In this document: piece by piece, positions 1 to 64,000 of the stretch | Position numbering within the stretch: position 1 is the stretch's first letter | How the letters are laid out: every line of letters begins with the position of its first letter | Assembly (NCBI GenBank): GCA_029264305.1 | Contig: JARICA010000019.1 | Location: 20,894-84,893, forward strand | Source of the DNA: Faecalimonas sp. | GTDB lineage: Bacteria; Bacillota; Clostridia; Lachnospirales; Lachnospiraceae | DNA length: 64,000 bases | Direction of reading: 5' to 3' | Made by a program: the position numbers and the translations under genes | The notes under the pieces: generated by a model | The model's input: the letters and a program-made list of their open reading frames with translations, nothing else | What the model was told of the DNA's origin: nothing | The model's database searches: none

Positions 1-1409
1 GCTGTTTCTGGCATGAAGGAAGAAAGTAATTCAGCACCTGAAGAGATACTATAAATTAAGTTATAAAGTACAGTTTCCAATCTGTCTTTTTTCTCTTCTT
101 CTTTTGCCAAAGCCCAAGGCATAGTTTCGTCGATGTATTTGTTGCAGCGTTTGAACAAATTGAAAATTTCAGTAATCGCATCTGCAACGCGAAGTTTGTC
201 CATTTTTTCCTCTACTGCTTTTGGTGTGTGTTCAGTTACTGCTTTTAAATCAGCATCAACTTCTTCATGTACGCCTTTATTTGTAACAGTTCCACCAAAA
301 TATTTGTTTGTCATAGAAATCGTTCTGTTCACAAGATTTCCCAATGTATTTGCTAAGTCTGAGTTCATACGTTCTACCATTAATTCCCATGTAATGACAC
401 CATCATTTTCAAAAGGCATTTCATGAAGAACAAAGTAACGCACAGCATCAACTCCAAACATATTTACAAGTTCATCTGCATAGATAACATTTCCTTTTGA
501 TTTACTCATTTTTCCGTCGCCTTGTAATAACCAAGGGTGTCCAAAAATTTGCTTTGGAAGTGGAAGATCTAAAGCCATTAAGAAAATAGGCCAGTAAATT
601 GTATGGAAACGAATAATATCTTTTCCAATTAAATGTAAGTCAGCAGGCCAATTTTTGTTGAAAAGTTCTTTGTTTTCTCCACCACAGTCATATCCAATTC
701 CTGTAATGTAGTTTGTTAATGCGTCAAGCCAAACATATACAACATGTTTTGGATCGAAATCAACAGGAATTCCCCATTTAAAGGATGTTCTAGATACACA
801 AAGATCTTGCAAACCTGGTAGTAAGAAGTTGTTCATCATTTCATTTTTACGAGATACGGGTTGAATAAACTCGGGATGCGTATTGATATGTTCAATAAGT
901 CGGTCAGCATATTTACTCATTTTGAAGAAGTAAGCTTCTTCTTTAGCAGGTTGTACTTCTCTACCACAGTCAGGACATTTTCCGTCTACTAATTGTGATT
1001 CTGTGAAAAATGATTCGCAAGGTGTGCAGTACATTCCTTCATAATGTCCTTTGTAAATATCTCCTTGCTCATATAATTTTTTGAAAATTTTCTGTACCTG
1101 TTTTTCGTGATATTCATCAGTTGTACGAATGAATTTGTCATAAGAAGTATTCATCATATCTGCAATTTCTTTTACTTGAGAAGCAACACCATCAACGAAT
1201 TCTTTTGGAGATACTCCAGCTTCTTCGGCTTTTAATTCGATTTTCTGTCCGTGTTCATCTGTTCCTGTCTGGAAAAATACATCATATCCTTGGCTTCTTT
1301 TGTATCTTGCAATTGCGTCTGCAAGAACAAATTCATAAGTATTTCCAATATGTGGTTTGCCTGATGTGTAGGCAATGGCAGTTGTCATATAAAATTTTTT
1401 GTTTTCCAT
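1..1409 (-). CDS. metG: methionyl-tRNA synthetase, 3' end beyond the window
   Basis: Reverse-strand translation begins MENKKFYMTTAIAYTSGKPHIGNTYEFVLADAIARYKR and contains the KMSKSKGNV signature and a CxxC zinc region (CTPCESF...CPDCGRE). A Met T-box lies upstream. The frame stays open to the window edge. Confidence 0.96.
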   Translation of the reverse strand, partial: MENKKFYMTTAIAYTSGKPHIGNTYEFVLADAIARYKRSQGYDVFFQTGTDEHGQKIELKAEEAGVSPKEFVDGVASQVKEIADMMNTSYDKFIRTTDEYHEKQVQKIFKKLYEQGDIYKGHYEGMYCTPCESFFTESQLVDGKCPDCGREVQPAKEEAYFFKMSKYADRLIEHINTHPEFIQPVSRKNEMMNNFLLPGLQDLCVSRTSFKWGIPVDFDPKHVVYVWLDALTNYITGIGYDCGGENKELFNKNWPADLHLIGKDIIRFHTIYWPIFLMALDLPLPKQIFGHPWLLQGDGKMSKSKGNVIYADELVNMFGVDAVRYFVLHEMPFENDGVITWELMVERMNSDLANTLGNLVNRTISMTNKYFGGTVTNKGVHEEVDADLKAVTEHTPKAVEEKMDKLRVADAITEIFNLFKRCNKYIDETMPWALAKEEEKKDRLETVLYNLIYSISSGAELLSSFMPET

Positions 1410-1436
1410 AATTTCTCTCCTTTTGCTTTTAAACGA

Positions 1437-1715
1437 AAAAAATCGCCTTCTCTAAATATTAGAGAAGACGAGTGTTACCCGTGTTACCACTTCTGTTTAT
1501 CTCTGCCTCACGACAGAAACCTTAATGGGTACAAATGCATACCCACTCGCTGTAAAGGGCGAACCCATTATACCTTACAAATATATATTTGCTCAATATA
1601 CCGCTCAGAAGCCATGTTCAGTTTCTCTTCGCCTATCCCTCTCAGCATATTGGGAATTCTCTGTAAAGTTTCAAGAAACTTACTCTTTTCGTCACTGCGT
1701 TTTCGTTATATCTTT
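1437..1715 (-). ncRNA. T-box leader (Met) of metG
   Basis: Reverse strand carries a stem I region with 'GAACATGGC' (candidate AUG specifier), the T-box core 'AGTGGTAACACGGGTAACACTCGTC' and a terminator 'CTTCTCTAATATTTAGAGAAGGCGATTTTTTT', directly upstream of metG. Confidence 0.88.
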
Positions 1716-1924
1716 AAAAATCGTAACATAGACCTGCTTTTTTGTCAATGATTGGGAATGATCAGGTAGGTATTTATAATGTGAAAATAATAAAAAATAA
1801 ATTAAATATAGTAAAAAAAATAATTAATATGATAGTATATTGATAAACCTATGCATTTAGGACTAGTAGGACATTCATTTGGATGAATAGGATATGAAGA
1901 TTGGTTAGGAGGAGAGAAGAATGC

Positions 1925-2140
1925 ATGGAAATACACAAGAAAATTTTAATCGGCAGTTTACTTGTCCTAATGGTATGTCTGTTAGGTGGTTGTAGGAATG
2001 AAAAAGATACAGAAATTTTCCTAAATGTTACGAAAGGTAACATTGTTACATTTAAATGGGTCAATGTAAATGAGTGCGGAAAGTCATTTTCAGAGAAACA
2101 GGCAGACTATCTCCTCAAAATAAAAATCGTAAAAGAATAG
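1925..2140 (+). CDS. small putative lipoprotein (71 aa)
   Basis: MEIHKKILIGSLLVLMVCLLGGCRNEKD: signal peptide with LLGGC lipobox; SD-like ggaggag upstream. Confidence 0.6.
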   Translation: MEIHKKILIGSLLVLMVCLLGGCRNEKDTEIFLNVTKGNIVTFKWVNVNECGKSFSEKQADYLLKIKIVKE

Positions 2141-2201
2141 ATTTTGATAGTATAACACCCTGCTTTTTTTCATACACTGTAAAAAAAGTAGGGTGAATTT
2201 T

Positions 2202-3947
2202 ATGAAATTCTCTTTTACAAAGAAATCCAAAAAGGCACGTCATATTTCAGTTCTTCTTGCCATTTTACTTACCGTTTCTCTGCTGGCAAATCATTTTATT
2301 CCAAGTTCTTCTGATGTCAATAAAACTTTTGAAAAGTTTACACTATCTCTGTTTCAACAAGAAGTTTCCGCAAACACTATTAACTTACACTATACGTTGG
2401 AAAATCCAGAAAAATATGGTGTTTTCAATGTACCTGTAACATATGGAGATTTTTCCACAGATAAAATGTCAGCACTAGCATCTGTGGAAAATTGTGAGAA
2501 TCTATTAAAAAAATTTCCATACAGAAAATTATCAAAAGAGAACAGGTTAACCTATGATGTGCTGAAATCACATTTGCAACTGCAAAAAGAAGGGGGAAAA
2601 TATCTTCTGTATGAGGAACCATTGAATGCGATTACGGGTATACAGACACAACTTCCGGTTTTATTAGCAGAATATTCTTTTGCGAAAAAAAAAGATGTGG
2701 ATACCTATTTACAATTGTTGAAAGAAACACCAGAATATTTTGATTCGCTTATTGAGTTTGAGAAGGAGAAGGCAGAAAAAGGATTGTTTCTTTCAGATAA
2801 AGGGGTAGACTCTATTATAAAGCAGTGTGAGTCGGTGATTTCTCAAGGGAAAAACCATTATCTTTATTCAACTTTTCGCCAACGATTAGAAAAGATTAGT
2901 TCTTTAACAGAGAACGAGAAAAAACAGTATCTTTTAGAAAATGAGAAAAGGTTAGAAAGTAACGTATTTCCTTCTTATAATAAGTTAATTGAGGAATTGA
3001 AAATAATGCGTGGAAAGGGTGAAAATTCGTCGGGGGTTTGCCACTTTCCAAATGGGAAAAAATACTATCAATATAAAGTGAAAATGGAAACGGGTTCTTC
3101 AAGAAAAATTTCTGAGTTAAAATCGTTAATTCAGAAACAGATGACAGAAGATTTACTTGCGATGAGTCAAAAAGGAGTAGGAGAGAAAGTAGCAGCAACT
3201 GTTTTTTCTTTGCAAAAGAATACTCCAGAGAATTATTTAAAAGATCTAGAAAAAAAGATTACAAAAGTTTTTCCGAAAATTCCTAAAGTGGAAACAGAAA
3301 TTAAATTTGTGCCAAGAGATATGGAGCCGTATTTAAGCCCTGCTTTTTATTTGATTCCATGTATTGATCATACCGAAAAAAATGTGATATATATTAACCG
3401 TTCGCATAATATGGAAAAATTACATTTGTATACCACACTGGCTCATGAGGGATATCCAGGTCATTTATACCAGACTACATATTTTTCTTCTAAAAATCCG
3501 AATCCCATTCGTAGTCTTTTGAATTTTGGTGGATATGTGGAAGGTTGGGCGACTTATGCGGAAATGTGTTCCTATTATCTTACTCCAATGGATCGGGAAC
3601 GGGCAATTTTAGAGCAGAAAAACAGTTCCCTTTTACTTGGTTTGTATGCTAGAGCAGATATAGGTATACATTATGATGGTTGGTCTTTGAGAGATACAGT
3701 CAGTTTTTTTGAGAAATATGGTATTAAAGAAGAGAAAACGGTGGAAGAAATTTATGAATTGATTGTTTCTACACCTGCAAATTATTTAAAGTATTATATA
3801 GGATATGTAGAGTTTTTGGAATTAAAAAAAGATATGGTGGAAAAAAAGGGAAAAGCATTTTCACAAAGAGATTTTCATCGAGCGGTATTAGATGTTGGTC
3901 CTGCCCCCTTTTCGATTGTTAGAAAGTATGTTTTGAAAGAAAAATAA
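2202..3947 (+). CDS. DUF885 family protein (putative zinc metallopeptidase-like), with N-terminal membrane anchor
   Basis: HEGYPGHLYQ motif (HExxGH-like) and EGWATYAE, typical of DUF885. A GTG start at 2193 is also possible. Confidence 0.85.
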   Translation: MKFSFTKKSKKARHISVLLAILLTVSLLANHFIPSSSDVNKTFEKFTLSLFQQEVSANTINLHYTLENPEKYGVFNVPVTYGDFSTDKMSALASVENCENLLKKFPYRKLSKENRLTYDVLKSHLQLQKEGGKYLLYEEPLNAITGIQTQLPVLLAEYSFAKKKDVDTYLQLLKETPEYFDSLIEFEKEKAEKGLFLSDKGVDSIIKQCESVISQGKNHYLYSTFRQRLEKISSLTENEKKQYLLENEKRLESNVFPSYNKLIEELKIMRGKGENSSGVCHFPNGKKYYQYKVKMETGSSRKISELKSLIQKQMTEDLLAMSQKGVGEKVAATVFSLQKNTPENYLKDLEKKITKVFPKIPKVETEIKFVPRDMEPYLSPAFYLIPCIDHTEKNVIYINRSHNMEKLHLYTTLAHEGYPGHLYQTTYFSSKNPNPIRSLLNFGGYVEGWATYAEMCSYYLTPMDRERAILEQKNSSLLLGLYARADIGIHYDGWSLRDTVSFFEKYGIKEEKTVEEIYELIVSTPANYLKYYIGYVEFLELKKDMVEKKGKAFSQRDFHRAVLDVGPAPFSIVRKYVLKEK

Positions 3948-4164
3948 AGTGCGTTTTATTTTACGTTAATAAAATTTCTATTTCTTTTATAGTCTGAACA
4001 TATTTTGGACACATTTAATCATTATACTAAGAGTCAGATAGTTGATAAACAACAACTATCTCCCCCCCTCATAAAGTAAATTTTCACCTTAAGATGAATT
4101 TAAGGTGTACACTTTACTCTCATTCCTTTAAATAATGAACTAACATCATGTTGATGTTAGCCAA

Positions 4165-4206
4165 CAAAAAGGGTTGTTTTCTACAAAGTAGAAACAACCC
4201 TTTTTG
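4165..4206. terminator. bidirectional terminator between convergent genes
   Basis: caaaaagggttgttttctacaaagtagaaacaaccctttttg: long stem with A-run and T-run. Confidence 0.85.
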
Positions 4207-4227
4207 TGTATATCAATAAATAAAAAA

Positions 4228-4914
4228 TTAATTTCCTTTAGGTAAGTAAGGAATTAATGCACCGGCCACATTACTTGCTGGCATTGTTTGTAACCATACA
4301 CGTCCTGGTCCTGTAATGACTGTGTTGAAAAGTCCTTCTCCTCCAAATACAATATTTTTTACGCCTCGTATTGTTTGAATATCCATTTGGCAAGAAGCTG
4401 TCATTGCTGCTAAGTGTCCAGTATCTATCACGATTTGCTGTCCAGGTTGTAATTCATATTCAACTACATGACCGTCGAATTCAGCAAACATAGTTCCGTA
4501 TCCAGATACTTTTTGTAGAATAAATCCTTCACCACCAAACAAACCAGAACCTAATTTTTTCTGAAAATGCATAGAAAGTTGAACACTAGCTTCAGCTGCT
4601 AAGAAAGCACTTTTCTGGAAAATCATTTCATTTTCCGGACTGATTTGAAATGCTTTTATAGATCCTGGAAAACTAGAGGCGAAAGCGATTGTTCCGTTTC
4701 CACCTTGCGCAGTGTAAATATTTTGGAACATAGATTCGCCGGAAAACATTCTACCAAATGCTTTTCCGATACCACCATTGGTGCTCGTTTCCATAAGCAT
4801 ATTTGGTGACATCCAAGACATAGATCCTTTTTCAGTAATCATTTTTTCACCAGCTTCTAGATTACAGATAACAACTGGTAAAGTTTCTCCTTTGATTTGA
4901 TATTGCATAGGCAA
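4228..4914 (-). CDS. AIM24 family protein (TIGR00266-like)
   Basis: MPMQYQIKGETLPVVICNLEAGEKMITEKGSMSWM... with Gly-rich repeats typical of AIM24. Confidence 0.88.
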   Translation of the reverse strand: MPMQYQIKGETLPVVICNLEAGEKMITEKGSMSWMSPNMLMETSTNGGIGKAFGRMFSGESMFQNIYTAQGGNGTIAFASSFPGSIKAFQISPENEMIFQKSAFLAAEASVQLSMHFQKKLGSGLFGGEGFILQKVSGYGTMFAEFDGHVVEYELQPGQQIVIDTGHLAAMTASCQMDIQTIRGVKNIVFGGEGLFNTVITGPGRVWLQTMPASNVAGALIPYLPKGN

Positions 4915-4933
4915 TCTCCTTTCTGAAATAAAA

Positions 4934-5812
4934 TTATAATAACTTACTTATAGTATTACTTAATGTGGCGAATTCTTGTAACGTAAGAACTTCTCCACGT
5001 ATACTTGTACCTTTTCCAAGTGTTTCAATCGCTTCTGTAATAATCTCTTTTGAAAGATTTATTTCAGGAGAATTATTTAATCCATTGGCTAAAGTCTTTC
5101 TTCGCTGATTGAAAGATGCACGTATAATTTTAAACATAAGTTTTTCGTCTAAAACAGAAACGGGCGGTTCGGCATGTCGCTCTAAGCGAATTACCGCAGA
5201 AGCAACCTTAGGTCTTGGCATAAAACAATTTGGAGGAACATTGGCTACAATATAGGGTTTTGCGTAATATTGTACAGCCAAGGATAAAGCACCATAATCT
5301 TTTGTTCCTGGTCCGACTTGCATACGATCGGCAACTTCTTTTTGTACCATGACGGTAATGCTTGCAATAGGGACATTACTTTCAAATAATCCCATAATAA
5401 TTGGTGTAGTAATATAATATGGTAAATTTGCAACAACTTTAATTGGTTTACCATTATTACGTTCTTGTGCCAAAGCACGTATATCTACTTTTAATACGTC
5501 GTCATTAATAATAGTGACGTTATCAAATTCGCTTAATGTATCAGATAAAATAGGTATAAGGGCCTTGTCTATTTCAACGGCAACAACCTCTCTAGCTGCA
5601 GAGGCTAAGTATTGTGTCATTGTTCCAATTCCTGGACCGATTTCCAATACAAAATCATCTTTTGTAATCTCTGCAGAAGAGATAATTTTATCTAATACAT
5701 GTGTATCAATTAAAAAGTTTTGTCCAAATTTCTTTTGGAAAGAAAATTCGTATTTTTGTAATATTTCTATCGTATTTTGAGGATTGCCTAAAGTACATTT
5801 GGGCGTATTCAT
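4934..5812 (-). CDS. rsmA: 16S rRNA (adenine1518-N6/adenine1519-N6) dimethyltransferase
   Basis: KKFGQNFLID, VLEIGPGIGTMTQYL, NLPYYITTP motifs. Confidence 0.95.
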   Translation of the reverse strand: MNTPKCTLGNPQNTIEILQKYEFSFQKKFGQNFLIDTHVLDKIISSAEITKDDFVLEIGPGIGTMTQYLASAAREVVAVEIDKALIPILSDTLSEFDNVTIINDDVLKVDIRALAQERNNGKPIKVVANLPYYITTPIIMGLFESNVPIASITVMVQKEVADRMQVGPGTKDYGALSLAVQYYAKPYIVANVPPNCFMPRPKVASAVIRLERHAEPPVSVLDEKLMFKIIRASFNQRRKTLANGLNNSPEINLSKEIITEAIETLGKGTSIRGEVLTLQEFATLSNTISKLL

Positions 5813-5866
5813 AAATTTCTATCTCCTAACATTTTTATCTTGGTATCAGTATAGCATAGGATTACT

Positions 5867-6805
5867 TTAATGTGTGCAGGAAATTCGTTTTGTTTCAAGC
5901 CATTCATAAATATCCATATAGATAGTTTGTCTGTCGTTTTCGTTTAGGATTTCGTGCCGGTCATTTTTATATAGTTTTAAGGAAACATCTTGTATACCAC
6001 CATTTTTATATTTTTGAAAGATCGATTTTACCCCTTTTCCAAAGTTTCCAACAGGATCCTCTTCTCCAGCAATAAAAAAGATAGGGAGATGTTTGGGAAT
6101 CTTTTTAAAGTTTTTGTCTTTTGCAAGATGTTCTATGCCCCTAAACATATGATAATAGCCGTTTACCGTAAAGATAAAGTTACAGCGTTCTTCACTTAAA
6201 TAAGTATCTACATTTTTCGGATTCCGACTTAACCAATCCATTGTTGTACGAGATGGGGAAAATTTTTTATTATATCCACCAAATGCCATATTGTTTACAA
6301 AATTGCTTCTGTAATGCCATCCTTTAAATGTTGCAGTAATACGGCAGAAGATCTTGCCAAGTTTAATTAGGGAAAGAGGTTGGTTTCCAGTTCCCATAAT
6401 AATTGCTCCGGATAGTCCTAAACCATGCATGGTAAGATATTGTCTTACTAGAAAAGATCCCATACTATGTCCCAGAAGAAAATAAGGAGTTGTAGGGTAT
6501 TTTTCTTGTGTAAGTTGACGTAATTGATGTATATCTCCAATAACACATTCATTTCCTTTTTTTTCGTTAAAGTATCCCCAATCTTCTTTTGATTGTACAG
6601 AATCTCCATGTCCTAAGTGATCATGCCCGACAACATAATAACCGTGTTTGTTTAAAAAGTGTGCAAACTCATCATATCGGTCTATATATTCTACCATACC
6701 ATGGGAAATTTGAAGTATAGCAGAAATATTTCCTTCTGGAATCCATTCAATTGCATGAATGTTCGTTTTCTTATCCTGCGACAGATAATAAAAATGCCGT
6801 TTCAT
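5867..6805 (-). CDS. alpha/beta hydrolase (lysophospholipase/monoacylglycerol lipase-like)
   Basis: QISHGMVEYIDRYDEFAHFL, GHSMGSFLVRQ nucleophile elbow. Confidence 0.85.
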   Translation of the reverse strand: MKRHFYYLSQDKKTNIHAIEWIPEGNISAILQISHGMVEYIDRYDEFAHFLNKHGYYVVGHDHLGHGDSVQSKEDWGYFNEKKGNECVIGDIHQLRQLTQEKYPTTPYFLLGHSMGSFLVRQYLTMHGLGLSGAIIMGTGNQPLSLIKLGKIFCRITATFKGWHYRSNFVNNMAFGGYNKKFSPSRTTMDWLSRNPKNVDTYLSEERCNFIFTVNGYYHMFRGIEHLAKDKNFKKIPKHLPIFFIAGEEDPVGNFGKGVKSIFQKYKNGGIQDVSLKLYKNDRHEILNENDRQTIYMDIYEWLETKRISCTH

Positions 6806-6810
6806 AAATG

Positions 6811-8181
6811 TTATCTATCCTCCAGTTTGACATAATCTCGATAAGGGCATAAAGGGCGATAGGCAGGACGAATAATTTTATCTACATTTTTTAATTCTTC
6901 TAATCGGTGTGCACTCCAACCAACAATACGTGCAGCTGCAAAAATTGGAGTATATAGTTCTTTTGGAAGTCCAAGCATACCGTATACAAGTCCACTATAA
7001 AAGTCTACGTTTGCATTAACTCCTTTATAAATTTTACGTTTTTCTCCAATAACTTCAGGAGCAAGGCGCTCTACCATGGCATATAGGTTGTATTCTTTTT
7101 CACAACCTTTTTCTATAGCCAGACGTTTTACAAATCCTTTAAAGATATCTGCTCTTGGGTCTGAAATAGAATAGATAGCATGTCCCATACCGTAAATTAG
7201 ACCTTTTTGATCAAATGCTTTCTTATCTAATAAATCATTTAAATATTGGCGAACAGCATCTTCGTCTTCCCAATCAGATACATGTTGTTTCATATCTTCA
7301 AACATTTGGGATACTTTAATGTTAGCACCACCATGTTTTGGACCTTTTAGAGAAGCAAGAGCTGCAGCAATTGTGGAATAAGTGTCTGTTCCAGATGAAG
7401 TAACAACATGTGTAGTGAAAGTAGAATTGTTACCGCCGCCGTGATCCATGTGTAGTACAAGTGCCATATCAAGAACAGTTGCTTCAAATTTTGTATACTG
7501 CTTGTCTTTGCGAAGCATCATTAGAATATTTTCTGCTGTAGATAGATTTGGAGATGGTGCATAAATAAATAAATCATCTCCACGTCTATAGTTGTAAGCA
7601 TGATAGCCATAAACCATGAGCATAGGAAATTGGCTAATCAGATTCAGACATTGTCGCAAAACATTTGGAATAGAAGTATCATCTGCTTTTTCATCATAAG
7701 AATATAAATTCAAAATGGATCGAGAAAGACTATTCATCATATCTCTACTAGGTGCTTTCATAATGACATCCCTAACAAAATTAGGAGGGAGAGTTCTTCT
7801 TTCGATCAATGTTTCGTGGAAATCATTTAATTCTTTACTGTTTGGAAGATTTCCAAATAGTAGAAGGTATGCGGCTTCTTCAAATCCAAAATGTTTTGCA
7901 TCCAAAAAACCGTTTACAAGATCTTTGATGTTGTATCCTCTGTAATATAAATTCCCTTCACATGGAACTTCTACACCATCGATTTCTTTCTTGGCGCAAA
8001 CGTCAGAGATGTTTGTAAGACCTGCCAAAACGCCTTTTCCGTTTACATCACGGAGTCCACGTTTTACTTCATATTTAGTATATAATTCTTTGTCTATAGC
8101 GTTATTATTTGCACAGAGTTCTGCTAATTGTTGAATTTTAGGGGTGATTTCAAATAATACTTTGTCTATTGAATTTGCCAT
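6811..8181 (-). CDS. citrate/2-methylcitrate synthase family
   Basis: YRGYNIKDL, HMDHGGGNNSTFTTHVVTSSGTDTYSTIAAALASLKGPKHGGAN, GMGHAIYSISDPRA. Confidence 0.93.
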   Translation of the reverse strand: MANSIDKVLFEITPKIQQLAELCANNNAIDKELYTKYEVKRGLRDVNGKGVLAGLTNISDVCAKKEIDGVEVPCEGNLYYRGYNIKDLVNGFLDAKHFGFEEAAYLLLFGNLPNSKELNDFHETLIERRTLPPNFVRDVIMKAPSRDMMNSLSRSILNLYSYDEKADDTSIPNVLRQCLNLISQFPMLMVYGYHAYNYRRGDDLFIYAPSPNLSTAENILMMLRKDKQYTKFEATVLDMALVLHMDHGGGNNSTFTTHVVTSSGTDTYSTIAAALASLKGPKHGGANIKVSQMFEDMKQHVSDWEDEDAVRQYLNDLLDKKAFDQKGLIYGMGHAIYSISDPRADIFKGFVKRLAIEKGCEKEYNLYAMVERLAPEVIGEKRKIYKGVNANVDFYSGLVYGMLGLPKELYTPIFAAARIVGWSAHRLEELKNVDKIIRPAYRPLCPYRDYVKLEDR

Positions 8182-8341
8182 ATATAAACTCCTTTCTCTG
8201 AAAAAATTTACTTTATTATACTAAATTGCGAATTATAATACAATTATTAAGTGAATAATTTTTAAACTTTCTTAAGGATTTTTAGATTAGACTCTTAAAA
8301 AATCCATGTTAATCTTGTATACTACAAAGGAGGTGATAGAA

Positions 8342-9040
8342 ATGTTTAATATTTTAGTATGTGATGATGATAAAGAAATCGTAGAAGCAATTGAAATTTA
8401 TTTAAAACAGGAAGGATATAATGTGTTGAAAGCCTATGACGGTGAAGAAGCATTAAAAGTTTTAAAAAAGGAAGAAAAGGTAGATTTATTAGTTATAGAT
8501 GTAATGATGCCAAGGCTTGATGGTATTCGAGCGACATTAAAAATTCGTGAGGAAAATAGTTTGCCAATTATTATTTTATCTGCAAAATCAGAAGACGCAG
8601 ATAAAATTTTAGGACTCAATGTAGGTGCGGATGATTATTTGACAAAACCATTCAATCCGTTGGAATTAGTTGCTAGGATAAAATCACAGTTAAGAAGATA
8701 TACGAAATTAGGAAGTACAGTTGTACAAAATAGTAGTGCAGTATATACAGTAGGAGGATTATCTATTGATGATGATTTAAAAGAAGTAACTGTGGATGGA
8801 GAAGCAGTAAAACTGACGCCTATTGAATATAATATTTTATTGTTATTAATGAAAAATCAAGGAAAAGTTTTTTCTATCGACCAAATATATGAACGCATTT
8901 GGAACGAAGATGCAATTGGAGCTGATAATACAGTGGCAGTACATATTCGGCATATTAGAGAGAAGATTGAAATCAATCCGAAAGAACCGAGATATTTAAA
9001 AGTTGTATGGGGAGTTGGATATAAGATAGAGAAACTTTAG
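8342..9040 (+). CDS. OmpR-family response regulator
   Basis: MFNILVCDDDKEIVEAIEIYL, LLVIDVMMP, LTKPFNPLELVARIKSQLRR, C-terminal winged helix. Confidence 0.93.
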   Translation: MFNILVCDDDKEIVEAIEIYLKQEGYNVLKAYDGEEALKVLKKEEKVDLLVIDVMMPRLDGIRATLKIREENSLPIIILSAKSEDADKILGLNVGADDYLTKPFNPLELVARIKSQLRRYTKLGSTVVQNSSAVYTVGGLSIDDDLKEVTVDGEAVKLTPIEYNILLLLMKNQGKVFSIDQIYERIWNEDAIGADNTVAVHIRHIREKIEINPKEPRYLKVVWGVGYKIEKL

Positions 9041-9046
9041 AAAGGG

Positions 9047-11599
9047 ATGTTTATGAAGAAATGGTATAAATCAGCCTTTTGTAAAGGGATTTTAATATTG
9101 CTTACAGGAATCTCGTTCATATTAATGAGTGTTTGTTTAGCAATTGGATTAGCATATCCGGGAAATAATTATGAGGAATTATTTATAAAAAAGAGTGAAA
9201 GAAATTATGAAGATACAAGGGGATTTTCTATACAAGTTAAAAATGAAGCGCAGGAGTTACTCAAATTTTTAGAGAGTAAAAAGTTGATTGAAAAAGATGG
9301 AAAAGAAGATTTAACACAGTCTATTGTAATAGAAAATTTAGAAGACATGGTTGAATTAAAAAAAGGTGTAGGGGAGTTTAGTTTTCGTTTAGAAGATTTA
9401 TTAAGCGAAACATCTGATCAAGAAGGTTATGAAATTGTTGTTGAAAAAACTCCAAGTGGAAAATATCAGTATAGAAAATTCAAAGAATTTATTCGTGAGG
9501 CAAGAGAAGAACAATATTTCTTTCCAACAGAGGCTACGAGTAAAAAGCAGCAGGCACAAATATTGAAGAAGATGGAAACGGACAAGTACCTTCCAGATGG
9601 AGAAGTACAAGATAAAGACGGAAAATTAGTTTATAAAAAAGTATGGTTTTTTGGACTCCCACTGGATACTTTAATAAAAACAACAGAAGGGAAAACACTT
9701 ATAGAATTAGCGAATACTTCGGATAAATTTAATGGTTCATTAGAAAAGATGCAACAAGTTTTAAATGAAATGAAACAGGAAGTTTCCTTTTCAAAAGAAC
9801 AGTATGATAGCTATAAATATTATTTTTCTCAAGGAAATACAAATCTTTCGTATCTTTATATAGATTATAATACGAGACGCTTAGAAACGAATCGAGACAT
9901 TATATGGGAGAATATAGAAAATGGAAAAACGGATATGTTGGAAAAGAGCAAATATGTTGTAGTTGCACCTAAACTTGTCGATTGTACTACGAATATGGCA
10001 AAAGATGGCGTGGCGTTATCAGATTGGCAACATATGGTTGATTATACTATGACTTATCCGGAAAATTATCAATTGATTCTTTCGGTAGATACAAAATATC
10101 CAATACAGGATTCGTTTTATAATTGGGCAGAAGTATATGAACGATATGCACCATATGTGGATAATGTGATTGTTATAGGTGGTTATTCAATAGTACTTTT
10201 TCTTGTTGTAATTATTTGGTTGACTGCTGTTGCAGGACATTCAAACCAATATACAGAATTAGCATTGCATCGGTTTGATAAATGGAAAACAGAGATTTGG
10301 TCATGTTTTATGGTTGGTTTAGGTGCACCACTTGTGATAGAAGTAATACTAGTGCTAGACTATTACTTGAAACAGATAAAGCCATACGCGAATTCTTTTC
10401 ATATGGAGCCATTGCGAGGTGGAAGAATCACTATTGCAACATTTATAGGAATTGGTGGAGTAACATTTGTAACAGGGATTTTATTTCTAATTGCATATTT
10501 AAGTTTAGTTAGAAGAATTAAGGCAAAAAATTTATGGAAAAATAGTATTTGTAAATGGTTCTTTCATTCACTTGCTCATCTGTATAGAAATCGGAGCAGT
10601 ATTACACAAGTGGTAATAATAGGAAGTGTAATGTTGGTTATGAATCTTTTAATGATAACAAATTCAGGTTTTTTTATTCTTCTTGGAATTTCAGTTGATA
10701 TATATATGATTATTAAGATTGCACAAAGAAGCATTGAAAAGGAAAAAATCAAAAAAGGAATTATACGTATTGCTAATGGAGATGCAAAATATAAGATTTC
10801 TTTGGAAGATTTTTCAAAAGATAGTCAAGAAGTAGCAGGACAGATTAATCGAATTGGAGAAGGAATTCAAAGTGCAGTGGAAAAGAGTTTGAAAGATGAG
10901 AGATTAAAAACAGATTTGATTACAAATGTATCTCATGATATTAAGACTCCACTTACTTCTATTATCAATTATGTAGGTTTATTGAAACAAGAGAAATTTG
11001 ATGATCCAAAAGTGAAGAGATATTTGGATGTTTTAGATACAAAATCACAGAGACTAAAGACGTTGACAGAAGATGTTGTAGAGGCGTCTAAAATTAGTTC
11101 AGGAAATATTCATTTGGAATATGTCAGTCTAAATCTCGTTGAGATGATACATCAGACTACTGGTGAGTTTGCTGAAAAATTTGAAAAAAAAGATTTAAAA
11201 GCAATTGTGAATGTACCAGAAGAACCAGTTATTATCCGTGCGGATGGGCGACGCATGTGGAGAGTTATTGAAAATATTTATAATAATGCGGCTAAATATG
11301 CTATGGCATCGACGAGAATTTATGTAGATATGATTGCGAACGGTCAAGAAGTTGTATTATCTTTAAAAAACGTTTCTGAATATCCGTTAAATATTAGTGC
11401 AGATGAACTTACAGAAAGATTTATCCGTGGAGATGTTTCAAGAAGTACAGAAGGTAGTGGTTTGGGACTATCTATTGCTAAAAACTTAACGGAAATGCAA
11501 GGAGGAAAGTTTAAAATCTATATTGACGGAGATTTATTTAAAGTAACGATTACTTTTCCGCAAATATGTTCAACTGTTACAAAAGAGATAGAAATGTAA
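9047..11599 (+). CDS. multi-TM sensor histidine kinase
   Basis: VSHDIKTPLTSIINYVGLL H-box, NNAAKYA N-box, GSGLGLSIAKNL G-box; several TM segments. Start could be 9053. Confidence 0.92.
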   Translation: MFMKKWYKSAFCKGILILLTGISFILMSVCLAIGLAYPGNNYEELFIKKSERNYEDTRGFSIQVKNEAQELLKFLESKKLIEKDGKEDLTQSIVIENLEDMVELKKGVGEFSFRLEDLLSETSDQEGYEIVVEKTPSGKYQYRKFKEFIREAREEQYFFPTEATSKKQQAQILKKMETDKYLPDGEVQDKDGKLVYKKVWFFGLPLDTLIKTTEGKTLIELANTSDKFNGSLEKMQQVLNEMKQEVSFSKEQYDSYKYYFSQGNTNLSYLYIDYNTRRLETNRDIIWENIENGKTDMLEKSKYVVVAPKLVDCTTNMAKDGVALSDWQHMVDYTMTYPENYQLILSVDTKYPIQDSFYNWAEVYERYAPYVDNVIVIGGYSIVLFLVVIIWLTAVAGHSNQYTELALHRFDKWKTEIWSCFMVGLGAPLVIEVILVLDYYLKQIKPYANSFHMEPLRGGRITIATFIGIGGVTFVTGILFLIAYLSLVRRIKAKNLWKNSICKWFFHSLAHLYRNRSSITQVVIIGSVMLVMNLLMITNSGFFILLGISVDIYMIIKIAQRSIEKEKIKKGIIRIANGDAKYKISLEDFSKDSQEVAGQINRIGEGIQSAVEKSLKDERLKTDLITNVSHDIKTPLTSIINYVGLLKQEKFDDPKVKRYLDVLDTKSQRLKTLTEDVVEASKISSGNIHLEYVSLNLVEMIHQTTGEFAEKFEKKDLKAIVNVPEEPVIIRADGRRMWRVIENIYNNAAKYAMASTRIYVDMIANGQEVVLSLKNVSEYPLNISADELTERFIRGDVSRSTEGSGLGLSIAKNLTEMQGGKFKIYIDGDLFKVTITFPQICSTVTKEIEM

Positions 11600-11707
11600 C
11601 AAAATTATGAAGAAAAGGCGAGGAATTCTAAAATATTCCTTGTCTTTCTTGCGTTTGAGACGGATAGGCATTACAATATTATGTGATTAAATTTTAAAGA
11701 GGTATTT

Positions 11708-12859
11708 ATGGAAGAAATTAGAAATATTTTAGAGGAAAGTTTACATATAGATTTCATACAAGCGATAATAAGTAACCCGAAAAAAAAGGGAGGAATAATA
11801 AAGATAAAAGTCCGTCCAATTATCGTGAAAGGGGAACTTTTATTCCAATGCGAAATTTTTGAAAATAAGCAAGCATTTCATAAAAATTATAATAGAGAAG
11901 AAACTATTTTGTATTTAGTAGGAAAGATGGAAGAATTTAAGCAGATGCAGTTAGAAACAAAACAATTACAATACACTGTTTTGGTTAGCAAAAAAGGAAA
12001 AGTAACTGTGAAACAAAAAAAACAAGTAGGATGTGTGAAGGAAGTTGATTTATCACATAATCGTTCCAAAAAATATATTTTGCAAGAAGGAAAAAGCGTT
12101 CCTTTTTTATATGACTTAGGTGTGATGACAAAAGAAGGAAAAGTTGTTAAAACACGTTTTGATAAATTTAGACAAATAAATCGTTTTTTAGAATTTATTG
12201 AAGATATATTACCTCAATTGAATAAAGAACGCGAAATTACCATTTTAGATTTTGGATGTGGAAAATCATATTTAACATTTGCGATGTACTATTATTTACA
12301 TGAACTAAAAGAGTATGATGTGCGGATTATCGGATTGGATTTAAAAAAGGAAGTAATTCAACATTGTAATGAATTGAGTGAAAAATATGGATATGAGAAA
12401 CTAAAGTTTTTAGAAGGAAATATTGCAGATTACACAGGAGTGAATGAGGTGGATATGGTTGTAACACTTCATGCTTGTGATACGGCAACAGATTATGCAT
12501 TAGCAAAAGCAATCGGTTGGAATGCAAAAGTTATTTTATCTGTACCATGTTGTCAGCATGAGGCCAATAGTCAAATAAAGAATGAAGTGCTAGAGCCAAT
12601 TTTGAAGTATGGTTTAATTAAGGAAAGGATTTCAGCTCTTGTGACAGACGCACTTAGAGCAGACTATTTAGAAAAAGAAGGATATGAGGCGCAGATTTTA
12701 GAGTTTATTGATATGGAACATACGCCTAAAAATATTTTGATTCGTGCGATAAAAACTGGGAAGAAGGGAAAAAACACAGAAAAGATTGAAGAGTGTGAAG
12801 AACAGTTAAATCTTTCGTTGACCTTGAAAAAACTATTAGAACATAAAGGGGAAGTATAG
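11708..12859 (+). CDS. class I SAM-dependent methyltransferase
   Basis: ITILDFGCGKSYLTFAMYYYL, TLHACDTATDYALA, SVPCCQHE. Confidence 0.8.
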   Translation: MEEIRNILEESLHIDFIQAIISNPKKKGGIIKIKVRPIIVKGELLFQCEIFENKQAFHKNYNREETILYLVGKMEEFKQMQLETKQLQYTVLVSKKGKVTVKQKKQVGCVKEVDLSHNRSKKYILQEGKSVPFLYDLGVMTKEGKVVKTRFDKFRQINRFLEFIEDILPQLNKEREITILDFGCGKSYLTFAMYYYLHELKEYDVRIIGLDLKKEVIQHCNELSEKYGYEKLKFLEGNIADYTGVNEVDMVVTLHACDTATDYALAKAIGWNAKVILSVPCCQHEANSQIKNEVLEPILKYGLIKERISALVTDALRADYLEKEGYEAQILEFIDMEHTPKNILIRAIKTGKKGKNTEKIEECEEQLNLSLTLKKLLEHKGEV

Positions 12860-15364
12860 ATGAAGAAAAAGATAATAGCAGGAAGTGTAATAGCTGTTAT
12901 CGTTATTGTAGCAGCTGTTATTTTGGGTATAGTTTTTAATAATAAAATCACAGAGAAGACGGGACAAATGGAAAAAGCAAGTCTTCCAGTCATTTCCTTT
13001 CAGGAAGGAAAATATAAGGTTAATACACTTTTAGGGTATACAGAAAGCATAGATATTGCATCAACAAGGGATATGGTTTTACCAGTTTCGGTAGGCACTA
13101 CTGTACAAGCTGATATATCTGGATATGAGGGAACAATCAAATCACTTACTTATGAAATATGTACACTTGACGGGAAGGAAAGTATTAAACAGCATACAAT
13201 TAAAAAAGTGAAAGATCATGTTCGGATGGAATTTGGAGATACAATTTCAGATGGAGAAGAGAAAATTTTAAAGATAAAATTAACATTGGATAATGGAAAG
13301 GATGTTTTTTATTACACGCGAGTGTTAAAGGCGACGGAATTGCATGTACAGCAATGCTTAGAATTTGCAGATGATTTTCATAAGAAAACATTTGATCCAG
13401 AACAAGTAAATACATTAAAACCAAGATTGGAAAGAAGAACAAATACAAATTTAAATTCACTTCAGAAAGTAAATTTGAATTCCGATATAAAGCAAATTGG
13501 TTGGAACGGCTTAAAGCCGGAGATAGTTGGTGATGTGGAGTGGCAAATTAAAGAGAGCACAGAAACATATACTTCCATTTATCTTAAGTATCAAGTGAAA
13601 TGTAAAACAGGAGAAGAAAACAATTTATATAATGTGACTGAATTTTTTAAAGTGCGTTTTATTAAAGGAAAAGGATCATTAGAAGATTATGAGCGTACAA
13701 TGAATGAGGTGTTTTTAGGAAAAGAGAGTGATTTTTCAGCAAAAGGAATTGAACTTGGAATCGCGGAAGAAAATGTTCAGTATATTTTAAATGAAAAGGA
13801 AAATATGATTTCTTTTGTTCAAGAAAGAGAAGTATGGAGCTATAATAAAGAAAAAAATCAGGCTTCTCTCATTTTTAGTTTTGCAGATGAAAAGAATAAT
13901 GATATTCGAAGTAAAAATGATAATCATAAAATCAATCTAATTTCTATGGATGATAAGGGAAATTTAACGTTTGTTGTGTGTGGATATATGAATCGTGGAA
14001 TGCACGAGGGACAAGTTGGAGCGAGCATCTATTATTTTAATAGTGAAAATAATTATGTGGAAGAGAAAACATTTATTCCAAGTGGAAAATCAGGTGAAAT
14101 TGTAGCACAAAATTTGATACAACTTGCTTATTATAGTAAAGAGGGAAATAAGCTATATGTAATGTTTGAAGGAACTTTGTATGAGATTGATTTAGAAACA
14201 CAAAAACGCTCTGTATTAGTAAAAAATTTGGAAGAAGGGCAATATATTGTTTCGAGTGATGGAAAACATATTGCATATCAGTCAAATGGAAAATTAACAG
14301 AAGCAACAGAGATAATTATTCATAACCTGCAAAATGGAAAGAAATATAAAGTAAAAGCAGAAAATGGAGAAATTATTCGCCCACTTACATTTGTTTTGGG
14401 AGATGCAGTTTATGGAATTGGTAAGAAAGATGATATTGGAAAAAATGTATCTGGTAATCAGATTATTCCATTATATAAAGTTGAAATTCGAAATCAGAAA
14501 AATAAAGTAGTAAAATCTTACCAAGAAGAGGAAACTTATGTTGTTAACGCAAAAACAGAACATAATATGATTACGTTGGAAAGAGTGAAAAAAAATGGAA
14601 ATATGTATTCTAACATCACTCAACATTACATCACAAATAATAAAGAACAAGAAGAACCTTCTGTTACAATTGAAACAGATACATCTGAAACAAAGGGAAG
14701 AGTAACAAGATTAGAAGATACGAAAATGTCATTAACAGGAACGCCAAAATGTCTTGAGAAGAAACCGTTATTGAAGAAAAAACCAGTAGTGATTGAATTT
14801 AATTTAGTAGACGACGAAGAAGGTTACTATGTTTATGGAAGAGGGAAATTACAGGGAATTTATAAAACAGCAGGGGCTGCTATTGTGAAAGCAGACACAG
14901 TACGAGGAGTGGTGGTTACTTCTAAACAGACAAAAGTTTGGGAACGAGGAAATAGACAACTTCGATATAATATAGAAAATACATCTGCATTTGCTACACA
15001 AGCAGGAGAAACTTCTCTTCAAGCAAGTTTAAGACAGGTATTAGAATATGAAGGGAAAAAAGTGAATGTAGCAAAAGAAATGCAAAATGGGAAATCTGCT
15101 TTAGAGATTTTAAATCAATATTCAGGAGGAGAAGCAGTAGATTTAAGTGGTTGTACGGTAGAGCAGTTATGCTATTTAATTGGAAAAGGAACTCCGGTTA
15201 TTGGGATGACAGGAACAAATACTGCAATTTTGTTAGTTGGGTATGATGATAAGATGATTACCTATTTAAATCCGAATACTGGCAAAAAACCTACGGAGGC
15301 CATAGCGGTTATTCAAAATATGGTAAAGGGAAGTCAAGGAATTTTCTTTGGATATGTAAAATAA
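12860..15364 (+). CDS. membrane-anchored large protein with C-terminal C39-like (papain-fold) domain lacking apparent catalytic residues
   Basis: N-terminal TM. The C-terminal ~120 aa resembles C39-like domains (VLEYEG..., GKGTPVIGMTGTNTAILLVGYDDKMITYLNPNTGK). Confidence 0.55.
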   Translation: MKKKIIAGSVIAVIVIVAAVILGIVFNNKITEKTGQMEKASLPVISFQEGKYKVNTLLGYTESIDIASTRDMVLPVSVGTTVQADISGYEGTIKSLTYEICTLDGKESIKQHTIKKVKDHVRMEFGDTISDGEEKILKIKLTLDNGKDVFYYTRVLKATELHVQQCLEFADDFHKKTFDPEQVNTLKPRLERRTNTNLNSLQKVNLNSDIKQIGWNGLKPEIVGDVEWQIKESTETYTSIYLKYQVKCKTGEENNLYNVTEFFKVRFIKGKGSLEDYERTMNEVFLGKESDFSAKGIELGIAEENVQYILNEKENMISFVQEREVWSYNKEKNQASLIFSFADEKNNDIRSKNDNHKINLISMDDKGNLTFVVCGYMNRGMHEGQVGASIYYFNSENNYVEEKTFIPSGKSGEIVAQNLIQLAYYSKEGNKLYVMFEGTLYEIDLETQKRSVLVKNLEEGQYIVSSDGKHIAYQSNGKLTEATEIIIHNLQNGKKYKVKAENGEIIRPLTFVLGDAVYGIGKKDDIGKNVSGNQIIPLYKVEIRNQKNKVVKSYQEEETYVVNAKTEHNMITLERVKKNGNMYSNITQHYITNNKEQEEPSVTIETDTSETKGRVTRLEDTKMSLTGTPKCLEKKPLLKKKPVVIEFNLVDDEEGYYVYGRGKLQGIYKTAGAAIVKADTVRGVVVTSKQTKVWERGNRQLRYNIENTSAFATQAGETSLQASLRQVLEYEGKKVNVAKEMQNGKSALEILNQYSGGEAVDLSGCTVEQLCYLIGKGTPVIGMTGTNTAILLVGYDDKMITYLNPNTGKKPTEAIAVIQNMVKGSQGIFFGYVK

Positions 15365-15374
15365 AATGTATAAA

Positions 15375-15414
15375 AATAAGTCGTTGATTTTATGTCAACG
15401 ACTTATTTTATTAA
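15375..15414. terminator. bidirectional terminator
   Basis: ataagtcgttgattttatgtcaacgacttattttatt. Confidence 0.75.
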
Positions 15415-15917
15415 GAAATCATTTTATTATTTTTGAAAATAATATATTCATATTTAGAAAGAGCCTTTAATACAATCATTCCTAATACACCGCAAGAAAT
15501 GATTTCTCCAAGTCCTACTGTAAGCATCATAAATGGGATTGGGAGAGGTACTCCGTATCCGTATGCTAAAACAAATGGGACAACAAGTGTATTGGCGATA
15601 ATTGGTGGAAGTGGAGCGAGAAAAGGACTTTTTTTACGTAAAGCATATGTAAAGCAAGCAGCGATAAGCGTTGCTAAACTTCCAAAAATAATATCTGGGA
15701 TAATTGCTCCACCTAAAATGTTTCCAATAAGGCATCCAATAAACAATCCAGGAATTGCTGCAGGTGTAAAAAATGGAAGAATCGTGAGGGATTCTGCTAT
15801 TCTAACCTGAACTTCTCCAAAGCCAAATGGTGCAAAGACTACTGTCAACACCACATAGATTGCAGCAATCATTGCTGCTTGTGTCAAAAATGTTACTTTC
15901 TGGTTTTTCATATTCAA
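15411..15917 (-). CDS. queT: QueT transporter family protein (queuosine precursor ECF S-component)
   Basis: MIAAIYVVLTVVFAPFGFGEVQVRIAESLTILPFFTPAAIPGLFIGCLIGNILGG is characteristic of QueT/COG4708. Confidence 0.9.
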   Translation of the reverse strand: MNMKNQKVTFLTQAAMIAAIYVVLTVVFAPFGFGEVQVRIAESLTILPFFTPAAIPGLFIGCLIGNILGGAIIPDIIFGSLATLIAACFTYALRKKSPFLAPLPPIIANTLVVPFVLAYGYGVPLPIPFMMLTVGLGEIISCGVLGMIVLKALSKYEYIIFKNNKMIS

Positions 15918-15924
15918 TTCTCCT

Positions 15925-16010
15925 TTAGTTTTGTTTTACGTGTGGAAGGTCACGAACACACGATTCATTTTACGCCGGGAATCGGCGAAATCTTAGTAAG
16001 ACCTTGTTTA
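15925..16010 (-). ncRNA. candidate preQ1-class riboswitch / structured queT leader
   Basis: Minus strand: AAGGTC...[CGCCG-ATTCC-CGGCG]...CGTGTG-TTCGTGACCTTC-CACACG. AAGGTC is perfectly complementary to GACCTT in the hairpin loop (pseudoknot), followed by an A-rich tail and SD, directly upstream of queT. Confidence 0.6.
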
Positions 16011-16337
16011 ACGTTACAATCATATATCATGGCTGTAAAATTTTCAAGGTTTTTCTTATTTTTGATATATTTATTCCTTATATTGAACCGTTTATTTTCA
16101 CCTGATATAATCCATTTAATATTTTCGAGTTCATTTAGGAAAAGGAGGAGTTAGCACCATACAAAAAGAAAAAGAGAAGGGCTGTCAAAAAAGTGCTATT
16201 ATTTTATGCAATTTTTCTTATGAAAGGGGAAAAAATAAGGGTAAAATGGAATCGGAAAAAATACTAAGTTGGCGTGATAAAGAATAGAAATATAAAATGA
16301 AATAAAAATTAGTTAAAAAATATATTGTTATTCGTAA

Positions 16338-16366
16338 TTGCGATAAAATGGAAAATAAGGTATACT
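16338..16366 (+). promoter_or_regulatory. sigma-A-like promoter for asnS
   Basis: TTGCGA - 17 bp - TATACT. Confidence 0.55.
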
Positions 16367-16437
16367 ATAGAGAATAGTGAGAATAATTGTCCAGAAGTTT
16401 TTGGAAGGATAATTAAATATAAAAAGGAGTTGGGAAA

Positions 16438-17829
16438 ATGGAATTAATAACAGTAAGAGAATTATATAAAAATCGTGAGCAGTATTTAGATAAAGAAGTG
16501 AGCGTTGGCGGTTGGGTAAGAAGTATTCGTGATTCCAAAACGTTTGGATTTATCGTTGTGAATGATGGATCATTTTTTGAAACATTGCAGGTCGTATATC
16601 ATGATACAATGGAAAATTTTGCAGATATTTCTAAATTAAATGTGGGTGCGGCAATTATTGTAAAAGGTACATTAGTAGCAACACCACAGGCAAAACAACC
16701 ATTTGAAATTCAGGCAACTGAAGTAGTCATTGAAGGAGCATCGGCACCAGATTACCCATTACAGAAGAAACGTCATAGTTTTGAGTATTTAAGAACAATT
16801 GCACATTTACGTCCAAGAACAAATACATTTCAAGCTGTATTTCGCGTTCGTTCTTTAATTGCGTATGCAATTCATCAGTTTTTCCAAGAAAGAGGATTTG
16901 TATATGTTCATACACCAATTATTACAGGAAGTGACTGTGAAGGTGCTGGGGAAATGTTTAGAGTAACAACTTTAGATATGGATAACCTTCCAAAGAATGA
17001 AGATGGAACAGTAGATTATAGTCAAGATTTCTTTAATAAAGAAACAAGTCTTACTGTAAGTGGGCAGTTAAATGGTGAAACATATGCGCAAGCATTCCGT
17101 AACATTTATACATTTGGACCTACATTTAGAGCAGAAAACTCTAATACGACAAGACATGCAGCAGAATTTTGGATGGTAGAACCAGAGATTGCATTTGCGG
17201 ATTTAGATGATGATATGATGCTTGCAGAAGCAATGTTAAAATATATTATTAATTATGTATTAGAAAATGCACCAGAAGAAATGAATTTCTTTAATTCTTT
17301 TGTTGATAAGGGACTTTTGGAACGTTTACATAATGTTGCTAACTCAGAATTTGCTCGTGTAACATATACAGAAGCAATCGAATTATTGGAAAAAAATAAT
17401 GACAAATTTGATTATAAAGTTTCATGGGGAGCAGATTTACAGACAGAACACGAACGTTATCTTACAGAAGAAGTATTTAAACGTCCTGTTTTTGTAACAG
17501 ATTATCCGAAAGAAATCAAAGCATTTTATATGAAAATGAACGATGATAATAAGACAGTAGCAGCAGTAGATTGTCTTGTTCCAGGAATCGGAGAGATTAT
17601 TGGGGGAAGCCAAAGAGAAGATGATTATAATAAGTTATTAGCTCGTATGGAAGAAATGGGATTGAAACCAGAAGAATATCAATTCTATTTGGATTTGAGA
17701 AAATATGGTTCTACAAGACATGCAGGATTTGGGCTTGGATTTGAACGTTGTGTAATGTATTTGACAGGTATGTCTAATATTAGAGATGTTGTGCCATTCC
17801 CAAGAACAGTAAATAACTGCGAATTATAA
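16438..17829 (+). CDS. asnS: asparaginyl-tRNA synthetase
   Basis: [38 protein letters not shown]..., [26 protein letters not shown]. Confidence 0.95.
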
Positions 17830-17840
17830 GAGGAAGAATG

Positions 17841-17874
17841 GGGCGTGGGAAAAGTGAATTTCCACGCCCTTTTG
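17841..17874 (+). terminator. rho-independent terminator after asnS
   Basis: gggcgtgggaaaagtgaatttccacgcccttttg. Confidence 0.85.
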
Positions 17875-17900
17875 TATAAGAGAATTAAGAGGAAAAGAGT

Positions 17901-18590
17901 ATGAATATTTTAGTAGTTGATGATGAAAGAGAAATTGCAGATGTAGTTGAACTCTATTTGCAAAGTGATCAATATCATATTTATAAGTTTTACACAGGAC
18001 AAGAAGCATTGGATTGCATAACAAATACAAAAATAGATTTGGCACTTTTAGATGTAATGCTACCAGATATTGATGGATTTGAAATTTTGAAAAAAATTCG
18101 AGAAAAGTATACATTTCCAGTAATTATGCTTACAGCAAAAGTTGAGTATATGGATAAGATTACAGGGTTGACTTTAGGTGCGGATGATTATATTCCAAAA
18201 CCATTTAATCCACTTGAGTTAGTTGCTCGTGTAAAAGCCCAGTTAAGACGATATACGCAATATAATGATATGGGGAAAAATGAAGGAAATATCATTGATT
18301 TTGGTGCTGTATTTTTAAATAGAACTTCCCATGAATGTATTTATTACGATAAAGAATTGACGTTAACACCAATTGAATTTGATATTCTTTGGTTACTATG
18401 TGAAAATAGAGGGAGAGTAATCAGCTCTGAAGAGTTATTTAGAACAGTGTGGAAAGAACAGTATTATAAAAATAGTAATAATACAGTAATGGTTCATATT
18501 AGACATTTGAGAGAAAAAATGAGCGAGCCGACAGGTAAGTCGGATTTCATTAAAACCGTATGGGGAGTTGGATATAAAGTTGAGGAATAA
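17901..18590 (+). CDS. VanR-like OmpR-family response regulator
   Basis: MNILVVDDEREIADVVELYL, LALLDVMLPDIDGFEIL, IPKPFNPLELVARVKAQLRRY. Confidence 0.9.
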   Translation: MNILVVDDEREIADVVELYLQSDQYHIYKFYTGQEALDCITNTKIDLALLDVMLPDIDGFEILKKIREKYTFPVIMLTAKVEYMDKITGLTLGADDYIPKPFNPLELVARVKAQLRRYTQYNDMGKNEGNIIDFGAVFLNRTSHECIYYDKELTLTPIEFDILWLLCENRGRVISSEELFRTVWKEQYYKNSNNTVMVHIRHLREKMSEPTGKSDFIKTVWGVGYKVEE

Positions 18591-19770
18591 ATACCGAAAG
18601 TTAAAATTAAGTGTTTTATTACAGACTGTATTTGTGACAGCGTTGACAGTATTGGTGGGAACATTTCTTTTGAATTATGTTATCGATGGTATATATAATG
18701 AAAGTTTTGGGAAAATTTTCGTAGATGTACTGATGAATATGGGAGTGGAAAGAGAAACTGCAATACATTGGTATTGGAAGTTTATCGGAAATAATAAAGA
18801 CTTGTTTATGATGGTAGGTTTTTTATCTTTATTTGCTCTATTATTTTATATTGCTCTATCAAAAATGACAAATTATCTTCATCAAATTGAAGAAGGAATT
18901 GAAAATATTATTTCGGATTCTACGGAGCCAGTACATTTGATTACAGAATTACATCCTATTGAAAAGCGACTGAATGAAATTAAAGAAACCCTAAAGAAAA
19001 GAGAAATGGAAGCAATTGAAGCAGAAAATCGGAAAAATGATTTAGTGGTTTTTCTTGCACATGATTTAAAAACGCCATTAACTTCAATTGTAGCATATTT
19101 AAGCATGATTGATTCCCATCCAGAAATGTCAGAAGAAGAGAGAGCGAGATATACACATATTTCGTTGGAAAAGGCAATGCGACTGGGAGAACTAATTAGT
19201 GAATTTTTTGAAATTACAAGATTTAATTTACAAAATATTGAATTAGAAAAAGTGGAATTAAATTTAAGTATGATGTTAGAACAGTTGGCAGATGAATTGT
19301 ATGGAGTTTTACGAGAAAAAAATCTTTTGTGTAAAGTATATACAGAAGAAAATCTTGTCGTTGAGGGAGATCCTGACAAGTTGGCAAGGGTATTTGATAA
19401 TATTTTGAGAAATGCTATTACATATTGTTATCCAGATACTCTTATAGAGATCAAGGCAAAAGATACAGATGATTATATTGAGATTGTATTTATTAATAGA
19501 GGTAAACAAATTCCGCCAGAAAAATTAGATAGATTGTTTGAAAAATTTTATCGTGTAGATAATGCTAGGTCAAGTTCTACAGGCGGTGCTGGATTAGGAT
19601 TAGCGATTGCAAAAGAAATTGTAGAGTTACATTCAGGGACAATATGCGCAGAAAGTAATGAAGAGCAAACAAAATTTATTGTGAGTTTACCGAAAGGGGA
19701 AAAAGATGAAGTTTATTCATATAGCAGACGTGCACTTGGGGGCAAAGGCAGACGCAGGAAAAAAGTATAG
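18568..19770 (+). CDS. VanS-like sensor histidine kinase
   Basis: FLAHDLKTPLTSIVAYLSMI, GGAGLGLAIAKEIVELH; two TM segments. Its 3' end overlaps the next ORF by 65 bp. Confidence 0.9.
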   Translation: MDIKLRNKYRKLKLSVLLQTVFVTALTVLVGTFLLNYVIDGIYNESFGKIFVDVLMNMGVERETAIHWYWKFIGNNKDLFMMVGFLSLFALLFYIALSKMTNYLHQIEEGIENIISDSTEPVHLITELHPIEKRLNEIKETLKKREMEAIEAENRKNDLVVFLAHDLKTPLTSIVAYLSMIDSHPEMSEEERARYTHISLEKAMRLGELISEFFEITRFNLQNIELEKVELNLSMMLEQLADELYGVLREKNLLCKVYTEENLVVEGDPDKLARVFDNILRNAITYCYPDTLIEIKAKDTDDYIEIVFINRGKQIPPEKLDRLFEKFYRVDNARSSSTGGAGLGLAIAKEIVELHSGTICAESNEEQTKFIVSLPKGEKDEVYSYSRRALGGKGRRRKKV

Positions 19771-20761
19771 TGCAAATCGTGGGAATGAAATTTGGGAAAG
19801 TTTTGCAAAAGTGATTGAGATATGTGAACAAAAAGAAATAAATTTATTGCTTATATCTGGGGATTTGTTTCATAGGCAACCACTGTTACGAGAATTGAAG
19901 GAAGTGGATTACCTTTTTTCTAAATTAACAACAACGAAGGTTGTCTTTATAGCAGGAAATCATGATTATGTTAAGTGGAATTCATACTATAGGACATTTC
20001 GATGGAGTAAAAATGTATTTCCACTTTTGAGTGATCGATTAAGTTGTATAGAATTTCCAGAGTATGATACAGCTATTTATGGTTTTAGTTATTATCAGAG
20101 AGAAATTACAGATAGAAAATATGCAAAAGCAAATGCTTGGAAGAAGCAAAAAAATGAAATTCTTTTAGCACATGGAGGAGATGAGAAACACATCCCAATT
20201 AATAGAAACGAATTGATTTCTTTAGGATATGATTACATTGCACTAGGACATATACACAAACCTATGACTATTGAAAAAAATAGAATAGTTTATCCAGGGG
20301 CACTAGAGCCTATTGATAAAAATGATGTAGGTGTACATGGGTATATAGAAGGACAGATTAAAGGTGGTGTGGTTACAACAAGATTTGTGCCATTTGCTTT
20401 ACGAGAATATGTGCACATGTGTTTAGAAATAGATGAGACTGTAACGAATATGCAGTTGAGAGAAATTATAAAAATATCTATAGAAAAACGGGGAATAAAA
20501 AATATGTATAAAATTATTCTTAAAGGGTTTAGAAATGCAGATATTGAATTTGATGTTTCTAATACCGATCCGTTTGGAAATATTTTAGAAATTGTTGATA
20601 AGACAAAACCGGCATATCACTTTGAAGAGTTGAAAGAGAAAAATAAGGACAATTTACTTGGAAAGTATATTGAAAGTATGGGAAATTGTGAATTAGATAG
20701 TTTAGAATATATGGCTCTTTATGAAGGAGTGTCGGCACTTTTGGAAACAAAGAAGGGATAA
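19706..20761 (+). CDS. metallophosphoesterase / SbcD-like (YhaO-type) DNA repair exonuclease
   Basis: MKFIHIADVHLGAKADAGKKYSANRGNEIWESF, LISGDLFHRQP, AGNHDYVKW, ALGHIHKP. Confidence 0.9.
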   Translation: MKFIHIADVHLGAKADAGKKYSANRGNEIWESFAKVIEICEQKEINLLLISGDLFHRQPLLRELKEVDYLFSKLTTTKVVFIAGNHDYVKWNSYYRTFRWSKNVFPLLSDRLSCIEFPEYDTAIYGFSYYQREITDRKYAKANAWKKQKNEILLAHGGDEKHIPINRNELISLGYDYIALGHIHKPMTIEKNRIVYPGALEPIDKNDVGVHGYIEGQIKGGVVTTRFVPFALREYVHMCLEIDETVTNMQLREIIKISIEKRGIKNMYKIILKGFRNADIEFDVSNTDPFGNILEIVDKTKPAYHFEELKEKNKDNLLGKYIESMGNCELDSLEYMALYEGVSALLETKKG

Positions 20762-20768
20762 CAAAGGA

Positions 20769-22256
20769 ATGAAGTTACTGGAAACCATTATAAAAAACTT
20801 TGGGAAAATTTCAGGGAAATCATGGAAATTTACAGAAGGAATAAATGTGATATATGGTGAAAATGAATCTGGAAAGACAACTTTGTATACATTTATTAAA
20901 AGTATGTTTTTTGGTTTGGAACGAGGGAGAGGACGAGCATCTTTAAATGATGAGTTTAGTCAGTATGAACCCTGGGAAAACCCTAATTTTTATGCAGGAA
21001 TATTACGTTTTTCATGTGGAAATAGAAAATTTCGTCTAGAACGAAATTTTGATAAATATTCTAAAAGTGTAAATCTGATTTGTGAAGATGATGGAGAAGA
21101 GCTATCTGTGGAAAAAGGAGATCTGCAAATTCTCCTTGAAGGACAAACATTGGATATGTTTGAAAATACAGTTTCTATAGGACAATTGAAGGCTAAGACA
21201 GATCAAAGTCTTGCAAGCAGACTTCAAGACTATGCTACGAATTATTATACAACAGGCGATGGAGAAATCCATTTAGAGGAAGCGTTGAAATATTTAAATA
21301 ATAAAAAGAAAGAAATAGAGAAACAATTTAAAGAAGAATTAATAAAAGTAGATAGAAAACGTGAAGAGGTTGCCTTAGAATCATCTTATGTTTGGAGAGA
21401 TATTCATAAAATAGAACAGAAATTAGAAGCAATAGATGAAGAAATTAAAGTAAAAGAATTACAAGAAAAGAAGAAAGAGGAAAAACCTAAATGGAGAGTG
21501 CATCCTATGGAAGTACTTGGCATTTTAGTTTGTTTTATGGCCATTATTATTTTTATTCCTCGTCCTTGGAATTATCTTATTGTAATTGTGGGAGCTTTGG
21601 CAGAAGGGATTTATATTTGGAATAGAATGAAAGAAGGCGGAAAAAACGAGGAAGATATTGAAAATGAAAATACCATTCGAAAATTGCGCTGGGAAAGAAA
21701 TCATGTTTTTGAGGAACTAAAAGAAAAGCAAGTGCAACATAGTAATCTTGAAGAACAGTTGGAAGAATTACAAGAAGAAAACGAAGAGCATAAGGATTGG
21801 AAACGAAAAAAAGAGGCAATTGATTTGGCTGCCGCAAAATTAGTTGAAGTTTCAAAATGTATGCAAAAAAGTCTAGGACAGGTATTAAATGAAAAAACTT
21901 CTGAGATTATTCAGCAGATCACAGGTGGAAAATATAAGCGTTTGCTTATAGAGGATAATTTGAAAATAAGTTTATTGACAGAAGAGAAAAAGATTCCTAT
22001 TGAAAGAGTAAGTCGGGGAACGATAGAGCAAATTTACTTTGCATTGCGTATGGCATCTATTGAAATTATGACAGAAGAAGATTTTCCAGTTATTTTAGAT
22101 GAAACATTTGCATTTTATGATGAAAAGAGATTACAGTATACTTTGAAATGGTTATCAGAAAATAAAAAGCAGGTGTTATTATTTACCTGTCAGAAACGAG
22201 AAGAAGAATTATTAGAAAAAATGGGAATTTCATATACACATCATGAATGTAGATAA
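20769..22256 (+). CDS. AAA ATPase, SbcC/YhaN-like, short coiled coil with internal TM hairpin
   Basis: Walker A GENESGKTT; signature VSRGTIEQIYFALRMA; Walker B FPVILDETFAFYD; central hydrophobic VHPMEVLGILVCFMAIIIFIPRPWNYLIVIVGALAEGIYIW. Confidence 0.85.
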   Translation: MKLLETIIKNFGKISGKSWKFTEGINVIYGENESGKTTLYTFIKSMFFGLERGRGRASLNDEFSQYEPWENPNFYAGILRFSCGNRKFRLERNFDKYSKSVNLICEDDGEELSVEKGDLQILLEGQTLDMFENTVSIGQLKAKTDQSLASRLQDYATNYYTTGDGEIHLEEALKYLNNKKKEIEKQFKEELIKVDRKREEVALESSYVWRDIHKIEQKLEAIDEEIKVKELQEKKKEEKPKWRVHPMEVLGILVCFMAIIIFIPRPWNYLIVIVGALAEGIYIWNRMKEGGKNEEDIENENTIRKLRWERNHVFEELKEKQVQHSNLEEQLEELQEENEEHKDWKRKKEAIDLAAAKLVEVSKCMQKSLGQVLNEKTSEIIQQITGGKYKRLLIEDNLKISLLTEEKKIPIERVSRGTIEQIYFALRMASIEIMTEEDFPVILDETFAFYDEKRLQYTLKWLSENKKQVLLFTCQKREEELLEKMGISYTHHECR

Positions 22257-22293
22257 TAAAAAGATTGCACTTTTGTGCAATCTTTTTATTATC
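22255..22293. terminator. bidirectional terminator
   Basis: ataataaaaagattgcacttttgtgcaatctttttattat. Confidence 0.85.
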
Positions 22294-22306
22294 TATTCTA
22301 TTAGAT

Positions 22307-23491
22307 TTAGATACGTTCTCCGTTACGATACTTTTCAACTATATGTTGAATACGTTCGTTTGGACTTAAAATAGAACTTAAAGAACCATCATGATTTAAT
22401 GTATCGATAACTAAAGCAATATATTTGCTCATATCACAGTTAATATAATATGGTTTACTTAATAATTCAGGTGTTTGATAAATTAAGTTTGTTGTTAAAA
22501 TACCATGAATAATACCGTCTTCATATGCTTTATCAAATTTAGCAAGACCATTTGTAAATAAACCAAATGTTGCAGCAGCAAAGATACGTTTGGCTTTTCT
22601 TCGTTTCAATTCAGTCGCAACATCAATAATACTATCACCAGAAGAAATCATATCATCAATGATAATAACATCTTTTCCTTCTACATCAGAACCTAAAAAT
22701 TCATGTGCAACAATAGGATTACGTCCATCTACGATTTGTGTGTAATCGCGACGTTTATAAAACATACCCATATCAAGACCAAGAACGTTTGCAAGGTAAA
22801 CAGCACGGCTTGTACCACCTTCATCAGGGCTAATTGCCATCATATGTTTGCTATCAATTTGTAAATCAGGAACTGCACGCAAAAGTCCTTTAACAAATTG
22901 ATAAGTTGGACGAATTGTTTCAAATCCACTAAGTGGAATTGCATTTTGTACACGAGGGTCATGCGCATCAAATGTAATAATGTTATCTACACCCATGTAA
23001 ACAAGTTCTTGTAAAGCAAGAGCACAGTCTAATGATTCTCGACTACTTCTCTTGTGTTGGCGGCTTTCGTAAAGGAATGGCATAATAACATTGATGCGAC
23101 GTCCTTTTCCACCAATTGCAGCAATAATTCTTTTTAAGTTTTGGAAATGATCATCAGGTGACATATGATTTTTATGACCTGAAAGAGAGTAAGTTAAACT
23201 ATAATTACAAACATCAACCATAAGATATAAATCTTTACCTCTTACAGATTCATTGATAATTCCTTTTGCTTCTCCAGAACCAAAACGTGGAACTTTTGCA
23301 TCAATAAGGTAAGAGTCTTTTTTGTATCCTGTGAAAACTTCAGATGTAGATATATCTAGCGTGCTTTCATTACGCCATTTTACAAGATAATCATTTACCT
23401 TATTTCCTAGTGCTTGGCAGCCATCAACAGCAATAATACCAAGAGCTCCTACAGGGATGTTTTCTAAGTTGCGTTCTTTTCGGTGTAACAT
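22307..23491 (-). CDS. prs: ribose-phosphate pyrophosphokinase
   Basis: FGSGEAKGIINESVRGKDLYLMVDV, RESLDCALALQELV, DVEGKDVIIIDDMISSGDSIIDVATELKRR. Confidence 0.93.
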   Translation of the reverse strand: MLHRKERNLENIPVGALGIIAVDGCQALGNKVNDYLVKWRNESTLDISTSEVFTGYKKDSYLIDAKVPRFGSGEAKGIINESVRGKDLYLMVDVCNYSLTYSLSGHKNHMSPDDHFQNLKRIIAAIGGKGRRINVIMPFLYESRQHKRSSRESLDCALALQELVYMGVDNIITFDAHDPRVQNAIPLSGFETIRPTYQFVKGLLRAVPDLQIDSKHMMAISPDEGGTSRAVYLANVLGLDMGMFYKRRDYTQIVDGRNPIVAHEFLGSDVEGKDVIIIDDMISSGDSIIDVATELKRRKAKRIFAAATFGLFTNGLAKFDKAYEDGIIHGILTTNLIYQTPELLSKPYYINCDMSKYIALVIDTLNHDGSLSSILSPNERIQHIVEKYRNGERI

Positions 23492-24486
23492 TAGTTTGCC
23501 TCCATATTCATTAGTTTCTTCTTTAGGCGAATATCATCGCCTATAAGTTTTAAAAGTTTGTAGTTACTTGTAATGCGTGAGAATGTACGCTGTGAATAAT
23601 AATCTGAAAAAGTTTCCAATGCAAGATTTGTTGAAATAATTGTAGATTTTTTTTTCAGAAGGCGTTCATTCAAGCATAAAAATAATTGTGAAGTAGTAAA
23701 TGAATTAGATAATTCAGTTCCTAAATCATCAATAATTAGCAAATCACAGTCGAAGATATGAGAATTCATCACTTCGGCAGTTTCATCTCTTCCGAATTTA
23801 CTTTTTTCAAAGATGTTAAAAAGTTCAAATGCAGTAAAATAAATTACAGAATGAGATTTATCAATAAGTTCTTTTGCGATGCAGTTCGAGAGAAACGTTT
23901 TTCCTACCCCTGTATCTCCATAGAGAAACAGGTTTTCAAAATTTTCATTAAAATTTTCTACAAACTCAAGACAAGTTTGATAAGCTTTTTTAATAGCGGT
24001 CAATGAGGATAGACCACTTTTTGCATCAACAAAATTATCAGAATAGTAATCAAAAGAAAAAGTATCAAAATTTTCTTTTTTTAGAATCTCTTTCAGATTA
24101 GATTGGGTATATAAAAGATCAATAGTTGCTTGTCTAAAGCAAATACATTTTTCGTTACCAATATAACCTGTATCTTTGCACAATGCACATTCATAAACAG
24201 GTTCAAGATAATTTTCTGGATATCCATTTTTTATAAGTAAATCCGATTTTTCTTGACAAAGAGTATTTAATTGTACACGAAACTCTTCTAAAGCGTGAAT
24301 ATCTCCATCAAGAAACTTACGGGCATATTTTACTCCAAGCATAGAAATAGAATCCTCAAGGTTCTTAAACTTGGGAATCTTTTCATAAATTTCATTATAG
24401 CGTTTCGTTAAAATATTTTGACTATGTAACTGCTTCTGTTCATAGTTACGCATAATCATATCATGTTGAGCGTTTTTTAATGCCAC
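23491..24486 (-). CDS. DnaC/DnaI-like ATP-binding helicase loader
   Basis: FLYGDTGVGKTFLSNCIAKEL, LLIIDDLGTE, zinc-like CALCKDTGYIGNEKCIC. Confidence 0.88.
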   Translation of the reverse strand: MALKNAQHDMIMRNYEQKQLHSQNILTKRYNEIYEKIPKFKNLEDSISMLGVKYARKFLDGDIHALEEFRVQLNTLCQEKSDLLIKNGYPENYLEPVYECALCKDTGYIGNEKCICFRQATIDLLYTQSNLKEILKKENFDTFSFDYYSDNFVDAKSGLSSLTAIKKAYQTCLEFVENFNENFENLFLYGDTGVGKTFLSNCIAKELIDKSHSVIYFTAFELFNIFEKSKFGRDETAEVMNSHIFDCDLLIIDDLGTELSNSFTTSQLFLCLNERLLKKKSTIISTNLALETFSDYYSQRTFSRITSNYKLLKLIGDDIRLKKKLMNMEAN

Positions 24487-24501
24487 GATACTCTCCTTTA
24501 A

Positions 24502-25554
24502 TTATTGATTTAAAAGTTGTTTTTCCAAAGAATCATAATCATAAGTACGACCTTCAAAGTTGTTAAATTTATTCTTTACAACAGGTCTTGTCTCTGCTCT
24601 TCTATGAATTACTGTTTGTCTATGAGCAGAATCTAGGCGTTGTAAATCAGCAAGATGATGCACGTTGGACGTAATCCATTTTTTTAAAATAGAATCGGTA
24701 TATTCAAAACTTGGTTGGTGCAGTTTTGCCATTGTGCGATTACATGCTTCGATGATTAAATCTAGAGTAAATCCATATTCTTCTGTCCATTTTTTGATAT
24801 AAGCTAATTCTGGTGCGGCAGCAGAACGTCCTTTAATTCCAAAAGCATTTAAAATTGAATAGCAGTTTTTGTTATAAAATTTTGAACTATTTCTTGCTTC
24901 TTCTACCGTTGTGATATTTTCTTCTGACCATGCAAGAGCTACTTTTTGAATATAATGGATACTTTTGTGTCCATTTTCCACACAGTATTCAATTAGGTAT
25001 TCTACAAGTTCTGCAGAAAAATGCAAGTTGTCATAAAAATAAGTGATGGATTCAATATCTGTTGCTGATAATGTTTTTCCAAGATACTGTTCAGCAATAA
25101 ATAACAAAGATTTTAATTCTTTCCGATTCTTAACTTGTTCAATATTAGAATTCTTTGTAGAAGGTTTTTCCTCGGTAAGTTTTTCAGGTATAACAATTGG
25201 TGTTGGTTCAGTAATAGGAGTGAGTTCTTCAATAGTACTTTCATTCTCCGTCTCAGTTGGTATACCACCTACGTTAATACTGTCAATTTCGTTATTAGAA
25301 GTATAAGTAAGAGTAATCAATCCTTCTTTTTCCCAGTATTTTAAAGCACGCAAAATATCCTTTTCTGTATTCTCAAGGCAATCAGCAATAGTAGAGATTG
25401 TCACAGTGGTACATGGATTTTGCAAATGACGAAGCAATAGCAGATACACTTTCACATATTCGCCATTTGCACGTGCCATATAATTATCTATAAAATCATT
25501 TTCAATACATGTAGAATTCATCTGAAGATGATTGTGTAATTTTAATGCTTTCAT
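24502..25554 (-). CDS. DnaD/DnaB-domain replication protein
   Basis: DnaD-like C-terminal repeats (YLIEYCVENGHKSIHYIQKVALAWSEENITTVEEA; WTSNVHHLADLQRLD-like). Sits upstream of the dnaI-like gene. Confidence 0.85.
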   Translation of the reverse strand: MKALKLHNHLQMNSTCIENDFIDNYMARANGEYVKVYLLLLRHLQNPCTTVTISTIADCLENTEKDILRALKYWEKEGLITLTYTSNNEIDSINVGGIPTETENESTIEELTPITEPTPIVIPEKLTEEKPSTKNSNIEQVKNRKELKSLLFIAEQYLGKTLSATDIESITYFYDNLHFSAELVEYLIEYCVENGHKSIHYIQKVALAWSEENITTVEEARNSSKFYNKNCYSILNAFGIKGRSAAAPELAYIKKWTEEYGFTLDLIIEACNRTMAKLHQPSFEYTDSILKKWITSNVHHLADLQRLDSAHRQTVIHRRAETRPVVKNKFNNFEGRTYDYDSLEKQLLNQ

Positions 25555-25602
25555 TGTATCTTTACCCCTTCAAAAAGTAAGTTCTTCTTCGTTCGTATGC
25601 GT

Positions 25603-25630
25603 ATTATAACACTATATTAGCATAGGACAA
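25603..25630 (-). promoter_or_regulatory. promoter for the dnaD-like/dnaI-like/prs transcription unit
   Basis: Minus strand TTGTCC - 16 bp - TATAAT. Confidence 0.5.
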
Positions 25631-25660
25631 AGAACTTTTCGGTGGAAAACTTAGCTTTTT

Positions 25661-25693
25661 TGTGGATAAAAAAAATGTGGATAATGTGGATAA
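25661..25693 (-). promoter_or_regulatory. cluster of three consensus DnaA boxes
   Basis: TGTGGATAA (complement TTATCCACA) at 25661-25669, 25676-25684 and 25685-25693. Confidence 0.75.
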
Positions 25694-27079
25694 CTATGTG
25701 GAAAGTAATGATTCTCCAATGTTTACAACGTCTCCAGCACCCATAGTTATCAACAAATCATCGGGGATACAGTGTTTAAGCACAAAATTTTCCACTGATT
25801 TAAAATCAGGAAAATAGTGTGCATCTGTTCCTAATTTTTGAATTTCTTCAGCAAGAATTTCGGAAGACATTCCTAAAGTATCTGTTTCTCTAGCTGCGTA
25901 AATATCAACAAGGAGGACATGATCTGCTAGAGAAAGAGCTTCTGCAAATTCATGGAAAAAGGCCTTCGTCCTTGTATAAGTATGTGGTTGGAAAATACAC
26001 CAAGTTTCTCTGTGTGGATAATGTTTTACAGAAGAAAGTGTAGCTGTAATTTCTGTAGGATGATGTGCATAATCATCAATAATTGTAAATCCATTTTTTT
26101 CGCCTTTGTATTCAAAGCGTCTATCTGTTCCAGAGAAAGATAAAAGTCCTTTTTTTATTGAAGTTAAAGGAACTTCTGTAAGTTCTCCTACTGCGATAGC
26201 TGCAAGAGCATTAGATATATTGTGATCTCCTGTAACAGAAAGAGAGATGCGATCAATAAATTCTCCAAAACGGAAAAAGTCAAAAGAAGGACAACCTGTC
26301 TCATGGTAAGAGATATTTTTTGCACAATAATCATAATCGCCGTTTAGACCATAAGTTAAGATACGACAAGTAAGTCCATCTGTGATAGAATTTATATTTT
26401 TAATTTCACCGTTAATTACAAGAGTGCCTTCCTCATTTTGAGGGAGTAATTGTGCAAAACGATGGAAAGAGTGACGAATATCGTGAATATCTTTAAAAAA
26501 GTCCATATGATCTTCTTCCACATTTAAGATAACACTTATCTTTGGAAGAAAGTGTAAAAAACTATTTGTATATTCACAAGCTTCAGTAACAAATATGCCT
26601 GAATTACCTACACGAATATTTCCATTAATTGCTTTTAAGATACCACCAACAGAAATAGTAGGATCTTTTTCTCCAGCTAAAAGGACATGAGATAACATGG
26701 AAGTGGTAGTTGTCTTTCCATGTGTCCCGGAAACGGCGATCGGACATTCGTAGTTTGTCATCAATTGTCCAAGAAGTTCGGCACGAGATAACATTGGGAT
26801 ATTTTGACGAACAGCTTCTGCAAATTCTTCATTATCTTCATGAATAGCAGCTGTATAAATGACAACATCAATACCGCTAACAATATTGGCTGCTTTTTGT
26901 CCGTAAAAAATATTGGCACCTTTTTTAGTGAGATGTTGCGTAAGAGAAGATTCCTTATTGTCTGACCCAGAAACAGTAAAGGATTCTTTTAATAAAATTT
27001 CAGCCAAACCACTCATACTGATTCCACCGATACCGATAAAATGCACATGGATTGGCTTTTTAAAATCAATTTTATACAT
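25694..27079 (-). CDS. murC: UDP-N-acetylmuramate--L-alanine ligase
   Basis: VHFIGIGGISMSGLAEILL, SGTHGKTTTTSMLSHVL, NVEEDHMDFF, DDYAHHPTEI. Confidence 0.95.
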   Translation of the reverse strand: MYKIDFKKPIHVHFIGIGGISMSGLAEILLKESFTVSGSDNKESSLTQHLTKKGANIFYGQKAANIVSGIDVVIYTAAIHEDNEEFAEAVRQNIPMLSRAELLGQLMTNYECPIAVSGTHGKTTTTSMLSHVLLAGEKDPTISVGGILKAINGNIRVGNSGIFVTEACEYTNSFLHFLPKISVILNVEEDHMDFFKDIHDIRHSFHRFAQLLPQNEEGTLVINGEIKNINSITDGLTCRILTYGLNGDYDYCAKNISYHETGCPSFDFFRFGEFIDRISLSVTGDHNISNALAAIAVGELTEVPLTSIKKGLLSFSGTDRRFEYKGEKNGFTIIDDYAHHPTEITATLSSVKHYPHRETWCIFQPHTYTRTKAFFHEFAEALSLADHVLLVDIYAARETDTLGMSSEILAEEIQKLGTDAHYFPDFKSVENFVLKHCIPDDLLITMGAGDVVNIGESLLST

Positions 27080-27291
27080 AAAAATGCTCCCCATTCTTTT
27101 TTTTACATTTTTTAACATATTTTATAGTCTACGATTATATTATAACTATTGTAGGATAAAATGCCAAGCCATTTCTTTTTGTCATAATTGTATGAAAAAA
27201 GAAAAAAACATTCAAAGAAATTGTAAAAAATGTTCACGGATGGGTTTGTGTGTGATATAATAAAATTATTATTACTGGAAGGGGCGATGAC

Positions 27292-28563
27292 ATGATAAAA
27301 AAGGAAATGATAGCAATGCTTTTAGCAGGCGGACAAGGAAGTAGACTTGGCGTTTTAACAGCAAAAGTAGCGAAGCCTGCAGTTTCGTTTGGTGGAAAAT
27401 ATAGAATTATAGATTTTCCGTTAAGTAACTGTATCAACTCTGGAATTGATACAGTAGGGGTATTGACGCAGTATCAACCATTAAGATTAAATACACATAT
27501 TGGAATTGGGATACCATGGGATTTAGATCGCAATGTAGGAGGAGTAACGGTATTACCTCCGTATGAAAAAAGTACAAGTAGTGAGTGGTATTCGGGAACA
27601 GCAAATGCTATTTATCAAAATTTGGATTATATGAGTGCATACAATCCAGATTATGTCTTGATTTTGTCTGGAGATCATATTTATAAAATGGATTACGAAG
27701 TAATGTTGGATTTTCATAAAGAAAATAATGCAGATGTTACTATAGCAGCAATGCCAGTGCCATTAGAAGAAGCAAGTCGTTTTGGTATTGTAATTACGGA
27801 TGAAGAAGGAAAAATTGAAGATTTTGAAGAGAAGCCAGCACAGCCAAGAAGTAATTTAGCGTCTATGGGAATTTATATTTTTAGTTGGCCAGTTTTAAAG
27901 CAGGCTTTGCAAGATTTATCAAGTCAGCCAAATTGTGATTTTGGAAAACATATTATTCCATATTGTCACAGCAAAAATCAGAGATTATTCGCATATGAAT
28001 ATAATGGATATTGGAAAGATGTTGGAACATTAAGTTCGTATTGGGAAGCGAACATGGAATTAATCGATATTATTCCAGAATTTAATTTATATGAAGAGTT
28101 TTGGAAGATTTATACAAATTCGGGTGTACTTCCACCGAATTATGTTTCGGATCAATCAGTGGTTGAAAGAAGTATTATTTGTAATGGTGCTAGTGTTTAT
28201 GGTGAGGTACATAATTCCATTTTAGGTTCAAGGGTACGTATTGGAAAAGGAACAATCATAAGAGATTCCATTATTATGAATGAAACAGAAATTGGCGAGA
28301 ATTGTGTGGTGGACAAAGCAATTATTGCAGAAACCGTAAAGATTGGAAATAATGTTACTATCGGAATAGGAAGTGACAAGCCAAATAAAATGCGTCCAGA
28401 TATTTATAATTCAGGATTGACAACAATAGGAGAAAAAAGTGTAATCCCGTCGGATGTACAAATAGGAAAAAATACCGCCATTAGTGGTGTGACATCAAAA
28501 GAAGATTATGTAGGTGGAGTGCTTGAAAGTGGTGAAACATTAATAAAGGCAGGTGAAAGATAG
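27292..28563 (+). CDS. glgC: glucose-1-phosphate adenylyltransferase
   Basis: [43 protein letters not shown]. Confidence 0.95.
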
Positions 28564-28565
28564 GT

Positions 28566-29684
28566 ATGAGAGCAGTAGGTATTATTTTAGCAGGTGGAAA
28601 TAACAATAGAATGAAAGAACTGACGGATAAACGTGCAGTTGCAGCAATGCCGGTTGGGGGAAGTTATAGGTGTATTGATTTTGCACTTAGTAATATGACT
28701 AATTCCAATATACAGAAAGTTGCAGTATTGACTCAGTATAACGCACGATCTTTAAATGAACATATGAATTCATCAAAATGGTGGAATTTTGGAAGAAAAC
28801 AAGGTGGTTTATATGTTTTTACACCTACTATTACAAAAGATAACGGATACTGGTATAGAGGAACAGCAGATGCAATTTATCAAAATCTTGATTTTTTGAA
28901 GAAATCACATGAACCATATGTCATTATTACTTCAGCAGATGCGGTTTATAAATTGGATTATAATGAGGTTTTAGAATATCATATTAGAAAACAAGCAGAT
29001 ATTACTGTTGTATGTAAAGATTTAGAACCGGGGGATACTGCAAGACGTTATGGGACAATCAAGATGAATGAGGATTGCTTGATTGAAGAATTTGAAGAAA
29101 AGCCAATGCTTGCAAAATCAAGAACAATTTCTACAGGAATCTATATACTTCGTAGAAGACAGTTGATTGATTTGATTGAGAAAGCAGCAGAGGAAGAGAA
29201 TTATGATTTTGTAACAGATATTTTAATTCGTTATAAGAATGTAAAGAAAATTTACGGATACAAAATTAAAAATTATTGGAGTAATATTTCAACAGTAGAT
29301 GCTTATTATAAAACGAATATGGATTTTTTAAAACCAGAAGTAAGAGAATATTTTTTCCAAGAATTGCCAAGAGTATATTCTAAAGTAAGCGATTTGCCTC
29401 CAGCAAAATATAACCCAGGAGCAGTTGTGAAAAATAGTTTGGTTGCAAGTGGAAGTATTATAAATGGTACAGTTGAAAATTCTGTTTTATTTAAAAAAGT
29501 ATTTGTTGGAAATAACTGTATTATTAAGAACTCCATTATTTTAAATGATGTGTATCTTGGAGATAATACATATATTGAAAATTGTATCGTGGAAAGTAGA
29601 GATACAATTCGAGCAAATACTCGTTATATAGGTGAGAATGGCGTAAAAGTTGTGGTAGAAAAAAATGATAGGTATATATTCTAA
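28566..29684 (+). CDS. glgD: glucose-1-phosphate adenylyltransferase, GlgD subunit
   Basis: GlgD-like paralogue directly after glgC (IILAGGNNNRMKELTDKRAVAAMPVGGSYRCIDFALSN). Confidence 0.92.
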   Translation: MRAVGIILAGGNNNRMKELTDKRAVAAMPVGGSYRCIDFALSNMTNSNIQKVAVLTQYNARSLNEHMNSSKWWNFGRKQGGLYVFTPTITKDNGYWYRGTADAIYQNLDFLKKSHEPYVIITSADAVYKLDYNEVLEYHIRKQADITVVCKDLEPGDTARRYGTIKMNEDCLIEEFEEKPMLAKSRTISTGIYILRRRQLIDLIEKAAEEENYDFVTDILIRYKNVKKIYGYKIKNYWSNISTVDAYYKTNMDFLKPEVREYFFQELPRVYSKVSDLPPAKYNPGAVVKNSLVASGSIINGTVENSVLFKKVFVGNNCIIKNSIILNDVYLGDNTYIENCIVESRDTIRANTRYIGENGVKVVVEKNDRYIF

Positions 29685-29702
29685 TTTAAGGAGGCTAAAG
29701 AT

Positions 29703-29987
29703 ATGCAGATTACAGACGTACGAGTAAGAAAGGTAGCAAAGGAAGGAAAATTAAAAGCTGTAGTATCTATTACTATGGATGAGGAATTTGTAGTACATGA
29801 TATAAAAGTTATTGAAGGAGAAAAGGGATTATTTATTGCAATGCCAAGTAAAAAATCTTTGGATGGAGAATATAGAGATATTGCACATCCTATTAATTCT
29901 GCGACAAGAGATAGAATACAAAAGATGATTTTAGAAAAATATGAAGAAGCATTACAAGAAGAAACAGAGATTGAAAATGCTGTATAA
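29703..29987 (+). CDS. spoVG: septation regulator SpoVG
   Basis: [11 protein letters not shown]...[35 protein letters not shown]. Confidence 0.96.
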
Positions 29988-30006
29988 AATTCAAAAATAA
30001 TAGGCT

Positions 30007-30040
30007 GCCACGAAATATATTTATTTCGTGGCACTTTTTA
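30007..30040 (+). terminator. rho-independent terminator after spoVG
   Basis: gccacgaaatatatttatttcgtggcacttttta. Confidence 0.85.
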
Positions 30041-30082
30041 TATGAATTGTGTATAATAGATAAAAACTAAAGGGGAAAATGA

Positions 30083-30736
30083 ATGGATATCAAAGATTGT
30101 ATTTTATATGAAGATCAATATTTGCTTGTTTGTCATAAATTACCTAGAATAGCTACGCAGACAAGCCGGATAGGTGAGAAAGATATGGTAAGTTTGCTAA
30201 AAAATTATTTATACCAGAAATCGCTAAAAAAACAAGAACCCTATCTTGCGGTTATACATCGCTTAGATCAAATGGTAGAAGGGGTGCTAGTCTTTGCAAA
30301 AACTCCTTTTGCTGCGAAAGAATTGAGTAGACAATTACAACAAAAAGAGTTTGGAAAGCAATATAAAGCTATAGTTTGTAAAAGTCCATCTGAAAAAAGT
30401 GGGACCTTAATTAATTTTATGATAAAAGATAAAAAATCTAATACATCCAGGATATGTAATGAGCAGGATGTAGGAGCGAAAAAGGCAATTTTGCATTATG
30501 AAGTGGTTGATGAAAATAAAGATGGAACAGCAATAGTACACATATATTTAGAAACTGGTCGACATCATCAAATAAGAGTGCAGTTAGCAAATATTGGTTG
30601 TGGAATTATGGGAGATGCAAAATACAATGCAGGTAATTATGACAGAGAGAAATGGGATAAGATTGCATTGTGTGCATATCGTTTACGTTTTATACATCCA
30701 AAGACAAAAAAGGAAATGGTGTTTGAATTGAAGTAA
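30083..30736 (+). CDS. RluA-family pseudouridine synthase
   Basis: AVIHRLDQMVEGVLVFAKT, LETGRHHQIRVQLANIG. Confidence 0.9.
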   Translation: MDIKDCILYEDQYLLVCHKLPRIATQTSRIGEKDMVSLLKNYLYQKSLKKQEPYLAVIHRLDQMVEGVLVFAKTPFAAKELSRQLQQKEFGKQYKAIVCKSPSEKSGTLINFMIKDKKSNTSRICNEQDVGAKKAILHYEVVDENKDGTAIVHIYLETGRHHQIRVQLANIGCGIMGDAKYNAGNYDREKWDKIALCAYRLRFIHPKTKKEMVFELK

Positions 30737-30799
30737 CCTTTCGTTTTACAGACTTGACAAAGGTACATATTTCCCGTAAAATTACGGTAAGTTATACAG

Positions 30800-31035
30800 A
30801 TTGGCGATGAAGAGGAATAGTATATATAGAGGAAGTTATAGAGAGGAAATTTTTGGTGGAATATTTCTACGGATGCTATATAGAACCTGCCTTTGAGCTT
30901 TGCGTGAAAACGTAACGTATCTCTGCGTTAAAGGGAAGAAAGAGAATTATAATTGACAGGTATATGTTATTATAATTAATTAGGGTGGTACCGCCGAGGT
31001 TTTTCGGTCCCTTTTGGGAAAGAAAAAATCTTGGC
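30800..31035 (+). ncRNA. T-box leader (Pro) of proS
   Basis: Contains 'gcgatgaagagga', AGAGAG, a candidate CCU specifier in 'gaacctgcc', T-box core 'AGGGTGGTACCGCC' and antiterminator/terminator 'gaggtttttcggtccctttt'. Confidence 0.9.
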
Positions 31036-31084
31036 GATTTTTATTGTGTAAATTATTAAGCATATAGTAAAAGGAGAAAATGTT

Positions 31085-32527
31085 ATGGCAAAAGAAAAGA
31101 AGTTTGTAGAAGCGATTACTTCTAGAGATGAAGATTTCGCACAGTGGTACACAGACGTAGTAAGTAAAGCGGAATTGTGTGATTATACAGGAGTAAAAGG
31201 TTGTATGGTTTATCTGCCTAATGGATATGCAATTTGGGAAAAAATGCAAGCAGATCTTGATAAAAGATTTAAGGAAACAGGTGTAGAAAATGTGTATCTT
31301 CCAATGTTGATTCCTGAAAATTTATTACAAAAAGAAAAAGACCATATTGAAGGATTTGCACCAGAAGTTGCATGGGTTACGCATGGGGGAAACGAGCCAC
31401 TTCAAGAAAGAATGTGTATTAGACCTACATCGGAAACATTATTCTGCGATCATTGGAGTAAAACAGTGCAATCATACAGAGATCTTCCAAAGATTTGGAA
31501 CCAATGGTGTTCGGTACTTCGTTGGGAGAAAACAACAAGACCATTTTTACGTTCTAGAGAGTTTTTATGGCAAGAGGGTCATACGATTCATGCTACATAT
31601 GAAGAAGCAGAAGAAAGAACAATTTTGATGCAGAAAATTTACAAAGACTTTATTGAGGAAAGTCTTGCAATTCCACTTGTTGCAGGGAAGAAAACAGATA
31701 GTGAAAAATTTGCTGGTGCTGAAGATACTTATACAGTAGAAGCGTTGATGCATGATGGAAAAGCATTACAAGCAGCTACAAGTCATTTCTTTGGAAGTGG
31801 ATTTGCAGATGCATTTGATATTAAATATTTGGATAAAAATAACGAGTTACACAGTGTATATGAAACATCTTGGGGATTAACCACAAGAATGATTGGTGCA
31901 TTGATTATGGTACATGGGGATGACAGTGGTCTGATTCTTCCACCAAGAATCGCTCCAGTGCAGACAAGAGTAATTCCAATTGCACAGCATAAAGAAGGTG
32001 TGCTTGAAAAAGCAACAGAACTTATGAATGCATTAAAGGTTGCTGGATATGCGGTTAATATGGATGATTCAGATAAGAGTCCAGGATGGAAATTCAGTGA
32101 ACAAGAAATGCAGGGTATTCCAACCCGTATTGAAATTGGACCAAAAGATATTGAAAACAATCAAGTGGTTGTTGTGCGTCGTGATACAAGAGAGAAGATC
32201 GTTGTATCTTTAGATGAAATTGTAACAAAATTAGGAGAAATTTTAGAGAACATTCAAAAGGATATGTTTGCTAAAGCAAAAGCATTCCTTGATTCACATA
32301 TTGACACTGCGGTTACTATGGATGAAATGATTGAGAAGTTTCAAGAAAATCGAGGATTTATTAAAGCGATGTGGTGTGGAGATGAAGCTTGTGAAGATGA
32401 AATCAAAGCACAGACAGGGGGAGCATCTTCGCGTTGTATCCCACCAGAACAAGAACATTTATCAGATGTATGTATTTGTTGTGGAAAACCTGCGAAACAT
32501 ATGGTTTACTGGGGAAAATCTTACTAG
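31085..32527 (+). CDS. proS: prolyl-tRNA synthetase (short, ProS type 3)
   Basis: [79 protein letters not shown]. Confidence 0.95.
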
Positions 32528-32535
32528 AAATTGTG

Positions 32536-32572
32536 AGCACTTTGCGATGAGCTATCGCAAGGTGCTATTTTT
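32536..32572 (+). terminator. rho-independent terminator after proS
   Basis: agcactttgcgatgagctatcgcaaggtgctattttt. Confidence 0.85.
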
Positions 32573-32612
32573 ATCTCATAGGAAACAATTAAATAGTTGG
32601 AGGAAAAAATAT

Positions 32613-33806
32613 ATGTGGTATCAGAAAGATTGGTTTACGGGAATTGATTATTATAATTTGAAAGAAAAGCAAATATATGTTTCTGAAAAGCATATTGTAA
32701 GCCCGATAGAACAAAAATTTCATGAACAGACAGAAATTTATTATATAGAAAGTGGAGATGCAGATATTTGGATTAATGGAGAAAAATACCATCTGAAAGA
32801 AGGCAGTTTTTTTTGTTTATATATGCATTTATTTTATAGAATTGAAAATATTCGTGAGCCCTTATGTTGCATGAAAATTTCTTTTCAAATAGGAGTATTT
32901 ATGTTTCTTTGTTTTGAACAAAGAAAAGTATGGGAAAATGAAGCATTGATTTATAAGGTATATCCATTATTGCAACTAGAAGAGGATGAAAAGAAAAAGG
33001 TCAATGGAATTTTTCGGGAATTATTAATTGAGGAAAAAGAGCAAAGATTTGCTTATCAGAATATTCATATTTATTATGCTATGCAACTTCATGCCTTATA
33101 TTGTAGATATGCTATGGAAAGAGAAAAGAAGAACAATGAAGATAAAAATCCAATTTGGAATGTGATACAAAGAGTATTGCTGAATACAAGTAAAACGGTA
33201 TCATTAGAGGAATATGCAAAAGAATTGGGAATGACTTCGGTTACATTAAATCGAAAAATTGTAAAATTATGTGGATATACATTTTTTCAATTACAGAAAA
33301 TGGGGAAAATATATAATGCATGTGCGTTACTTCATTTCCCAGATTTGAATATACAATATATCAGTGATTACTTAGGGTTTACAGGAGTGGAAGATTTCTA
33401 TCGTGTATTTAAACGCTATATGAAAATGAGTGTTAGAGAATATCAGAGAAAAAATATTGGATGTGGAGCCAAGATGCTATCTGCTGAAGAAGGTTTACAG
33501 ATTTTACAATATCTTTTATTACATTTTCAGAAATCATTTAATTTGGAAGAAATGTCAATTTCTTTGAAGATGAAAGTTCCACTTATGGAAAAACGAGTGA
33601 GAGAAGAATTTGGGCGGAGTGTGCAAGAATTATTAGAAGAGATTAGAATAAGGATTGCTTGTAGTTACTTGTCTGCAACTGAAAAAAGTATTACACAGAT
33701 TTCAAATGAGGTAGGGTTTGGAAATATTTCTTCATTTCAAAGAAGTTTTGCGAAATATATGAATCAAACGCCGAGCCAGTACAGGAAATATAGTAAATGT
33801 CAATAA
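32613..33806 (+). CDS. AraC-family transcriptional regulator with cupin-like N-terminus and two HTH regions
   Basis: C-terminal IACSYLSATEKSITQISNEVGFGNISSFQRSFAKYMNQTPSQYRK, plus a second AraC-like HTH (YISDYLGFTGVEDFYRVFKRYMKMSVREYQ). SD-like ggagg before MWYQK. Confidence 0.9.
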   Translation: MWYQKDWFTGIDYYNLKEKQIYVSEKHIVSPIEQKFHEQTEIYYIESGDADIWINGEKYHLKEGSFFCLYMHLFYRIENIREPLCCMKISFQIGVFMFLCFEQRKVWENEALIYKVYPLLQLEEDEKKKVNGIFRELLIEEKEQRFAYQNIHIYYAMQLHALYCRYAMEREKKNNEDKNPIWNVIQRVLLNTSKTVSLEEYAKELGMTSVTLNRKIVKLCGYTFFQLQKMGKIYNACALLHFPDLNIQYISDYLGFTGVEDFYRVFKRYMKMSVREYQRKNIGCGAKMLSAEEGLQILQYLLLHFQKSFNLEEMSISLKMKVPLMEKRVREEFGRSVQELLEEIRIRIACSYLSATEKSITQISNEVGFGNISSFQRSFAKYMNQTPSQYRKYSKCQ

Positions 33807-33884
33807 TTGATAATAATATTACAAAATGTGAATATCTATTTTAAAAAAATTGCCATATAATGAAAAAAAAGGAGGTAAAAAATT

Positions 33885-35804
33885 ATGTTTGAACATGTAT
33901 TTACTCCAATACGTATTCGTGATATGGAGTTGAAAAATAGAATTATTATGCCAGCTATGGGTACAAGAATGGCAGATGAGAAAGGAAATGTGACAGATAA
34001 ATTGATTGCTTATCATGCTGCTAGAGCAAAAGGTGGCTGTGCATTGAATATTGTTGAGGTGGCAGCGGTACATACACCGAGCGCACCGGCACATTTTGTT
34101 TCTATTAGTGAAGATTGTCATATAGAAGGGCACAAAAAACTTACGGATGCCATTCACAAGAATGGAGGAAAAGCAGGACTTCAGCTTTGGCAAGGGTCTA
34201 TTGCAGTTTCTATGGATCCAAAAGCGAAAATATTTGTTGTTTCTGATATGAATTTTGGACCACATACACTGAAAGCAATTACGAAAGAAGAAATTCAAGA
34301 AATAATTTTAGCATATGGAAAAGCGGCTGTTAGAGCGGTAGAAGCAGGATATGATTGCTTAGAATTTCATTTAGCACATAACTACTTGCCACATTCTTTC
34401 TTGAGTGCAGGATTTAATCACAGAGAAGATGAATATGGCGGAAGTTTTGAAAATAGATGTAGATTTCCATTGGAGGTAATCGACGAATTAAGAAAAAATA
34501 TGCCAGAAGGAATGCCATTGTTTATTCGCATTGATTCACAGGATGATATGTTGGAAAATGGGCTTACAGTTGAAGAAATTATTCGTTTCTGTAAGATTGC
34601 GAAAGAACATGGGGTAGATGTATTGGATGTATCTAGAGGAAATATCATTACTGCGGCAACTATGTACGAAGTACCTCCAATTGATATACCAAATGGATTT
34701 AATATTGAAAAAGCAGCCGAGATTCGTAAGGGAACAGGAATGTTAACAATAGGTGTGGGAAGAATTAATACAGCGAAATTAGCAGAAGAGATTCTTGCAG
34801 AAGACAAAGTAGATATGGTTGTAATGGGAAGAGCACAACTTGCAGATGCAGAATTTGTCAATAAGGCACAGCAGGGGAGAATTGAAGAAATTGTTCATTG
34901 TGTAGGCTGTAATCAAGGTTGCTATGACGGATTCTGTGATCTGGTAAATCGTCCACACATTACTTGTATGAGAAATCCAATGATTGGACATGAAGGAGAA
35001 TATGAATTTAAAAAAGTATCTGAACCAAAGAAAGTATGGGTTATTGGTGGTGGAGTAGGAGGAATGGAAACGGCAAAATTACTCCATGAAAAAGGACATG
35101 AAGTTACTTTATTTGAGGAGTCTGATGTGTTGGGAGGAGAATTTCTTCTTGCAGGAGAGGCACCTGGAAAAAAAGAGATGAAGATGGCTGCAATGGAAAT
35201 GGCGGCTCAGACAGAAAAGTTAGTAACAGTACATAAAAATACAAAAGTCGATGCAGAAATGCTTGAAAATGCTGATGTGGACGAAGTTGTTTTAGCAATA
35301 GGTTCATCGCCAATTACCATAAATTTAGAGGGGGCAGATAAATTAGAGCACACATCTGCAACAGAAGTGTTACGTCATGAAGTGAAGCTAAAAGGAAAAG
35401 TTGCGGTTATTGGTGGAGGATTAGTTGGTCTAGAAACAGCAGATGCTCTTGCGGTAGATGGATGTGATGTGACTGTTTTAGAAATGAAAGATAGTATTGG
35501 AAGTGACTTAGGAAATCTTCGTAAAATTGCAGTTATGATGAAAATGCAGGAATTACAGGTAAAACTTTTACCAAATAGTAAAGTATGTAAATTTACGGAG
35601 GAAGGTATTGTTTTAGAAGATGGAACTCTTATCCCATGCAACTGTGCGGTGTTCGCAGTAGGATTCAAATCAAACGATTCTAAAGAATTGATAGAGGTCT
35701 GTGAGAAAAAGCAAATTCCATATCATGTTATTGGAGATGCAAAAGCAGCAAGACGTGCCTTAGATGCAATTGCTGAAGGGTTTGAAGTTGCAAGAAATAT
35801 GTAA
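33885..35804 (+). CDS. FAD-dependent NADH:flavin oxidoreductase (OYE / 2,4-dienoyl-CoA reductase / BaiCD-BaiH-like)
   Basis: FTPIRIRDMELKNRIIMPAMGTRMADEKG; CVGCNQGCYD...CMRNP iron-sulfur motif; VWVIGGGVGGMETAKLLHEKGHEVTLFE. Confidence 0.92.
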   Translation: MFEHVFTPIRIRDMELKNRIIMPAMGTRMADEKGNVTDKLIAYHAARAKGGCALNIVEVAAVHTPSAPAHFVSISEDCHIEGHKKLTDAIHKNGGKAGLQLWQGSIAVSMDPKAKIFVVSDMNFGPHTLKAITKEEIQEIILAYGKAAVRAVEAGYDCLEFHLAHNYLPHSFLSAGFNHREDEYGGSFENRCRFPLEVIDELRKNMPEGMPLFIRIDSQDDMLENGLTVEEIIRFCKIAKEHGVDVLDVSRGNIITAATMYEVPPIDIPNGFNIEKAAEIRKGTGMLTIGVGRINTAKLAEEILAEDKVDMVVMGRAQLADAEFVNKAQQGRIEEIVHCVGCNQGCYDGFCDLVNRPHITCMRNPMIGHEGEYEFKKVSEPKKVWVIGGGVGGMETAKLLHEKGHEVTLFEESDVLGGEFLLAGEAPGKKEMKMAAMEMAAQTEKLVTVHKNTKVDAEMLENADVDEVVLAIGSSPITINLEGADKLEHTSATEVLRHEVKLKGKVAVIGGGLVGLETADALAVDGCDVTVLEMKDSIGSDLGNLRKIAVMMKMQELQVKLLPNSKVCKFTEEGIVLEDGTLIPCNCAVFAVGFKSNDSKELIEVCEKKQIPYHVIGDAKAARRALDAIAEGFEVARNM

Positions 35805-35827
35805 TAGGAAAATATGTTGAAAGTATA

Positions 35828-35862
35828 GGACAATCGTTACTTGCGGTTGTCCTTTTTGAATG
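35828..35862 (+). terminator. rho-independent terminator
   Basis: aggacaatcgttacttgcggttgtcctttttgaa. Confidence 0.8.
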
Positions 35863-35894
35863 GGACAGATTGACAAATTTCTATGTGAGGAGTA

Positions 35895-35908
35895 TTCTAT
35901 ATATAGAA
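35895..35908 (+). promoter_or_regulatory. candidate ArsR-family operator
   Basis: Perfect 14-bp palindrome TTCTATATATAGAA about 29 bp upstream of the ArsR start. Confidence 0.45.
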
Positions 35909-35936
35909 AAAAATCTATGTATAAAGGAGAAAAGAT

Positions 35937-36233
35937 GTGGAAATAGACTATGTAAAATATGCTGGGATTTTAAAGGTGTTTTCTGATCCAAAGAGACTAA
36001 AAATTATCCATATGTTATCGGCAGGAGAGCTTTGTGCCTGCAAAATACAGGAGAAATTTCATATTACACAACCTACATTGTCTCATGATATGAAGTTGAT
36101 GTGTGATTTAGGAATTGTTATTCCTCGAAAAGAAGGAAAATGGACGCATTATTCTTTGAATAAAATAGTGTTACAGGAAGTGTATCAAGTATTGGGGGAA
36201 ATTATGTTTGAAAAGCAAGAGGTAAGAAAATGA
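35937..36233 (+). CDS. ArsR/SmtB-family metalloregulator
   Basis: LKVFSDPKRLKIIHMLSAGELCACKIQEKFHITQPTLSHDMKLMCDLGIV; ELCAC metal-site-like motif. Confidence 0.92.
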   Translation: MEIDYVKYAGILKVFSDPKRLKIIHMLSAGELCACKIQEKFHITQPTLSHDMKLMCDLGIVIPRKEGKWTHYSLNKIVLQEVYQVLGEIMFEKQEVRK

Positions 36234-37126
36234 GTAATGCAATTAAATTTTTTCTTTACGATACAGTAAAACTTTTCTTTCTATTGTCTGTAGTGGTTTT
36301 TATTACTTCTTATATACAAAGTTATTTTCCTCCTGAACGAAGTAGGAAGATTTTGGGAAGATTTAAAGGAGTTGGAGGAAATATAATTGGTGCATTGTTA
36401 GGAACAGTTACACCATTTTGTTCCTGTTCTTCTATACCAATTTTTATAGGTTTCACTAGCGCAGGACTGCCACTTGGAGTTACTTTTTCTTTTTTGATTT
36501 CGTCTCCGATGGTAGATTTGGGATCTCTTGTTCTTCTCATGAGTATTTTTGGTGTGAAAGTTGCAGTGATATATGTTGTTTTTGGTTTGCTTATTGCAGT
36601 TCTTGGAGGAACACTTATTGAGAAACTGCATATGGAAAAATATGTCAGAAATTTTATAAAAAATACTGGTAAGATAACTGTAGAATGGAATAAAATGACA
36701 AGGAAAGAACGATGGCTGTATGGAAAGGAACGAGTGATTGAAACAATAAAAAAGGTTGCGCCATATATTTTTATTGGTGTTGGAATTGGTGCGATTATTC
36801 ACAACTTTATTCCACAAATGTGGGTAGAAACTGTATTAGGAAAAGAAAAGTGGTATTCAATTTTATTGGCTGTTATTGTAGGAATTCCGATGTATGCAGA
36901 TATTTTTGGAACAGTACCTGTTGCGGAAACACTACTGTTAAAAGGTGCAGGGTTAGGGACTGTTTTATCCTTTTTAATGTCCGTTACAACGTTATCTTTA
37001 CCATCGCTTATCATGCTGAAAAAAGTGATAAAACCGAAACTTTTTATAACTTTTGTAGCGATTGTAACGTTAGGAATTGTATTGGTGGGATATTTATTTA
37101 ATGGAATTTCATTTCTAATCATATAA
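36230..37126 (+). CDS. permease, YraQ/DUF318 family
   Basis: GALLGTVTPFCSCSSIPIFIGFTSAGLPLGVTFSFLISSPMVDLGSLVLL and GIPMYADIFGTVPVAETLLLKGAGLGTVLSFLMS. Confidence 0.9.
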   Translation: MSNAIKFFLYDTVKLFFLLSVVVFITSYIQSYFPPERSRKILGRFKGVGGNIIGALLGTVTPFCSCSSIPIFIGFTSAGLPLGVTFSFLISSPMVDLGSLVLLMSIFGVKVAVIYVVFGLLIAVLGGTLIEKLHMEKYVRNFIKNTGKITVEWNKMTRKERWLYGKERVIETIKKVAPYIFIGVGIGAIIHNFIPQMWVETVLGKEKWYSILLAVIVGIPMYADIFGTVPVAETLLLKGAGLGTVLSFLMSVTTLSLPSLIMLKKVIKPKLFITFVAIVTLGIVLVGYLFNGISFLII

Positions 37127-37143
37127 AGAAAGAAGGAATATAA

Positions 37144-38067
37144 ATGGAATTATATGTTCTTACAGGTTTTTTGGGAGCTGGGAAAACAACGATTTTGTTA
37201 AAAATTTTAGAAAAATTAAAAGGAAAAAGGATAGGTGTTATTCAAAATGAGTTTGGGAAACTGGGAATTGACGGAGAAATACTGAAACATAATGATGTCG
37301 AAATGGTTGAGATTAATAGAGGTTCTATTTTTTGTTCTTGTTTAAAATTACAGTTTGTACAAGCATTGAGTGAAATGGCACAATATGAATTTGATAAGTT
37401 GTTTGTGGAAAGTTCAGGGCTTGGAGATCCATCTAATGTGGAGGAAATTTTAAAAGCTTCGGAAATCGTATCAGGAAAACAATATGATTTTAAAGGTGTA
37501 ATTTGTTTTGTAGATGGGGTTAATTTTCTGAAACAGTTGGAAGATTTAGAAACGGTTTATCGGCAGTTAAAACATTGTCATTTAGCAGTTATTACAAAAA
37601 CAGATTTGGTATCTGAGGAGGAAGTGAATCATCTCTATAGAGTTATAAGAAAGATAAATCCAGTATGTAAGATTGTAGAAAGTGCAAATGGAAACTTAAA
37701 TTTGTCTGTCTTAGATGAAGATTTATTGTTGTATCAATGGGCAGAAAGTGAAGAAACAACAAATACAGAAGAAACAAAACCGAAAACGTTAGTTATGGAA
37801 ATAGATTCTAGGGTAGAGGAGAAAGGATTACTTTCTTTTCTTCAGGAGATTTCACAAAGTGTGTATAGAGTAAAGGGATTTGTTGCTTTAAAGGGAAAAG
37901 GTTGGCATCAAGTTGATTTGGTTGGAGAAAAAGTGGATCTTCAAAAGGTGGATGACTTAGAAAAGTCACAAATTGTATTTATTTCTAAAATTGGACCTGC
38001 GGTTATTAAGAAAATTTTTGATGTATGGGCCAAATATACTGATACAGAAATGAAGTTGAAAAATTAA
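37144..38067 (+). CDS. COG0523/CobW-type G3E GTPase
   Basis: LTGFLGAGKTTILLKIL, VIQNEFGKLGIDGE, GSIFCSCLKLQF, VITKTDLVSEEE. Confidence 0.9.
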   Translation: MELYVLTGFLGAGKTTILLKILEKLKGKRIGVIQNEFGKLGIDGEILKHNDVEMVEINRGSIFCSCLKLQFVQALSEMAQYEFDKLFVESSGLGDPSNVEEILKASEIVSGKQYDFKGVICFVDGVNFLKQLEDLETVYRQLKHCHLAVITKTDLVSEEEVNHLYRVIRKINPVCKIVESANGNLNLSVLDEDLLLYQWAESEETTNTEETKPKTLVMEIDSRVEEKGLLSFLQEISQSVYRVKGFVALKGKGWHQVDLVGEKVDLQKVDDLEKSQIVFISKIGPAVIKKIFDVWAKYTDTEMKLKN

Positions 38068-38080
38068 GGTGGGAAGAAAT

Positions 38081-38323
38081 ATGAATATTAAAGTGATTGG
38101 CACGGGTTGTGATAAATGTGATAAATTATATGAAAATGTAATGCGGGCAGTAGAGGAGATGGGTGTGGCTACAACGGTAGAAAAGGTAGAAGACCTTATG
38201 GAAATTGTTAAGTTGGGCGTGATGACTTCTCCAACATTAATGATAGATGGAAAAGTGGTTTCTGTTGGAAGAGTAATGAAAAAAGATGAAGTAAAAAAAT
38301 ATATACAGTCTGCAGAAAAATAG
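38081..38323 (+). CDS. redox-active disulfide mini-thioredoxin (MTH895/TM0996-like)
   Basis: MNIKVIGTGCDKCDKLYENVMRAVEE...VMTSPTLMIDGKVVSVGRV. Confidence 0.9.
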   Translation: MNIKVIGTGCDKCDKLYENVMRAVEEMGVATTVEKVEDLMEIVKLGVMTSPTLMIDGKVVSVGRVMKKDEVKKYIQSAEK

Positions 38324-38337
38324 GGAAGGATTAAATA

Positions 38338-39672
38338 ATGAAGATTACGTTACCAAAAAAAGTGAAAAAAATTATTCAAACATTGAAAAGTCATGGTTAT
38401 GAGGCTTATGCAGTTGGTGGATGCGTTAGAGATTCTATCTTAGAAAGAACACCTGAAGATTGGGATATTACAACATCGGCTTTGCCAGAGGAAACGAAGG
38501 CGTTATTTGACAGGACTTTTGATACAGGTATCGAGCATGGAACAATCACAGTATTGATGGGAAACGAAGGATTTGAAGTAACTACATACCGTATTGATGG
38601 AAAATATGAAGATAATCGTCATCCAAAAGAAGTGACATTTACAAGGTGCTTACGGGAAGATTTATTGCGTAGAGATTTTACAATTAATGCTATGGCGTAT
38701 AATGAAGAAGAAGGTATTATTGACATTTTTGGTGGTTTGGAAGATTTAAAGAAAGGAATTATCCGTTGTGTAGGAAATGCAAAAGAAAGGTTTGGAGAGG
38801 ATGCTCTTCGTATTTTACGAGCTGTTCGTTTTTCTGCACAACTTGGTTTTTCTATAGAGGAAGAAACAAAGGATGGTATTGTAGCATTAGCGTCGACATT
38901 GCAGCAGATTAGTGCAGAAAGAATACAGGTAGAATTGATAAAAATGCTTACCTCTCCAAATCCAGAAAAAATACAGCTTGCATACGAACTTGGAATTACA
39001 AAGGTGATTTTGCCAGAATTTGATGAGATGATGAAAACGGAACAAGAAACACCACATCATATGTATACAGTTGGAGAACATACGATTAAGGCACTTGCAT
39101 ATATTAGAGAAAATAAGATTCTAAGGTTAACAATGCTACTTCATGATGTAGGGAAACCAATGATGAAAACAATAGATGCAGATGGTGTTGCACATTTCAA
39201 AGGTCATGATGTAGAGGGCGAAAAAATTGTTAAAAAAATTTTAAAGCGATTGAAGTTTGATAATGATACGTTAAAAAAAGTGACAAAATTAGTAAGGTAT
39301 CATGATTATAGAATGCCTGCACGGATGAAAAATGTTAGACGTGCGATTAATACGATTGGAGAGGATTTGTTTCCTTTTTATTTAGAGGTACGAATGGCTG
39401 ATACAATGGCACAAAGTGAATACCAGCGCACAGAAAAATTGGCGAATTTAGATGAGATTCGTGATTGTTTTGAAGAAATACAGGAAAAAAACCAATGTGT
39501 TTCTTTAAAAACATTAGCTATTACAGGGAATGATTTGATTCAACTTGGAATGAAACCAGGAAAAGAAATTGGAGAAATGCTGAATAAGTTATTGAAATTA
39601 GTTTTGGATAATCCGGAATACAATACTGAAGAAATGTTAAAACTTTATGTGAAAGAAAATAGAAAATTCTGA
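38338..39672 (+). CDS. cca: CCA tRNA nucleotidyltransferase with HD domain
   Basis: AYAVGGCVRDSILERTPEDWDITTSALPEE, RRDFTINAMAYN, LLHDVGKP. Confidence 0.94.
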   Translation: MKITLPKKVKKIIQTLKSHGYEAYAVGGCVRDSILERTPEDWDITTSALPEETKALFDRTFDTGIEHGTITVLMGNEGFEVTTYRIDGKYEDNRHPKEVTFTRCLREDLLRRDFTINAMAYNEEEGIIDIFGGLEDLKKGIIRCVGNAKERFGEDALRILRAVRFSAQLGFSIEEETKDGIVALASTLQQISAERIQVELIKMLTSPNPEKIQLAYELGITKVILPEFDEMMKTEQETPHHMYTVGEHTIKALAYIRENKILRLTMLLHDVGKPMMKTIDADGVAHFKGHDVEGEKIVKKILKRLKFDNDTLKKVTKLVRYHDYRMPARMKNVRRAINTIGEDLFPFYLEVRMADTMAQSEYQRTEKLANLDEIRDCFEEIQEKNQCVSLKTLAITGNDLIQLGMKPGKEIGEMLNKLLKLVLDNPEYNTEEMLKLYVKENRKF

Positions 39673-39752
39673 CTTGTACAATAGATGTTGTTCTACTTTA
39701 TGAAAAATCCTCATACAGTTAAAAGAGTAAAATAGAAAATGTAGGGGGAGTT

Positions 39753-40757
39753 ATGAAGGAATATGATTTAAATGTGTTAGAACAGTATGAGATAGAAGTT
39801 AATGCAACAAAAAAAGTAAGGGATGCTGTCTTATGCGAAACAGATAAAGGAGTTCTTTTGCTGAAAGAAACTGTTGATTCTGAAAAAAAAATTCCAGTTC
39901 TAGAAGCGCTTACAACTCAAATGACCAATAGAGGATATGAACAAGTAGATAGACTTTTTGTGAATAAAGAGGGGAGTTATATTACTGAGTCTGAAGATGG
40001 TACACATTATATTCTTAAAAAATGGTATGTGGGAAGAGAATGTGATGTGAAACGAGAAGCGGAAGTTTTAGAAGCAACGAGAAATCTTAGTAAAATTCAC
40101 TTACTTATGAAAAATTCAGATATAAATTGGAAATTATTTGTAGGAAATAATTTACAGGAAGAATATAAAAGACACAATCGTGAATTGCGGAAAATCAGAC
40201 AATTTATGAGAAATAAAACAGCAAAAAATCAATTTGAGAATATGGCATTGAAACATTTTCAGGAAATGTATATGTGGGCAGAATATGCAGATAGAAAATT
40301 GACAAATTCAGTTTATGAAGATCTTAGAGAAAAAAGCATTGAAGAAGGAACGATTATACACGGAGATTATAATTATCATAATCTGATTATGACACAACAA
40401 GGAATGGCAACAACTAATTTTGAGCATGCTTGCTTAGATGTGCAGTTAGCTGATTTGTATTATTTTATGCGAAAGGTGTTAGAGAAATATCATTGGAGTA
40501 TAGAACTAGGCAGAGCTATGCTTCGTGCATATCAAGAAGCAAAACCATTAGCAGATGAAGAAAAAGAGTATCTTTGTATTCGTTTTGTTTATCCAGAAAA
40601 GTTTTGGAAAGTGATGAATAGTTACTATCATTCAAATAAAGCATGGATTTCTGAAAAAAATGTGGAAAAACTTTCTGTTGCTATTTCTCAGATAGAAGAA
40701 AAGAAACAGTTTTTAAAGAGTATATTTGCTTTTCATTTGGAAAAGACTGTTGTATAA
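39753..40757 (+). CDS. CotS-like spore coat kinase-fold protein
   Basis: APH/CotS-like fold: IIHGDYNYHNLIMTQQGMATTNFEHACLDVQLADLYYFMRKV. Confidence 0.8.
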   Translation: MKEYDLNVLEQYEIEVNATKKVRDAVLCETDKGVLLLKETVDSEKKIPVLEALTTQMTNRGYEQVDRLFVNKEGSYITESEDGTHYILKKWYVGRECDVKREAEVLEATRNLSKIHLLMKNSDINWKLFVGNNLQEEYKRHNRELRKIRQFMRNKTAKNQFENMALKHFQEMYMWAEYADRKLTNSVYEDLREKSIEEGTIIHGDYNYHNLIMTQQGMATTNFEHACLDVQLADLYYFMRKVLEKYHWSIELGRAMLRAYQEAKPLADEEKEYLCIRFVYPEKFWKVMNSYYHSNKAWISEKNVEKLSVAISQIEEKKQFLKSIFAFHLEKTVV

Positions 40758-40791
40758 TAAAGAGCAGAAATTACTGGAGGTAAAAGAAAGT

Positions 40792-42525
40792 ATGGATTAT
40801 CAGAAAAAATATAATCAATGGTTAAATGATTCTTACTTTGATGAAGAGACAAAAGAAGAGTTAAAGAGAATCGCAGATGATGAAAATGAAATTAAGGAAC
40901 GTTTTTATAAAGATTTAGAATTTGGAACTGCAGGACTTAGAGGTGTTATTGGAGCAGGAACAAATCGTTTAAATATATATACTATTAGAAAAGCTACTCA
41001 AGGATTGGCAAATTATATTGTGAAAAGAAATGCGAAGGAGAAAGGTGTTGCAATTGCGTATGATTCACGTCATATGTCACCAGAATTTGCAGATGAAGCT
41101 GCACTTTGTCTTGCTGGAAATGGAATCAAAGCATATGTGTTTGATGCGTTAAGACCAACTCCAGAATTATCTTTTGCAGTACGCCAATTAAATTGTATTG
41201 CTGGAATTAATATTACAGCAAGTCATAATCCACCAGAATATAATGGGTATAAAGTATATTGGGAAGATGGAGCACAGATTACACCACCACATGATAAAGG
41301 GATTATGGATGAGGTACAGGCAGTTGAAGATTTCCATTGTGTAAAAACAATGTCACTAAAAGATGCAAGAGAAGCAGGTTTATATGAGACAATTGGGAAA
41401 GAAATTGACGATGCTTATATCGAGGCGTTAAAAGGGCAGGTTATTCATCAAGAAGCAATTGATGCGATGAATAAAGAATTGAAAATTGTTTATAGCCCAC
41501 TTCATGGAACGGGAAATGTTCCAGTAAGACGTGTTTTGAAAGAATTAGGATTTGAAAATGTGTATATTGTTAAAGAACAAGAATTGCCGGATGGTAATTT
41601 CCCTACAGTATCTTATCCAAATCCTGAGTCAGAAGAAGCTTTTAAACTGGGGTTGAAGTTAGCTAAAGAGGTAGATGCTGATTTGATTTTAGCAACAGAT
41701 CCTGACGCAGATAGATTAGGAGTGTATGTGAAAGACACAATGTCAGGGGAATATAAGGTTCTTACAGGGAATATGTCTGGGTGTCTTCTTGCGGATTATG
41801 AAATCGGACAAAGAAAAGAAAAGGAAGGATTGCCTGAGGATGGTTGTCTGATTAAAACAATTGTTACAACAAACATGGCTGATGCTATTGCAAGAGGATA
41901 TGAAATCAATCTTAAGGAAGTTTTGACTGGATTTAAATATATCGGACAGAAGATTTTAGAGTTTGAAACAACAGGAAAAGGACATTATCTATTTGGATTT
42001 GAAGAAAGTTATGGCTGTCTGATTGGCACACATGCCAGAGACAAAGATGCTATTGTAGCAACAATGGCACTTTGTGAGGCGGCTGCATACTACAAGACAA
42101 AAGGAAAAACATTGTGGGATGCAATGATTGATTTATATGAAAAATATGGATACTATAAAGACGGTATTCAGTCAATTACGTTAAAAGGAATTGAAGGACT
42201 AGAAAAAATCCAGCAAATTTTAAATACATTGAGAGAAGAAACACCGTCTTCATTTGGTCCATATAAGGTTGTAAAAGCACGTGATTATCAAGCAAACACA
42301 ATTAAAGATATAGAAACTGGAGAAATAAAGCCAACAGGACTTCCAAACTCAAATGTCATTTATTATGATTTGACTGATGAAGCATGGTTATGTGTTAGAC
42401 CATCAGGTACAGAACCAAAAGTAAAATTTTATTATGGGGTAAAAGGAACATCATTGGAAAATGCAGACGAAAAATCAGAAGAATTAGGCAAAGAAGTGCT
42501 TGAAATGATTGATAAAATGCTATAA
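40792..42525 (+). CDS. phospho-sugar mutase (alpha-phosphoglucomutase-like)
   Basis: GTAGLRGVIGAGTNRLN, GINITASHNPPEYNGYKVYW, LATDPDADRLGVYV, VRPSGTEPKVKFYY. Confidence 0.94.
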   Translation: MDYQKKYNQWLNDSYFDEETKEELKRIADDENEIKERFYKDLEFGTAGLRGVIGAGTNRLNIYTIRKATQGLANYIVKRNAKEKGVAIAYDSRHMSPEFADEAALCLAGNGIKAYVFDALRPTPELSFAVRQLNCIAGINITASHNPPEYNGYKVYWEDGAQITPPHDKGIMDEVQAVEDFHCVKTMSLKDAREAGLYETIGKEIDDAYIEALKGQVIHQEAIDAMNKELKIVYSPLHGTGNVPVRRVLKELGFENVYIVKEQELPDGNFPTVSYPNPESEEAFKLGLKLAKEVDADLILATDPDADRLGVYVKDTMSGEYKVLTGNMSGCLLADYEIGQRKEKEGLPEDGCLIKTIVTTNMADAIARGYEINLKEVLTGFKYIGQKILEFETTGKGHYLFGFEESYGCLIGTHARDKDAIVATMALCEAAAYYKTKGKTLWDAMIDLYEKYGYYKDGIQSITLKGIEGLEKIQQILNTLREETPSSFGPYKVVKARDYQANTIKDIETGEIKPTGLPNSNVIYYDLTDEAWLCVRPSGTEPKVKFYYGVKGTSLENADEKSEELGKEVLEMIDKML

Positions 42526-42530
42526 TTCCC

Positions 42531-42559
42531 TTGACAAATATAGGGGAAACCGTTATAAC
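42531..42559 (+). promoter_or_regulatory. sigma-A promoter of hup
   Basis: TTGACA - 17 bp - TATAAC. Confidence 0.75.
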
Positions 42560-42655
42560 AATACTTAGGCAAGAGCAGGGGAAATAGCGAAATTGCTCAG
42601 AATTGCTATAGAATCTAAGAAGGATTTTATGATACAACTAGAGGAGGATATATCC

Positions 42656-42931
42656 ATGAATAAAACAGAATTAATTACAGCAGTTGCTGAAAATGCAGAA
42701 TTATCAAAAAAAGATGCAGAGAAAGCATTAAAAGCTTTCGTTGAAGTTGTTACAGAAGAATTGAAAAAAGGTGAAAAAATCCAATTAGTAGGATTTGGAA
42801 CATTTGAAGTAAGCGAAAGAGCAGCAAGAGAAGGAAGAAATCCACAGACAGGAAAAACAATGAGTATTGCAGCTTGTAAAGTACCAAAATTTAAAGTAGG
42901 AAAAGCATTGAAAGATGCTGTGAATTGTTAA
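42656..42931 (+). CDS. hup: HU-family DNA-binding protein
   Basis: [32 protein letters not shown]...[24 protein letters not shown]. Confidence 0.95.
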
Positions 42932-42942
42932 GAACTGTGAAT

Positions 42943-42980
42943 GGGGCGTAGTAAAATTAAGTTTTGCTACGCCCCTTTTT
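42943..42980 (+). terminator. rho-independent terminator after hup
   Basis: ggggcgtagtaaaattaagttttgctacgccccttttt. Confidence 0.9.
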
Positions 42981-42993
42981 AAAAGGAGGAAAT

Positions 42994-43233
42994 ATGAGAT
43001 TAGATAAATTTTTGAAAGTATCTCGTTTGATCAAAAGAAGAACAGTAGCGAATGAGGCCTGTGATGCGGGACGTGTGTTAGTAAATGGATTAGTTGCAAA
43101 AGCATCGCAAAAAGTAAAAGTTGGAGATATTATTGAAATTCAATTTGGAACAAAAAGCGTAAAGGCAAAAGTTCTTGACCTTCAAGAAACGACAAAGAAA
43201 GAAGAAGCAAAAGAATTGTTTTGCTATTTATAG
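42994..43233 (+). CDS. rqcP: S4-domain RNA-binding protein RqcP (YabO)
   Basis: MRLDKFLKVSRLIKRRTVANEACDAGRVLVNGLVAKASQKVKVGD; located next to yabP/yabQ. Confidence 0.9.
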   Translation: MRLDKFLKVSRLIKRRTVANEACDAGRVLVNGLVAKASQKVKVGDIIEIQFGTKSVKAKVLDLQETTKKEEAKELFCYL

Positions 43234-43317
43234 ACAGTCATAAATTTACCGCCCTTTTCATATAATAGCAAAAAGAATGTATTGTTTGTTCGGATAAGAG
43301 AAAGGGCGTGTAGGTAA

Positions 43318-43602
43318 ATGGAAGAAAAGCAAGTGTTAAAAGCACATAAAATTGTAATCAATAATCGAAAGACAAGCGTAGTAACAGGAGTGTTGGACGT
43401 TTTGTCTTTTGATTTAAATGAAATATTACTCGAAACAGAACAGGGAATGCTTATGGTAAAGGGGAGTGACATTCATGTCAATCGGCTCAGTTTAGAAAAG
43501 GGAGAAGTTGATCTCTCGGGAAATATTGATAGCATTGCTTATTCGGAAATCCACCCAAAGGCAAAACAAGGGGAAAATTTACTTACAAAATTGTTTAGGT
43601 AA
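43318..43602 (+). CDS. yabP: sporulation protein YabP
   Basis: HKIVINNRKTSVVTGVLDVLSFDLNEILLETEQGMLMVKGSDIHVNRLSLEKGEVDLSGNIDSIAY. Confidence 0.93.
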   Translation: MEEKQVLKAHKIVINNRKTSVVTGVLDVLSFDLNEILLETEQGMLMVKGSDIHVNRLSLEKGEVDLSGNIDSIAYSEIHPKAKQGENLLTKLFR

Positions 43603-43608
43603 TGGATT

Positions 43609-43938
43609 ATGTTAGGATTAGAAAAAGAAATGGCGATATTTGCTCATGCCGTACTTGCGGGAATTCTTGTGTATGGTACATATACTTTGTTAAGAATAAT
43701 TAGGAGATTTATTAAACATAATTTACGAGCTATTTCCATAGAAGATTTTTTGTTTTGGACAGGAACGAGTTTGTATTTGTTTATAGAAATTTATTATACA
43801 AGTGATGGCAGTGTTCGTTGGTTTTTTGTTTTAGGTGTTGTTTTGGGGATGATATTTTTTTCTTTTTTTATTTTAGGAGTAAAAAAAATATACGAAAAAA
43901 TAGAGAAAAGTATTGATAAACATGTGGAAACACGCTAA
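43609..43938 (+). CDS. yabQ: spore cortex biosynthesis protein YabQ
   Basis: Multi-TM protein after yabP; LRAISIEDFLFWTGTSLYLF. Confidence 0.88.
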   Translation: MLGLEKEMAIFAHAVLAGILVYGTYTLLRIIRRFIKHNLRAISIEDFLFWTGTSLYLFIEIYYTSDGSVRWFFVLGVVLGMIFFSFFILGVKKIYEKIEKSIDKHVETR

Positions 43939-43996
43939 TATTAACATATATTGTGGGGAAAATGATGTATAAATAAGTGGTAAATAGGTGGTTTTT

Positions 43997-44323
43997 ATGA
44001 CGAAAATAAACAAAAAAATATCTGCACGTCAAAGAAAACAGCAGTTAAAGCGTCATAAGCGTAGTATGATAGTTGTTACGTGTGTTTTGGCATTGTTAGG
44101 TGTAGTAGTGTTTGTGGGAAGTGTTTCTCTTCGCTCTCAGAATAGGACATACAAAGCGCAGGAAAAGGAACTGCAAAGAGAGATTAGAGAAGAGGAAGAA
44201 AGATTAGAAGATATTAAAGAACTAGAAGAATATGTGCAGACAGATGAGTATATAGAGGACAAGGCTAAGGAAGAATTAGGTCTTGCCCGAAAGAACGAGA
44301 TTTTATTTCAGACAGAAAAATAA
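43997..44323 (+). CDS. divIC: septum formation initiator (DivIC/FtsB-like)
   Basis: One TM followed by coiled coil: RTYKAQEKELQREIREEEERLEDIKELEEYVQTDEYIEDKAKEELGLARKNEILF. Confidence 0.88.
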   Translation: MTKINKKISARQRKQQLKRHKRSMIVVTCVLALLGVVVFVGSVSLRSQNRTYKAQEKELQREIREEEERLEDIKELEEYVQTDEYIEDKAKEELGLARKNEILFQTEK

Positions 44324-44336
44324 TATATGATTTTAC

Positions 44337-44366
44337 AAAAGATTGCGTTTAACGCAATCTTTTTCT
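44337..44366 (+). terminator. rho-independent terminator after divIC
   Basis: aaaagattgcgtttaacgcaatctttttc. Confidence 0.85.
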
Positions 44367-44422
44367 TTTTATATAATTACGGAAATCAAATCTATCGAAT
44401 AGTATAAAGAAGGAGAGCAGGA

Positions 44423-45814
44423 ATGAGTAAAGTAAATGTGGATAATCCGTATGTGACACAGATTGATAAATTTGCAAGTTCACTTAGACATTTAGCAAAT
44501 ATATTTTTGCATTTAGAGGAAAAAAGAGAGTCGTTGTCACAAGCAGAAATGGAAGAAATTTTTGCAGAAGTGGATGAAAATGTGTGTAAAGATTGTGAAA
44601 ATAGAGAATGGTGTATGAGTGAAAATTCCATTTCTACATACCAAATGATGTATGAAATTCTTTCAGCGGTGGAAGAATATGGTGTTGAATTAAATACAGA
44701 AATAAAAAGAAAATTGCAGAAACGTTGTATACAAGCACCAAGATTTTTAAGAGAGACGCTTGATACCTTTCAAGGAGCAAAAAAAGAGTTGGTATGGAAT
44801 AATAAATTAGCACAAAGTAGACGAGGTTGTGCGGTTCAATTAGATTCTTTTGCACATATGATTCAACATGCAACCCATGAATTGAATGCCAGTATATTTT
44901 CGGATGAATCTCTTGAAAAAAGAATACAAAATCAGTTTAAAAGGATAGAAGTACGTTTATTGAGCAGTGTTTTCTTGATGACGCCAGAAGGGAAGTACGA
45001 AATACATTTGACAGTGCGATCGAAAAAGGGACAGTGTATAACGACAAAAGAATTAATAGGAAATTTATCAAAAATAGTCGGCAGAAAAATGGTTTTGCCA
45101 GAAGGAGAAAGACTATTGGTTGGACAAGAATATTGTACAATTATTGCTATGGAAGGGCCAAAGTACCATACGTTGCAAGGAGTTGCAAAAATTGGAAAAG
45201 GTTGTGACAAGATTTCAGGGGATAATTTTTCGATGATGGAGCTTCCGGGTGGAAAACATGGTGTCGTTCTGTCTGATGGAATGGGATCTGGGGAAAAAGC
45301 ATTTAAAGAAAGTGCCATGGTTGTGGAAATGTTAGAAGAACTTTTACTTGCGGGTTTTCCAAAAGAAACGGCTATTCAAATGATGAATACAGCGCTTGTT
45401 ATGGGACGAGAAGAAATTCGATTTTCTACAATAGATATGAGTGTTTTTGATTTATATAATGGGAATTGTGAATTCGTAAAAGTGGGAGCATCTACAACTT
45501 ATATAAAACGAGGGAAACAAGTGGAGAGAATTAGTTCTACAAGTCTTCCGATAGGTGTTGTACAATATTTGGAAATAGAGACAACAAAGAAACATTTGGA
45601 AAATGGAGATTTTATTATTATGGTTACAGATGGTGTTCTTGATGCACTTCCGGTAGGAGAACAAGACTTGCTTATGGAAACGATTATAAGTGGTACGAAT
45701 AAAAATAATCCGAAAGAAATGGCACACCATATTTTAGAGCAGATATTAGAATGGACAGGAGAAGAACCGCTAGATGATATGACAGTACTTGTAGTTGGAT
45801 TTTGGAGTTTGTAA
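44423..45814 (+). CDS. SpoIIE-like PP2C phosphatase lacking the N-terminal TM domain
   Basis: GVAKIGKGCDKISGDNFSMMELPGGKHGVVLSDGMGSGEKAFKES...IIMVTDGVLDAL...DDMTVLVVGF; no TM segments at the N-terminus. Confidence 0.85.
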   Translation: MSKVNVDNPYVTQIDKFASSLRHLANIFLHLEEKRESLSQAEMEEIFAEVDENVCKDCENREWCMSENSISTYQMMYEILSAVEEYGVELNTEIKRKLQKRCIQAPRFLRETLDTFQGAKKELVWNNKLAQSRRGCAVQLDSFAHMIQHATHELNASIFSDESLEKRIQNQFKRIEVRLLSSVFLMTPEGKYEIHLTVRSKKGQCITTKELIGNLSKIVGRKMVLPEGERLLVGQEYCTIIAMEGPKYHTLQGVAKIGKGCDKISGDNFSMMELPGGKHGVVLSDGMGSGEKAFKESAMVVEMLEELLLAGFPKETAIQMMNTALVMGREEIRFSTIDMSVFDLYNGNCEFVKVGASTTYIKRGKQVERISSTSLPIGVVQYLEIETTKKHLENGDFIIMVTDGVLDALPVGEQDLLMETIISGTNKNNPKEMAHHILEQILEWTGEEPLDDMTVLVVGFWSL

Positions 45815-45887
45815 TGAAAAGGTTGCATTTTAAAATGGAATTCTATATAGTGAGAATGTATATTAAAAGATAAAAGGATTGAATGTA

Positions 45888-47300
45888 ATGATAGAAAAAG
45901 TCACACAATTTGTAGAAAAATGGGGAATGCTCCATAAAGAGGATAAAATCGTTACAGGTGTATCAGGTGGTGCGGATTCGATATGCCTTCTTTTTGTTTT
46001 GTTGGAATTACAAAAGAAAATAGGTTTTGAAATAATCGTTGTTCATGTTAATCATCTTTTGCGAGGAGAGGCTTCGGAAAATGATGAAAAGTATGTGAAA
46101 GAAGTATGTGAAAAATACAAACTTACTTATGAAATTTACCGAGAAAATGTAGAGGAGATTGCGAAGGAAAAGAAAGAATCTTTGGAAGAAGCTGGAAGGA
46201 ATGTAAGGCGTAAGGCGTTTGAGGAAACCTTAAAAAAGTATAATGGAACAAAAATTGCAGTGGCACATCATAGAAATGATAATGCAGAAACACTTCTTAT
46301 GAATTTAGCAAGAGGAAGTGGTTTAACAGGACTTGGAGGAATGCGTCCGGTGAAAGAAAATAGAATTCGTCCATTGCTTTGCTTAGAAAGAAAAGAGATT
46401 GAACAATATTTGGAAGAAAAACATATTTCTTATTGTACGGATCAGACAAACCTTTCTGACGATTATACGAGAAATCGTATACGACACCATGTTATACAAA
46501 ATTTAGAACAAGGTGTCAATAAAAAAACGGTTGCACATTTTTCGGAAGCAATGGAAAGAATATGGGAACTTCAAGATTATATAGAAGGGGAAGTGAAAAA
46601 TCTGTATGAGCTTGTTGTTTTAAAAAAAGAAAATAAAATTTTTCTCTTAAAAGAAGAATATGAGAAAGTTCCGGAGGTGTTTCGCGGGCTTGTCATTAAA
46701 AAAGCGATCGCCGCAATAACAAAACATGAAAAAGATATTCATGCAATTCATATAGAAGAAGTTCGTAAACTAATGGAAAATCAAGTTGGAAGAGAAATTT
46801 CACTTCCTTATAATGTATGTGCCTTGCGGTGCTATGAAGGTGTATGTTTCCGGTTTATAAATGAAAAAGAGAGAGAAAAAGAAGAGAAAAAAGTTGAATT
46901 AGACTTATGGAAGAGTAATCACAAACGGGTAGGGGAATGGACGATTCATTGTGAAATACAAAATATTAAAGAAATAGAAATAGATGGAATAGAAACCCCC
47001 TACACGAAGTGCTTTGATTATGATATAATGAAAAATACTATAGCGATACGGACAAGAAGAGAAGGAGATTATCTTATAATTAATGAAACTGGTTCTAGAC
47101 AGAAACTTAAATCCTATTTTATTAATGAAAAGATTCCGAAAGAGGAGCGAGATCATATTTTTCTTCTAGCAGAGGGAAGTCACATCTTATGGATTTTTGG
47201 ATATAGAAGAGGTTGTGCGTATCAAATAGGTAAGAATACAAAGCATATATTGAAAATCACAATAGACAAAGGAGAAAGAGAAAATGGCAGAAAAGATTAA
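45888..47300 (+). CDS. tilS: tRNA(Ile)-lysidine synthase
   Basis: VTGVSGGADSICLLFVLLEL, HVNHLLRGEASENDEKYV, AHHRNDNAETLLMNLARGSGLTGLGGM. Confidence 0.95.
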   Translation: MIEKVTQFVEKWGMLHKEDKIVTGVSGGADSICLLFVLLELQKKIGFEIIVVHVNHLLRGEASENDEKYVKEVCEKYKLTYEIYRENVEEIAKEKKESLEEAGRNVRRKAFEETLKKYNGTKIAVAHHRNDNAETLLMNLARGSGLTGLGGMRPVKENRIRPLLCLERKEIEQYLEEKHISYCTDQTNLSDDYTRNRIRHHVIQNLEQGVNKKTVAHFSEAMERIWELQDYIEGEVKNLYELVVLKKENKIFLLKEEYEKVPEVFRGLVIKKAIAAITKHEKDIHAIHIEEVRKLMENQVGREISLPYNVCALRCYEGVCFRFINEKEREKEEKKVELDLWKSNHKRVGEWTIHCEIQNIKEIEIDGIETPYTKCFDYDIMKNTIAIRTRREGDYLIINETGSRQKLKSYFINEKIPKEERDHIFLLAEGSHILWIFGYRRGCAYQIGKNTKHILKITIDKGERENGRKD

Positions 47301-47811
47301 AGTATTAATTTCAGAAGAAGAAGTGAACGAAAGAATTGAAGCATTGGGAAAGAAAATCAGTGAAGATTATGCCGGAAAACAGATACACTTGATTTGTGTA
47401 TTAAAAGGTGGAGTATTTTTTATGTGTGAATTAGCAAAAAGAATTACGATTCCTGTATCTATGGACTTTATGAGTGTAAGTAGTTACGGTGATGGAACAT
47501 CTTCTAGTGGAGTAGTAAAAATTGCGAAAGATTTAGATGAATCATTAGAAGGAAAAGAAGTTATTGTTGTAGAAGATATTATTGATTCGGGAAGAACATT
47601 ATCTTATCTATTAGAAATTCTTAAGAAGAGAGGGCCAAAGAGCATGGGATTATGTACATTGCTTGATAAGCCAGATCGTCGTGTGAAAGATGTTAAAGTG
47701 GATTATGTTGGATTTGAAATTCCAGATGAATTCGTAGTTGGATACGGACTTGATTATGCACAGAAATATAGAAATCTTCCATATATCGGTGTGGTAGAAG
47801 GTGTTGAGTAG
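47284..47811 (+). CDS. hpt: hypoxanthine phosphoribosyltransferase
   Basis: LICVLKGGVFFMCELAKRI, VIVVEDIIDSGRTLSYLLEIL. Confidence 0.95.
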   Translation: MAEKIKVLISEEEVNERIEALGKKISEDYAGKQIHLICVLKGGVFFMCELAKRITIPVSMDFMSVSSYGDGTSSSGVVKIAKDLDESLEGKEVIVVEDIIDSGRTLSYLLEILKKRGPKSMGLCTLLDKPDRRVKDVKVDYVGFEIPDEFVVGYGLDYAQKYRNLPYIGVVEGVE

Positions 47812-47828
47812 AAGGGGGTATTGAGAAA

Positions 47829-49667
47829 TTGAATAATGGTAAAAACAAAGGTGCAAGTGGTTTCCCTTTTGTTTTTTTGATTGTATTATTTTTAGGAATG
47901 TGGTGGATTTTAGGTGAAACACCCCAACGAGATTCATCGTATACTTATAATCAGTTTCAAACAGCTGTTAAACAAAAAAAGGTGAAATCAGTTACAATCA
48001 AGCAAAATAAAGCGATTCCGACGGGGCAAGTAGAAGTGATTTTGAAAAATGATCAAAAAGAGACATTCAATGTATCTGATGTAAAAGAAGTTGGAAAATT
48101 TTTGCAAAAAGAAGATGTGCAGTATTATTTGAATGATATTCCAAAAGATAGTTGGTTTGCCACAACAGGATTTTCAACACTTGTGTCTGTAGGACTTGTT
48201 TTGTTCTTATTTATGATGATGAATCGACAGGCAAGTGGAGGAGCAGGCGCAAAAGCGATGAATTTTGGAAAGAGTCGAGCTAAAATAAGTACAGATAAAG
48301 ATAAAAAAATTACATTTTCGCAAGTGGCAGGACTTCGAGAAGAAAAAGAAGATTTAGAGGAAATTGTGGATTTCTTAAAAGAACCAAAGAAATATATTCA
48401 AGTTGGAGCAAGAATCCCTAAAGGAGTACTTCTTGTAGGACCGCCAGGAACAGGTAAGACCCTCCTTGCAAAAGCAGTGGCAGGAGAAGCAGGAGTTCCA
48501 TTTTTTACTATTTCTGGTTCTGATTTTGTGGAAATGTTTGTAGGTGTTGGAGCTTCCAGGGTAAGAGATTTGTTTGAAGAAGCGAAGAAGAATGCACCTT
48601 GTATTATTTTTATTGATGAAATTGATGCGGTCGCAAGAAGAAGAGGAACAGGAATGGGTGGTGGCCATGATGAGAGAGAACAGACACTGAATCAATTGTT
48701 GGTTGAAATGGATGGATTTGGAGTCAATGAAGGTATTATCGTTATGTCTGCTACAAACCGTGTAGATATTTTAGATCCTGCAATTTTAAGACCGGGAAGA
48801 TTTGATAGAAAAGTCATGGTTGGAAGACCAGACGTAAAAGGAAGAGAAGAGATTTTGCGTGTGCATGCAAAGGGGAAACCTCTTGGAGATGATGTGGATT
48901 TATTACAAATTGCGCAGACAACCTCAGGTTTTACGGGAGCTGATTTGGAAAATTTACTGAATGAAGCAGCAATTAATGCGGCAAAGGAAGAACGAGTGTA
49001 TGTAAAGCAAAGTGATATTCGTAAAGCATTTGTAAAAGTTGGCATTGGAACAGAGAAGAAAAGTCGTATTATTTCTGATAAAGAAAAGAAAATTACGGCA
49101 TATCATGAGGCTGGGCATGCTATTTTATTTCATGTTCTCCCAGATGTGGGGCCTGTTTATACTGTTTCAATTATTCCAACAGGAATGGGAGCGGCTGGTT
49201 ATACAATGCCATTTCCAGAACAAGATGAAATGTTTAATACAAAAGGAAAAATGTTGCAGGATATTACAGTATCACTTGGAGGACGAATTGCAGAGGAAAT
49301 TATTTTTGGTGATATTACAACTGGAGCATCTCAAGATATTAAACAGGCAACAGCTATGGCAAAATCAATGGTAACAAAATTTGGAATGTCAGAAACTCTT
49401 GGGTTGATTAATTATGATAATGACAGTGATGAAGTGTTTGTAGGACGTGATTTTGCACACGCATCAAGAGGATATGGAGAGGAAGTTGCAGGACAGATTG
49501 ACAAAGAAATTAAACGTATTATTGATGAATGCTATACGAGGGCAAAAGCGATTATCGTAGAGCATGAATCTGTTCTTCATGCATGTGCGAATGCTTTGCT
49601 TGAAAAGGAAAAGATTACAAGAGAGGAATTTGAGTCATTGTTTGAGAAAACAGTTTCTGAAAATTAG
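47829..49667 (+). CDS. ftsH: ATP-dependent zinc metalloprotease FtsH
   Basis: [31 protein letters not shown] region, AYHEAGHAI. Confidence 0.97.
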
Positions 49668-49682
49668 AGAAGGAGTGCTTCT

Positions 49683-51725
49683 ATGAATAAACAGGCATTA
49701 TTTAGTGATGGAACGGGTAGTTATGTTTGGCCACCTGATCCATCGGTAAATGGCCGGATTACAGTACGGTTTCGCACTGCGAAAAATGATGTCGAAATGG
49801 TGTGGCTTGTATCCGGAAATGAAAAATTGCCAATGACAAAGAGCGAAACAGAGGGGGATTTTGATTATTATACTGTTGAGAAACAGTTGAGCAATGAGAT
49901 TTTTTACTATTATTTTGAAGTGAAAAGTAAGGATGACCATTGTTATTATAATGCATATGGAGACTGCGAAAATCTGATTCATTCCTATTCCTTTGCTATT
50001 GCACCGGGGTTTTCAACACCTGATTGGGCAAAAGGAGCGGTAATGTATCAGATTTTTGTTGACAGATTTTGCAATGGAGATAAAACCAATGATGTGGAAA
50101 CAAGAGAATATTTATATATAGGAGAGCCAGCTCAAAAAGTAACGGATTGGAATAGGTATCCAAGAGAAATGGATGTACGAGATTTCTACGGTGGCGATTT
50201 GAAAGGGGTTATGGATAAATTAGATTATCTTCAAGATTTGGGAGTGGAAGCGATTTATTTTAATCCTATATTTGTTTCTCCATCTAATCATAAATATGAT
50301 ATACAGGATTATGATTATATAGATCCCCATTATGCAATTATTGTAAATGATGGTGGAGATTTAATTGGAGAGCATGCTAAAAATAATGTTCATGCAACAA
50401 AATATCAAAAAAGGACAACGGATAAAGAAAATTTAGAGGCAAGTAATCTCTTTTTTATTCAGTTAGTGGAAGAAATCCATAAAAGAGGAATGAAAGTGAT
50501 TTTGGATGGTGTTTTTAATCATTGTGGTTCGTTTAATAAATGGTTAGATAGAGAACATATTTATGAGAAACAGCAAAATTATGAAAAAGGAGCTTATATT
50601 TCAAAGGATAGTCCGTATAGAGAATTTTTCCATTTTGATGTGAATAATGATTCTGATTGGCCATATAATAGCCGATATGAGGGATGGTGGGGACATTCAA
50701 CTCTTCCAAAGTTAAATTACGAGGGCTCTAGTAAATTAGAAAAAGATATACTTCGTATTGCAAAAAAATGGGTTTCTCCTCCATATAATGTAGATGGATG
50801 GAGATTGGATGTGGCTGCTGATTTGGGCTATAGTAATGAATATAATCATGAATTTTGGAAAAAATTTCGTGGTGTAGTAAAAGAAGCGAACCCTAATGCT
50901 GTTATTATAGCAGAACATTATGGAGATCCAAAGGAATGGCTTTTGGGAGATGAGTGGGATACGGTAATGAACTACGATGCTTTTATGGAGCCGATTACAT
51001 GGTTTTTGACCGGAATGGAAAAACATAGTGATGAAGAAAGACAAGAACTTTGGGGGAATGCAGATCATTTCATTGAAACGATGAGATATCATATGACGAA
51101 AATGTTTATGCCATCCAGGCTTGTTGCAATGAATGAACTTTCTAATCACGATCATTCTAGATTTTTGACAAGAACAAATCACATGGTAGGAAGAGCTGCA
51201 CAATTAGGGGCGAAAGCCGCTGAGGAATATGTAAGTAAAGCTGTTTTTAGAATTGCAGTTACAATGCAGATGACGTGGATTGGTGCACCAACTGTTTATT
51301 ATGGAGATGAAGCGGGGGTATGCGGATTTACAGATCCTGATAATCGAAGAACATATCCGTGGGGCTATGAGGATAAAGCATTAATTGCTTTTCATAAGGA
51401 AATGGTGAATATTCATAAAAAATATGAAGAGTTCAAAAGTGGATCCATCTTATTGCTTCATGGGGAGGAGCATATTTTAGCATATGCTAGATTTAGTTCT
51501 AAAAAACAGTTTATCATTGTAATAAATAATAGAAGTGAGCGTGCAGAGGTGGTTGTTCCTGTGTGGCGTGCAGGCGTTCCGCAGAAGAGTAGAATGAGAA
51601 GATTGATTTATACTTATGATGATGATTACACTATGGAATATGAAGAAATTCTTGTGAGAAATGGAGAGGTTGCTGTAAACATGGGGAAACACTCAGCTCT
51701 TGTGATGAAAACAATGGAATTTTAG
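49683..51725 (+). CDS. GH13 alpha-glycosidase (neopullulanase/cyclomaltodextrinase-like)
   Basis: GVMYQIFVDRFCNGD, VEAIYFNPIF, VILDGVFNHCG, VDGWRLDVAADLG, VIIAEHYGD. Confidence 0.93.
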   Translation: MNKQALFSDGTGSYVWPPDPSVNGRITVRFRTAKNDVEMVWLVSGNEKLPMTKSETEGDFDYYTVEKQLSNEIFYYYFEVKSKDDHCYYNAYGDCENLIHSYSFAIAPGFSTPDWAKGAVMYQIFVDRFCNGDKTNDVETREYLYIGEPAQKVTDWNRYPREMDVRDFYGGDLKGVMDKLDYLQDLGVEAIYFNPIFVSPSNHKYDIQDYDYIDPHYAIIVNDGGDLIGEHAKNNVHATKYQKRTTDKENLEASNLFFIQLVEEIHKRGMKVILDGVFNHCGSFNKWLDREHIYEKQQNYEKGAYISKDSPYREFFHFDVNNDSDWPYNSRYEGWWGHSTLPKLNYEGSSKLEKDILRIAKKWVSPPYNVDGWRLDVAADLGYSNEYNHEFWKKFRGVVKEANPNAVIIAEHYGDPKEWLLGDEWDTVMNYDAFMEPITWFLTGMEKHSDEERQELWGNADHFIETMRYHMTKMFMPSRLVAMNELSNHDHSRFLTRTNHMVGRAAQLGAKAAEEYVSKAVFRIAVTMQMTWIGAPTVYYGDEAGVCGFTDPDNRRTYPWGYEDKALIAFHKEMVNIHKKYEEFKSGSILLLHGEEHILAYARFSSKKQFIIVINNRSERAEVVVPVWRAGVPQKSRMRRLIYTYDDDYTMEYEEILVRNGEVAVNMGKHSALVMKTMEF

Positions 51726-51729
51726 TGGA

Positions 51730-51758
51730 TGGGACGTTGAATAACGTCCTATTTTTAA
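51730..51758 (+). terminator. rho-independent terminator after GH13
   Basis: gggacgttgaataacgtcctattttt. Confidence 0.8.
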
Positions 51759-51775
51759 GTAATTGTAAATTTTTC

Positions 51776-51804
51776 TTGCTTTTTTTATAAAGATATGGTA
51801 TAAA
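51776..51804 (+). promoter_or_regulatory. promoter of tRNA-Tyr/tRNA-Leu
   Basis: TTGCTT - 17 bp - TATAAA. Confidence 0.6.
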
Positions 51805-51824
51805 TAATTATTGTTGAGACATAT

Positions 51825-51906
51825 GGATGGATTCCCGAGTGGCCAAAGGGGGCAGACTGTAAATCTGTTGGCACCGCCTTCGAAGGTTCGAATCCTTCTC
51901 CATCCA
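51825..51906 (+). tRNA. tRNA-Tyr (GUA)
   Basis: Acceptor GGATGGA/TCCATCC; anticodon loop CTGTAAA; T-arm GGTTCGAATCC; long variable arm. Confidence 0.96.
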
Positions 51907-51928
51907 CTCAAAATTATTATTTATATAT

Positions 51929-52015
51929 GCCGCAGTGGCGGAACAGGCAGACGCACAGGACTTAAAATCCTGCGGGACTTATACTCCCGTACCGGTTCGA
52001 TTCCGGTCTGCGGCA
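51929..52015 (+). tRNA. tRNA-Leu (UAA)
   Basis: Acceptor GCCGCAG/CTGCGGC; anticodon loop CTTAAAA; long variable arm; T-arm GGTTCGATTCC. Confidence 0.96.
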
Positions 52016-52206
52016 GTGAAAAGGTATGGGAGAGGAATCTTTGAGAGCAAAGATTTCTCTCTTTCTTTAGATAGATATATAGATATGCAAAAGTGCATTT
52101 TTGGAGAAACAGACTAGGAAATTGTAAAAAACTGAGGTATAATGTACCAAGAGTAAGATGTAGTATAGAATGAAAAGTAGAAGAGAAGATACTTGAGGAG
52201 AGAGAG

Positions 52207-53370
52207 ATGAAAGAAATTAAAATCACAGATACAATTAAATATATTGGTGCGAATGATAAAACATTAGATTTATTTGAAAGTCAGTATGTGATTCCAAATG
52301 GAGTTTCCTATAACTCATATGTCATTCTTGATGAAAAGGTAACTGTTATGGATACGGTGGATGCAAGGGCGACAGAAGAGTGGCTTGCTAATTTAGAAAA
52401 TGTTTTGGATGGAAGACTGGTAGATTATTTGGTTGTATCTCATATGGAACCGGATCATGCAGCAAATATACAGAGATTAATTGAGAAATATCCAAATATG
52501 CAAGTTGTTGGAAATATGAAAACATTTAATATGATTTCGCAGTTTTTTACTGTAAACTTAGAAGGAAGAAAAGTTGTTGTAAAAGAAGGAGATACTTTAA
52601 ATATTGGCAGTCATACATTACAGTTTTTTATGGCTCCAATGGTACATTGGCCAGAAGTGATGGTTACTTATGAACAGTCGGAAAAAATTCTCTTTTCGGC
52701 AGATGGATTTGGAAAATTCGGAGCGCTAGATGTAGAAGATAAATGGACTTGTGAAGCAAGACGCTATTATTTTAATATTGTAGGGAAATATGGTGTGCAA
52801 GTACAGAATCTTTTGAAAAAAGTGGCGAAATTAGATGTTGAAATGATTTGCCCTCTTCATGGACCAGTATTGAAAGAAAATTTAGCGTATTATATTGATA
52901 AATATAATACATGGAGTAGTTATGATCCGGAAGATGAAGGCGTTTTAGTAGTTTATGCCTCTATCCATGGAAATACTGCAACGGCTGCAAAAAAAATGGC
53001 AGAAATTTTGTGTGAAAAAGGTGTTTCGAAAGTCCAGGTAATGGATTTGTCTAGGGATGATATGTCTGAGGCGATTGAAGATGCCTTTAGATATGATAAG
53101 TTAGTTGTGGCATCAGCGACATATGATAATGGGGTGTTCCCATGTATGGAAGATTTTTTGGCGCATTTAAAAGCGAAAAATTATCAAAAACGTAAAGTGG
53201 CGCTTATAGAAAATGGTTCATGGGCACCAACGGCTGCAAGACAAATGAAAGCGGTTCTTGAAGGAATGAAAGCTGTGGAAATTTGTGATACTGTAGTGAC
53301 AATTAAATCTGTGATGAATGAAGATAATATAAGAAGTATGGAAAAAGCAGCAGATGAATTAATGGCATAA
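52207..53370 (+). CDS. FprA-family A-type flavodiiron protein
   Basis: VVSHMEPDHAANI, FMAPMVHWPEVMVTYE, SADGFGKFGAL, flavodoxin VVYASIHGNTATAAKKMAEIL. Confidence 0.95.
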   Translation: MKEIKITDTIKYIGANDKTLDLFESQYVIPNGVSYNSYVILDEKVTVMDTVDARATEEWLANLENVLDGRLVDYLVVSHMEPDHAANIQRLIEKYPNMQVVGNMKTFNMISQFFTVNLEGRKVVVKEGDTLNIGSHTLQFFMAPMVHWPEVMVTYEQSEKILFSADGFGKFGALDVEDKWTCEARRYYFNIVGKYGVQVQNLLKKVAKLDVEMICPLHGPVLKENLAYYIDKYNTWSSYDPEDEGVLVVYASIHGNTATAAKKMAEILCEKGVSKVQVMDLSRDDMSEAIEDAFRYDKLVVASATYDNGVFPCMEDFLAHLKAKNYQKRKVALIENGSWAPTAARQMKAVLEGMKAVEICDTVVTIKSVMNEDNIRSMEKAADELMA

Positions 53371-53387
53371 AAAGTATGATAATTTTA

Positions 53388-53444
53388 TAGCTCTACGTCA
53401 ACGGTAGGTGATTCTTTGAAATCCCAGCCATTGATGTAGAGCTA
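53388..53444. repeat. 57-nt long imperfect hairpin (inverted repeat element)
   Basis: TAGCTCTACGTCAA / TTGATGTAGAGCTA 14-bp arms (one G-U in RNA) enclosing an inner complementary stem. Confidence 0.75.
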
Positions 53445-53523
53445 GTTTGATTTCTTGGTGCTTTACAAAATGAAACAGAAATTTTTTGATTTCTTGAATT
53501 TCAAGAAAATATATAAAAAGTGC

Positions 53524-53552
53524 TTGACAATATGTAATGTATCTGATATGAT
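53524..53552 (+). promoter_or_regulatory. sigma-A promoter of tRNA-Phe/tRNA-Gly
   Basis: TTGACA - 17 bp - TATGAT. Confidence 0.8.
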
Positions 53553-53588
53553 ATTAAACGTGTCAGGGATAAATAGTAAAAGACACAA

Positions 53589-53661
<73 letters not shown>

Positions 53662-53679
53662 TAGTTGAATAGAAATTAT

Positions 53680-53750
53680 GCGGGTGTAGTTCAATGGTAG
53701 AACACTAGCCTTCCAAGCTAGATACGTGGGTTCGATTCCCATCACCCGCT
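53680..53750 (+). tRNA. tRNA-Gly (UCC)
   Basis: Acceptor GCGGGTG/CACCCGC; anticodon loop CTTCCAA; GGTTCGATTCC T-arm. Confidence 0.96.
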
Positions 53751-53822
53751 TTTTTGCTACGTAAAAATAGAGAATATGCTATACTATAACCAACTAAGCG
53801 ATATGTTTTGTAGAGTAAGGAG

Positions 53823-54018
53823 TTGAAAAATATATCATATAAGAAAGTGGACAATGATAGCATTAAGGGTTCGATTTATCATATGGAGATACAGTTTGAG
53901 GCGGAAAAAAATCATGTTAAAGACACTGTATTTTTATAATTCGGATAAAGTGAAAATAGATGACGAACTGTATCAGATTCCAAAAGAAACATATAAAAAA
54001 TTTGAGAAATATTTTTAG
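53823..54018 (+). pseudogene. small ORF split by a frameshift at a T5 run (possible pseudogene, ~62 aa if restored)
   Basis: LKNISYKKVDNDSIKGSIYHMEIQFEAEKNHVKDTVF* continues one base later in another frame as YNSDKVKIDDELYQIPKETYKKFEKYF*. Confidence 0.4.
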
Positions 54019-54251
54019 TGAAAATGGGCGTATCAATTTTGGTATGCCCTTAAATTTTGTCTATTATCAGATGAATTAAAACACTTCTTAAGGGAAAATG
54101 AGTATTTGTTCATGGAATAAAAATAAAATATGGATTGTTTTTTGAAAATACAATTCATCACAAGTATTTTCTTGCAATTACTGGGGTGACCATATAAAAT
54201 AAGTCTAACTTTATAAAACGGTAAAATGAAAAGAGATGTTACTATGATTTA

Positions 54252-54449
54252 TTGGTTTTTGCCTTATGTTTTTCCTTTTGTTCGTCTGCATTAGCAGTGG
54301 ATGGTTTTGTGGCAATGGGAGTACATACAGTAGGCGAAACAAAAACGGTTAAAATTAAAATCACAAATGCCCAATTGGCTGGTACTGGTAAAGTTGGAGA
54401 TATATTAAAAGGAAATGCGCTGACAAAACTAGGGGACTTAGTGGAGTGA
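54252..54449 (+). CDS. small secreted-like ORF with an irregular N-terminus (possibly degraded)
   Basis: LVFALCFSFCSSALAVDGFVAMGVHTVGETKTVKIKITN: signal-peptide-like, but the plausible ATG (54226) is in a different frame. Confidence 0.3.
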   Translation: MVFALCFSFCSSALAVDGFVAMGVHTVGETKTVKIKITNAQLAGTGKVGDILKGNALTKLGDLVE

Positions 54450-54501
54450 AAGTTGTCCCTTATTAAAGCAAAAGTTTCATACAGAAGCGAGGTGGATTGT
54501 T

Positions 54502-54753
54502 ATGAAAAATGTAAAAAAATATTTACCTTATATCATTGATGTTATAATCTATATTGTTATTGGAATTGGTATAGTCCGTAATTGGATAGCGATTAATATT
54601 CTTCTTCTAATTCTCTTACCAAAGATAATAATTAATGAGTTTCGTGAGTGGAAAGAAAACAGGAAAATTTCAACGTTTATTTCATTTCTTGCATTGTTTG
54701 TTGGGTGGATTTTGCAGGTAGCGTTGATAATAAAGACTGGAAAATTATTATAA
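54502..54753 (+). CDS. small hydrophobic membrane protein (83 aa)
   Basis: Three hydrophobic segments; SD-like gcgaggtgg upstream. Confidence 0.5.
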   Translation: MKNVKKYLPYIIDVIIYIVIGIGIVRNWIAINILLLILLPKIIINEFREWKENRKISTFISFLALFVGWILQVALIIKTGKLL

Positions 54754-54770
54754 ATATTCTTATTATAGAC

Positions 54771-54807
54771 TGTGGGGCGTATCAAATGATACGCCCCACA
54801 ATTTTAT
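54771..54807. terminator. bidirectional terminator
   Basis: Perfect 14-bp IR TGTGGGGCGTATCA-AA-TGATACGCCCCACA followed by attttattt. Confidence 0.85.
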
Positions 54808-55667
54808 TTCGTCAGCACCTCGGCGCCGTTTTCAGTAATCAATACCATATATTCAATCTGTGCGGACAGACCGTCATCTTCCGTGTAAACTGTCCAACCA
54901 TTATCCTCGTCAACAAAGAAATCTGGACTTCCTTCGTTTATCATTGGTTCAATGGTAAAGATCATACCAGGAACAAGTACCATATCACTTCCTTTTGGTA
55001 TGACGTAGCTTACAAAAGGATCCTCGTGGAATTCAAGTCCAATTCCATGTCCACCAATATCTTCTACGACAGAATATCCGTTTTCTTTTGCATAGGAATT
55101 AATTGCATCTGCGATATCTCCCAAATGCCCCCATGGTTTTGCTGCTGCAAGACCTCTTTCTACACACTCCTCTGTAATTTGAACAATTTTTTTTGCTCGT
55201 TGTGATGGTTCCCCAATAGAAAACATTCTTGAAGCGTCAGAAAAGTATCCGTTTAAAATAGTAGATACATCCACATTGATGATATCGCCATCTTCAAGAA
55301 TGATATTTTCATCAGGAATTCCGTGGCAAATTTCATTATTTAAAGATGTGCAAACACTTTTCGGAAATCCGTCATAGCCAAGAGGGGCAGGGATACCACC
55401 GTGTTCGGTTGTATAGTTATATACAAGTTTATCAATTTCGGCAGTGCTCATTCCAGCGTGAATATGTTTTGCAACGTGATCTAATATTGCAGTATTTAGT
55501 TCGGCACTTTTTCGAATACCTTCAATTTGTGCGGGAGTTTTTAATATATCGCGGGTTGGCACGATATGCCCCTGTTCTTCAAGTAAAGCAATTTTTTCAT
55601 CAATAAACATATGGCATTTCTTGTATTTTTTACCACTGCCACACCAACAAATGTCATTTCTTTCCAT
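54804..55667 (-). CDS. map: type I methionine aminopeptidase with N-terminal SEC-C zinc motif
   Basis: MERNDICWCGSGKKYKKCH (SEC-C) followed by GYDGFPKSVCTSLNNEICHGIPD, GHGIGLEFHEDPF. Confidence 0.94.
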   Translation of the reverse strand: MERNDICWCGSGKKYKKCHMFIDEKIALLEEQGHIVPTRDILKTPAQIEGIRKSAELNTAILDHVAKHIHAGMSTAEIDKLVYNYTTEHGGIPAPLGYDGFPKSVCTSLNNEICHGIPDENIILEDGDIINVDVSTILNGYFSDASRMFSIGEPSQRAKKIVQITEECVERGLAAAKPWGHLGDIADAINSYAKENGYSVVEDIGGHGIGLEFHEDPFVSYVIPKGSDMVLVPGMIFTIEPMINEGSPDFFVDEDNGWTVYTEDDGLSAQIEYMVLITENGAEVLTK

Positions 55668-55829
55668 ATCAAATCCTCCTTCTTTTCATTCTATTCTATT
55701 ATAAAACATTTTTTGACTGATGGCACGTGTAAAATGCAAATTAAAAATCTTGTTTGTGTTCTAGTATTCGTGCTATAATGAAGTGTCAATCAGACAAGTT
55801 TTATGTCAGCACAGAAGGAGGGAAGATAT

Positions 55830-57380
55830 ATGTCATACACAGCATTATATCGTAAATTTCGTCCAAGTGAATTTGATGATGTCAAAGGACAAGATCATAT
55901 TGTGACAACTTTGAAAAATCAGATAAAAGCAGACCGTATTGGTCATGCCTATCTTTTTTGTGGAACAAGGGGAACAGGTAAGACAACAATAGCTAAAATT
56001 TTTGCTAAGGCAGTTAATTGCGAACATACAGTAGATGGAAGTCCATGTGGAGAATGTGAAATGTGTCGTGCTATTTCTACAGGGACATCAATGAATGTAA
56101 TCGAAATTGACGCAGCATCTAATAATGGTGTAGATAATATCCGTGAAATACGTGAAGAAGTTGCATATAGACCTGCAGAAGGGAAATATAAGGTTTATAT
56201 TATAGATGAGGTGCATATGCTTTCTATAGGAGCGTTCAATGCGTTGTTAAAGACTTTAGAAGAACCACCGGAATATGTTATTTTTATTTTGGCAACTACA
56301 GAGGCACATAAAATTCCAATAACCATTTTATCGAGATGCCAACGATATGATTTTAAAAGAATTGGTATTGATACAATTGCTAACAGATTAAATGAGTTGA
56401 TGATAGAAGAAAAAGTTGATGTGGAGGAAAAAGCTATTCGTTATATAGCGAAAATAGCAGACGGTTCTATGCGAGATGCACTGAGTCTTTTGGACCAATG
56501 TATTGCTTTTTACCTTGGTCAGAAATTAACTTATGATCATGTGCTAGAAGTATTAGGAGCAGTAGATACAGATGTATTTAGCAATCTGCTTCGACAGATA
56601 TTAAAACGAGACGTTCTAGCAGTTTTGAAAAGTGTAGAAGACCTTGTTATGCAAGGGCGTGAATTGACGCAAATGGTGAATGATTTTACTTGGTATTTGA
56701 GAAATTTACTTTTGGCAAAAACTTCGGATAATATGGAAGAAGTATTAGATGTTTCCACAGAAAATCTGCAACAGTTAAAAGAAGAAGCGGAGATGATAGA
56801 AGTGGATACACTTCTTCGGTATATTCGAATTTTTTCAGATTTATCTAATCAGATGAAATATGCGATGCAAAAGAGAATTTTATTAGAAGTAACTTTGATT
56901 AAACTGTGTAAACCTGCTATGGAAATACATTCAGATACATTACTTGATCGAATTCGAGCTGTGGAGGAAAAGGTGGAACAAGCAGGGGAAATACAGATTG
57001 TTAGAGAAGTGACTGAAATTCCAAAAGAACCAATACCTAAACCGACATTGGAAAAGGCGATACCAGAGGATATAAAAGAAGTTGTAAAAAATTTTCGTTC
57101 AATTATAAATGAAACTTCAGGACTTTTAAAAGGATATTTGAAGAATGCAAGATTAAGTCTTGGCGGGGAAGATAAGCTACTTATTGTTTTACCAGATGAA
57201 TTATCGGCAGACTTTATTAACCAACAACAGCATAAGCAAGAATTGGCGGAAGTGATTGAAAACAAAATCGGCAAAGCGATTACAATAGAAGTGCGTCAAA
57301 TAGAAAATGGACGCAAATTTGAGGAAAGTTTTGTGGATATAGAACAAGTAGTGCATATGAACATTACAATAGAAGATTAA
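55830..57380 (+). CDS. dnaX: DNA polymerase III subunit gamma/tau
   Basis: MSYTALYRKFRPSEFDDVKGQDHIVTTLKNQI, GTRGTGKTTIAKIFAKAVNC, IDEVHMLS. Confidence 0.95.
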   Translation: MSYTALYRKFRPSEFDDVKGQDHIVTTLKNQIKADRIGHAYLFCGTRGTGKTTIAKIFAKAVNCEHTVDGSPCGECEMCRAISTGTSMNVIEIDAASNNGVDNIREIREEVAYRPAEGKYKVYIIDEVHMLSIGAFNALLKTLEEPPEYVIFILATTEAHKIPITILSRCQRYDFKRIGIDTIANRLNELMIEEKVDVEEKAIRYIAKIADGSMRDALSLLDQCIAFYLGQKLTYDHVLEVLGAVDTDVFSNLLRQILKRDVLAVLKSVEDLVMQGRELTQMVNDFTWYLRNLLLAKTSDNMEEVLDVSTENLQQLKEEAEMIEVDTLLRYIRIFSDLSNQMKYAMQKRILLEVTLIKLCKPAMEIHSDTLLDRIRAVEEKVEQAGEIQIVREVTEIPKEPIPKPTLEKAIPEDIKEVVKNFRSIINETSGLLKGYLKNARLSLGGEDKLLIVLPDELSADFINQQQHKQELAEVIENKIGKAITIEVRQIENGRKFEESFVDIEQVVHMNITIED

Positions 57381-57393
57381 GGAGGAATTTAAA

Positions 57394-57747
57394 ATGGCAA
57401 AACGTGGAGGATTTCCAGGAGGAATGCCTGGAAATATGGCGAATTTAATGAAACAGGCTCAGAAAATGCAACGTCAAATGGAAGAGCAAGCAAAAGAAAT
57501 GGAATCAAAAGAATTTACGGCAACTGCTGGAGGCGGAGCTGTAGAAGTAACTGTATCAGGAACAAGAACAGTTACGAAAGTGAAATTACAAGAAGAAGTG
57601 GTTGATCCAGATGATATTGAAATGTTAGAAGATTTGATTATGGCAGCAACAAATGAAGCTCTCCGCAAAGTTGATGAAGAATCTTCGTCTGCAATGGCAA
57701 AACTTACAGGCGGATTAGGCGGAGGAATGCCTGGAATGCCATTCTAA
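57394..57747 (+). CDS. YbaB/EbfC nucleoid-associated protein
   Basis: [47 protein letters not shown]; lies between dnaX and recR. Confidence 0.94.
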
Positions 57748-57763
57748 TTTAGGGGATATCAAA

Positions 57764-58360
57764 ATGGATTATTATAGTAGTCAAATAAGTAAATTGATAG
57801 AGGAACTTTCTAGTCTTCCGGGAATAGGAGCAAAATCAGCACAACGTTTGGCGTTCCATATTATTCATATGCCGAAAGAGCAAGTGCAACAAATGGCAAC
57901 TGCTATGGTAGAAGCAAGAAATAATGTCCGTTATTGTTCGAAGTGTTATACGTTAACAGATAAGGAAGTTTGTCCTATTTGTAGTGATGCTGCTCGTGAT
58001 GAAAAAACTATTATGGTAGTAGAAACTACAAGAGATTTAGTTGCTTATGAGAAAACGGGAAAATATCGTGGAGTCTACCATGTTCTTCACGGGGCGATTT
58101 CTCCGATGCTTGGAATAGGACCAGGCGATATTAAATTAAAAGAACTTATGGAGCGTTTGCAAGGAGATGTAAATGAAGTGATTATTGCAACGAATTCTAG
58201 TCTTGAAGGTGAAACAACAGCAATGTATATTAGTAAGTTGATTAAACCTACAGGGATTAAGGTGAGTAGAATTGCAAGTGGAGTTCCAGTTGGAGGAGAT
58301 TTAGAATATATTGATGAAGTAACCTTGCTTAGAGCGTTGGAAGGACGGACAGAATTATAA
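57764..58360 (+). CDS. recR: recombination protein RecR
   Basis: [49 protein letters not shown]. Confidence 0.96.
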
Positions 58361-58441
58361 GGTTAGTGAATAAGAGTTGCTTCTTATAGAAAAGTAGGAT
58401 AGAATAGGAAAGAAAAGAAAAGAAAACAGGAGGCCAGTCTA

Positions 58442-59278
58442 ATGAACAAATTAGAATTGATGAAAGTTGCTAATGAAGTTCGTAAAGGTGCGGTAACAGC
58501 AGTATTTAATGCTAAGTCTGGACATCCAGGTGGATCGTTATCTGCAGCGGACATTTACGCATATTTATTCTTTGAAGAGATGAATATTGACCCTGCTGAC
58601 CCAAAAAAAGATGATAGAGATCGTTTTGTATTATCAAAAGGACATACAGCACCAGGATATTATGCGGCGTTAGCAAATAAAGGATTTTTTCCGGTAGAAG
58701 ATTTAAAAACATTGAGAAAAGTAGGTTCGTATTTACAGGGACACCCTGATATGAAGCATATTCCAGGAGTGGATATGTCCAGTGGTTCTCTTGGACAGGG
58801 AATTTCAGCAGCAGTAGGTATGGCTATTTCAGGGAAATTGAGAAAAAAGGACTATCGAGTATATACATTATTAGGTGATGGGGAAATTCAAGAAGGACAA
58901 GTTTGGGAGGCGGCAATGCTTGCTGCACATCATGAATTGGATAATTTAGTTGTTATTGTGGATAATAATAATCTTCAAATTGATGGTTCTATTCAAGAAG
59001 TTAATTCTCCATATCCAATTGATAAGAAATTTGAAGCATTTAATTTCCATGTAATTAATGTAGATGGACATGATTTTGATGCTCTTGATGCTGCGTTTAA
59101 AGAGGCAAGGGAGACAAAAGGTCAGCCAACAGCTATTGTTGCTAAAACAATCAAAGGAAAAGATGTTTCCTTTATGGAAAATCAAGCTTCATGGCACGGA
59201 GCTGCTCCGAATGAAGAACAGTATGCAATTGCTATGGCAGATTTAGAGAAAGTAGGTGAAGCATTATGTCAGATGTAA
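58442..59278 (+). CDS. transketolase N-terminal subunit
   Basis: SGHPGGSLSAADIYAYLFF, GDGEIQEGQVWEAAMLAAHHELDNLVVIVDNNNLQIDG. Confidence 0.94.
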   Translation: MNKLELMKVANEVRKGAVTAVFNAKSGHPGGSLSAADIYAYLFFEEMNIDPADPKKDDRDRFVLSKGHTAPGYYAALANKGFFPVEDLKTLRKVGSYLQGHPDMKHIPGVDMSSGSLGQGISAAVGMAISGKLRKKDYRVYTLLGDGEIQEGQVWEAAMLAAHHELDNLVVIVDNNNLQIDGSIQEVNSPYPIDKKFEAFNFHVINVDGHDFDALDAAFKEARETKGQPTAIVAKTIKGKDVSFMENQASWHGAAPNEEQYAIAMADLEKVGEALCQM

Positions 59279-60204
59279 AGAAAATTGCAACGAGAGAAAG
59301 TTATGGTAATGCTTTAGTAGAATTAGGGAAACAACATGAAGATCTTGTGGTTCTTGATGCAGATTTAGCAGCAGCCACAAAAACAGTGATGTTTAAAAAT
59401 GTTTTTCCTGAACGCCATATTGATTGTGGTATTGCAGAATGTAATATGATAGGTGTCGCAGCTGGGCTTGCCACAACGGGAATGGTTCCCTTTGCAAGTT
59501 CATTTGCTATGTTTGCGGCAGGACGTGCTTTTGAGCAAATCCGCAATTCTGTAGGGTATCCAAAATTAAACGTGAAAATTGGAGCAACTCATGCAGGAAT
59601 TTCTGTAGGTGAAGATGGAGCAACACATCAATGTAATGAAGATATTGCATTAATGAGAACAATTCCAGGAATGGTTGTAATTAATCCTTCGGATGATGTG
59701 GAAGCAAGAGCAGCAGTAAAAGCAGCATATGAATATGAAGGACCAGTGTATCTTCGCTTTGGTAGATTGGCAGTTCCTGTTATTAATAATGAAGAAGAAT
59801 ATACATTTGAATTAGGTAAAGGAATTACTTTAAAAGATGGTAAGGATGTGACAATTATTGCCACTGGACTTCCAGTTTCTGAATCTCTGGAAGCAGCAGA
59901 GAAGTTAGAAAAAGATGGAATTTCTGTAAGAGTAATTAATATTCACACAATCAAGCCTTTGGATGAAGAAATTATTGTTAAAGCAGCGAATGAAACAGGA
60001 AAAATTGTTACAGTAGAAGAACATTCTATTATCGGTGGTCTTGGAAGTGCAGTTTGCGATGTTGTTGCAGAAAAAGCACCAGCCAAAGTAATGAAAATTG
60101 GAATCAATGATGTGTATGGAGAGTCAGGTCCTGCAGTGGAATTGATTAAGAAATATGGTTTAGATGCAGAAAGTATTTATAAAAAAGTAAAAGCATTTGT
60201 ATAA
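59266..60204 (+). CDS. transketolase C-terminal subunit
   Basis: MSDVKKIATRESYGNALVELGKQHEDLVVLDADLAAATKT; pyrimidine-binding and C-terminal domains. Confidence 0.94.
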   Translation: MSDVKKIATRESYGNALVELGKQHEDLVVLDADLAAATKTVMFKNVFPERHIDCGIAECNMIGVAAGLATTGMVPFASSFAMFAAGRAFEQIRNSVGYPKLNVKIGATHAGISVGEDGATHQCNEDIALMRTIPGMVVINPSDDVEARAAVKAAYEYEGPVYLRFGRLAVPVINNEEEYTFELGKGITLKDGKDVTIIATGLPVSESLEAAEKLEKDGISVRVINIHTIKPLDEEIIVKAANETGKIVTVEEHSIIGGLGSAVCDVVAEKAPAKVMKIGINDVYGESGPAVELIKKYGLDAESIYKKVKAFV

Positions 60205-60207
60205 GGA

Positions 60208-60247
60208 AGTACACCTTAGGCTTTTAAGCTTGAGGTGTATTTTTTTA
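60208..60247 (+). terminator. rho-independent terminator after transketolase
   Basis: acaccttaggcttttaagcttgaggtgtattttttt. Confidence 0.75.
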
Positions 60248-60771
60248 ACGGAGGTAGAATGAAACTGAAAAAAATCGTTCGAAAGATATATGAGTTGAGA
60301 GAAGAATGGAAATATGATTTTTATGAATGTGTGCAGGATATTGCAGAACATCCAGTAGTGTTGCGCATGAAGTTGTATCCACATCACGGAACAACAAATT
60401 GCTATAAACATTGTATGAATGTGGCATACTATAATTATCAATGGTGTAGATTTTTTCATTTAGATGCGAGGTCGGCAGCTAGAGGTGCTATGTTACATGA
60501 TTTGTTTTTGTATGATTGGCATACGCATGCGGCAAAGACAGGAGATAAATTTCATGGATTAACACATCCGAAGACTGCTTTAAAAAATGCGGAAAAATTT
60601 TTTGTATTAAATAAAATAGAAAAGGATATTATATACTCTCATATGTGGCCGGTAACTTTGTTTAGGTTTCCGAAAACAAAAGAAGGATTTATTACGACAT
60701 TAACAGACAAATATTGCGGTGCTTGTGAAAGTAGTAAAAGAAGAAAAAGGGAGAAAAGACGAGAAAAATAA
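60235..60771 (+). CDS. HD-domain phosphohydrolase
   Basis: RGAMLHDLFLYDWH and other HD-type His residues (HHGTTNCYKHCMNV). Confidence 0.8.
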   Translation: MYFFNGGRMKLKKIVRKIYELREEWKYDFYECVQDIAEHPVVLRMKLYPHHGTTNCYKHCMNVAYYNYQWCRFFHLDARSAARGAMLHDLFLYDWHTHAAKTGDKFHGLTHPKTALKNAEKFFVLNKIEKDIIYSHMWPVTLFRFPKTKEGFITTLTDKYCGACESSKRRKREKRREK

Positions 60772-60788
60772 AAATCTCGTCTTTTTTT
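60753..60788 (+). terminator. rho-independent terminator
   Basis: aaagacgagaaaaataaaaatctcgtctttttttg. Confidence 0.8.
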
Positions 60789-60894
60789 GTGGATAAAAGT
60801 CGAAATTTTTCAAAGACAAGATGACAATTTCCGATAAAATAAATATTTTCTATATGCTAGTATGAAGAAAAATATGCGAATGAGGTGAAAGGTT

Positions 60895-61884
60895 ATGGAA
60901 AGAAAAATTCCCAAAAATGTGAGGCAAATAGGAAATGTGAGTGATTCTTTAAAGATTTATGTAGAAGATTATGTCGATACATATTTAAACCAACTTTGTG
61001 AAAAAGAAGCAGAAAATCCAGTGGGAGCATTTTTGATAGGAGATATTGTTAAAGAGGAAGAACTAGAATATCAGTATATCTATGGAGCGATACAGATGGA
61101 AGAACTTAGACAAAATGAGAATGGTATTTTTGTCGATGAAGAAACGTGGGAAAATGCTTGCGAAGTATGCCGTACATTTTTTGAAAATGGAGAAATTATA
61201 GGCTGGTTTGCCGCCATACCAGGAATTCCTTTTGCTATGAATGGAAATTTGAGGAAAGTGCATCAAGACATATTTGCGAAAAATAAAGGGATTTTTATTT
61301 TAAAAGATCCTGTTTGCAAGGATGAAATGTATTTTGCTCCTAAATTTAACGATTTAATGCAGATGAATGGACATTATATTTATTATGAAAAAAATCCATC
61401 TATGCAAAATTACATGATTTCTTCTCGCAAAAAGATTGGCGTTACACCCAGTGAAATTGTTGTGGATAGGGCTGCAAAAAGTTTTCGCGATTTAGTGCAG
61501 AGCAAAATGCTACAACAAGAGAAAAAAGAAGTAAATAAATGGGCATATGGAACGGTAACTTTTCTTATATTAGTTGTTTTGATCATAGGGGTGACAATGA
61601 TTAATAATTATGACAGGATGAAATCGGTTCAAAAAGCAATAGAAACGATTTCTAATTCTGTTGAAGAAAAGAAAACGACAAATAAAAAAGAAAAGCAAGA
61701 AAAAAAGATTGAGAAAAAAGAAAAAGAGGAAAAAAATATTTATATTGTAGAAAAAGGAGATACGTTGGAAAAAATTAGCAAAAAAGCGTATGGTGATATC
61801 CAACATATTGAAGAAATAAGCGAAACAAATGGTTTGGAAAATGGAAATTTGATATACATTGGGCAAAAATTATTGCTACCTTAA
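60895..61884 (+). CDS. single-pass protein: cytosolic MPN/JAMM-like domain (degenerate), TM helix, C-terminal LysM
   Basis: LysM: YIVEKGDTLEKISKKAYGDIQHIEEISETNGLENGNLIYIGQKLLLP; TM VTFLILVVLIIGVTMI; N-terminal GAFLIGD...IIGWFAAIPG...HQDIFAKNKGIFILKDP. Confidence 0.7.
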   Translation: MERKIPKNVRQIGNVSDSLKIYVEDYVDTYLNQLCEKEAENPVGAFLIGDIVKEEELEYQYIYGAIQMEELRQNENGIFVDEETWENACEVCRTFFENGEIIGWFAAIPGIPFAMNGNLRKVHQDIFAKNKGIFILKDPVCKDEMYFAPKFNDLMQMNGHYIYYEKNPSMQNYMISSRKKIGVTPSEIVVDRAAKSFRDLVQSKMLQQEKKEVNKWAYGTVTFLILVVLIIGVTMINNYDRMKSVQKAIETISNSVEEKKTTNKKEKQEKKIEKKEKEEKNIYIVEKGDTLEKISKKAYGDIQHIEEISETNGLENGNLIYIGQKLLLP

Positions 61885-61936
61885 AGAAAAATTATGTTAT
61901 AATTATAAGATACGAATGCGAAAAGGAGATGAATAA

Positions 61937-63052
61937 GTGGAAGGGGTAAAAAGTAAAAAAAAATTTGTAAAATGGTTTGGGATTATAATGTGTATAGTCC
62001 TTTTTGCTGGAATAGTGGGATATATTTTTTTGACTCATAGAAAGTATGATAAGGTTCATATTTTGCATACAACAATGCTTGAACATGAAAAAGGAGAAAA
62101 TTATGTAGAGTTTTCGGGAGATATTTTAAAATATGGAAAAGAAAGGGTTTCTCTTTTGAATAAGAAAGGAAAAGCAAGGTGGAAATTTTCGTATCAAATG
62201 CAAAATCCGGTTGTTAGTGTGAATGAAGAAACAGCGGTAATTATTGATAAAGGAGCGAATGATCTTGTGATTTTGCAAAAACAAGGGGTAATAGGAGAAA
62301 TTCATACAACTCTTCCGATGAGAAAAGCAGAAGTTTCTAATCAAGGGATCGTAAGTGTTATATTAAAAGGAGAGTCTTCTGAAAAAATTGTTTGTTATGA
62401 TGCAAAAGGGAATCTTCTCGTCGAAAAGAATGTATCTCCGACAACTACAGGATATCCACTAGATATTGCGATTTCGGATGATGGCTATACATTGCTCGTA
62501 TCGTATTTGTTTACGCGGCAAGGAAAAGTAGAAACTAAAATAGTACACTATAATTTTGCTGAAAAAAAAGATAAACATCTTGTGTTAGAAGAAAAATATG
62601 AAAATGTTGTGGCACCAAGTGTGTTCTTCGTAGATGATAAGACGGCAGCAGTTGTTATGGATAATCAATTACATATTTATGAAGAAAAGGAAAAACCACA
62701 AAAAAAGGCGACAGTAAAAATAAAAGATAGAATAGAACGGATCTTTTATGACCATGAGTATATTGGTTTGTTGTTAAAAGGAGAAAAAAATTATTTTGTA
62801 AAACTATTTGATAAAAATGGAAAAGAATTGCTTTCGGAGACAGTTGAACATGGATATAAAAATATAAAAGTGGAAAAAGGACAGATTCTTATGTTCGATG
62901 GGAAGAAATGTGAAATTATTACGAAAGCAGGGGTAAGATTGTTTGATGGAGAAGTGGAAAATGATATTTCAAATATAATTTCTACGTTTGGTGTAAATAA
63001 ATACTTGATGATAAATGCAAATGGTCTAGAAGAAATTAGGCTTGCAAAATAG
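61937..63052 (+). CDS. DUF5711-like membrane-anchored beta-propeller protein
   Basis: N-terminal TM followed by repetitive beta-rich WD-like sequence; upstream of cvpA-like. Confidence 0.6.
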   Translation: MEGVKSKKKFVKWFGIIMCIVLFAGIVGYIFLTHRKYDKVHILHTTMLEHEKGENYVEFSGDILKYGKERVSLLNKKGKARWKFSYQMQNPVVSVNEETAVIIDKGANDLVILQKQGVIGEIHTTLPMRKAEVSNQGIVSVILKGESSEKIVCYDAKGNLLVEKNVSPTTTGYPLDIAISDDGYTLLVSYLFTRQGKVETKIVHYNFAEKKDKHLVLEEKYENVVAPSVFFVDDKTAAVVMDNQLHIYEEKEKPQKKATVKIKDRIERIFYDHEYIGLLLKGEKNYFVKLFDKNGKELLSETVEHGYKNIKVEKGQILMFDGKKCEIITKAGVRLFDGEVENDISNIISTFGVNKYLMINANGLEEIRLAK

Positions 63053-63060
63053 GAGAAAGT

Positions 63061-63780
63061 ATGAATTGGTTATTAATTGGAGTGGGAATCCTCTTTTTTA
63101 TTTGCATGGTGATCGGATATATTAGAGGGTTTATTAAAATTATTGTGTCGTTTGGGACAACTGTTGCAAGTGTTGTGCTTGTCATTTTTCTGACGCCTTA
63201 CACGAGTAAAGCAATTGTGGCTTTAACTCCTATAGATGAAATGGTACAGAAAAAATGTATCTCGATGATGTCTGTTGAAGGAATAGATCAAAATATATCA
63301 GAAAAATTTTTGAATAAAATAGAGTTGCCTAGGCAAAAACAAATAGAAATTTTAGAAAAAGCGGATATACCAGAGTTTGTAAAACAAGGTTTGATAGAAA
63401 ATAATAATAATGAAGCATATAAACAACTTGGCGTTGAGAATTTTGTTGATTATATAGGAGCATATGTGTCTGGGGTTGTTGTAAAAATAATTTCGTTCTT
63501 ACTCACATTTCTTATTGTTATTATTTTTATACGAGCGATTATATTTGCGTTGGATGTTATTGCAGCATTACCTGTGTTGAATGGACTGAATCGCATTGCT
63601 GGTATGTTTGTAGGAGGACTGATAGCGATTATTTTTACATGGCTTGTTTTTCTTGCTCTTACATTACTATATGATAGTTATATAGGAGTGGAAGGATTTA
63701 GGTGTATAGAAAGTAGCAAACTCTTAACGTTCTTATATGAGAAAAATGTGATACTTGATTGGGTCACAAAATTAAGATAG
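63061..63780 (+). CDS. CvpA family membrane protein
   Basis: Four hydrophobic helices; LIGVGILFFICMVIGYIRGFIKIIVSFGTTVASVVLVIFLTPY; LNGLNRIAGMFVGGLIAIIFTWLVFLAL. Confidence 0.85.
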   Translation: MNWLLIGVGILFFICMVIGYIRGFIKIIVSFGTTVASVVLVIFLTPYTSKAIVALTPIDEMVQKKCISMMSVEGIDQNISEKFLNKIELPRQKQIEILEKADIPEFVKQGLIENNNNEAYKQLGVENFVDYIGAYVSGVVVKIISFLLTFLIVIIFIRAIIFALDVIAALPVLNGLNRIAGMFVGGLIAIIFTWLVFLALTLLYDSYIGVEGFRCIESSKLLTFLYEKNVILDWVTKLR

Positions 63781-63819
63781 AATTGCAAAATAAAATCTTA
63801 CAAAGAAGTATATATGAAA

Positions 63820-63870
63820 TAGATTAGTGTTTGGCTTTGTGAAAAGAGCCCAATACTAATCTATTTTCTA
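63820..63870 (+). terminator. terminator-like hairpin after cvpA-like gene
   Basis: agattagtgtttggctttgtgaaaagagcccaatactaatctattttc. Confidence 0.65.
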
Positions 63871-63907
63871 TATAAAAGAAAAAAAGTAAAAAAAATGAAA
63901 AAAGATG

Positions 63908-63936
63908 TTGACATATGTAGAATAGAATGATATTAT
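63908..63936 (+). promoter_or_regulatory. strong sigma-A promoter, probably of a downstream rRNA operon
   Basis: TTGACA - 17 bp - TATTAT, preceded by A-tracts. The A-rich upstream motif recurs at the window end. Confidence 0.6.
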
Positions 63937-64000
63937 AGACAAGCACTCGAGAGACGAGCCAACAAGTCAAAAACAAATTTCAAAAAAATGAAAAAAGTTG

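Follow-up and report, generated by a model that had tools for sequence, protein, structure and literature searches.

A putatively inactive MPN domain joined by a transmembrane helix to a LysM domain in Lachnospirales

JAMM (MPN-plus) proteases such as Rpn11, AMSH and the archaeal CsRpn11 (JAB, PF01398; Prok-JAB, PF14464) have counterparts without the catalytic residues, the MPN-minus domains. In eukaryotes the latter are subunits of larger complexes, and their mechanistic role is debated (PMC3431379). Bacterial operons with JAB, E1 and E2 proteins have been described (PMC1779556), as have the Bub operons (PMC13373217); the former paper makes no mention of LysM. We found no description in the open-licence literature of a JAMM or pseudo-JAMM domain coupled to a transmembrane (TM) helix and a LysM domain, although absence there is not proof. 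Here we analyze a protein of this kind encoded in a 64,000-nucleotide stretch of Faecalimonas sp. DNA (the window; contig JARICA010000019.1). An earlier note had proposed a pseudo-MPN domain tethered through the membrane to a LysM domain and knew of no earlier description of such an architecture; none of the papers that we found reports one. Its interpretation is largely right, but it missed the intact JAMM-TM-LysM proteins of ubiquitin-like operons, the operon with DUF5711 and CvpA, and an inverted pattern of conservation. Its hint at the cortex and at sporulation finds no support in the present analysis.

The gene spans positions 60895..61884 on the forward (+) strand, to which all window coordinates below refer, and encodes 329 residues; position, length and strand of the open reading frame were verified. 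It is present in a single copy in its own 1.95 Mb genome. Reading of the sequence reveals a ribosome-binding-like stretch (GAGGTGAAAGG, 60882..60892; GAGGTG) 5′ of the ATG at 60895. Further upstream, a hairpin (AAGACGAGA/TCTCGTCTT) followed by a T-run (60756..60783) is the likely terminator of the preceding gene. Its loop of 10 exceeds the limit of the scanner, hence its absence from the terminator scan. Because this hairpin appears to end the upstream gene, the pseudo-MPN gene probably begins a new transcript.

The protein consists of a predicted pseudo-MPN (MPN-minus) domain (residues 1-181; 60895..61437), a TM helix at about residues 217-239 (61543..61611), assigned by hydropathy and a charge tally over 70 homologues, a charged spacer (residues 240-282; 61612..61740) and a LysM domain (residues 283-329; 61741..61881; PF01476, E 2.9e-8). 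The TM helix is the only strongly hydrophobic segment. The spacer is rich in Lys and Glu, and its length and sequence vary among homologues. LysM scores 33.9 bits against a Pfam cut-off of 20.9 and is present in 40/40 homologues scanned, so the earlier reading of one helix, a Lys/Glu-rich linker and a LysM domain holds. Weak Pfam matches of the linker to DUF6377, NOP19 and MAP17 look like TM or coiled-coil composition and were rejected. Lys and Arg are more frequent on the N-terminal than on the C-terminal side of the helix in 70/70 homologues (mean 7.4 vs 2.5). This supports the N-in/C-out orientation suggested previously, with the MPN domain in the cytosol, by charge bias only; with the same reservation, the protein qualifies as a LysM-type cell-wall protein, defined by an extracytoplasmic LysM over the Pfam cut-off. 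It shares the C-terminal peptidoglycan-binding LysM with membrane proteins of the YneA and SafA type, but differs from them in its N-terminal pseudo-MPN domain, and their NCBIfam models score far below their cut-offs.

The earlier note had recognized a JAMM/MPN layout in the N-terminal part and proposed AlphaFold and Foldseek as a check that could refute it. The AlphaFold2 model (61 homologues in the alignment; pLDDT 86.3, pTM 0.81) confirms a predicted MPN fold: the top Foldseek matches in the PDB are all MPN proteins, namely Rpn11 (E 3.4e-10, probability 1.00), Rpn8, CSN6 and eIF3F. Over residues 1-212 the sole Pfam match is JAB, below threshold (17.1-18.4 bits, cut-off 22.5); 29 of 61 homologues match it too, with a best E of 3.8e-5. 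A PDB search with the family profile retrieves CSN6, Rpn8 and eIF3F, and nanobodies and crystallins too, which we consider chance matches via a shared GW motif. Since such motifs can score by chance, we do not rely on this search for the fold. Sequence intermediates form a continuous chain to JAMM proteins with an intact EHHSD site, so that homology is direct. By predicted structure and alignment, the domain thus fits the definition of MPN-minus, an MPN fold without the JAMM motif.

The former JAMM loop can be aligned gaplessly with an intact relative (GWIHTHPDFGIFLSENDKFIQQNFF over GWFAAIPGIPFAMNGNLRKVHQDIF), which allows the catalytic positions in the window protein to be named. All five are lost: E42, H106, H108, S116 and D119 correspond to P42, A106, I108, N116 and L119. 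Replacement of HxH and alteration of the S/D motif had been noticed before; the catalytic Glu is gone as well. Among 70 homologues, position 106 is never His and position 119 never Asp (0/70 each), while Glu occurs at position 42 three times, His at 108 five times and Ser at 116 four times. These tallies depend on the alignment, which may be wrong for individual rows in the variable loop; even so, no row contains HxH there (0/70). The motif is likewise absent in 80 loci from named genomes (0/80), nearly all Lachnospiraceae, which may partly overlap the 70 homologues. In the alignments, no Lachnospirales homologue has a different conserved active site, so the second proposed check, a comparison of homologues, did not refute the claim either. 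What remains of the loop and helix 3 (residues 103-127; 61201..61275) is G103-W104 in 70/70, H123 in 65/70 and F127 in 69/70 homologues.

Of the features that define a JAMM metalloprotease, the fold is met by prediction, whereas the E, HxH, S and D residues and the Pfam score are not. Judged from sequence, the MPN domain is catalytically dead across Lachnospirales; loss of zinc binding and of isopeptidase activity is inferred from this. With MPN-plus proteins the window protein has in common the predicted fold, the GW motif, the order of strands and helices, and the conserved H/Q and F positions of helix 3; it departs from them in the five catalytic positions, the subthreshold Pfam score and the attached TM helix and LysM. 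It resembles Rpn8, CSN6 and eIF3f, which are among its best structural neighbors, in having an MPN fold without JAMM residues and a presumed scaffold role. Unlike these, it is bacterial and membrane-anchored, has no identified MPN-plus partner and is presumably not a subunit of a PCI complex; PCI proteins are not expected in bacteria. Its MPN-minus state presumably arose independently.

Outside Lachnospirales, many relatives are likewise arranged as JAMM-TM-LysM and have their EHHSD site intact; several of them exceed the Pfam cut-offs for both JAB and LysM. On present sequence evidence, JAMM-TM-LysM is a wider Bacillota architecture, which is new here. In nine genomes, one of them represented by a small contig that shows the operon only in part, an intact JAMM shares its operon with a YukD-type ubiquitin-like protein (Ubl), a ThiF-type E1, an E2 and a Prok-RING protein. 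The E2 is sometimes fused to FHA, and a trypsin-like protease is often present. Four such operons from Clostridia have two JAMM-TM genes, with LysM on the second where it is complete and absent from the first. One locus (L092, 4244-11347) comprises two JAMM-TM genes, Prok-RING, trypsin, an E2 fused to FHA, E1 and YukD with a zinc ribbon; PADLOC recognizes only its E1 and JAB proteins, and weakly. The Lachnospirales family profile matches an operon JAMM (L079) at E 3.8e-27; together with the tree, whose deep support is weak, this satisfies our test of sequence kinship. Lachnospirales and operon proteins share a homologous MPN domain, the JAMM-TM-LysM order and an LPxNxxxxG N-terminal strand. 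What sets the operon JAMMs apart is that they retain both EHHSD and accompanying conjugation genes, each of which the Lachnospirales protein lacks.

Further lineages show partial or complete degeneration, for example HxC with retained E, S and D, or no HxH beside flaG-fliD. The former is seen in two JAMM-TM-LysM genes (L093, 5991-7160; L094, 704-1870) with HTC for HTH, possibly an altered metal site. The latter are degenerate JAMM-TM-LysM genes near flaG- and fliD-like genes (L095, L096 and L100, families f72 and f84); Pfam confirms FlaG and FliD in L096. In a tree built without the catalytic columns, for which no root was inferred and in which some rows are long, the Lachnospirales rows form one clade (100/99) placed next to the operon JAMMs with weak deep support (57/87). 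A single clade of all degenerate rows is rejected (AU p 0.0002), so, provided that an intact site is the ancestral condition, it was lost at least twice. That direction, loss rather than gain, is argued from the many intact relatives and is not demonstrated. The site is intact in 13/13 operon rows vs 12/26 other rows from outside Lachnospirales, with too few independent pairs for a test.

Within the order, the protein is widespread. A query with the MPN part alone was positive in 140/196 Lachnospirales genomes (114/152 good ones); a full-length count of 199/299 was discarded, as such queries also catch unrelated LysM proteins. Scanning contigs with a single protein as query gave no match, and with an alignment it gave >550 relatives. 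Carriers among gut Lachnospiraceae include Mediterraneibacter, Faecalicatena, Coprococcus comes, Dorea and [Ruminococcus] torques. Outside Lachnospirales, relatives are sparse: 15/245 genomes of a class sample were positive, five of which are Lachnospirales, and a broader profile found 26/391 in a class sample and 23/300 in a phylum sample, Lachnospirales members included. Phage records contained no relative of the LysM-bearing operon JAMM, and no PADLOC model exists for the window protein.

The gene is followed on the same strand by one for a DUF5711 protein (61937..63052; PF18975, E 1.8e-106) and, 8 bp beyond it, by one for a CvpA (Colicin_V) family membrane protein (63061..63780; PF02674, E 1.8e-13). 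DUF5711 is encoded downstream, in the same orientation, in 67/70 loci, with varying upstream genes, and in 80/80 named-genome loci; it is present in 186/196 Lachnospirales genomes. CvpA occupies the corresponding position in many loci. These operon partners belong to families of unknown and partly known role, respectively. No functional paper on DUF5711 was found in the open-licence literature, where absence is again no proof, while CvpA of enteric bacteria is required for deoxycholate resistance (PMC6705877). The AlphaFold2 model of the DUF5711 protein (pLDDT 94.4) has one N-terminal TM-length helix and an all-beta propeller whose nearest Foldseek match is BamB (4imm, E 2.8e-11). DUF5711 also exceeds its cut-off in Methanosarcina acetivorans, a control genome. 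Sixteen DUF5711 loci seemed to lack the pseudo-MPN gene; in four of them the gene is diverged or shortened, and others are genuinely without it and keep DUF5711, usually with CvpA. Because some genera keep DUF5711 and CvpA alone, the pseudo-MPN protein is not essential to the pair. In two closed relatives the operon directly precedes an rRNA operon (L269, 3158-7501; L271, 1-4867), in which the 5S gene stands between 16S and 23S, an unusual order. An adjoining rRNA operon would explain the many contig breaks near the pseudo-MPN gene; in the window the contig ends after a strong promoter-like site (63908-64000).

Conservation is distributed differently in the operon JAMMs and in Lachnospirales. 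In 13 operon JAMMs, the loop at residues 103-122 is the most conserved stretch measured, with an entropy of 0.54 bit vs 1.43 overall. In Lachnospirales this is reversed and the loop is the most variable part (2.28 bits vs 1.85 overall). Here, the most conserved parts are the N-terminal strand (0.53 bit vs 1.28 in operon JAMMs) and the C-terminal motif (0.91 bit vs 2.05), including YEKN..MQ.YM. The N-terminal motif, PKNVRQIG (residues 6-13; 60910..60933), is kept family-wide, with P6 in 69/70, N8 in 67/70, Q11 in 69/70 and G13 in 70/70 homologues and a mean entropy of 0.50 bit over residues 9-13; within the C-terminal motif, GHYIYYEKNPSMQNY (residues 159-173; 61369..61413), the YEKN turn averages 0.36 bit. 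Four genera have a deletion that extends from the catalytic loop through helix 3, and keep the helix-1 and Y/F-x-x-N-x-x-M-like motifs. Three of these core-deleted forms (G022, G198 and G060) still have the TM helix and LysM. The fourth (G467) keeps the TM helix, and its reading frame as found stops before any LysM, near an apparent inserted element. In this locus (L258, 3137-4177) a transposase-like reading frame lies between the shortened MPN gene and DUF5711 and may have cut off the LysM part. Since the terminal motifs are retained in the deleted forms, these appear to be a natural deletion experiment in which the groove is dispensable and the terminal patch is not.

The alternative that survives best, which we nevertheless consider unlikely, is that the protein is a plain LysM tether in which only the TM helix and LysM matter and the MPN domain is a decaying passenger. 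Deletion of the core in four genera, three of which keep TM and LysM, and loss of the entire gene from some genera are consistent with this. However, the terminal MPN motifs are more conserved (0.36-0.9 bit) than the TM helix or LysM (1.7-2.0 bits) and survive in the deletion variants. In archaeal CsRpn11, helices H1 and H4 make the homodimer (PMC6043591), and for this reason a pairing surface is a reasonable guess for the terminal motifs. It is not a result, and conservation, which in H1 and H4 is concentrated at the helix starts, is suggestive only; the surface was mapped by secondary structure alone.

Somewhat less plausible again is a pseudo-deconjugase that still binds Ubl or its conjugates at the membrane, as a reader or sink rather than an eraser. 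Homology to the JAMMs of Ubl operons favors this, as does the pairing of MPN-minus with MPN-plus domains in ubiquitin pathways elsewhere (PMC3431379). On the other hand, a query with the operon E2 found none in 196 Lachnospirales genomes (0/196) and detected 5/5 operon genomes as a control, and the window protein's own genome lacks YukD. A role in Ubl conjugation in Lachnospirales is therefore unlikely as far as gene content can tell. Ubl, E1 and E2 genes are also absent from the neighborhood, so the genomic company that marks an operon JAMM is missing. Moreover, no part varies more than the loop of the substrate groove, which is missing altogether from four genera.

We give still less credence to the idea that the old groove now hydrolyzes or binds something else, H123 being the key residue. 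This His also occurs in several other degenerate lineages, but His or Gln is usual at the aligned position in intact relatives too, which makes it look structural; the loop has no second conserved polar residue, and the core deletions remove the site. That the N-terminal domain is not an MPN fold at all is scarcely credible: the subthreshold single-sequence Pfam score and the nanobodies that score alike leave room for chance, but every best Foldseek match is MPN and the intermediates to intact JAMMs are unbroken.

The reading we prefer, which we consider probable in the absence of any experiment, is that of a retired transmembrane Ubl-deconjugase that now serves as a wall-anchored scaffold together with DUF5711 and CvpA. 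It starts from what was computed, that is, the fold prediction, dead site, architecture, topology bias, operon, relatives and conservation shift; its functional part is inferred. A dead JAMM/MPN domain would sit at the cytosolic face of the membrane, connected by the helix and charged spacer to a LysM that binds peptidoglycan outside, a binding assumed from the LysM family without binding data. The protein would descend from, or share an ancestor with, an active membrane-anchored JAMM-TM(-LysM) deconjugase, a type that would survive in the YukD/E1/E2/RING operons of other Clostridia. By the inferred polarity of loss, the Lachnospirales ancestor would have lost its connection to the operon, together with the full set of five catalytic residues. 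Selection may then have shifted to a binding surface that combines three motifs: PKNxRQIG in the N-terminal strand, YxEDYV where helix 1 starts and GYYIYYEKNxxMQxYM in the strand-turn-helix-4 segment. By inference from the pairing of MPN domains, this surface would self-associate or bind a partner. An envelope complex with DUF5711, the membrane-anchored propeller, and the polytopic CvpA is likewise inferred; it would couple the wall to the membrane's cytosolic side.

More tentatively, and with doubt prevailing, wall-anchored JAMM-TM-LysM deconjugases in Bacillota, some of them with YukD, E1, E2 and RING, may have been retired repeatedly into non-catalytic scaffolds between wall and cytosol, and in Lachnospirales the retired form may have joined DUF5711 and CvpA as a component of the envelope throughout the order. 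If true, protein modification and the cell wall would be connected through such wall-anchored deconjugases. Membrane-anchored, often LysM-bearing deconjugases are placed in bacterial ubiquitin-like systems, and envelope-near targets become a question. The Lachnospirales protein would be a bacterial, order-wide counterpart of the dead MPN domains that eukaryotes keep as scaffolds, and it can be compared with relatives in the intact, intermediate and dead states. For the gut Lachnospiraceae, it adds a conserved, as yet unnamed protein that putatively spans the wall and shares its operon with DUF5711 and, in many cases, CvpA.
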